This document shows positions 1 through 32,037 of a stretch of 32,037 nucleotides of DNA, piece after piece (positions within the stretch are counted from its first letter, which is position 1; each line of letters begins with the position of its first letter). The notes beneath the pieces were generated by a model, which was given only the letters and a program-made list of their open reading frames with translations, was not told the origin of the DNA and did not search any database. Position numbers and translations under genes: made by a program. The stretch is from Algicola sp. GTDB taxonomy: Bacteria; Pseudomonadota; Gammaproteobacteria; Enterobacterales; Alteromonadaceae. Location: assembly GCA_013216025.1 (NCBI GenBank), contig JABSOG010000016.1:1-32037 (forward strand). The letters run 5' to 3'.

Positions 1-2613
1 GATGTTGATGTGCTGGTGGTCGACAAAACTGTGTTCAATTGGTACAAAAATCTGATCGCCCCCAATCTTTTCAAAGATGGTGATTTTGTCTACCATGATA
101 TTTTGCCCCAAGTTACCGGATACAATATTGCGTTTAGAAGCCGAGTGTTGAGAGACAGTTTTAACCGTGGTTTACACAAAATGATATCGTCTGATTTATA
201 TCAGCAACTGATTGATTACTATCTAAATTCTAAAGGTGTCACGATTCAGCGTGAGTTGAGCCGAAGCGCTGACAGTGATTCTGACTTGGTGTTGACCAGA
301 GCAGAAAAGCGTTGGTTGCGACTCAACCCCATTGTGACTTTTACCGGTGATCCGAATTGGTTACCGTTTGAAGGTTTCAGTGACGAAGGCGAGTATCAGG
401 GCATTGTCGCCGATCATTTGGCTTTGGTGGAACAAAAGTCGGGGATTTATTTTTCTAAAGTCAAACCTGCTTCTTGGCCAGATGCGTTGAATATGGCAAA
501 GAGTAAAAAAATCGACATTATCTCGGGCGGCATCGCTAACAATGTGCTTTACAAAGATTTTGAGCCGGTACAGCACTTTGTCAGCAATCCGCTGGTGATT
601 GTTAAAACCGAAGGCGATGATTTTGTTGGCGCTTTGGATGAAATCAAGGACGAGAGAATTGCTATTGCCAAAAACGCCAGCTTGGTTGAAGAGGTGCGAA
701 ACCGCTATCCCAATCACAATATTATCGGCGTCGATTCGCTACAGCTAGGGCTCGAAGGGGTTTCATCCGGCAAATATGACGCCATGTTGGCTCCTATGGC
801 GCGTGCAAACTACAGCATTGGTGACTCGGGGTTGTATAACTTGAGAATTGTCGGCAAAACTGAGTTTACTCTCGATATCACCTTGTTTGTCAGCAAAGAA
901 AAACCAATATTGCACGGTATTATCAATAAGGTGCTGCAACGGGTGTCGACCAGTGAGCATCAACAAATTTTGACTCGTTGGATCAGGCACAGTTATGTCG
1001 AGAAAAACAATTATGGCTTGATCATGATGGTGGTAATGATTTCATTGACTATTGTCATCATTTTCCTCTATTGGAATCGACGCTTGTCGGAAGAAATCAG
1101 GCTGCGTATAGACACCGAAGCCGCGCTTAAAATCGCCAAAGAAAAAGCAGAGATGGCAACACTGGCCAAATCGGCGTTTTTGTCCAACATGAGTCATGAA
1201 ATTCGCACCCCGATGAATGCGATTATGGGCTTTACTGAGTTGTTGGCAGAAGAAAGCGAAAACAAGCAACATCTTGCCTTTATCAAAACCATTCAATCTG
1301 CTGGTAATAACTTGTTGACCCTGATTAACGATATTCTTGACCTGTCAAAAATAGAAGCGGGCAAGATGGATATCCACAAAGTGGCGACTAATCCCCATGA
1401 ATTATTCGATGATACCGCCAAGTTGTTCATGGTCGAGTTAAAGAAAAAACGGCTAGAGTTGATTTTTGATGTCGACAAAGGTATCCCACATAGTTTAATG
1501 CTCGACACGGTACGACTGCGCCAGATCTTGTTTAATCTGATTGGCAACGCGGTTAAATTTACCGACAAGGGCACAATCCGCCTCAAAGCCCGACGAAAGG
1601 TGACTGAAGATCAGGAAGAACTGATTGATTTATTGATCACCATTGAAGATACCGGGGTGGGGATAATGCCTGGGGAGTTGTCCCATGTATTTGGTACTTT
1701 TGAACAGTCTAGAGATCAGGACAGGCAAAAATATGGCGGCACCGGTTTAGGGTTAGCCATTAGTCAGCGCTTGGCCAAGTTGATGAACGGCAAGATCACG
1801 GTTGCCAGCACGGTTGGCAAGGGCACCCGGTTTGAAGTGACTCTGCGTGATGTCGCAGTATCGTCTCATATTGTGCATGAGGTCACGCGCGCGAAAGTCG
1901 ATGGTAATAAGATCAAGTTTAAACCTTCGGTGGTGTTGATTGTTGATGATATTGAAATTAACCGTTTACTGGTGCAGGAATGTTTTTCAGGCACTCAATT
2001 GAGCTTTTTTAGTGCGGCATCTGGGGTTGAAGCCTTAACGGTACTTGAAACCGAAGAGGTTGATTTGGTGCTGATGGATATACGAATGCCGGGTATGGAC
2101 GGTTATGAAGCGGCCAAGCGGGCCAAGCAAGTCAAAGATATCCCCGTCATTGCTTTAACGGCAACCGTGATGGACCCACTTGATCAGGGTTTTATCGACA
2201 GTGCATTCGACAGCTATCTTAAAAAGCCGGTGTTCAAAAAAGAGTTGTTTAAGGCGTTGCAACAATATCTGCCCTTTGAGGTGAAAATGGTGGGTGAGCA
2301 GGTGATCACCAAACCGGCTGAAATTGTGTTGACCGCTAAGGCGATGAACGATGCAAAGGCGATTGTGGCGGTGCTCGATGAGCAGCTATTGGTTCAGTGG
2401 CAAACCATTAGGGTCAACAATAAAGTTTCTGACATCAAAAAGTTCGCCCAAACCATCGAAGAATTAGGTGACAAATATGCCATTCGGGCCTGCACCGACT
2501 ATGCCCGGATACTCAACGAAACCATTAATGCCTATGATATTGTCGGCATTAAAAACTCGGTGAAGAACTTTCCGGTGTTGTCAGGTCTTATCAAAAAGAA
2601 ACTCGACCGATAA
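1..2613 (+). CDS. BvgS-like hybrid sensor histidine kinase, 5'-truncated by the window
   Basis: The reading frame is open from base 1, so the true start lies upstream; 870 residues are visible. In order there is the tail of one periplasmic solute-binding (PBPb/SBP_bac_3) domain (to about residue 80), a second complete one (about 100-330), a membrane helix (338-358) and a HisKA domain with the phosphoacceptor His399 in NMSHEIRTPMNA. An ATPase domain follows, with its N box near 513, DTGVGI and GGTGLGLAIS (about 579). The receiver domain has VDD at about 650, phospho-Asp693 in LMDIRMPG and a conserved Lys near 740. The last 90 residues are helical and sit where BvgS/EvgS carry an Hpt domain, but no HxxKG-type phosphoacceptor is visible. 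By family knowledge it senses a periplasmic small ligand and autophosphorylates in the cytoplasm. No dedicated response regulator is adjacent downstream. The ligand is unknown. Confidence 0.9.
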   Translation, partial: DVDVLVVDKTVFNWYKNLIAPNLFKDGDFVYHDILPQVTGYNIAFRSRVLRDSFNRGLHKMISSDLYQQLIDYYLNSKGVTIQRELSRSADSDSDLVLTRAEKRWLRLNPIVTFTGDPNWLPFEGFSDEGEYQGIVADHLALVEQKSGIYFSKVKPASWPDALNMAKSKKIDIISGGIANNVLYKDFEPVQHFVSNPLVIVKTEGDDFVGALDEIKDERIAIAKNASLVEEVRNRYPNHNIIGVDSLQLGLEGVSSGKYDAMLAPMARANYSIGDSGLYNLRIVGKTEFTLDITLFVSKEKPILHGIINKVLQRVSTSEHQQILTRWIRHSYVEKNNYGLIMMVVMISLTIVIIFLYWNRRLSEEIRLRIDTEAALKIAKEKAEMATLAKSAFLSNMSHEIRTPMNAIMGFTELLAEESENKQHLAFIKTIQSAGNNLLTLINDILDLSKIEAGKMDIHKVATNPHELFDDTAKLFMVELKKKRLELIFDVDKGIPHSLMLDTVRLRQILFNLIGNAVKFTDKGTIRLKARRKVTEDQEELIDLLITIEDTGVGIMPGELSHVFGTFEQSRDQDRQKYGGTGLGLAISQRLAKLMNGKITVASTVGKGTRFEVTLRDVAVSSHIVHEVTRAKVDGNKIKFKPSVVLIVDDIEINRLLVQECFSGTQLSFFSAASGVEALTVLETEEVDLVLMDIRMPGMDGYEAAKRAKQVKDIPVIALTATVMDPLDQGFIDSAFDSYLKKPVFKKELFKALQQYLPFEVKMVGEQVITKPAEIVLTAKAMNDAKAIVAVLDEQLLVQWQTIRVNNKVSDIKKFAQTIEELGDKYAIRACTDYARILNETINAYDIVGIKNSVKNFPVLSGLIKKKLDR

Positions 2614-2624
2614 ATCTGCTGCGC

Positions 2625-2659
2625 ATCTTTATTTGGTGCCACTGAGTGGCGGGAAAGAT
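2625..2659. other. Inverted repeat after the hybrid kinase gene
   Basis: A dyad with outer arms ATCTTT/AAAGAT and a perfect inner stem GCCAC-TGA-GTGGC (2638-2650) starts 12 bases after the kinase stop codon. No run of T follows, so it is at best a weak or factor-assisted terminator or a 3'-end stabiliser. Confidence 0.35.
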
Positions 2660-2740
2660 AAAACATTTAACACCGACAAATACATGGATGGTGCTTGTCG
2701 AAAAAACCAAGATATCAACATTATGTCCGAATAATCCGCC

Positions 2741-2819
2741 GTAGGGGCCGCCCCCGTGCGCGCCCTTGCCCGGGGTTGTTGGCATCCCATACAAGGGCGT
2801 GGACGGGGCCTGCTCCTAC
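2741..2819. repeat. GC-rich 79-bp imperfect palindrome (REP-like)
   Basis: Two 28-base arms beginning GTAGG and ending CGCCCTTG are inverted around a loop of about 23 bases, with 23 of 28 positions matching. The element is much richer in G+C than its surroundings and lies between the convergent kinase gene and yheV. It resembles REP/BIME-type intergenic repeats. The rest of 2614-2908 holds only the small dyad at 2625-2659 and no supported gene. Confidence 0.6.
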
Positions 2820-2908
2820 GCCACCCTTTTCAGACGTTTGCAACACCCTCCATGTATTTTTCCGTGGCAAGATCTTTTGACCTTTTCTTAGATTGCTGTG
2901 CAGCCATC

Positions 2909-3109
2909 CTACTCAGGCTTGAAAACCCCAATCACCTGTTCAAACTGACGAGTCGCAGCGTTGACACTATCTTCGGGCTGGATCATGGTATGGCCGCATT
3001 TAACACATTCCACTTTTTCTACGTTGTTTTCTTTATACAACATAATGGTGTCAACGGCTTCGCAATGGGGGCAGGTGGCACCGGCGATAAAACGTTTTTT
3101 TAATTTCAC
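2909..3109 (-). CDS. yheV: YheV-family zinc-ribbon protein
   Basis: A 66-residue protein matching remembered E. coli YheV in both length and sequence: the KKRFIAGATCPHC start, the second knuckle VECVKCGH and the C-terminal EQVIGVFKPE. The two CxxC pairs (CPHC, CVKC) should hold one zinc. The molecular function of the family is not established. I chose the GTG at 3109 because it gives exactly the family length. The frame stays open to a TTG at 3196, but those extra 29 residues have no counterpart in the family. No strong ribosome binding site precedes the GTG; a TTG at 3118 is the alternative. It diverges from yheS, as yheV does in enteric bacteria, although no kefB/kefG genes follow here. Confidence 0.85.
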   Translation of the reverse strand: MKLKKRFIAGATCPHCEAVDTIMLYKENNVEKVECVKCGHTMIQPEDSVNAATRQFEQVIGVFKPE

Positions 3110-3451
3110 GGTTTTCAATTGAGTTCTCACGGGTTGTTGTAAGCTGGGGCATTTTACGTCATTGAGTGGCCCGGTGGCAAACTCAAAGCAGGGCAAGTGG
3201 TGTCAAAAAAGCGAATACCGAGATGTCGGACCATTGGAGCATTTTTTACCCGCTTGGTGGAGTGTCAGGATGACCGACGGGACTAACCTGCAGGGATGCT
3301 TTTCAAGTGCCAAACCCCACCACGACACCAGCCTTTGGAGGGCAGACACAGGGGTCAGCCCCTACAAGAGCGCTGCCGGGTATGCTAAAGCTGTGTTTCG
3401 GGGTGAAAACCAGCTAGAATACCCGCAGTTTTTTTAACCCTGAAAGTATCC
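3110..3451. other. Divergent intergenic region between yheV and yheS
   Basis: No supported gene lies in these 342 bases. The region must hold the promoters of both divergent genes. A possible -10 for yheS is TAGAAT at 3415-3420, about 30 bases before the start codon, but I find no good -35. A TTGACA hexamer on the minus strand near 3206 could serve yheV. The short ORF on the plus strand (3162-3437) has no recognisable family and is not called. Confidence 0.4.
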
Positions 3452-5359
3452 ATGATCCAACTGACTGAAATTCAACTGCTTCGAGGCGGGCATGCCTTAA
3501 TCGATAACTCCAGCGCTACGATTTTTCCCAAGCACAAAGTCGGCCTTGTTGGCGCCAACGGCTGTGGTAAATCCTCTTTGTTTGCCTTGCTTAACGGCCA
3601 TCTCGGGCTTGATGCCGGGTCGATGAGTATCCCTAAAGATTGGGTTACCGCCAATGTTGCGCAGGAAACCCCCGCACTGGATAAACCGGCTTTGGAGCTG
3701 GTAATAGACGGCGATCATGAATTTCGAGGCATTGAAGCAAGGTTGGCGCAAGCCGAAGAAGCACATGATGGTCACCAAATTGCCCATCAACATCAGCTGA
3801 TGGATGCCATCGGAGGTTACGCCGTTCATGCCAGAGCAGGAGAGTTGTTGCATGGATTAGGCTTCACTCAAGCGCAAATCAGCCAGCCAGTTAAATCGTT
3901 TTCTGGTGGTTGGCGAATGAGGCTTAATCTGGCGCAGGCCCTGATTTGCCGCTCTGACTTGTTGTTGCTCGATGAACCGACCAACCACCTCGATTTGGAT
4001 GCGGTTCTATGGCTCGAAAACTGGCTTAAACGATACGATGGCACCTTGATATTGATATCTCACGACCGGGATTTTCTGGATAATGTGATCAATCAAATTA
4101 TTCATATTGAACACAAAAATCTTAATTGCTACTCGGGCAATTACAGTGCTTTTGAACGTCAACGCGCCGAACAATTGGCTCAGCAACAAAGCATGTTTGA
4201 AAAGCAGCAGAAGCAACGGGCGCATTTGCAAAAATTTGTCGACCGTTTCAAGGCCCAGGCCACCAAGGCAAAACAGGCTCAAAGCCGGGTTAAAGCATTA
4301 GAAAGAATGGAATTGCTGGCGCCTGCTCATGTCGACAGTCCTTTTAACTTTTCGTTCCTAAAACCTGAATCTTTGCCTACGCCACTAATCAGTATGGAAA
4401 AGGTGCAGCTCAATTACGGCGATACCATCATTTTAGAGCAAATCAAACTCAACCTTGTACCAGGCAGCCGAATTGGTTTGCTGGGCCGTAACGGCGCGGG
4501 TAAATCGACCTTGATCAAATTGTTGTGTGGTGAAATGGAACCCAAGCAAGGCATTTATCAAACCAGCCAAGGCGTTAAAATTGGTTATTTTGCCCAGCAC
4601 CAACTCGAAACGCTGGATGTCGACAGTACTCCACTGGATCATCTGCGTCGGTTGGATGACGTGACGCTTGAGCAGAAGTTTCGTGATTTTTTGGGGGGGT
4701 TTGGTTTTAATGGTGATAAGGCGTTATCAAAGGTAGGGCCGTTTTCTGGTGGCGAAAAAGCTCGGCTGGTGTTGGCCTTGATGGTGTATCAAAAGCCTAA
4801 TTTGTTGTTGCTCGATGAACCTACCAACCACCTTGATTTAGAAATGCGTCATGCATTGTCGATGGCGTTGATGGGTTTTGCCGGGGCCATGGTGGTGGTT
4901 TCTCACGACAGAAACCTGTTGAAAACCGCAACAGATGAATTTTACTTGGTCGATAGCGGCAAGGTCAGTGTTTTTGATGGCGATTTAGACGATTATTATC
5001 AATGGTTGATGGACTCCGATAAAGAGCTGTCTGGCGGCCCGACCAAGTCAGATGGTGAACACTCGGCCAGTAACCGTAAAGATCAGAAACGCCGTGATGC
5101 CGAGTTTCGTCAAAAGACCAAACCGTTGCGCCAAAAAATCGATAAGTGGGAAAAGCAGATGGATAAGCTTAACAAGGAAAAACTCACCATCGAAGAGGGA
5201 TTGGCCGACAGTCATATTTATGATGCCAAAAACAAAGCCAAATTGGCTGAACTGCTAAAACAACAAGCGGCCAATGTTAGTTTACTTAATCAGATTGAAG
5301 AAGACTGGATGATGGCCCAAGAAGAGCTCGAAGAAGCACAACAGGAAATGGAAGGCTGA
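3452..5359 (+). CDS. yheS: ABC-F family ribosome-associated ATPase YheS
   Basis: A soluble 635-residue protein with two ABC ATPase domains and no membrane segment, as in ABC-F factors. The first cassette has Walker A GANGCGKS (34-41), signature FSGGWRMRL (about 150) and Walker B LLLLDEPTNHLDLD (about 170). The second has GRNGAGKS (about 346), FSGGEKARL (about 431) and LLLLDEPTNHLDLE (about 451). The linker between cassettes (about 240-300) is long, helical and charged, as expected for the P-site tRNA-interacting motif. The last 100 residues form a Lys/Glu-rich coiled coil. Length and signature match E. coli YheS (637 aa). By family knowledge it binds the ribosomal E site and eases translation stalls. 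The stop overlaps the next gene's ATG by one base, implying translational coupling. Confidence 0.95.
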   Translation: MIQLTEIQLLRGGHALIDNSSATIFPKHKVGLVGANGCGKSSLFALLNGHLGLDAGSMSIPKDWVTANVAQETPALDKPALELVIDGDHEFRGIEARLAQAEEAHDGHQIAHQHQLMDAIGGYAVHARAGELLHGLGFTQAQISQPVKSFSGGWRMRLNLAQALICRSDLLLLDEPTNHLDLDAVLWLENWLKRYDGTLILISHDRDFLDNVINQIIHIEHKNLNCYSGNYSAFERQRAEQLAQQQSMFEKQQKQRAHLQKFVDRFKAQATKAKQAQSRVKALERMELLAPAHVDSPFNFSFLKPESLPTPLISMEKVQLNYGDTIILEQIKLNLVPGSRIGLLGRNGAGKSTLIKLLCGEMEPKQGIYQTSQGVKIGYFAQHQLETLDVDSTPLDHLRRLDDVTLEQKFRDFLGGFGFNGDKALSKVGPFSGGEKARLVLALMVYQKPNLLLLDEPTNHLDLEMRHALSMALMGFAGAMVVVSHDRNLLKTATDEFYLVDSGKVSVFDGDLDDYYQWLMDSDKELSGGPTKSDGEHSASNRKDQKRRDAEFRQKTKPLRQKIDKWEKQMDKLNKEKLTIEEGLADSHIYDAKNKAKLAELLKQQAANVSLLNQIEEDWMMAQEELEEAQQEMEG

Positions 5360-5829
5360 TGTTGTCCGAAGAGGTCTTTTGGAAATATGCCCTTGAGTTC
5401 TATGGCCGCGCCGGGGTGACCAATAGTTGCTTAAAGTTGCAGGATGATTTGGGGTTGAACGTTAATCTATTATTGCTTTTGTGCTGGTGTGAACAGCACC
5501 AAAAACAGCTTGATGGCGAACAAATCGATTTGCTGGTGTTGTCTTTGGCCCACTGGCATCGGGATTACACCAAACCGTTGCGCGCAATTCGGCGCAAACT
5601 GGCACTGGATGACAACGCGACAGAGGCGGTAAAACGGGCGATTTTTGATGCCGAAATGGCACTGGAGAAAACCGAGCAGCGGCTGCTGCTGGGGATCTTT
5701 AACCAATTTAAGTTGGCTGATGCCGACACCGCTTTAAACCTTCAACGCTATATTAGCCGTGACGACAAGGCCGCTGTTATTCGCTTTGCTGGGGTGATTG
5801 ACCAGCTACGTGGGTCGTTCACTGTGTGA
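5359..5829 (+). CDS. TIGR02444 (DUF2390) family conserved hypothetical protein
   Basis: A 156-residue, mostly helical soluble protein. The N-terminal stretch FWKYALEFYGRAGV and the following CLKLQDDLGLNVNLLL are typical of the TIGR02444 family, which is uncharacterised. No signal peptide or membrane helix is present. Its ATG shares one base with the yheS stop (TGATG-type junction), so the two are probably made together. A link to YheS and translation rescue is therefore an inference from context only. The gene is followed by an inverted-repeat element before slyX, which runs toward it. Confidence 0.85.
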   Translation: MLSEEVFWKYALEFYGRAGVTNSCLKLQDDLGLNVNLLLLLCWCEQHQKQLDGEQIDLLVLSLAHWHRDYTKPLRAIRRKLALDDNATEAVKRAIFDAEMALEKTEQRLLLGIFNQFKLADADTALNLQRYISRDDKAAVIRFAGVIDQLRGSFTV

Positions 5830-5865
5830 ACTTTATGGCCTGCGGCCTGAACGTCAAAAGCATTC

Positions 5866-6021
5866 AACACGGAGGCACGGAGCCACGGAGAAAGAAAGAG
5901 GAAAAGAATTAAAACTGAAAAAACCTATAAAGTTACAATGAACTACTCGAAACCTAATGCCCTTGATCTTTAAACGTCTTTTGATTTTCTCTTTCTTTCT
6001 CCGGGTCCGTGCCTCCGTGTT
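5866..6021. repeat. 156-bp MITE-like inverted repeat with CACGGAG tandem ends
   Basis: The left end starts AACACGGAGGCACGGAG and runs to AAAGAAAGAG at 5900. Its reverse complement occurs at 5989-6021 with only a two-base deletion and a one- or two-base change. The left arm is itself three tandem 8-mers (ACGGAGGC, ACGGAGCC, ACGGAGAA). The A+T-rich centre has no ORF. It sits between the convergent TIGR02444 and slyX genes. A possible degenerate relative of the right edge (CCGTG..AAGATCTTTT) occurs at 2861-2878. Confidence 0.75.
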
Positions 6022-6051
6022 AAGATCTTTTAATCTTTTCCTCGTCAGGGG

Positions 6052-6276
6052 CTAGTAATGAGGCGGCAGCTCGTGTGCAATGTCTTGGGGTTGGTCCATG
6101 TCCATCTCGTCTTTGATTTCTTTAAACCGGTTTCCCAGTAAAGTCAGCTGTTGCTGCACCTTGTGAATGGCCTCTTGATGCTGGTTTATCTCGCCATTTA
6201 GCTGGTCAATGGTGTCGTCTTGAAACGCCACTTTGCTTTCTAGTTCTTCTATTCTTTGTTGCCATTCGTTGTTCAT
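6052..6276 (-). CDS. slyX: SlyX family protein
   Basis: A 74-residue, highly charged coiled-coil protein with the SlyX pattern: RIEELESKVAFQDDTIDQLN near the N-terminus and the diagnostic C-terminal PPHY. It is predicted to be cytoplasmic, and its function is not established; in enteric bacteria slyX lies beside fkpA and slyD, as here. The frame can be extended four codons to a TTG at 6288, but GGAG sits six bases before the ATG at 6276 and overlaps that extension, so ATG 6276 is the start. It lies downstream of the WD40 lipoprotein gene on the same strand, but a full-length palindromic element separates them. Confidence 0.9.
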   Translation of the reverse strand: MNNEWQQRIEELESKVAFQDDTIDQLNGEINQHQEAIHKVQQQLTLLGNRFKEIKDEMDMDQPQDIAHELPPHY

Positions 6277-6297
6277 TTTTATCTCCAAAACTATTTC

Positions 6298-6459
6298 ATA
6301 CCAATCGCATTAATTTACTTGTCTACTTTTTGGTCGGGTAAAATGGTCAATGACAAGGCATTAATTGCCGTATGTAGTTGTTCTACTTACAAAATTAATA
6401 ACGCAGTCAGTGGCCATTTTAACCAGCAAAATAGACCAGTTAATTATGGAGATTGGTAT
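6298..6459. repeat. 162-bp full-length palindromic MITE (ATACCAATC ends)
   Basis: The sequence begins ATACCAATC and ends GATTGGTAT. The two halves are imperfect reverse complements throughout: matching blocks include TTAATT, GGTCTA, TAAAATGG and a centre around GTAGTTGTTCTAC. It can fold into one long hairpin and encodes nothing. Intergenic elements with these ends are familiar in Alteromonadales genomes (family knowledge). It lies between the WD40 lipoprotein stop and the slyX start and may carry or block slyX transcription. No target-site duplication is clear. Confidence 0.8.
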
Positions 6460-6466
6460 CACTACC

Positions 6467-7462
6467 TTACTCTTTTTGAATAGTCCAAATTTCCGCCAGT
6501 CCACTGGAGCTTTCTGTCAGCAATTGAGTATCGTTTTTAATAAAAGCCACGCTGTGCACCACGGCACCTTTGGGGCGGGATTGTTCTCTTGGGGCGACCG
6601 TCCAATCTTGTAATTTTTTGCCTGTTTTGACATCCCACAGCGTCAGTTTGCGTGATGGCGCGCCGGTGGCCAGTAAAGTGCCATCGTTGTTAAAGCGTAC
6701 AGCACTGAATACATTTTGACGGGCGGTATATTTGAGGCGACTGACAGGTTTACCGTTACTCAAATCCCACACCTGAGCCTGTTTTTGGCTGTCGGCGGTA
6801 AAAGCGTAGCGTCTTGTTGGGTCAAGTGCGACTTTGGTGACTCTGCTCGGATGGTTGAAACGGTGTACCACTTGACCGCTCTGTGTATCCCACAAATAAG
6901 CGACATAATCGTTTGACCCCGACAGGGCGTAGCGGCCATTGTCAGACATCGCCACGCTGTTTACTTTTTCTTGATGTCCCATAAACTCAATCCGGCGACC
7001 TGTTGCTGTGGTGATATGTACCACCACGCCGTTACTTTTGCCAATCAAGATATGTTGTCCATCGTTAGACACGGCGACATCACGGATATTGGATTCTCTG
7101 ACTTTGACAAATGCCACAGACTTGCCTGTGGCGATGTCCCATAGGGCAAAATTGTCTCGGTCGGCGGTCAGGGCGTGACTGTTGTTCGCTGAAATTGCAC
7201 TGACCAGAACCAAATTATTAGCGCTGCCTTGATGACTCCATTGGTATTTTAAACCATTGGTTTTTAAGTCCCACAGGCTTAAGCCGTGATGAATGCTCGA
7301 TACAACGGCGTAACTGCCGTCGCGTGAAAGGGTGGCGGAGTATGAACTGTCAACGGCATGTTCAAAACTCGCTACTGCGTTGTCCTTTTCACTGCTGCAA
7401 CCACTTAAAAACAAGGGCAGCAACAGCCCGTATTGCAACAAAAGAGTAACTAATGGTTTCAT
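6467..7462 (-). CDS. Lipoprotein with seven-bladed WD40 propeller
   Basis: A 331-residue protein. The N-terminus has a short charged start, a Leu-rich core and the lipobox LSGC (Cys about 22), so it should be lipidated and carried to the envelope. Seven WD-type blade ends follow, such as LWDLKTN, LWDIATG, LWDTQSG, VWDLSNG, LWDVKTG and a final EIWTIQ, which fits one closed propeller filling the whole mature protein. No catalytic motif is visible, so a protein-binding scaffold role is likely. Residue 2 after the Cys is Ser, consistent with outer-membrane sorting under the +2 rule. It sits between slyX and fkpA and diverges from fkpA. A periplasmic folding or envelope-assembly role is only a contextual guess. 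Confidence 0.85.
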   Translation of the reverse strand: MKPLVTLLLQYGLLLPLFLSGCSSEKDNAVASFEHAVDSSYSATLSRDGSYAVVSSIHHGLSLWDLKTNGLKYQWSHQGSANNLVLVSAISANNSHALTADRDNFALWDIATGKSVAFVKVRESNIRDVAVSNDGQHILIGKSNGVVVHITTATGRRIEFMGHQEKVNSVAMSDNGRYALSGSNDYVAYLWDTQSGQVVHRFNHPSRVTKVALDPTRRYAFTADSQKQAQVWDLSNGKPVSRLKYTARQNVFSAVRFNNDGTLLATGAPSRKLTLWDVKTGKKLQDWTVAPREQSRPKGAVVHSVAFIKNDTQLLTESSSGLAEIWTIQKE

Positions 7463-7569
7463 ATTCGCGTTTTGAATGGAAATTCCTTAACTCTTATCTT
7501 ACAACAGGGTAGTATATGGCCCCTAATTTTTTTAATTATTATTATTATAATCTTCTGTTGGAGTAAAAA

Positions 7570-8412
7570 ATGCGTTCTATTTTTAAGGTGTCGTTATTAG
7601 CGGCAAGTATTGCTTTGGCCGGTTGCGGTGAAAAACCCGATGTCGCTAAAACTGATGCAGTTAAAACTGATGTAGCTAAAACTGATGTAGCTAAAACTGA
7701 TGCAGTCAAAACTGATGTCAAAGCCGAAGCGACCAAAACGGCCAAGGTTGTACCTGGTGCACCGCAAACTGACCTAGAAAAGCAAAGCTACGGTTTGGGT
7801 GTGAGCTTTGGTAACTACCTTAAGCGCGCCTTGGATGAGAACAATAAAGTCGAAGTTAACCTCGATATAGCGATGGTCATGAACGGTGTTACCGATGCGG
7901 TTGAAGGCACTGAGAAATTAACCAAAGAAGAAATTGAAACCGTGATGAAGGAGCTTGATGCTCTGACGCGTGCCAAGCACGCTGAAATGGCCGAAAAAGT
8001 CAAGGCCGAAGCGCTTAAAGCCGGTAGCGATTTCTTGGCTGAGCATGCCAAAAAAGAAGGTGTTAAAACCACTGAATCTGGTTTGCAATACACGGTTGTC
8101 ACGATGGGCGAAGGCAAAAAGCCAGGACCAAAAGATCGTGTTAAAGTGCACTACAAAGGCACGCTTATCGACGGTTTGGAATTCGACAGCTCATACAAGC
8201 GTGATGAGCCAGCGGTATTTGGCGTAGGCCAAGTGATCAAAGGCTGGACTGAAGGTCTTCAGTTGATGCCGGTAGGCAGTAAGTTTACTTTTGCTATCCC
8301 TTCTGAGCTGGCTTACGGCGAAAGAGCAACGGGTAAAATCACGGCACATTCAACTTTGTTGTTTGATGTTGAGTTGCTGAGCATCGAAACTGGCGCACCT
8401 GCTGCACATTAA
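7570..8412 (+). CDS. fkpA: FKBP-type peptidyl-prolyl isomerase FkpA, lipoprotein form
   Basis: A 280-residue envelope prolyl isomerase and chaperone. The N-terminus is a lipoprotein signal with lipobox LAGC, unlike the soluble periplasmic FkpA of E. coli. Next comes a low-complexity tract of TDVAK/TDAVK pentapeptides (about residues 24-51). The FkpA N-terminal dimerisation helices follow (SYGLGVSFGNYL onward to about 155), then the FKBP domain (about 165-275) with VKVHYKGTLIDGLEFDSS, VIKGWTEGLQLM and the AYGERATGKI flap region. The start is well supported: GGAG lies six bases before the ATG. It is followed by a strong bidirectional terminator. The repeat tract probably acts as a flexible spacer between membrane anchor and folding domain. 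Confidence 0.93.
   Translation: MRSIFKVSLLAASIALAGCGEKPDVAKTDAVKTDVAKTDVAKTDAVKTDVKAEATKTAKVVPGAPQTDLEKQSYGLGVSFGNYLKRALDENNKVEVNLDIAMVMNGVTDAVEGTEKLTKEEIETVMKELDALTRAKHAEMAEKVKAEALKAGSDFLAEHAKKEGVKTTESGLQYTVVTMGEGKKPGPKDRVKVHYKGTLIDGLEFDSSYKRDEPAVFGVGQVIKGWTEGLQLMPVGSKFTFAIPSELAYGERATGKITAHSTLLFDVELLSIETGAPAAH
7639..7713 (+). repeat. Five tandem 15-bp repeats inside fkpA
   Basis: Five in-frame copies of a 15-base unit (consensus GATGTAGCTAAAACT) encode DVAKT or DAVKT; two neighbouring copies (7669-7698) are identical. A sixth partial copy follows to 7722. The tract codes for an alternating acidic/basic linker and is a candidate for copy-number change by slippage without frameshift. Confidence 0.9.
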
Positions 8413-8446
8413 TCTCGCTGCTAGCTTGGTATAAAGCCAGACACAA

Positions 8447-8471
8447 AAAAGCCACTCATTGAGTGGCTTTT
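8447..8471. terminator. Bidirectional intrinsic terminator between fkpA and rsd
   Basis: A perfect stem GCCACTC-ATT-GAGTGGC is flanked by AAAA on the left and TTTT on the right. It therefore reads as a hairpin plus U-run on both strands and can end both fkpA (+) and rsd (-) transcripts. Confidence 0.9.
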
Positions 8472-8508
8472 AATGTTAAGACGTTTGCTATAAAAATCGA
8501 ATTCGAGC

Positions 8509-8997
8509 CTAGTGATTTTTATATAAAGTCTCAATTAATTCATCTTCAAAACCAAAACGCTCTTCAAGTGCTTGGCCGACATGTGACAAATCGGTATCGA
8601 ATGAAGCAAAGACTTCTTCAGCACTTTTGCCTGCATTTTCGGCGCTGTTTTTGTCGGCGTATCGATCGTTGAAGGTGAGGGCGGTATCGGTCGTGCAGTC
8701 AATTTTGGGATATAATGTAGTGGCCAGAGAGTGGCTGTCGTTACCATTGACTTTGCAGGCTTTGACAATTTGCTCATACACTTCAAAATGACCTGCTGAA
8801 ATGTAGTCCATCATTACCTGACAAAACAGCAAAATATCTTTTTCGTTTGGTAATGCTTTTTCTTGCTGATCAAATTGGGATGTGCCGGCGAGCTGACAAT
8901 AACGAACCAATAACTCTTGGCGTTCGTTTAACCAATTATCGATGGCTGAGTGCGAGCCTCCCCACTTGTCCTGTGCTTGTTCTAATCGGGTAAGCAT
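8509..8997 (-). CDS. rsd: Rsd/AlgQ family anti-sigma-70 factor
   Basis: A 162-residue soluble helical protein of the Rsd/AlgQ family. Visible family features are the N-terminal MLTRLEQAQDKWGGSH, then AIDNWLNERQELLVRYCQLAG, the central FCQVMMDYISAGHFEVYEQI and the C-terminal LSHVGQALEERFGFEDELI. By family knowledge it binds region 4 of the primary sigma factor, reducing its use by RNA polymerase in stationary phase. It lies beside hemE, as rsd does in enteric bacteria (there with nudC between), and is transcribed away from it. Length is normal (E. coli 158). An intrinsic terminator lies just downstream. Confidence 0.9.
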   Translation of the reverse strand: MLTRLEQAQDKWGGSHSAIDNWLNERQELLVRYCQLAGTSQFDQQEKALPNEKDILLFCQVMMDYISAGHFEVYEQIVKACKVNGNDSHSLATTLYPKIDCTTDTALTFNDRYADKNSAENAGKSAEEVFASFDTDLSHVGQALEERFGFEDELIETLYKNH

Positions 8998-9315
8998 AGT
9001 GATTGATACTCCAATAGCGACTTGGTATAAAACCTGAAAAACCTTGTAGCCCTACTATATCAAAATGGACGCCAAGGTAAAGCCCATTTTCAAATCGATG
9101 ATTTTAATCAGAAAATTTACGCGTATTATTTGCTACGCAACTCCCTTGATGGGGCTTTGTTGATGTTTGGATGATGATTTGGTCTTTTGCGAGTCATAGG
9201 CCTTGGCAAAAACGGGCTTTGCGCTGGAAATTGTCGGGGAAATGTTAGTGGCGAGCAGGGTTCGATGTTACAATCTCGCCATTATAAAGGTATCAATTAC
9301 AAAGGGCACAATTTC
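8998..9315. other. Divergent intergenic region rsd-hemE
   Basis: No gene is supported in these 318 bases; the hemE frame is open back to 9187 but the extra residues have no family match. Possible hemE -10 hexamers are TACAAT (9269-9274) and TATAAA (about 9284), neither with a convincing -35. No RNA gene or strong hairpin is seen. Confidence 0.4.
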
Positions 9316-10386
9316 ATGTCAGCATTGAAAAATGATAGTTATATCCGCGCTTTATTGAGGCAGCCAGTCGAGCGCACACCGGTATGGATGATGCGTCAAG
9401 CCGGGCGATATTTGCCGGAATACCGGGCGTTACGGGAAAAAGCAGGAGACTTTATGTCGGTCTGCACCAATCCTGAGTTAGCCTGTGAAGTGACCATGCA
9501 ACCGTTGCGTCGTTTTGATTTGGATGCGGCAATTTTGTTCAGTGATATTTTGACCATTCCTGATGCAATGGGTTTGGGGCTGCATTTTGAAACTGGCGAA
9601 GGCCCTCGTTTTGAGCGAACCATACAAAGTATTTCCGATGTGACTAATTTGCCAATACCCGATCCAGAGCAAGAGCTGCGTTATGTCATGGATGCAGTGC
9701 GCACTATTCGCCGCGAACTCAATGGTGATGTGCCGCTGATTGGGTTTTCGGGCAGTCCGTGGACTTTGGCGACTTATATGATTGAAGGCGGCAGCAGCAA
9801 GACTTTCAGTAAGATCAAAAAGATGGCATTTTGCGAGCCGGAAGTACTGCACATGTTACTTGATAAACTGGCTGATTCTGTGATCTTGTACTTGAACGCC
9901 CAGATTGCTGCTGGTGCTCAGGCAGTTCAAATTTTTGATACCTGGGGTGGTATTTTAACGCCAAGGGATTACAAAGAATACTCGTTGTATTACATGGATA
10001 AAATCGTTAAGGGTTTGACCCGTGAATACGAAGGCAACCCGGTACCTGTGACCCTGTTCACTAAAAATGGCGGCATGTGGATTGAAGACATTGCAGCCAC
10101 CGGTTGTGACGCTATCGGCTTGGACTGGACGATTGATATGGGTAACGCCCGCAAAAGAGTGGGTGATAAGGTTGCGTTGCAAGGCAATATGGATCCGGCG
10201 ATTCTACATGCTGATCCCGACCGTATCCGTCAAGAAGTTCAGATTATTCTCGACAGCTATGGCCAAGGACCTGGTCATATATTTAACCTCGGTCACGGCA
10301 TCACACCTGATGTCAGTCCAGAAAATGCGGGTGTCTTTATCGATGCGGTGCATGAATTGAGTGTGAGCTATCATTTGTTTGACTAA
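9316..10386 (+). CDS. hemE: Uroporphyrinogen decarboxylase
   Basis: A 356-residue cytosolic enzyme that removes four carboxyl groups from uroporphyrinogen III to give coproporphyrinogen III in haem synthesis. It needs no cofactor. The family signatures are clear: the N-terminal [14 protein letters not shown], substrate-cleft motif [14 protein letters not shown], the Asp-containing [43 protein letters not shown] and the C-terminal [22 protein letters not shown] placed the start at ATG 9316 because it aligns with E. coli HemE (MTELKNDRYLRALL) and has AAGGG ten bases upstream. The open frame extends to 9187 without family support. It converges on yacG, with a perfect 22-bp inverted repeat between them. 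Confidence 0.96.
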
Positions 10387-10390
10387 TTAT

Positions 10391-10455
10391 AAATGGAGTC
10401 AGTGTTGTGCTGTCAAAAAACCTTGTTTTTCGCCAGCACAACACTGACTCCATTT
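10391..10455. repeat. Perfect 22-bp inverted repeat (AAATGGAGTCAG family)
   Basis: The left arm at 10391-10412 (AAATGGAGTCAGTGTTGTGC plus TG) is an exact reverse complement of 10434-10455, with a 21-base loop containing A- and T-runs. It fills the space between the convergent hemE and yacG stops. It may end both transcripts, but no T-run follows the stem. The arm sequence is like that of the element after lpd (27262-27312), suggesting one dispersed repeat family, probably of REP/RAYT type. Confidence 0.8.
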
Positions 10456-10457
10456 AT

Positions 10458-10700
10458 TCATTCTTTAAAAAACGAATCTCCACTTTCTTGCTGCTGTAAC
10501 ATCGCTTCGATATCTTCTATATCAGTGTTCAGGGTGATATCGGTAAACCCAGGTTTACCGGCTATCTTATGATTTTCATCGGCCCATTCGCCCAAATCAA
10601 TCAGTTGACAACGTTTGCAACAAAAAGGGCGGAACTTGCTTGCAGCCTGCCAAATGACATCTTTTTGACAGTTAGGACAATTAACTTTGGTTTGGGACAT
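10458..10700 (-). CDS. yacG: DNA gyrase inhibitor YacG
   Basis: An 80-residue zinc protein. Cys8, Cys11, Cys27 and Cys31 (CPNC and CCKRC) are the four zinc ligands, and the block [18 protein letters not shown] is the family hallmark. By family knowledge it binds GyrB and blocks DNA binding by gyrase. I chose the ATG at 10700, preceded by GGAAG at a good distance and aligned with E. coli MSETITVNCPTC. The open frame continues 20 codons further upstream into the zapD end. It is the last gene of the pilBCD-coaE-zapD-yacG block. Its long acidic tail is poorly conserved in the family. Confidence 0.92.
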
Positions 10701-10753
10701 ATGGCTTCCGATGATGTGTGTTTGGTGGTCCGACATTTCGACGATAGGAGGCT

Positions 10754-11500
10754 CTAGCAACGAGCCAAGGAGAACATGATGTCTTCTTCAACGTTGGTCC
10801 GGCCTGCTTGATCGCATAATCGCATAAAACGTACGGCATAGCGATATTTGTTGCCGCTGACGGTAGGGTAGGCACCGTAGGCCGGAGTATATTTTATTCG
10901 GACAAGTTCGATGTTTTCGGTGTTGTCTTGATAAAAGCCGTTGGCGGCTTTGATAGAGGTAAATGCACCCCGTTCGCGGGCAAAGGTCAGTACCAAGGTG
11001 ATGGCTTCGTGGGTCGATGCCAAGTGATTGAGCCAGCCGCTGATTTGCTGAGATTTTTCTTGTGGCGGCAATTGCATCCAAAAGTGTAATTGAGGCAGGT
11101 CAAAATTACAGTGACCCCCGGGAATGGCAAAACGTTGTTTGATGCTGGCCAAAAACGGGTCGTCTTTGATTGGCGTACAAATTCGGTGCTTTTTACTCAA
11201 TGCGCTTTGCAGGGCAATCACTCTTTTGAGCATTTCTTCTAATGCTTCGTTGCAGATCTCGGGGTGTTGAGCCCATTTCACCAAACTATGTTCACTGCGC
11301 TCAAGCTCTTTGGTTAACTCACCACGTATATCGTTACGCTCTAACAGGTCAACCATAGCAAATAGAGCTTCAAAAAAACCGATGGGCTGAAATTCATGTT
11401 GCAGGTTTTTGCAGTTTTCGATTTGAGCGAACAAATACTCGATACGCATAAAACTGCGCATTTTTTCATTTAATGGGTGTTCGTATATAACCAGACTCAT
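10754..11500 (-). CDS. zapD: Cell division protein ZapD
   Basis: A 248-residue cytosolic protein of the ZapD/YacF family, which cross-links FtsZ filaments at the Z ring. Family blocks seen: the start [19 protein letters not shown], then [33 protein letters not shown] and the C-terminal [10 protein letters not shown] with [12 protein letters not shown] placed the start at ATG 11500 because the family begins here (E. coli [16 protein letters not shown]). The frame is open to 11590, but those 30 residues lack a counterpart. It is downstream of coaE, separated by about 90 bases, and upstream of yacG, which is the usual order. Confidence 0.93.
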
Positions 11501-11593
11501 TTGACCTATCCGACTCCAAGCAATTCGGAGCTTAACGCTTACAAAATAATTTAAGTGATCTAGGGGACTGTCCGAGTCACCGTTTCGCACATA

Positions 11594-12202
11594 CTAGGTT
11601 TTCTTTTTGGATAAAGCCATATATTTTGCATGTAATTGCTCAATTTTTGGTTTTACCTCGGCCCAAGGCATGTCGTTGTTGATGACAACATCAGCTTTGG
11701 CCAGCCTGTCGCTACGGCTGATTTGCGCTTTGATGATATTTTTCACCTGCTCAGTACTAACATCATCCCTGCTGGTTGTTCTAGACACCTGCACTTGTTC
11801 GGGTACGTCGACAACGACACTGCTGTGAACATACTTTTCTAGTTGGTTTTCAAACAACAAAGGGGCAACCAAAAAACAATAAGCAGATTCTGCCTCTTCG
11901 AGTTGTTTTAGCATTTGCTCGCGAATGGCCGGATGCATCAGTGCATTGAGCCATTGCTTTTTGTCAGGGTCAGAAAAGATGGCCGTTCGTAACTGAACAC
12001 GGTCTAAAGTCTGGTCGGGTAACAGCATTTGCTCGCCGAATTGCTTGACGATAGCCTTAAGACAATCTGTGCCGGGTTTAACCACGTCTCGCGCAATGAC
12101 ATCAGCATCAACCAGCGTGATGCCAAGACGGGAAAATTCATCGGCCACGGTGGTTTTGCCGCTACCGATGCCGCCAGTCAAACCGACAATATATTTACTC
12201 AA
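11594..12202 (-). CDS. coaE: Dephospho-CoA kinase
   Basis: A 202-residue cytosolic kinase performing the last step of coenzyme A synthesis, the ATP-dependent phosphorylation of the 3'-hydroxyl of dephospho-CoA. The P-loop is GLTGGIGSGKTT (residues 7-18). Also visible are DADVIARDVV (substrate site), the lid-region MHPAIREQML and VAPLLFENQLEKY, which are family hallmarks. The start codon is TTG at 12202: an in-frame TGA lies four codons upstream and no ATG or GTG comes before the P-loop. A 13-bp triplication covers this start (see repeat). It lies 43 bases after pilD on the same strand, so it is likely part of the pil operon transcript. Confidence 0.95.
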   Translation of the reverse strand: MSKYIVGLTGGIGSGKTTVADEFSRLGITLVDADVIARDVVKPGTDCLKAIVKQFGEQMLLPDQTLDRVQLRTAIFSDPDKKQWLNALMHPAIREQMLKQLEEAESAYCFLVAPLLFENQLEKYVHSSVVVDVPEQVQVSRTTSRDDVSTEQVKNIIKAQISRSDRLAKADVVINNDMPWAEVKPKIEQLHAKYMALSKKKT

Positions 12203-12230
12203 AATACTTACTCAAAATGCTTACTCAAAA
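12192..12230 (-). repeat. Three tandem 13-bp copies spanning the coaE start codon
   Basis: On the plus strand the units are TATTTACTCAAAA, TACTTACTCAAAA and TGCTTACTCAAAA at 12192-12204, 12205-12217 and 12218-12230. Read on the gene strand each contains TTTTGAGTAA; the last copy supplies the TTG start and next two codons of coaE. The upstream copies place GAGTAA just before the start, where a ribosome binding site would be. Confidence 0.9.
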
Positions 12231-12245
12231 TAACAGCGATGTATC

Positions 12246-13151
12246 TTACACCGCTTGGTAGAAGTAGTTTTGCAGATAAAACTCAATCATCGAGTCTCCC
12301 CACAGCAAAGCAATCCACCCGGCAATGGCGATGTATGGGCCAAAGGGCACTTGCGTGTTCTTGCCTTTTTTCTGGGCATAAAGAATGGCTATGACAAAAA
12401 TGGCACCGACAAACGAAGACAACAACAAGATTAAAAATACACTTTGCCAGCCAAGCCAGGCGCCAAAGACGGCCATCAACTTAAAATCGCCATAACCCAT
12501 GCCTTCTTTACCAGTGGCCAGTTTAAAACCCCAGTAGACCGACCATAAACTGAGATAACCCACGCAAGCACCAACGATGGCATCGGTAGGCGGTATCCCA
12601 AGCCCCCACACTGCAACGAGTAAACCTAGCCATAACAAGGGCAGGGTGATTTCATCTGGTAGCAGCATAGTATCAAAATCGATAAAGGTTAACGCAATCA
12701 AACCCCACGTCAGCACCAGATACAACAAGGTGACTTGGGTCGGCCCCCAATTGATGGCGACAGCCAGTGATAACGCCCCGGTGAGTAATTCGACTAAAGG
12801 ATAGCGAATCGAAATGGGGTTTGCGCAGCCTGAGCATTTACCTCTTAGCACCAACCAACTTATTATTGGGATGTTTTCAAGCGCTGTTATTTTATGGCCA
12901 CACTTTGGACAAGCTGAGCGAGGGACCGACAGGTTGTATACTTGCGGCTCAGTTTCTTCAGCTGGTTTTTTGTCTACCAACTCTTTTGCGAGGTATTCTC
13001 TGCATTCGCATACCCAGTCTTTTTCCATCATGATTGGCAAGCGGTGGATCACCACGTTTAGAAAACTGCCAATGATTAAACCAAACACCAATACGGTGCC
13101 ATAAAAATAGGTCGGATGATTGACCATGACTGCTATTATATCGTCGAACAT
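12246..13151 (-). CDS. pilD: Type IV prepilin peptidase / N-methyltransferase PilD
   Basis: A 301-residue polytopic inner-membrane aspartic protease that cleaves the leader of type IV prepilins and methylates the new N-terminus. Seen: an N-terminal helix with GLIIGSFLNVVIHRLP and a cytoplasmic domain with the two zinc-type Cys pairs Cys81/Cys84 and Cys106/Cys109. The catalytic Asp motifs are FIDFDTMLLPD (Asp158-x-Asp160) and GMGYGDFKL (Asp222). About six further hydrophobic helices follow to the C-terminus. Length is typical for the bifunctional family. Its ATG overlaps the pilC stop by one base, so the two are translationally coupled. Its obvious substrate is PilA encoded at 16237-16665; it may also serve type II secretion pseudopilins encoded elsewhere. 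Confidence 0.95.
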   Translation of the reverse strand: MFDDIIAVMVNHPTYFYGTVLVFGLIIGSFLNVVIHRLPIMMEKDWVCECREYLAKELVDKKPAEETEPQVYNLSVPRSACPKCGHKITALENIPIISWLVLRGKCSGCANPISIRYPLVELLTGALSLAVAINWGPTQVTLLYLVLTWGLIALTFIDFDTMLLPDEITLPLLWLGLLVAVWGLGIPPTDAIVGACVGYLSLWSVYWGFKLATGKEGMGYGDFKLMAVFGAWLGWQSVFLILLLSSFVGAIFVIAILYAQKKGKNTQVPFGPYIAIAGWIALLWGDSMIEFYLQNYFYQAV

Positions 13152-14386
13152 TATTTGATAACTTTCCCCATTTCAAAGATTGGTAAATACATGGCTATAA
13201 TCAGGCCACCGATGACAACACCTAATACGGCCATGATCATCGGTTCTATTAACGCGGTCAAACCATCGACCGCATCGTCAACTTGTCCTTCATAAATGTG
13301 TGCGACTTTGTCTAGCATACTGTCGAGCGCACCGGATTCTTCACCTATGGCGACCATTTGGGTGACCATCGGTGGGAAGATGCCAGTGGCTTTCATCGCA
13401 AAGTTCATTTGGTTACCGGCAGACACTTCGGAGCGGATCTCCATGATGGCTTTGCGGTAAACCGCATTACCCGAAGCGCCAGCTGCCGATTCAAGTGCCT
13501 CTATCAAAGGTACACCAGCGGCGAAAGTGGTACTTAGTGTTCGGGCGTAACGGGCCACTGCCGCTTTGTTTAAAATCTCCCCAAGGACCGGTATGTTGAG
13601 CATGACCGCATCAACTTGATCGCGAAACATTGCGCTTCGCCGGTGTACCCGAACAAACACATATCCGCCAACAACCCCGCCCAACAAGACGACCCACCAA
13701 TAAGCTTGCATGATCTCTGACAATCCGATAACAAACAGAGTAAAGGCAGGCAATTCAGCACCAAACCCGGCAAAGATCTCTTGAAACTGTGGTACCACAA
13801 ATACCAGTAGGATACCGGTAACAATACCGGCAATAGCAAGGACGGCGACCGGATAGTTCATCGCTTTTTTGATTTTTGACTTGAGTGCTTCGGCTTTTTC
13901 TTTATAGGTGGCGACACGGCCAAATATATTGTCCAGCGCACCCGATTGTTCACCCGAATGCACCAGATCGCAGTATAGGTCGTCGAAATACAGTGGGTAT
14001 TCTCGCAAAGTGTCAGAAAAAGGCGAACCTGATTGCACCTTGGCGTTGATCTCAGTGATCAGCTTTTCCATTCTTTTATTCGGTGTGCCCATGGCAATCA
14101 TTTCTAGGGTCTGTACCAAAGCGACACCCGCTTGCAACATGGTGGCGACTTGGCGGGTAAATACCGCGATATCGGCAGGTATGATAGGCTTGGAGCCGTC
14201 CATGCCAAACAGGGGCTTGGCCTTTTTCCTGACTTTAATCGGGTTGATCCCCTGCCTGCGCATCCCAGCTTTGACTTCAGTTACTGAGTTGCTTTCTATC
14301 TCACCGGAGATTTTTTTACCTTTGCGGTTGATACCTACCCAGGTAAATATTTTCGGCTCTTTTGCTTTCGCTTTTTTACTCGCCAT
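13151..14386 (-). CDS. pilC: Type IV pilus inner-membrane platform protein PilC
   Basis: A 411-residue membrane protein of the GspF/PilC family, the platform on which the PilB and PilT motors act. The soluble N-terminus FTWVGINRKGKKISGEI leads into two repeats of the T2SSF domain: the first (about 75-200) with FTRQVATMLQAGVAL and the second (about 275-405) with YARTLSTTFAAGVPLIEAL. Three hydrophobic segments are visible, including VAVLAIAGIVTGILLVFVV, and the last near the C-terminus (MAVLGVVIGGLIIAMYLPIF). I prefer ATG 14386; a GTG three codons earlier at 14395 overlaps the pilB stop and is possible. Overlap with pilD and near-overlap with pilB mark one operon. Confidence 0.95.
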   Translation of the reverse strand: MASKKAKAKEPKIFTWVGINRKGKKISGEIESNSVTEVKAGMRRQGINPIKVRKKAKPLFGMDGSKPIIPADIAVFTRQVATMLQAGVALVQTLEMIAMGTPNKRMEKLITEINAKVQSGSPFSDTLREYPLYFDDLYCDLVHSGEQSGALDNIFGRVATYKEKAEALKSKIKKAMNYPVAVLAIAGIVTGILLVFVVPQFQEIFAGFGAELPAFTLFVIGLSEIMQAYWWVVLLGGVVGGYVFVRVHRRSAMFRDQVDAVMLNIPVLGEILNKAAVARYARTLSTTFAAGVPLIEALESAAGASGNAVYRKAIMEIRSEVSAGNQMNFAMKATGIFPPMVTQMVAIGEESGALDSMLDKVAHIYEGQVDDAVDGLTALIEPMIMAVLGVVIGGLIIAMYLPIFEMGKVIK

Positions 14387-14391
14387 AACAC

Positions 14392-16110
14392 TCACGCTTC
14401 ATTTTGTTGATGTGCCTTGGTTACACGATTGATCTCCGACAAACTGGTCAGGCCATGGGCGGCTTTAAGCACGGCTGCTTGACGTAAATCCATGATATTT
14501 TCTTGTTGTGCTTGTTCGGCTATTTCGATGGCATTGCCATCGGCCATAATAATTTTGGCCATCTGATCACTTATCGGCATTACTTGGTAAATGCCCACCC
14601 TGCCTTTATAACCATTGGTGCAGTGATCGCAACCTTTGGCCTTAAATAATGTCATTGTTGGGATTTGCGCTGTGCTAAAGCCCTGCTTGCGTAACTCGAT
14701 GTCAGGCAAGTCTTCGGGTTCTTTGCATTGGTTGCACAGTCTTCTGGCCAAACGTTGAGCTATCACTAAAGTAACGGTGCTGGCGGTGTTATATGTCGGC
14801 ACGCCCATATTAGAGAGTCGGGTCAAGGTTTCTGGTGCTGAGTTGGTGTGTAAGGTCGATAATACCAAGTGTCCGGTCTGTGCGGCTTTGATGGCGACTT
14901 CGGCAGTTTCTAAATCACGTATTTCACCCACCATCACTACATCTGGGTCTTGACGCAAAAATGAGCGTAATGCCGTTGGAAAGTCCAAACCCGCTTTGGT
15001 GTTGATGTGTACTTGGTTGATGCCCGGCAGATTGATTTCTACCGGGTCTTCAGCGGTCGAAATGTTGGTTTGCTCGGTGTTGAGAATATTCAAACCAGTA
15101 TACAAAGACACTGTTTTACCTGAGCCGGTGGGGCCGGTGACCAATATCATGCCCTGGGGTTGTTTCAATGCCTTAAGATATTGCGCTTGTTGTTCTTTTT
15201 CGTACCCGAGCACCTCAATGCCCAGCATGGCGCTGGATGAATCTAGAATTCGCATCACCAGCTTTTCGCCCCACAAAGTGGGCAGGGTGCTAACCCGAAA
15301 ATCAATAGACTTCTTTTTGGTGATCTTAAGCTTGATACGGCCATCTTGCGGCAGTCGTTTTTCGGCAATGTCGAGTTTAGACATCACTTTGAGGCGTGCC
15401 GACATCCGAGTGGCCAAAGAGACTGGTGGGCGGGCGACTTCATGCAACATACCATCAATGCGAAAACGAATACGGTACATTTTTTCATAAGGTTCAAAAT
15501 GCAGGTCGGAGGCCCCCTTACGAATGGCATCCATCAAAATTTTGTTGATATAAACAATGATGGGAGCATCATCTTTTTCGGGCGTTTCATCGTCACTGAA
15601 CTCGTCTGATTCGTCGAGTTCCAAATCACCAAACTCTTTGACATCCAAGTCGGTAATGTCAAGGTTATCTCCGGCTTGCTCAAATATCTTTTCGAGCGTA
15701 TCGAGCAGTTTGAAACACTCAACCACCACAGGTTCGGTTTGACAACCGCAGTTAAAGGCAAAATCTTCTAGCGCCTGATAGTCGGTCGGATCGGCGGTGG
15801 CAACAAAGGCTGTACGGCCCTTTTTTGCCAATGGAATAATGTGATGCTTGCGCATCAGCTTTTCGGTGATCAAATCAGACGGAATGGTCGAAATATCGAA
15901 GTGGTCAAGATCAAAAAAAGGCAGCGAGAATGAACGAAAACAAAAGCTGGCCAGTGCATCTTGTTCAATTAGTTTCTCGGCCACCAAAAACTCTGGCATC
16001 GACCTGTACTGGGCGGAGCGTCTACGTAAGCGTTCTTTAAAATCGGGTTCATCAATCAAATTGGCATGACAAAGCTTTCTGATTAATGGACTGGTGGCGC
16101 TTAGCGTCAT
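14392..16110 (-). CDS. pilB: Type IV pilus extension ATPase PilB
   Basis: A 572-residue cytoplasmic hexameric motor that drives pilus extension. The N-terminal MshEN/GspE-N domain (to about 160) contains LIEQDALASFCFRSFSLPFF. The acidic linker (about 165-190, ELDESDEFSDDETPEKDD) precedes the ATPase core. The core shows Walker A GPTGSGKT (326-333), the Asp box with Glu, LRQDPDVVMVGEIRD, the His box GHLVLSTLHTN and the tetracysteine zinc motif CNQC...CDHC near the C-terminus, which separates PilB/GspE from PilT. It heads the pilBCD block. A terminator and pilA lie upstream, so pilB likely has its own promoter in 16111-16190. Confidence 0.96.
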   Translation of the reverse strand: MTLSATSPLIRKLCHANLIDEPDFKERLRRRSAQYRSMPEFLVAEKLIEQDALASFCFRSFSLPFFDLDHFDISTIPSDLITEKLMRKHHIIPLAKKGRTAFVATADPTDYQALEDFAFNCGCQTEPVVVECFKLLDTLEKIFEQAGDNLDITDLDVKEFGDLELDESDEFSDDETPEKDDAPIIVYINKILMDAIRKGASDLHFEPYEKMYRIRFRIDGMLHEVARPPVSLATRMSARLKVMSKLDIAEKRLPQDGRIKLKITKKKSIDFRVSTLPTLWGEKLVMRILDSSSAMLGIEVLGYEKEQQAQYLKALKQPQGMILVTGPTGSGKTVSLYTGLNILNTEQTNISTAEDPVEINLPGINQVHINTKAGLDFPTALRSFLRQDPDVVMVGEIRDLETAEVAIKAAQTGHLVLSTLHTNSAPETLTRLSNMGVPTYNTASTVTLVIAQRLARRLCNQCKEPEDLPDIELRKQGFSTAQIPTMTLFKAKGCDHCTNGYKGRVGIYQVMPISDQMAKIIMADGNAIEIAEQAQQENIMDLRQAAVLKAAHGLTSLSEINRVTKAHQQNEA

Positions 16111-16193
16111 GCGTTGTTCCTGTATTGGTAATGCTGTTGTCGTGTGGATAAGATGTAAATGACTTTATACTATGGCTGGTTTGAGGGCAATAA

Positions 16194-16216
16194 AAAAGGC
16201 GGCAAAGCCGCCTTTT
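16194..16216 (-). terminator. Intrinsic terminator after pilA
   Basis: A perfect stem AAAAGGCGGC-AAA-GCCGCCTTTT follows the pilA stop by about 20 bases on the minus strand, with T-rich sequence after the stem on that strand. It separates the abundant pilA transcript from pilB. Confidence 0.92.
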
Positions 16217-16236
16217 AAGTAGTGTAAATCAATTGA

Positions 16237-16665
16237 TTAAATACAGTTTTCAACCGGTGTACAAGTTTTGGTCCAAGTGACCAAACCATTGGCCAATGCG
16301 CCAGATAGTGAATAAATCTCAATAGGGTCAGGAGCAACGCCTTTGGTTGCGGTGATAACCATTGCTGTTGCTGTCTGAGTAGGGAAAGTTAAAACGATGC
16401 CCGCTGGTACGGCATATGTCGCAACGATCAGTGAAGGGCAGGCTGTGGCTAAGAAGGTGCCCTTGATTTGCGCACAAACCTCAGAGCCAGTTTTAGCAGC
16501 AGCCGTGGCAGAGATTACTTCACTGAATGCTGCTCGGTCGGTATAGCTTTGATAGGCGGGGAGCGCTACCGCAGCGAGAATACCAATGATAGCAACAACA
16601 ATCATTAATTCAATCAGGGTAAAACCTTTTTGTACTTGCTTACGAATTTGTTTCATTTTAGTCAT
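16237..16665 (-). CDS. pilA: Type IV major pilin PilA
   Basis: A 142-residue prepilin. The 14-residue basic leader ends in Gly14, cleaved by PilD before Phe15; the mature protein starts [18 protein letters not shown] with the conserved Glu at mature position 5. A hydrophobic helix followed by [12 protein letters not shown] is the classical type IVa pilin stalk. The variable globular part holds four cysteines (64, 76, 135, 141). The last two form a short C-terminal D-loop (CTPVENC). GGAG lies ten bases before ATG 16665, favouring this over an ATG three codons inside. It has its own terminator and a consensus CRP site about 117 bases upstream of the start. Confidence 0.95.
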
Positions 16666-16982
16666 CTTAATACATCTCCAACAATAATTTATGGGTTCGT
16701 CTTAGGGCTGACTTAAGCATCGGCTAGATTGAGGGTTTTTTCAATAATAATTTGGGTTTTCAGCGGCTTTTCTTCTAGTTTTGTGACGCAGTTCACAAAA
16801 ATAAGCGTTAAATCAACCGATTAAATGGTCAGGAATAGCATCGAGGCGTTTGAAATTAAATTTGACAGGTGTAAATTTGTACTCTAGTTGGTTTTAAGTT
16901 GTTCGATGCAGTCGCTTCTATGGTTATATTAAGATGACCATAGAAGGATAGAAGAAAGGATAAAGCAGATGTGTCGATGCCG
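16666..16982 (-). other. pilA upstream region
   Basis: These 317 bases between nadC and pilA hold no supported gene. They contain the CRP site and should hold the pilA promoter. I looked for a sigma-54 promoter (GG-N10-GC) as in Pseudomonas pilA; one GG-N10-GC pair exists around 16805-16820 on the minus strand, but the surrounding bases do not fit the consensus. Confidence 0.4.
16782..16797. promoter_or_regulatory. Consensus CRP (cAMP receptor protein) site upstream of pilA
   Basis: TGTGA-CGCAGT-TCACA is a full match to the CRP core TGTGA-N6-TCACA, extended by T/A-rich flanks on both sides. Its centre is about 125 bases upstream of the pilA start codon on the minus strand. A possible -10 (TATTAT, minus strand, 16749-16744) lies between, at a spacing that does not match the classical -41.5 or -61.5 positions. 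Confidence 0.75.
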
Positions 16983-17822
16983 TTAATTAAAACGCATGGA
17001 CAAATCAATCGATTGCACATTTTTGGTCAATGCCCCGACCGAAATAAAGTCCACACCGGTTTGAGCGTATTGGGCAATGGTGTTGATATTCATATTGCCG
17101 GAGACTTCTAACTTGGCTTTTTTATCGGTTAACAATACTGCTTTATTGATGTTTGGGATTGAAAAATTGTCGAGCATTACAATATCGGCACCGGCATCGA
17201 GTGCTAGGCGTAACTCTTCGAGTGATTCTACTTCAACTTCTACCGGTTTGCCGGGAAAGTTATGTTTTGCCGTTGTCACGGCATTGGCAATGGAGCCACA
17301 ACCTTTAATGTGATTTTCTTTGATCAAAAACGCATCATACAAACCGACACGATGGTTTTTCCCGCCACCACAGGTTACTGCGTATTTTTGTGCCAAGCGC
17401 ATTCCGGGGATGGTTTTACGGGTATCGAGCAATTGAGTTTTGGTGCCCGTTAATGCCTTGACATATTGGGCAACCAGCGTTGCGGTACCAGACAGGGTTT
17501 GAATAAAGTTCAGCGCGGTTCTTTCGCCAGTCAGCAAAATGCGGGTATTGCCTGTTAATTTGAACAATGTGCTGTTGGCCATGACTTTATCACCGTCATT
17601 AACCAGCCACTGGATTTGAACTGTGGGGTCTAGTTGTTTGAAAACTTCGTCTGTCCAGGCTTTGCCGCAAAAGACACAATCTTCGCGGGTGATGATGGTC
17701 GCTTCGCTGACACTGTCTTTGGGGATAAGAGAGGCTGTAATATCGCCATGCTCGGGTGATTGGTGATTAAGATCTTCCGCTAGCGAGAGGGAAACGGCGC
17801 GACTGATATCGTCTGCAAGCAT
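16983..17822 (-). CDS. nadC: Quinolinate phosphoribosyltransferase (decarboxylating)
   Basis: A 279-residue cytosolic enzyme joining quinolinate and phosphoribosyl pyrophosphate to give nicotinate mononucleotide in NAD synthesis. Family blocks are present in order: EDLNHQSPEHGDITASLIP near the N-terminus, GERTALNFIQTLSGTAT, the substrate-binding LLDTRKTIPGMRLAQKYAV followed by GGGKNHRVGLYDAFLIKENH, then VEVEVESLEEL, DIVMLDNFS and EVSGNMN, with FISVGALTKNV near the C-terminus. Length is normal. It lies between the retropepsin-like gene upstream and pilA downstream on the same strand. nadC next to pilA and ampD is a common gammaproteobacterial arrangement. Confidence 0.96.
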   Translation of the reverse strand: MLADDISRAVSLSLAEDLNHQSPEHGDITASLIPKDSVSEATIITREDCVFCGKAWTDEVFKQLDPTVQIQWLVNDGDKVMANSTLFKLTGNTRILLTGERTALNFIQTLSGTATLVAQYVKALTGTKTQLLDTRKTIPGMRLAQKYAVTCGGGKNHRVGLYDAFLIKENHIKGCGSIANAVTTAKHNFPGKPVEVEVESLEELRLALDAGADIVMLDNFSIPNINKAVLLTDKKAKLEVSGNMNINTIAQYAQTGVDFISVGALTKNVQSIDLSMRFN

Positions 17823-17879
17823 GGTAAGTCCTGACTTTGTTACAAAGACCGCGCATTATATAAGGTTTGCAGACACCCT

Positions 17880-18419
17880 TCAATACTGTTTCAGCGTCAA
17901 CTGGTCGCCTCGTTGAGTGAATTCCAGCTGTTTGAGTGCACTCATACCCAGTAGTATTTGATTGGACATGTAACCAGGTACAATACTGGCGTTTACATTG
18001 GTCAAATGGATAGCACCGAGTTCCAGTGAATCTAGATTGGTATCAAAGGCAGTAGAACGGCCATTGGCGGTGTTTACCGAATACTTAACACCCCGGGTCA
18101 AACCAATTCGGTCGGCAACTGATTGCGGTATAGCAACATCGGTAGCCCCTGTGTCGAGCAGGAATGTTACTGGTTGGTTATTGATGAAGCCATTGGCAAC
18201 GTAATGTCCGGCTTTGTTGCGTTTGAGTGTGACTGTGGGAATGTTGTTGACCAGTTGATGTTCAACATCACTGTTGGGATTGCTCATTTGCGCCAGTTGG
18301 TCGTCGAAGAATAAGACGAGCAGAAATAACAAGCAAAGCCAAGCGAGGATACCGAAAGTCTTTCCAAAGCTTTTCTGGGAAGGGTTCGGTGAACGATTTT
18401 GCGACGGATCTGATTGCAT
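17880..18419 (-). CDS. Membrane-anchored retropepsin-like aspartic protease (clan AA, TIGR02281 type)
   Basis: A 179-residue protein. A polar, Ser/Asn/Pro-rich N-terminus of about 20 residues precedes one hydrophobic helix (about 21-38, GILAWLCLLFLLVLFF), then a soluble domain that should face the periplasm. The catalytic signature is LLDTGATDVAIP with Asp89, the single-lobe aspartic protease motif; the GRSTAFDTNLDSLELGAI and ILLGMSALKQLEF blocks complete the fold, in which GMSAL matches the retropepsin hydrophobic Gly motif. A retroviral-type dimer is expected. Substrate unknown. It diverges from ampD by 59 bases and lies 57 bases before nadC. Confidence 0.85.
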   Translation of the reverse strand: MQSDPSQNRSPNPSQKSFGKTFGILAWLCLLFLLVLFFDDQLAQMSNPNSDVEHQLVNNIPTVTLKRNKAGHYVANGFINNQPVTFLLDTGATDVAIPQSVADRIGLTRGVKYSVNTANGRSTAFDTNLDSLELGAIHLTNVNASIVPGYMSNQILLGMSALKQLEFTQRGDQLTLKQY

Positions 18420-18478
18420 TGTGACTCGCTTTTTTATTACTATCTCAATTAATTATAACTTTTATTGAAAGAACATCC

Positions 18479-19030
18479 ATGCCAGATTTGCCGATCACCC
18501 AAGGGTGGGCCGAGTACTGTGAGCAGCAACCCAGTTCACACTTCAATCTTCGTCCCGAAGGATGTGAGATAACCCTGCTGGTGATCCACAATATTTCTTT
18601 GCCGCCGGGCCAGTTTGGCAGTGACGATATCACTGACTTTTTTATTGGTAAGCTGCAAACCTCAAGACATCCGTTTTTTAAACAAATAGAAAACTTACGA
18701 GTGTCTGCCCATTGTCTGGTGCGCCGCGATGGCCTCATTATTCAATACGTTTCATTTGATGATAGGGCATGGCACGCCGGGGTATCTAGTTTTGAAGGCC
18801 GTGAAAATTGTAACGATTTCTCCATCGGCATAGAAGTAGAAGGTACCGACGATACGCCGTACACCGATGAGCAATATGCCGCCCTGACAAAGTTAACCAT
18901 GACATTGCAACAGCAATATTCTAAAATCACAGCCGATAGGATTGTTGGTCACTGTCACATCGCACCTGAACGAAAAACAGACCCAGGCCGGTCGTTTGAT
19001 TGGCCACGATATTTAACGTCACTCGCATAG
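18479..19030 (+). CDS. ampD: 1,6-anhydro-N-acetylmuramyl-L-alanine amidase AmpD
   Basis: A 183-residue cytoplasmic zinc amidase (Amidase_2/PGRP fold) that removes the peptide from anhydromuropeptides during cell-wall recycling and so keeps beta-lactamase induction low where AmpR is present. Zinc ligands by alignment with Citrobacter AmpD are His37 (LLVIHNIS), His158 (IVGHCHIAPE) and Asp168 (RKTDPGRSFDW). The catalytic Glu119 sits in SIGIEVEG and Lys166 in ERKTD. No signal peptide is visible, as expected for the cytosolic form. No strong Shine-Dalgarno is seen before ATG 18479, only GAAAGAA. ampE follows ten bases later. Confidence 0.95.
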   Translation: MPDLPITQGWAEYCEQQPSSHFNLRPEGCEITLLVIHNISLPPGQFGSDDITDFFIGKLQTSRHPFFKQIENLRVSAHCLVRRDGLIIQYVSFDDRAWHAGVSSFEGRENCNDFSIGIEVEGTDDTPYTDEQYAALTKLTMTLQQQYSKITADRIVGHCHIAPERKTDPGRSFDWPRYLTSLA

Positions 19031-19039
19031 GATTTACAG

Positions 19040-19996
19040 ATGACACTGATCACACTCTTAATTGTATTGACTATTGAACGCATTAGCGCAACCGGACAGT
19101 TGTGGCAGTTTGATTTTTATTACCAGAAACTCAAATCACTGATGTTAAATCACCTTGGCAGGCCACAATGGCTCGAAAGTCAGATTGGGCGCTGGGTTTG
19201 GATCCTCTTGCCAGTGTTGGTTATCGCGTTTTTAAGCAATGCGCTAGACTGGCTACTGTTTGAATTTGTCTTTGATGTATTGGTGCTGTTGATTTGTATC
19301 GGTTGCGTCAAACAGCGCAAACTCTACAAGTCTTTTCTAAATGCTGCTAACCGTGGTGATGACGAAGCCTGCCAGTTGTATGCTGCACAGCTACGAGGAC
19401 TCGAAGTCGTACAGACGCAACAGGACGAAACCGATAACACTGCTGTGGTGAATGAAGATGAGCAGTCCGCTGAGGTCGAACAATCAGAGCCAGTAGCCAC
19501 TGAACCTGCTGGCACTGAACAAGGCCCCTGTGAAAACTGCAGCCTTGGACAAACGTTGGTATGGTTTAATTTTAGATATTATTGTGCGGTATTATTTTGG
19601 TTTGTCAGCCTTGGCCCTGCTGGTGCTGTGCTTTATTGCATGGTTAGAGAAAGCGCCGACGATAGCGACCACTCTATCAGTGAGCTATTTACCGACAATC
19701 AATTGGATAAAGCGCTGCATATTTTGGATTGGTTGCCAGCCAGAGTCTGTACCGCCGGTTATTTATTGATTGGTCACTTTACCAAATCTGCCGGTATTTG
19801 GTTAAGTTACCTGCTTGATTTTACCTCATCAGCCAAAGATTTGGTCAGCAAAATTGCCAACGCCGCAGAGTCTATTGACTTGGGGGATTGCAGCAATACT
19901 ACTGAGCCTGCCTGTATGCTCAAACTGGCCAAACGCAATGTTTTATTCTTCCTCGCCATGGTTGCCCTTTTGACGCTTTATGGTGGAATTAAATAA
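19040..19996 (+). CDS. ampE: AmpE family inner-membrane protein
   Basis: A 318-residue polytopic membrane protein. Hydrophobic segments lie at about 1-12, 53-70, 72-90, 180-200 and 300-315, and the N-terminal LLIVLTIERI with a following YYQKLKSL is typical of the family. Its role is uncertain; it has been proposed as a signal or energy-linked partner of AmpD. AGGA lies eight bases before the ATG. It is about 34 residues longer than the remembered E. coli protein (284), and most of the difference is an acidic Glu/Thr/Val-rich stretch at about 126-165, probably a disordered cytoplasmic loop. It forms an ampDE operon. Confidence 0.9.
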   Translation: MTLITLLIVLTIERISATGQLWQFDFYYQKLKSLMLNHLGRPQWLESQIGRWVWILLPVLVIAFLSNALDWLLFEFVFDVLVLLICIGCVKQRKLYKSFLNAANRGDDEACQLYAAQLRGLEVVQTQQDETDNTAVVNEDEQSAEVEQSEPVATEPAGTEQGPCENCSLGQTLVWFNFRYYCAVLFWFVSLGPAGAVLYCMVRESADDSDHSISELFTDNQLDKALHILDWLPARVCTAGYLLIGHFTKSAGIWLSYLLDFTSSAKDLVSKIANAAESIDLGDCSNTTEPACMLKLAKRNVLFFLAMVALLTLYGGIK

Positions 19997-20162
19997 ACGT
20001 TAGTCTTTCATCCGTTGGATGACATCAATACTGTGGTCGAAGCAAGTGCTGGCGACCACGCGCCTAAAGTCGATCACGCAATAAAAGTGTTGCTTCTCGA
20101 CTTTCAATCTACTCAAACCCTGCCCCAAATCAACTTTATAACCATTTCATTAGTATGCAGGC

Positions 20163-20191
20163 TTTACCTTGGCGATAAACTTTGTTAATTT
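20163..20191 (+). promoter_or_regulatory. Putative pdhR promoter
   Basis: TTTACC (20163-20168) and TAATTT (20186-20191) are separated by 17 bases. Both hexamers match the consensus only partly (4/6 and 3/6). The call rests mainly on the operator lying immediately downstream, where it would cover the transcription start. Confidence 0.4.
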
Positions 20192-20199
20192 AGCTGGTC

Positions 20200-20216
20200 A
20201 ATTGGTATTACCAATT
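20200..20216. promoter_or_regulatory. PdhR operator (autoregulatory PdhR box)
   Basis: AATTGGT-ATT-ACCAATT is a perfect 7-bp inverted repeat with a 3-base spacer and fits the known PdhR consensus AATTGGTnnnACCAATT. It lies about 75 bases before pdhR, just after the putative -10. As in E. coli, PdhR should repress the operon here and release it when pyruvate rises. Confidence 0.88.
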
Positions 20217-20290
20217 TTTCAAGCTGTAAAACAACCGAATAAAACACCCATTCAATCAATGCTCACCACTATTCATTGCCGGGAAAGCTT

Positions 20291-21055
20291 TTGAAAATCA
20301 AAGTACTTAAAGTATCCGACATTATTGCTCAAAAGCTCGAAGGCATGATCCTCGACGGCAGTTATGTTGTGGGTCAAAAATTACCAAGTGAGCGGGAACT
20401 GGCCAAACAATTTGAAGTGTCAAGACCTTCGCTCCGTGAGGCCATACAGGTACTTGAAGCCAAGGGGTTGATCAATCGGCGTCAGGGCGGTGGTAATTTT
20501 GTTAATCAAGACTTGCAACAGGGTTTGTCTGATCCACTGTTTCAACTGCTTTCATCGCATCCCGAGTCACAATATGACTTGCTGGAATTTCGCCATGCCA
20601 TCGAAGGTATCTCGGCTTATTATGCTGCACTGCGCGGCACCGAAACCGATTTTGAACGTATCCGCGAAAAATTTAACGCCATCTTTGATCCAGCACTTCG
20701 CAGCGACATCGAATTGGAAGCCAAAGCTATCATCGGCTTTTATCTGACGGTAGTCGAAGCATCACACAACCTTGTGTTGATTCACCTGGCCCGCAGCATG
20801 ACGGTTTTACTCGAACAAAATGTGATTGAAAACCTTAAGATACTCAACAGTCATTCTAAAGACCGAACCCTAATAAATAAGCAACTGTATCAACACCGCA
20901 AAAGCCTGTTTGATGCCGTGGTGGCCGGTGAGCCCGAGGTGGCCAGACAAGCCAGTAACGAACATTTGGCTTTTATTGAAGACACCCTGCTGACAGCGAA
21001 TCAAGAAAACACCCGAATCGAACGAGCAATGCGAAGAATACAGATTAAAAGGTAA
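20291..21055 (+). CDS. pdhR: Pyruvate-responsive repressor PdhR (GntR/FadR family)
   Basis: A protein of about 254 residues. The N-terminal winged helix-turn-helix of the GntR family is clear: GQKLPSERELAKQFEVSRPSLREAIQVLEAKGLINRRQGGG (split across the motif, about residues 33-73). The C-terminal FCD ligand domain has PESQYDLLEFRHAIEG and the His-containing ASNEHLAFIE. It closely resembles E. coli PdhR, which binds pyruvate and represses pdhR-aceEF-lpd. No ATG or GTG lies in frame before the DNA-binding domain. TTG 20291, with GGGAAAG six bases upstream, is my choice; TTG 20276 is the alternative. A weak start would suit a low-abundance repressor. Confidence 0.93.
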   Translation: MKIKVLKVSDIIAQKLEGMILDGSYVVGQKLPSERELAKQFEVSRPSLREAIQVLEAKGLINRRQGGGNFVNQDLQQGLSDPLFQLLSSHPESQYDLLEFRHAIEGISAYYAALRGTETDFERIREKFNAIFDPALRSDIELEAKAIIGFYLTVVEASHNLVLIHLARSMTVLLEQNVIENLKILNSHSKDRTLINKQLYQHRKSLFDAVVAGEPEVARQASNEHLAFIEDTLLTANQENTRIERAMRRIQIKR

Positions 21056-21291
21056 GCGAACAGGTCATTATCAACTATGTTTAATCAACTGATTTCGATC
21101 CAAAGTTTACCGAAGAAATAAGCTTTGTGGTACGAGGATGTTCCACCATTTCAACTCGTTGAAATGTAAGCGCAGTTTCACTTGCTTAAACGTAGCGGTT
21201 TCTTGAAATCTCACATGGACGTGAGTTTCAAGACGATAAGAAGCTTAACGAAAAATTTAAATTTACAAGTTTTTACGGAGAACAGACTACT
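21056..21291 (+). promoter_or_regulatory. aceE leader region with two dyads
   Basis: This 236-base gap holds a 20-base palindrome CATTTCAAC-TC-GTTGAAATG (21147-21166) and, 35 bases later, a hairpin CTTGAAATCTCAC-ATGGAC-GTGAGTTTCAAG (21202-21232, one bulged base). Neither is followed by a T-run. ACGGAG before ATG 21292 is the ribosome binding site. Whether these are operators or mRNA structures cannot be decided from sequence. Confidence 0.5.
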
Positions 21292-23961
21292 ATGTCAGAT
21301 ATTCAATCCCAAGATATCGATCCCCAGGAAACGGCGGAATGGCTCGAAGCCATTAAAGCTGTACTGGAGGAAGATGGCGCTGAACGTGCCCATTTTATTA
21401 TTGAGGCACTCATTGAAAAAGCGCGCCGTAACGGCGCGCACTTACCTTTTCACGCGGTGACTGCCTACCTTAATACCATTCCGGCAGGCTCAGAACCGGC
21501 CTTACCAGGCGATCAAAATATCGAAAAACGCATTCGTTCAGCTATTCGCTGGAATGCTTTGGCGATGGTGCTTAAGGCATCAAGTAAGAACCTCGAACTT
21601 GGTGGTCATATCTCCAGTTTTGCTTCGTCGGCGATGCTGTACGATGTCGGTTTTAATAACTTTTTTAAAGCCCCCAACGGCGATTTTGGTGGTGACTATC
21701 TGTTTGTTCAAGGTCATGTTTCTCCGGGCATTTATGCCCGTGCTTATCTTGAAGGACGTTTGAGTGAAGAGCAGCTTGAAAATTTTCGTCAAGAAGCCAA
21801 TCAGGATGGTTTGAGTTCTTATCCGCATCCTAAACTGATGCCTGAATTTTGGCAGTTTCCAACGGTTTCTATGGGCCTTGGTCCTATTCAGGCAATTTAC
21901 CTGGCCCGTTTCCTTAAATACATGACCCATCGTGGTATCAAAGACTGTAGTGACCAGCGGGTTTATTGCTTCCTTGGTGATGGCGAAACAGATGAGCCAG
22001 AAAGTCTAGGTGCCATCAGTATGGCGTCGCGTGAGGGGTTAGATAACCTGACATTTATCGTTAACTGTAATTTGCAGCGTCTTGATGGTCCGGTGCGTGG
22101 CAACGGCAAAATCATTCAAGAGTTAGAAGGCACATTTCGTGGCGCAGGCTGGGAAGTGATCAAAGTCATCTGGGGCAGCTATTGGGATCCGCTGATTGCA
22201 CGAGATACCTCCGGTAAACTGTTGCAATTGATGGAAGAAACCGTTGATGGCAATTACCAAAACTTCAAAGCCAAAGGCGGTAAATTCACTCGTGAAAACT
22301 TCTTTGGAAAATACCCTGAAACAGCAGCAATGGTCGCCAACATGTCGGATGACGACATCTGGCGCTTGAACCGTGGTGGTCATGATCCCGTTAAGGTTTA
22401 TGCGGCGTATGACAAAGCTGTCAAAACCAAAGGTCGTCCGCAGGTTATTTTGGCTAAAACCGTTAAAGGTTACGGTATGGGTGCGGCCGGTGAAGGCAAG
22501 AACATCGCACACGGGGTTAAGAAAATGGACCTCGATGCACTGAAACATTACCGTGACCGTTTTAATATTCCAATCTCTGATGAAGACATCGGTGACTTGC
22601 CTTTTTATCGCTTCCCCGACGACAGCGTTGAAACACAATACATCAAAAGTAAACGCGAAAAACTCGGTGGTTTCATGCCGGTACGCCGGGTTAAAACCGA
22701 TGTTGAATTGAAAATCCCTGATCTCAGAGCATTTGATGCAGTGACCAAAGGGTCAGGTTCGAGAGAAATCTCCACTACCATGGCATTTGTTCGTGTATTG
22801 TCGATTGTGATCAAAGACCGTGGCATCGGCAAACGTATCGTGCCCATCATTCCTGATGAAGCCCGTACTTTTGGTATGGAAGGTCTGTTCCGTCAAGTCG
22901 GTATCTACTCTGATCAAGGACAAAAATACACCCCGCAAGATGCCGACCAAGTGGCCTTTTACCGTGAAGACGAAAAAGGTCAGGTTTTGCAAGAGGGTAT
23001 CAATGAGTTGGGTTCACTGGCGTCATGGGTGGCTGCCGGTACTTCTTATTCATTGAACAACGAACCGATGATCCCGTTCTACATCTATTACTCTATGTTT
23101 GGTTTCCAACGGGTCGGCGATTTGGTTTGGGCTGCTGGTGACTCACAAGCCAGAGGTTTCTTGGTCGGTGGCACGTCAGGGCGAACCACACTGAACGGAG
23201 AAGGTTTGCAACACCAAGATGGTCATAGTCATGTTCAATATGGTTGCGTGCCAAATTGTGTCACATATGACCCAACTTATGGCTACGAGGTTGCTGTTAT
23301 CGTACAAGATGGTATTCAAAGAATGTACGGCGATAACGAAAACGTGTTCTTTTACCTCACCGTATTGAACGAAAACTACGTACAGCCACAAATGCCTAAA
23401 GGCTGCGAAAAAGGCATTCTGCGCGGTATGTACAAGATTGATACTGTTAAAGCCAAGCACAAAAAACTTAATGTTCAGTTGCTCGGTTGCGGGGCAATTT
23501 TGGAACAGGTGCGCAAAGCTGCCACCATATTGGCCGAAGAATACGACATTAACTCAACTGTTTATAGCGTCACTTCATTTAATGAACTGGCCCGTGATGG
23601 TTTGGATGTTGAGCGTTGGAACATGTTACATCCTGAGCTTCGACCAAAACAGGCGTATATCACCGAACTGATGGAAAAAGAAAAAGGCCCGGCCATTGCC
23701 GCGACCGATTACATCAAGTTATTTGCCGATCAAGTCAGAGCATGGATACCGACGGATTACAAAGTATTGGGCACTGACGGTTTTGGCCGTTCAGATTCGC
23801 GCGCCAATTTACGTCATCACTTTGAAGTGGATTACCAACATGTTGTGGTTGCGGCATTGGGTGAACTGGCCAAGCGAGGCGAGCTTGACAGCAAAGTGGT
23901 CAGCTCGGCCATCGCAAAATACCAGATCAACATTGATCGCATTAATCCATTACATGCATAA
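21292..23961 (+). CDS. aceE: Pyruvate dehydrogenase E1 component (homodimeric)
   Basis: An 889-residue cytosolic enzyme (E. coli 887) that uses thiamine diphosphate to decarboxylate pyruvate and passes the acetyl group to lipoyl-E2. The cofactor motif runs from GDGETDEPESLG (about 228) to NCNLQRLDGPVRGN (about 258), the GDG...NCN pattern that binds magnesium and diphosphate. Other family blocks are WNALAMVLKAS, SSYPHPKLMPEFWQFPTVSM, KNIAHGVKKM, the EARTFGMEGLFRQVGIY region, GGTSGRTTLNGEGLQHQDGH and the C-terminal LGTDGFGRSDSRANLRHHFE. The N-terminal about 50 residues bind the E2 peripheral domain. aceF follows 17 bases later. Confidence 0.98.
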   Translation: MSDIQSQDIDPQETAEWLEAIKAVLEEDGAERAHFIIEALIEKARRNGAHLPFHAVTAYLNTIPAGSEPALPGDQNIEKRIRSAIRWNALAMVLKASSKNLELGGHISSFASSAMLYDVGFNNFFKAPNGDFGGDYLFVQGHVSPGIYARAYLEGRLSEEQLENFRQEANQDGLSSYPHPKLMPEFWQFPTVSMGLGPIQAIYLARFLKYMTHRGIKDCSDQRVYCFLGDGETDEPESLGAISMASREGLDNLTFIVNCNLQRLDGPVRGNGKIIQELEGTFRGAGWEVIKVIWGSYWDPLIARDTSGKLLQLMEETVDGNYQNFKAKGGKFTRENFFGKYPETAAMVANMSDDDIWRLNRGGHDPVKVYAAYDKAVKTKGRPQVILAKTVKGYGMGAAGEGKNIAHGVKKMDLDALKHYRDRFNIPISDEDIGDLPFYRFPDDSVETQYIKSKREKLGGFMPVRRVKTDVELKIPDLRAFDAVTKGSGSREISTTMAFVRVLSIVIKDRGIGKRIVPIIPDEARTFGMEGLFRQVGIYSDQGQKYTPQDADQVAFYREDEKGQVLQEGINELGSLASWVAAGTSYSLNNEPMIPFYIYYSMFGFQRVGDLVWAAGDSQARGFLVGGTSGRTTLNGEGLQHQDGHSHVQYGCVPNCVTYDPTYGYEVAVIVQDGIQRMYGDNENVFFYLTVLNENYVQPQMPKGCEKGILRGMYKIDTVKAKHKKLNVQLLGCGAILEQVRKAATILAEEYDINSTVYSVTSFNELARDGLDVERWNMLHPELRPKQAYITELMEKEKGPAIAATDYIKLFADQVRAWIPTDYKVLGTDGFGRSDSRANLRHHFEVDYQHVVVAALGELAKRGELDSKVVSSAIAKYQINIDRINPLHA

Positions 23962-23978
23962 TCAGGGGAACTGAAATC

Positions 23979-25640
23979 ATGGCTGATATAATAGATGTAC
24001 AAGTCCCTGACGTGGGCGGTGATGACGTTGAAGTGATTGAGTTGTGTGTTGCGGTAGGGGATACCGTGGCCAAAGAAGACTCGCTGATCACAGTCGAAAG
24101 CGACAAAGCGTCTATGGATATTCCTTCGCCCGGCGCAGGCACTATTACCCAGATCACTGTTGCCATTGGTGACAAAATCAACGAAGGATCAGTGATTGTC
24201 AAACTGGCAGTTGAACAATCTACCGCACCTGAGTCGGCGCCAGAGCCGGAACCTCAAGCGCCCCAGAAGGCCCCGGCACAGCCGGTTGAACAAGCCACTA
24301 CGGAGCTGGAAGCATTTCCGCCTTCGGTGGTTGGTGTTCAGATTGTTGAAGTGCGTGTGCCAGACATTGGCACCGAAGAAGAAGTCGATGTTATTGAAGT
24401 GCTGGTTGGGCCCGGTGACAACGTGTTGCAAGAAGACGGTCTTATCACCGTCGAAACAGACAAAGCCACCATGGATGTGCCCAGCCCAGCCCCTGGTTTG
24501 GTTAAAGAAGTCATCATTAAAAATGGCGATAAGGTTAAGCAAGGATCGCTTATCATCATGCTTGAGGTGTGCCATACCGAAGAGGTTAAAGTGGTGGTTC
24601 CAACGAGCACCATTGGAACTAAAGTGGCAGAACCCAAAGCCAAAAGACCGATAGACTTACCAACTACACGGCCTGTACCGTTCCACCCAATGGCCAGGGG
24701 TAAAACCAGCGATTCCGTTTATTCGTCACCGTCGGTGCGCCGCGTCGGCAGAGAGTTTGGTGTCGACATGACCAAAGTGTCGGGCACTGGACGCAAAAAC
24801 CGGATCCTCAAAGAAGACGTTCAGGCTTATGTTAAATATGAACTGTCTCGTCCGAAGGCCACTGCAGCGGCCAATATCTCTAGCGGTGGTGGTGGATTGC
24901 AACTCATCGCTCAACCCAAAGTCGACTTTGCCAAGTTTGGTGAGATAGAAAAAACGCCGCTGACCCGAATTCAAAAGATATCCGGCCCGAATCTGCATCG
25001 CAACTGGGTGACAATTCCGCACGTCACCCAATTTGAAGAAGCCGACATCACCGATGTTGAAGCGTTCAGGAAAGAACAAAACGAGATTGGCAAAAAGCAA
25101 AAGCTCGATGTCAAAATTACCCCGTTGGTGTTTATCATGAAAGCACTGGCCAAATCGCTCGAAGCTTTCCCGGTGTTCAATTCTTCATTGCATGAAGATG
25201 GTGAGCATTTGGTGATGAAAAAATACATTCATATCGGGATTGCGGTAGACACCCCCAAAGGACTGGTTGTGCCGGTGGTGCGTGATGTCAATAAAAAAGG
25301 CATTTACGACCTATCGCGCGAGCTAATGGAATTATCGGGAAAAGCCAGAGAAGGCAAGCTTAAAGTCCAAGAAATGCAGGGCGGTTGTATGACCATTTCA
25401 AGCCTCGGCGGTATTGGTGGCACTGCGTTTACGCCGATTGTTAACGCACCTGAAGTGGCGATATTGGGCGTGTCAAAAAGCGAAATTAAACCCAAATGGG
25501 ATGGCGCAGCCTTTCAGCCTCGGCTGATGTTGCCTTTGTCGTTGTCTTACGATCACCGAGTGATTGACGGCGCATTGGCGGCTAAGTTTGCGGTGCATTT
25601 GGGCGGCATTATGTCGGATATTCGCAAGTTGATTTTGTAA
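23979..25640 (+). CDS. aceF: Pyruvate dehydrogenase E2, dihydrolipoyl acetyltransferase
   Basis: A 553-residue core protein of the pyruvate dehydrogenase complex. It has two lipoyl domains, with the lipoylated lysines Lys43 (ESDKASMDIPSP) and Lys162 (ETDKATMDVPSP), joined by an Ala/Pro/Glu-rich linker (about 80-115). A peripheral subunit-binding domain follows (about 249-286, SPSVRRVGREFGVDMTKVSG), then the catalytic acetyltransferase domain, with His526 and Asp530 in SYDHRVIDG. E. coli has three lipoyl domains (about 630 aa); this form has one fewer. It is directly downstream of aceE and before lpd. An AGGGGA site lies before the ATG. Confidence 0.97.
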   Translation: MADIIDVQVPDVGGDDVEVIELCVAVGDTVAKEDSLITVESDKASMDIPSPGAGTITQITVAIGDKINEGSVIVKLAVEQSTAPESAPEPEPQAPQKAPAQPVEQATTELEAFPPSVVGVQIVEVRVPDIGTEEEVDVIEVLVGPGDNVLQEDGLITVETDKATMDVPSPAPGLVKEVIIKNGDKVKQGSLIIMLEVCHTEEVKVVVPTSTIGTKVAEPKAKRPIDLPTTRPVPFHPMARGKTSDSVYSSPSVRRVGREFGVDMTKVSGTGRKNRILKEDVQAYVKYELSRPKATAAANISSGGGGLQLIAQPKVDFAKFGEIEKTPLTRIQKISGPNLHRNWVTIPHVTQFEEADITDVEAFRKEQNEIGKKQKLDVKITPLVFIMKALAKSLEAFPVFNSSLHEDGEHLVMKKYIHIGIAVDTPKGLVVPVVRDVNKKGIYDLSRELMELSGKAREGKLKVQEMQGGCMTISSLGGIGGTAFTPIVNAPEVAILGVSKSEIKPKWDGAAFQPRLMLPLSLSYDHRVIDGALAAKFAVHLGGIMSDIRKLIL

Positions 25641-25650
25641 GCATTGAATC

Positions 25651-25691
25651 CAATGTGGTGGGGGCCAAATATATTTGACTCCAACGCATTG
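25651..25691. repeat. Imperfect palindrome between aceF and lpd
   Basis: CAATG...CATTG outer arms enclose a perfect 12-base palindrome CAAATATATTTG (25666-25677) and partly paired G-rich/C-rich stretches. It could stabilise the aceF 3' end or reduce read-through into lpd. The GGAGTC half on the minus strand faintly recalls the repeat elements at 10391 and 27262. Confidence 0.45.
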
Positions 25692-25817
25692 TTAGAGGTT
25701 TCAACACAATCGGCTCTTTGTTAATATTAGCGCCTTTTTGACTGCTTCTCATTATGCAGCAGGACAACAGAAATTAATCAGGCCACGGCCTGACCGAATC
25801 AAACGATAGAGGTTTAC

Positions 25818-27242
25818 ATGAGTAACGAAATTAAAACTCAAGTGGTAGTACTGGGCGCAGGCCCTGGTGGTTATTCTGCGGCATTTCGTGCAGCAGATTT
25901 AGGATTGGATGTGGTATTGGTCGAAAGCCGGGCGACATTGGGCGGCGTTTGTTTGAACGTTGGTTGTATACCGTCAAAAGCCTTGTTGCATGTAGCCAAA
26001 GTCATCGACGATGCCAAAGCCATGGCCAGCCATGGTGTTACATTTGGTGAGCCACAAATCGATTTGGACAAAATCCGTGGTTGGAAAGACAGCGTTGTTA
26101 GCCAACTGACCGGCGGCCTGACTGGCATGGCCAAGGCGCGTAAAGTGACTACTGTCAACGGTTACGGAAAATTTACCGGCAGTAACACCATTGCCGTTGA
26201 AGGTGCTGATGGCACAACAACCATCACATTTGATCAGGCCATCGTTGCCGCAGGCTCTGAGCCGGTATCATTGCCGTTTATCCCTGAAGACCCACGTATC
26301 TTCGATTCGACCGGTGCATTAGAATTGGCTGACGTACCAGGCGAGTTGCTGGTATTGGGCGGCGGTATCATCGGTCTTGAGATGGGTACCGTATACAGAG
26401 CACTGGGTTCAAATGTCAGTGTTGTCGAATTCCTTGACCAGTTGGTGCCAGCCGCTGACAAAGACGTAGTTCGGGTTTACAGCACCTATAACAAAAAACG
26501 TTTCAACATCATGCTGTCAACCAAAGTGACCGCCGTTGAAGCTAAAGAAGATGGCTTGTACGTGACTTTCGAAGGCAAAAAAGCACCCGCTGAGCCAGTA
26601 CGTTACGACAAAATTCTGGTTGCCGTTGGTCGTACGCCAAATGGCAAAAAAGTGGATGCAGAAAAAGCTGGTGTTACCGTTACAGACCGCGGTTTCATTG
26701 AAGTTGACAACCAGCAACGCACCAATGTTAACAACATTTTTGCCATCGGTGATGTTGTTGGTCAACCAATGCTGGCGCACAAAGCCGTTCACGAAGCACA
26801 CGTTGCAGCCGAAGTTATCTCTGGCATGAAGCACTACTTCGACCCTAAATGCATTCCTTCAATTGCTTATACTGATCCTGAAATCGCATGGGTTGGTTTG
26901 ACCGAAAGAGAAGCCAAAGAACAAGGTTTAAACTATGAAGTCGCCAAGTTCCCATGGGCAGCTTCAGGTCGTGCAATCGCTTCTGCGCGTACAGAAGGTA
27001 TGACCAAAATGATCTTCGACAAAGACAACGGTCGAGTGATTGGTGGAGCCATCGTTGGTATCAACGCCGGTGAAATGCTAGGTGAAATCGGTTTGGCAAT
27101 CGAAATGGGCGCAGACGCCGAAGATATCGGCCTGACCATTCACGCGCATCCAACATTGAACGAGTCAATTGGTTTGGCTTGTGAAATCTTCGAAGGCAGC
27201 ATCACTGATTTGCCAAACGCCAAGGCGAAGAAAAAGAAATAA
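25818..27242 (+). CDS. lpd: Dihydrolipoamide dehydrogenase (E3)
   Basis: A 474-residue FAD flavoprotein that reoxidises dihydrolipoyl groups of pyruvate and 2-oxoglutarate dehydrogenases and makes NADH. Seen: the FAD-binding GAGPGG (13-18), the redox-active disulfide Cys45/Cys50 in GGVCLNVGCIPSKALLH, the NAD-binding VLGGGIIGLEMG, the second FAD motif FAIGDVVGQPMLAHKA and the dimerisation domain with catalytic His444 and Glu449 in HAHPTLNES. Length equals that of E. coli Lpd. The gap of 177 bases after aceF leaves room for a separate promoter, as in E. coli, but I see no PdhR box there. Confidence 0.98.
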   Translation: MSNEIKTQVVVLGAGPGGYSAAFRAADLGLDVVLVESRATLGGVCLNVGCIPSKALLHVAKVIDDAKAMASHGVTFGEPQIDLDKIRGWKDSVVSQLTGGLTGMAKARKVTTVNGYGKFTGSNTIAVEGADGTTTITFDQAIVAAGSEPVSLPFIPEDPRIFDSTGALELADVPGELLVLGGGIIGLEMGTVYRALGSNVSVVEFLDQLVPAADKDVVRVYSTYNKKRFNIMLSTKVTAVEAKEDGLYVTFEGKKAPAEPVRYDKILVAVGRTPNGKKVDAEKAGVTVTDRGFIEVDNQQRTNVNNIFAIGDVVGQPMLAHKAVHEAHVAAEVISGMKHYFDPKCIPSIAYTDPEIAWVGLTEREAKEQGLNYEVAKFPWAASGRAIASARTEGMTKMIFDKDNGRVIGGAIVGINAGEMLGEIGLAIEMGADAEDIGLTIHAHPTLNESIGLACEIFEGSITDLPNAKAKKKK

Positions 27243-27261
27243 GGGTTCGACACCGTTGAAC

Positions 27262-27312
27262 GGGGTCGGAGCCAAATAAAATAGTTTTCCATGTTTTTTT
27301 TGCTCTGACCCC
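27262..27312. repeat. Inverted repeat GGGGTCGGAGC/GCTCTGACCCC after lpd
   Basis: Two 11-base arms (27262-27272 and 27302-27312) are reverse complements with one mismatch around a 29-base A/T-rich loop containing eight T in a row (27294-27301). The arms are of the AATGGGGTCAGAGC type often linked to REP-associated (RAYT) repeats. It lies 20 bases after the lpd stop and could also protect or end the transcript. Confidence 0.65.
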
Positions 27313-27642
27313 ATTTACGACCTCATTCATCACCGCGCCACCTCCCACAAATAACCCGCTACATGACTCAATTTATCAGTCTTGAGAACTTAGCTCATCG
27401 GTTAATTTCAATCTGTGAAAGTGAACTGTCTGAAAACCTCTGTCTGCAATATCACTTAGTGCCGATTTTTAGTTCTCGCTCCTTGCAACTGGCATACGTC
27501 CTTGCATTAGTCTGTCCACCTGATACGTAATTCCCACATAGGTTACTCTAGTGTTATTTAAAAGTTAAAAACCTCGAAGTCGTTTACATTTCAATCTATG
27601 ATAGTGATTAAAACAATAACAACGTCACTAGGAATACAGCCG
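27313..27642 (+). other. Intergenic region before the NarL-type regulator
   Basis: About 330 bases without a supported gene between the post-lpd repeat and the regulator start. A -10-like TATGAT at about 27596 lacks a good -35. The open frame from 27598 is an upstream extension of the regulator without domain support. Confidence 0.35.
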
Positions 27643-28269
27643 ATGAGTAAAACCCGCATATTAATTGCCGATGATCACCAAATCTTTCGTCAGGGCTTAC
27701 GTGCTTTACTCGACAGTTGTGATCAGTGTGAAATTATCGATGAGGTCGATAACGGTGACGCGGCTTGGGCTGCTATCATCCGGCAACAACCAGATATCGC
27801 CATTTTAGACATCACCATGGATAAAACTAGCGGGTTGGATGTCGCTTTAAAAGTGCAGACGCACCAACTCAACACCCGAATCATCTTCCTTTCCATGCAC
27901 AACGAGATAAAAATCATTGACCGGGCCATGTCGGCAGGTGCCTGTGCCTATCTGCTTAAAGATGAGGCTTTTGACGACTTGTGTAAGGCGGTTGATTTGG
28001 CACGCAAGGGTAAATCTTACCTGTCTGAAGAGATCTCAATACAGCTGGCAGAATATCAGACCTTTCGAACAGCTGCCCAACTGACAAAACGCGAAAAGGA
28101 AACGGTTTCACACATTGCCAGAGGGCATACCAATAAAGAGATCGCAGCAATACTGTCACTGTCGGTTAAAACCATTGATAACCACCGCACCAACCTGATG
28201 AAAAAACTCAATTTACACAACACCGCTGAGTTGGTTCGTTATGCCTTACTTGAAGGATTGGGCGTTTAA
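27643..28269 (+). CDS. NarL/FixJ-type response regulator
   Basis: A 208-residue cytosolic regulator. The receiver domain (1-118) begins RILIADDHQIFRQGLRALL with acidic Asp10/Asp11, phospho-Asp56 in AILDITMD, Ser84 in the FLSMH strand and Lys106 in YLLKDEA. The C-terminal LuxR-type helix-turn-helix (about 142-205) has LTKREKETVSHIARGHTNKEIA and SVKTIDNHRTNLMKKL. I use ATG 27643, with AGGA nine bases upstream; the frame opens at 27598 but the extra 15 residues lie outside the receiver fold. Its stop abuts the ATG of the propeller kinase, so the two form a cognate pair. Target genes are unknown. Confidence 0.93.
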   Translation: MSKTRILIADDHQIFRQGLRALLDSCDQCEIIDEVDNGDAAWAAIIRQQPDIAILDITMDKTSGLDVALKVQTHQLNTRIIFLSMHNEIKIIDRAMSAGACAYLLKDEAFDDLCKAVDLARKGKSYLSEEISIQLAEYQTFRTAAQLTKREKETVSHIARGHTNKEIAAILSLSVKTIDNHRTNLMKKLNLHNTAELVRYALLEGLGV

Positions 28270-31200
28270 ATGAAGTGGCCCAGCATTGTGCTGCTTCCTT
28301 TACTATTAATGATATTGATACTGTGCTCAGGGCCTGTCGGGGCTGACGGCTTATATAGCAAAACCGAACGTTTTGGCAAAGCGGTTTTTCAGTTTGAAAA
28401 TATCCGCGACGAAAAAGGGTCTAATAGCCTATTTGTGCTAAAGGTTTTACAGGACCGCCAAGGTTACATTTGGGCGGCGACCCAGACAGGCTTATATCGT
28501 TATGATGGTTATGATTTTAAGGTGTTTATTCATGATCCGGCGGTTCCAGGCTCTTTGGCGAGTAATTATATTCAAACGCTTTATCAAGACAGTAAAGGTG
28601 TGCTTTGGGTGGGGATTTTACAAGGTGGACTTGCACAATATCATCCAGACACAGAATCCTTTACCCACTTTCAACATCAAGCTGATAACCCTGAGAGTTT
28701 AAGCAATAACACTGTCACTGCTATTGCTGAAGGTCGAAACGGTGATCTGTGGATAGCCACCCTTGGTGGTGGACTCAATCGATTTAACCCAAAAAACAAT
28801 ACATTCAGCCATTTCCGTCATGACCCGCGCAACCCCGAAACCTTAAGCGACGACAAAGTTTATACAGTACTGCAAGACTCTGGGGGCATCATATGGGCGG
28901 GCACTCGCAACGGTGGCCTGAATCGGCTGGATACTCATACCGGAAAATTTAAACGCTATCAACACAGCCCCGGTGAGCGCCATAATAAAGATGGGACTGG
29001 CAGTATCAGCCACAATAAAGTGTATACACTGTTTGAAGATACCCGTGGTACCTTATGGGTCGGCACCCGAGGCGGTGGTTTAAACCGTTTTGACCGCCAG
29101 ACCGGGTCTTTTGTACATTTTAGGCATGACCCCGACAATCCTTACAGTATAGGTAGCGACAGAATTTGGTCGATACTTGAAGACAAAGCCGGTTCGCTTT
29201 GGGTGGGCACCAGAGGTGGTGGACTGAACCGTTTAGATCAGGCCAATAATCGCTTTTATCGCTATCAACATGATCCTCAAGATAACAAAAGCCTGCCTAA
29301 CAACCATATTTATTCGATAACTCAAGACTTTGCCGGTGAGATCTGGCTCGGCATCTTTGGTGGTGCCCTCAGCAAGTTTGACCCGGCCAATGAGCGCTTT
29401 GGTTTGGTCAAACATGATTCTGCTGACCCCAATAGTATAAGCAAAGGGAACGTAAAAGCGATTCTTAAAGACAGCAACGGGATACTTTGGGTTGGCACAG
29501 CAACAGGTCTCAATGGTTTTGACAAAGCAAAAAATAAGTTTAGGCATTACCAACATGAGCCAAAAAACCCGGCAAGCCTCAGCGATAATGATGTGCGGGT
29601 AATATTTGAAGATTCAGCTGGGGCCTTGTGGGTTGGCACCGCTGCAGGCGGTCTTAACCAATTCAACCCAAAAGACAATACGTTTGTTCGATACAGGCAC
29701 GCTGCTGATGATACTCATAGTTTAAGTGATGACCATGTCGGGGTTATTCATGAAGACAAGCGGGGTAATCTTTGGATAGGTACGCATTATGGCCTTAATC
29801 GATTTAACCCACAATTCAACCACTTTACCCGTTTTTTCCATCGGGTGGATTCAGCCACCAGCATCAGTCATAATTGGGTCAATGCACTATACACCGCCCT
29901 AGATGGCACCCTGTGGGTCGGCACCAATGGTGGCGGGCTCAATAAATTTAATCATCAAAAACAAACGTTTACCCGTTACCTGACCATCAAAGACAATGCC
30001 AATAGTTTAAGCCACAATACGGTTTATTCAATTACGCAGGATTTAAAAGGCACCTTATGGATTGGTACCGATGGTGGACTGAATCGATTCGACGCCAAAA
30101 ACAACACCTTTAACCATTATCGTATAAAAGACGGACTAATCAGCGACAGAGTGTCTGGCGTATTAAGTGATAAAAATGGCAATCTTTGGCTAGGTTTGAA
30201 TGATGGCCTGTCTTTTTTTGACCCAACGTCAGTCACCATTAAAAACCATATTGGCTACAGTGCTGGCTGCTCTGGGATAACTCAAGGTGCTTATTTTCAG
30301 GCATCAGACGGGCAGTTGTTTTTTGGCGGAGGTGCTGGTTATTGCGCTTTTTATCCTGACAATGCGATGGTAAAAAGTCAGCCCCCCAAACTGGTCTTCA
30401 GCGACTTTCGTTTGCTCAATAAACCGGTGCCAATAGTCACTGCGGCCAATCCGCTGTCGCCCTTAACCCGGGTGATCAATCATACCCAACGGGTGACTTT
30501 AAGCCACAGCCAAAATATACTGTCTTTTGAATTCGTCGCCTTGCATTATGCAGACCCTGAGCGTAATCAGTACAAATACAAGCTGGAGGGTTTTAACCAG
30601 GACTGGATTGACACCAGCAGCAAAAACCGCCGGGCAACCTATACCAACTTACCCGCAGGGGATTACACTTTTCGAGTCAAATCCAGTAACTTTGATAACG
30701 TCTGGAATGAGCAAGACCGCACAATTGAGCTCACCATTAAACCAGCCCCTTGGCACACCTGGTGGGCTTACAGCTTGTATTTCCTGGTAGTACTGGGGAT
30801 ATTCGGGTCATTTGGCCATCAGCAGATCATCAAGCTGCAAGCGATTAAAAAACGTGGCGAACTGGCTGCAATGCTGTTGGTCACTCAAGACCAAGAACGC
30901 AAAGTATTGTCCCGCGACTTGCATGACGGTATTGGTCCTTTGCTGATGGCGATAAAAATGCGGCTGCAGCTGTTCAATCAGCAATTTTTGTCGACCGACA
31001 GCAAGTCATCCAACCAGCTGGCTGAAATACTGACAATCGTACAAAAAACCGTTGATGACACCCGCTCACTGGCCAAAGGCATGAGACCCGTTTATTACGA
31101 TAACGGCAATATTGATGATTTGATTGGCTGGTATACCGACGAATTTGAACAATCGACCGGCATGAAAGTGATTGTAACCAAACACACCAATATCGTCTTA

Positions 31201-31518
31201 GAGACAACCATCAAAGACAATCTTTTTCGTATTTATCAAGAAGCCCTTAACAACGCATACAAACATGCCAATGCCGATACCATCAATGTCACTCTCAGTC
31301 TTGATGACCAAGGATTGACGCTTTGTGTGGCAGATAACGGTTGTGGTTTGGGGTTAGATTTACGTGCGAAAAACGCCAATAAGGGCATTGGTTTATTTAC
31401 CATTGAAGAACGAACCGCACTCATTAAAGGCACCATGGCATTGACACACGCCACCCCGCACGGCCTGATATTGAGTATAAAAGTCCCGTCGATACGCCAT
31501 GACAGTGTGAATAGCTGA
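28270..31518 (+). CDS. Two-component propeller sensor histidine kinase (HisKA_3 type)
   Basis: A 1082-residue sensor. A signal peptide (about 1-25, hydrophobic, ending GADG) leads to a large periplasmic part with 14 Reg_prop blades. The blades are marked by repeated LWVGT-GGGLNRF-type motifs from about residue 60 to 700, which fits two seven-bladed propellers. A Y_Y_Y domain (about 755-822, YKLEGFNQDWIDTSSKNRRA) and one membrane helix (about 833-853) follow. The cytoplasmic HisKA_3 domain has phosphoacceptor His885 in LSRDLHDGIGPLL, then the ATPase N box EALNNAYKHANA, ADNGCGLG and KGIGLFTIEERT. This is the NarX/DegS-like kinase class, matching the NarL-type partner directly upstream. Such sensors often detect oligosaccharides or other extracellular ligands, but the ligand here is unknown. 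Confidence 0.95.
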   Translation: MKWPSIVLLPLLLMILILCSGPVGADGLYSKTERFGKAVFQFENIRDEKGSNSLFVLKVLQDRQGYIWAATQTGLYRYDGYDFKVFIHDPAVPGSLASNYIQTLYQDSKGVLWVGILQGGLAQYHPDTESFTHFQHQADNPESLSNNTVTAIAEGRNGDLWIATLGGGLNRFNPKNNTFSHFRHDPRNPETLSDDKVYTVLQDSGGIIWAGTRNGGLNRLDTHTGKFKRYQHSPGERHNKDGTGSISHNKVYTLFEDTRGTLWVGTRGGGLNRFDRQTGSFVHFRHDPDNPYSIGSDRIWSILEDKAGSLWVGTRGGGLNRLDQANNRFYRYQHDPQDNKSLPNNHIYSITQDFAGEIWLGIFGGALSKFDPANERFGLVKHDSADPNSISKGNVKAILKDSNGILWVGTATGLNGFDKAKNKFRHYQHEPKNPASLSDNDVRVIFEDSAGALWVGTAAGGLNQFNPKDNTFVRYRHAADDTHSLSDDHVGVIHEDKRGNLWIGTHYGLNRFNPQFNHFTRFFHRVDSATSISHNWVNALYTALDGTLWVGTNGGGLNKFNHQKQTFTRYLTIKDNANSLSHNTVYSITQDLKGTLWIGTDGGLNRFDAKNNTFNHYRIKDGLISDRVSGVLSDKNGNLWLGLNDGLSFFDPTSVTIKNHIGYSAGCSGITQGAYFQASDGQLFFGGGAGYCAFYPDNAMVKSQPPKLVFSDFRLLNKPVPIVTAANPLSPLTRVINHTQRVTLSHSQNILSFEFVALHYADPERNQYKYKLEGFNQDWIDTSSKNRRATYTNLPAGDYTFRVKSSNFDNVWNEQDRTIELTIKPAPWHTWWAYSLYFLVVLGIFGSFGHQQIIKLQAIKKRGELAAMLLVTQDQERKVLSRDLHDGIGPLLMAIKMRLQLFNQQFLSTDSKSSNQLAEILTIVQKTVDDTRSLAKGMRPVYYDNGNIDDLIGWYTDEFEQSTGMKVIVTKHTNIVLETTIKDNLFRIYQEALNNAYKHANADTINVTLSLDDQGLTLCVADNGCGLGLDLRAKNANKGIGLFTIEERTALIKGTMALTHATPHGLILSIKVPSIRHDSVNS

Positions 31519-31557
31519 CAGCCTATCAGCGATAATAATCGTAAATAAAGTATAAAT

Positions 31558-31598
31558 TAGGGTATTTACCCTATGGTTAACTTGCGCTTTTTTCGCAA
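31558..31598. promoter_or_regulatory. Two small dyads upstream of the exported-protein gene
   Basis: TAGGGTA-TT-TACCCTA (31558-31573) is a perfect 7-bp inverted repeat, and TTGCG...CGCAA (31582-31598) a 5-bp one. Both lie between the kinase stop and the next gene, about 140-180 bases before its start. The first looks like a possible operator for a dimeric regulator; a role for the adjacent NarL-type protein is speculative. Confidence 0.35.
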
Positions 31599-31736
31599 AA
31601 ATAGCCATGAACTTTAACGAGTTCTTTACATTGGAATACGGTAATTAGGCGTTAATAACAACAATTGAGAGCAAAGCCGTTCATGTATATCGGCTAATAA
31701 CAATAATTTTTAATAATATAATAAAAGGTAATAACA

Positions 31737-32037
31737 ATGATAAAATTCCGCAGACTATTTATTGCGACAGCAACGAGTGCCTTATTGGTCTCTGTTGCGG
31801 CGCAGGCTGCAGACTCAAGTGGGCAGAACGCAAGTGTCAACGAAAGCAGTATGAGCGCGCCTGTATTCACTAAGTTGCCGGGTAAAGCCAGCTTTATTCA
31901 TGGTGATAACCTGATCGATGGGCCTGTCATGTTTACCAATAAAGCCGCTTCAGCAACACCATTAACCCTCGAAGAGCGTGCTGAAGCTTTAAAAACCGTG
32001 ATGGTAACCCGTGAAGGTGATCAATATGAATCGGTGA
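31737..32037 (+). CDS. Exported protein of unknown function, 3'-truncated by the window
   Basis: One hundred codons are visible, open to the window end. The start MIKFRRLFIATATSALLVSV is a classical Sec signal peptide, with a likely cleavage after AQA (residue 24) before ADSSG. AAAGG lies about nine bases before ATG 31737. The mature start is Ser/Asn-rich, followed by PVFTKLPGKASFIHGDNLID and LTLEERAEALKTVMV. I do not recognise the family; such a polar N-terminus could precede a propeptide or a large secreted enzyme. Its position downstream of the kinase/regulator pair makes it a candidate target, by context only. Confidence 0.75.
   Translation, partial: MIKFRRLFIATATSALLVSVAAQAADSSGQNASVNESSMSAPVFTKLPGKASFIHGDNLIDGPVMFTNKAASATPLTLEERAEALKTVMVTREGDQYESV

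Follow-up and report, generated by a model that had tools for sequence, protein, structure and literature searches.

Introduction

Two-component systems of the NarX/NarQ-NarL type pair a HisKA_3/HATPase_c sensor kinase with a separate response regulator of the NarL/LuxR type. According to PMC4549865, NarL binds as a dimer to sites of 7-2-7 geometry, in which two inverted heptamers are separated by a two-base spacer, and its sites at napF and yeaR span -49 to -40 and -47 to -38. In CrbS/CrbR, according to PMC5715377, an SLC5/STAC sensor works with a LuxR-family response regulator, and the inverted repeat found there by promoter comparison was tested with reporters and serves several acetate-use targets. 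The hybrid two-component systems of Bacteroides (4a2l, 3v9f, 3ott) carry a propeller and Y_Y_Y sensor and combine the kinase with receiver and AraC-type domains in one polypeptide.

The locus described here lies in a stretch of DNA (the window) that comprises an entire contig of 32,037 bases from a fragmented genome assembly (9.18 Mb, 1,387 contigs, 87.2% complete). The reading that we favour, and hold to be likely, is a two-component circuit dedicated to a single adjoining exported gene, in which a NarL-type regulator would bind a predicted operator at positions 31558-31573 and activate the gene starting at 31737. As in CrbS/CrbR, the regulator belongs to the LuxR family and the candidate site emerged from a comparison of promoters, but the sensor is of another kind, the repeat is different and perfect where the one of PMC5715377 is imperfect, and the proposed target is one adjacent exported gene. 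The NarL-type regulator, the HisKA_3 kinase and the Bacteroides-type propeller are all of already known kinds. What appears to be new is the assignment of the predicted operator, its tie to the neighbourhood of the regulator and the apparent exchange of sensor and cargo around the two; no report of the operator or the circuit was found in the literature searched, which left most subscription papers outside its coverage.

The locus and its proteins

The window carries a pdhR-aceE-aceF-lpd cluster, followed by the regulator and then the kinase. The features relevant to the analysis are:

27643-28269, + strand: NarL-type response regulator, 208 aa, with receiver and GerE/LuxR DNA-binding domains and conserved Asp 56 (Pfam; alignment of 15 homologues)
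28270-31518, + strand: sensor histidine kinase, 1082 aa, with signal-like start, 14-blade propeller, Y_Y_Y domain, membrane segment, HisKA_3 and HATPase_c (Pfam, blade motifs, PDB sequence matches)
28372-30384, + strand: kinase propeller region with 14 blade motifs and approximate limits, roughly residues 35-705 (Pfam, blade motifs, PDB sequence matches)
30547-30741, + strand: Y_Y_Y domain, residues 760-824 (Pfam)
30895-31092, + strand: HisKA_3 dimerisation/phosphoacceptor domain, residues 876-941, with His 885 in the LHDG motif (Pfam; motif comparison)
31216-31488, + strand: HATPase_c domain, residues 983-1073 (Pfam)
31558-31573, unstranded: predicted operator of the regulator, TAGGGTA-TT-TACCCTA, a 7-2-7 inverted repeat (motif scan; recurrence at regulator homologues)
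31597-31602, + strand: tentative, weak -10-like hexamer AAAAAT, 24 bases after the predicted operator (a hexamer at this offset in 8 of the 17 operator contexts)
31737-32036, + strand: exported-protein gene, first 100 codons, meeting the contig end (ORF; signal-peptide-like start by eye)

The layout agrees with the earlier note, which was made from the sequence of the window alone and described a regulator, a propeller kinase and an exported ORF in tandem; Pfam and the ORF coordinates bear this out, with the exported start read by eye. The TAA stop of the regulator gene occupies 28267-28269 and the ATG of the kinase begins on the next base, 28270, so the two genes do abut. The distance from the kinase stop to the ATG of the exported ORF, put at about 220 bases, is 218, and the 7-bp inverted repeat reported within this gap is present and perfect. 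The mechanically called regulator ORF opens at 27598, and an AGGA-type ribosome site, seen by eye, precedes 27643.

The regulator has Response_reg and GerE domains, each above the Pfam cut-off, which is the domain composition of the NarL/FixJ (LuxR-type) class. Asp 10, Asp 11, Asp 56 and Lys 106 are invariant across the 15 aligned homologues; we take these to be the phosphoacceptor aspartate and the active-site residues.

The kinase contains Reg_prop repeats, Y_Y_Y, HisKA_3 and HATPase_c domains according to Pfam, while its signal-like start and membrane segment were read by eye. Its core is of the NarX type, a HisKA_3 domain with an LHDG motif at residue 884 followed by HATPase_c, but a propeller stands where the nitrate sensor domain of NarX/NarQ would be. 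Blade motifs start at residues 67, 112, 160, 208, 262, 310, 358, 406, 453, 501, 548, 596, 639 and 683, mostly spaced by about 48 residues, and the region matches the solved Bacteroides-type sensors 4a2l (E 3.1e-96), 3v9f and 3ott in sequence comparison. These motifs and matches bear out the 14-blade sensor of the earlier note. An AlphaFold2 model of the kinase, built without an alignment, had a mean pLDDT of 31.1 and was unusable for a fold check, so the blade count rests on the sequence motifs and PDB sequence matches. Pfam detects neither a receiver nor an AraC-type domain in the kinase, and the output is the separate NarL-type regulator next to it; the anatomical contrast with the Bacteroides hybrids drawn in the earlier note thus holds.

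A palindrome that accompanies the regulator

Regulator matches at E 1e-40 or better occur in 4 of 147 family genomes (up to 21 candidates scored per genome): the source genome itself, G019 (62% identity), G021 (44%) and G025 (37%). In the congener G001 both the regulator, at this threshold, and the palindrome are missing. In the genus of G019, 13 of 60 genomes have the regulator at E 1e-40, with 14 matches (up to 52 candidates scored per genome). All 14 homologue loci were retrieved, namely L081 from G019 and L120-L132, and their regulators are 41-62% identical to that of the window (47-51% for the 11 loci L120-L130). A class-wide profile search of 369 genomes, with at most 8 candidates scored in each, yielded five outside regulators (E about 7.1e-59 to 1.5e-56, with a best value of 5.4e-59), which were set aside after no site with fewer than four mismatches was seen in the 2.2-3.6 kb available for each. 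A plasmid search with the regulator returned general relatives only, below 60% identity. One distant Bacteroidetes locus also came up in a scan of genome contigs.

The homologue loci were scanned for intergenic 7-2-7 palindromes within 9 kb of the regulator, allowing at most one arm mismatch, requiring at least three G/C per arm and specifying no sequence. Among the many palindromes found, one is recurrent: TAGGGTA-N2-TACCCTA or a near form is present in 12 of the 14 loci. Direct comparison adds a copy with two mismatches in L130 and one with three in L127, both right after the regulator gene, so that the palindrome stands upstream of an exported gene at two mismatches or fewer in 13 of the 14 loci, with L127 as the remaining one. 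With the window included, the 15 loci comprise seven exact copies, five with one mismatch, two with two and one with three. The L127 copy is argued for by its position only, because by our estimate a copy with three mismatches is within chance for 20 kb. In L081 the site reads TAGGGGATTTCCCCTA, with two symmetric changes. Within the window itself, four matches at up to three mismatches are found against 0.38 expected, and 31558-31573 is the sole exact one; the same scan of L081 at three mismatches gives 6 matches against 4.75 expected.

When the sites are anchored on the palindrome and oriented toward the exported gene, the 15 related sites have a mean identity to the window of 83% over 16 bases, variable spacer included, versus 28% and 31% in the 60 bases upstream and downstream. 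In L120-L130 the site follows the regulator gene directly; L131 and L132 have it some 4 kb away from the regulator, L081 between two divergently oriented genes, and the window behind the kinase gene. L121 has two copies, each upstream of its own gene. Some of the loci are close relatives, and an estimate by eye, made without a tree, puts the independent lineages at perhaps five or six.

The comparison establishes the anatomy of the locus and a conserved association of the regulator subfamily, the palindrome and an exported gene. Because the palindrome recurs beside relatives of the regulator and upstream of exported genes, it is predicted to be an operator, and it is probably the regulator's own DNA switch. 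A fit of the arms to the NarL heptamers was considered and rejected against PMC4549865, where the engineered narG site TACCCCTAAAGGGGTA reads TACCCCT-N2-AGGGGTA in place of TAGGGTA-N2-TACCCTA. Since arm sequence and orientation differ, only the 7-2-7 geometry is claimed as NarL-like. The present site also differs from those of NarL in being nearly always single and beside its regulator.

Promoter context

A -10-like hexamer starts exactly 24 bases past the site in 8 of 17 operator contexts. The best offset bin is reached by 1.4% of shuffles, uncorrected for relatedness, which makes this a modest signal. A promoter scan found no plus-strand promoter in the 218-base gap, and it missed the AAAAAT hexamer too. 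The fixed distance would put the site near -43 of the inferred start site and modestly favours activation. That the regulator and operator work as proposed while the exported gene is repressed, not activated, seems unlikely to us. NarL does repress frdA through a 7-2-7 site (PMC4549865), and the start site is a predicted one; the location of the palindrome upstream of the hexamer at one fixed distance nevertheless fits an activator position.

Distribution across genomes

The genome-wide set consists of 62 genomes: the source genome, its congener G001 and the 60 of the genus of G019. The exact site occurs seven times, in seven genomes (the source genome, G192, G205, G208, G210, G211 and G227). 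All seven copies belong to the 14 genomes that have a regulator homologue, and each lies about 20 bases to 4 kb away from it; no exact copy exists in the 48 genomes that lack a homologue at E 1e-40. At up to one mismatch, the 14 homologue genomes have 14 sites, of which 13 lie beside the regulator and one elsewhere in G192, against 8 for a reversed-pattern control; 17 of the remaining 48 genomes contain 21 sites between them, where the control gives 34, and neither G019 nor G182 has a site within one mismatch. The number of sites per genome at this tolerance shows no excess over the control. Sites with up to one mismatch away from the regulator thus represent background, and the result is carried by the exact sites and by location.

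A 12-letter form of the site, searched at up to one mismatch, gives 3 matches against 6 for the reversed control in the source genome, 6 against 7 in G019, 1 against 7 in G021, 5 against 9 in G025 and 4 against 2 in G001, with the copy in the window as the sole exact one in these five genomes. In a control on viral contigs, 87 stretches carry the exact site, and none of the 80 that were compared with the regulator (680 kb) contains a match to it.

It is improbable, on this distribution, that the palindrome is bound by a different DNA-binding protein co-inherited with the loci. The G021 and G025 regulators, which have no such site at up to three mismatches within about 6 kb, would fit another binder. 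Exact sites track the regulator through varied gene neighbourhoods, however, and no other DNA-binding gene common to the window and the homologue loci is seen by eye in the ORF lists.

An RNA hairpin or terminator ending the regulator or kinase transcript would account for the position of the palindrome just past one of these genes in most loci and for the symmetric change in L081, which would preserve a hairpin. In the promoter scan the palindrome also scores as terminator-like on the minus strand (5 such sites found, 4.8 expected). We regard this explanation as very improbable, since no T run follows the palindrome on the plus strand in the window, the L081 site lies between divergent genes and the sites of L131 and L132, 4 kb away from the regulator, precede an exported gene by about 50-70 bases. 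Two-component pairs often regulate distant genes and the source genome has many other propeller kinases, but an ordinary pair beside an unrelated exported gene and a chance palindrome is scarcely credible when 7 of 7 exact sites in the 62 genomes lie within 4 kb of a regulator homologue and 13 of 14 homologue loci have the palindrome at two mismatches or fewer.

Exported genes behind the site

The exported ORF of the window is incomplete because the contig ends within it, and its visible 100 residues match no Pfam or NCBIfam family. A search of this fragment against 59 genomes gives matches in the source genome and G019 only, with two further weak matches in the source genome (E 0.1 and 0.8); among 395 family genomes, nine other than the source genome have a match (E 2.6e-4 to 0.0067 per genome), and plasmids give two (E 0.6 and 3). 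By our reading, at least four of the nine family matches start like a prolyl oligopeptidase. They have an AP..K.P....HG stretch in common with the fragment and differ in the rest, and no assignment to that family is made.

The genes behind the site in the homologue loci, labelled exported from N-termini read by eye, are varied. In 9 of the 11 loci L120-L130 the site precedes a dockerin-bearing protein of 692-738 residues, with Dockerin_1 above the cut-off in all nine. Cohesin-like genes occur in the six of these 11 loci that were scanned for them, five above the Cohesin cut-off and L128 narrowly below, and L127 and L128 have theirs as the first gene past the site. The proteins of L131 (458 residues) and L132 (465 residues) match pore-forming toxin families weakly, HBL being above the cut-off in L132 only and APT below it in both. 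In L081, the gene behind the site encodes an 831-residue protein with ricin-type lectin repeats.

Origin of the kinase

The window kinase looks like a chimera, with a propeller like those of the hybrid kinases of its own genome and a core like that of a sister-genus kinase. Over 781 residues its propeller shares 60% identity with that of a hybrid kinase of the same genome (L087, 1717 residues), and its core has 51% identity to the kinase of L081 in G019, in which Pfam shows no propeller. G019 is the sole other genome among the 147 of the family with a kinase-core match at the E 1e-40 level. The two operons are alike in this core, in the regulator and in a palindrome, symmetrically altered in L081, upstream of an exported gene; they differ in that L081 has a solute-binding-protein gene before a propeller-free kinase and a lectin-bearing protein as the exported product.

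The retrieved contigs of the source genome, chosen among the matches listed, hold at least 77 propeller-bearing ORFs or pieces, and only that of the window has a HisKA_3 core match. Of the other 76, 34 are cut at the 3' end and 22 of these 34 show no kinase motif, so a second HisKA_3 propeller kinase could be hidden among them. The cut piece L195 has an adjoining regulator-like ORF (31% identity, 276 aa). Pfam finds HATPase_c in all of ten other propeller-kinase tails and HisKA_3 in none; HisKA together with a receiver is present in six, of which four also carry an AraC-type domain, so Bacteroides-like hybrids are present elsewhere in this genome. The core finds no match in another 30 propeller loci, some of them incomplete stretches, of which 28 come from other genomes of the family, one from the source genome and one from Bacteroidetes.

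In L131, as in L081, the regulator has a solute-binding-protein gene and a propeller-free HisKA_3 kinase as neighbours. L132 appears to share this arrangement. In L120-L130 there is no kinase-core match among the five ORFs on either side of the regulator. Because the propeller and core differ in affinity and other sensors stand beside the homologues, the sensor appears to have been replaced while the regulator and operator stayed.

A broader reading, on which we are evenly divided, is that the regulator and palindrome form a conserved adapter, generally with one operator per genome, and that evolution has exchanged its input as well as its output; in the window, a locally expanded propeller would have been fused to the kinase core that goes with the regulator. 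Its inputs would be a solute-binding protein with a kinase (L081, L131, L132), the 14-blade propeller kinase (window) or no adjacent kinase (L120-L130), and its outputs a dockerin-cohesin pair, a lectin-bearing protein, a weakly pore-former-like protein and the exported protein of the window.

Discussion

In the proposed circuit, the propeller would sense an external or periplasmic cue and signal through the Y_Y_Y domain and membrane segment to the HisKA_3/HATPase core. The core would then autophosphorylate at His 885 and pass the phosphate to Asp 56 of the adjacent NarL-type regulator. A dimer of the phosphorylated regulator would occupy TAGGGTA-N2-TACCCTA at 31558-31573, about -43 from the inferred start site, and activate the exported gene at 31737. 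The interpretation in the earlier note is partly supported. The conserved palindrome that accompanies the regulator subfamily ahead of exported genes strengthens its sensing circuit, in which phosphotransfer, DNA binding and activation of the exported gene are steps that we infer, and a polysaccharide or surface signal, the cue guessed at in that note, may be what the propeller senses.

To our knowledge, few propeller sensors have a known target promoter. Such sensors are numerous in this genome, and for the one in the window a target gene and a 16-bp candidate operator can be named from sequence alone, which turns an anonymous kinase into a testable one. A fusion of the predicted operator to a reporter, used together with the propeller kinase, may offer a route to the ligand. 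The locus and its relatives would also provide a readable example of the replacement of sensor and cargo around a fixed pair of regulator and DNA site.

Propeller sensors in the Algicola genome

Propeller-bearing sensors form a large set in the organism's own genome, with at least 77 propeller-bearing ORFs or pieces of ORFs on the contigs in stretches L087-L090 and L167-L223. Ten propeller-ORF tails from this genome were scanned, and four contained HisKA, receiver and AraC-type domains within a single protein, the same one-protein layout as in the Bacteroides hybrids. In L195, one of these stretches (contig C559), an incomplete propeller ORF adjoins a regulator-like ORF of 276 aa with 31% identity to the NarL-type regulator of the window, and this propeller ORF is possibly a second propeller kinase with an unlinked regulator. 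Other genes in the window include the following:

10-2613, further hybrid kinase with SBP_bac_3, HisKA, HATPase_c and receiver domains, starting at or before the contig edge
6467-7462, minus strand, WD40-repeat propeller protein of 331 residues

Regulator-operator loci in the sister genus

At regulator homologue loci of the sister genus (L120-L130), the predicted operator is followed by genes for dockerin-bearing proteins; these genes adjoin cohesin-like genes. The regulator homologue locus of G019, a genome of this genus, has an inverted repeat that is possibly a terminator:

L081:10801-10836, inverted repeat of 14 bp without mismatches, enclosing a loop of 8 bases and lying between the regulator and the gene that follows it

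The predicted operator is present twice within locus L121 (L121:9830 and L121:12140), and a single genome, G212, carries two distinct regulator-operator-dockerin loci (L129 and L130). These paired operators and paired loci suggest that the regulator-operator-dockerin unit has been duplicated.
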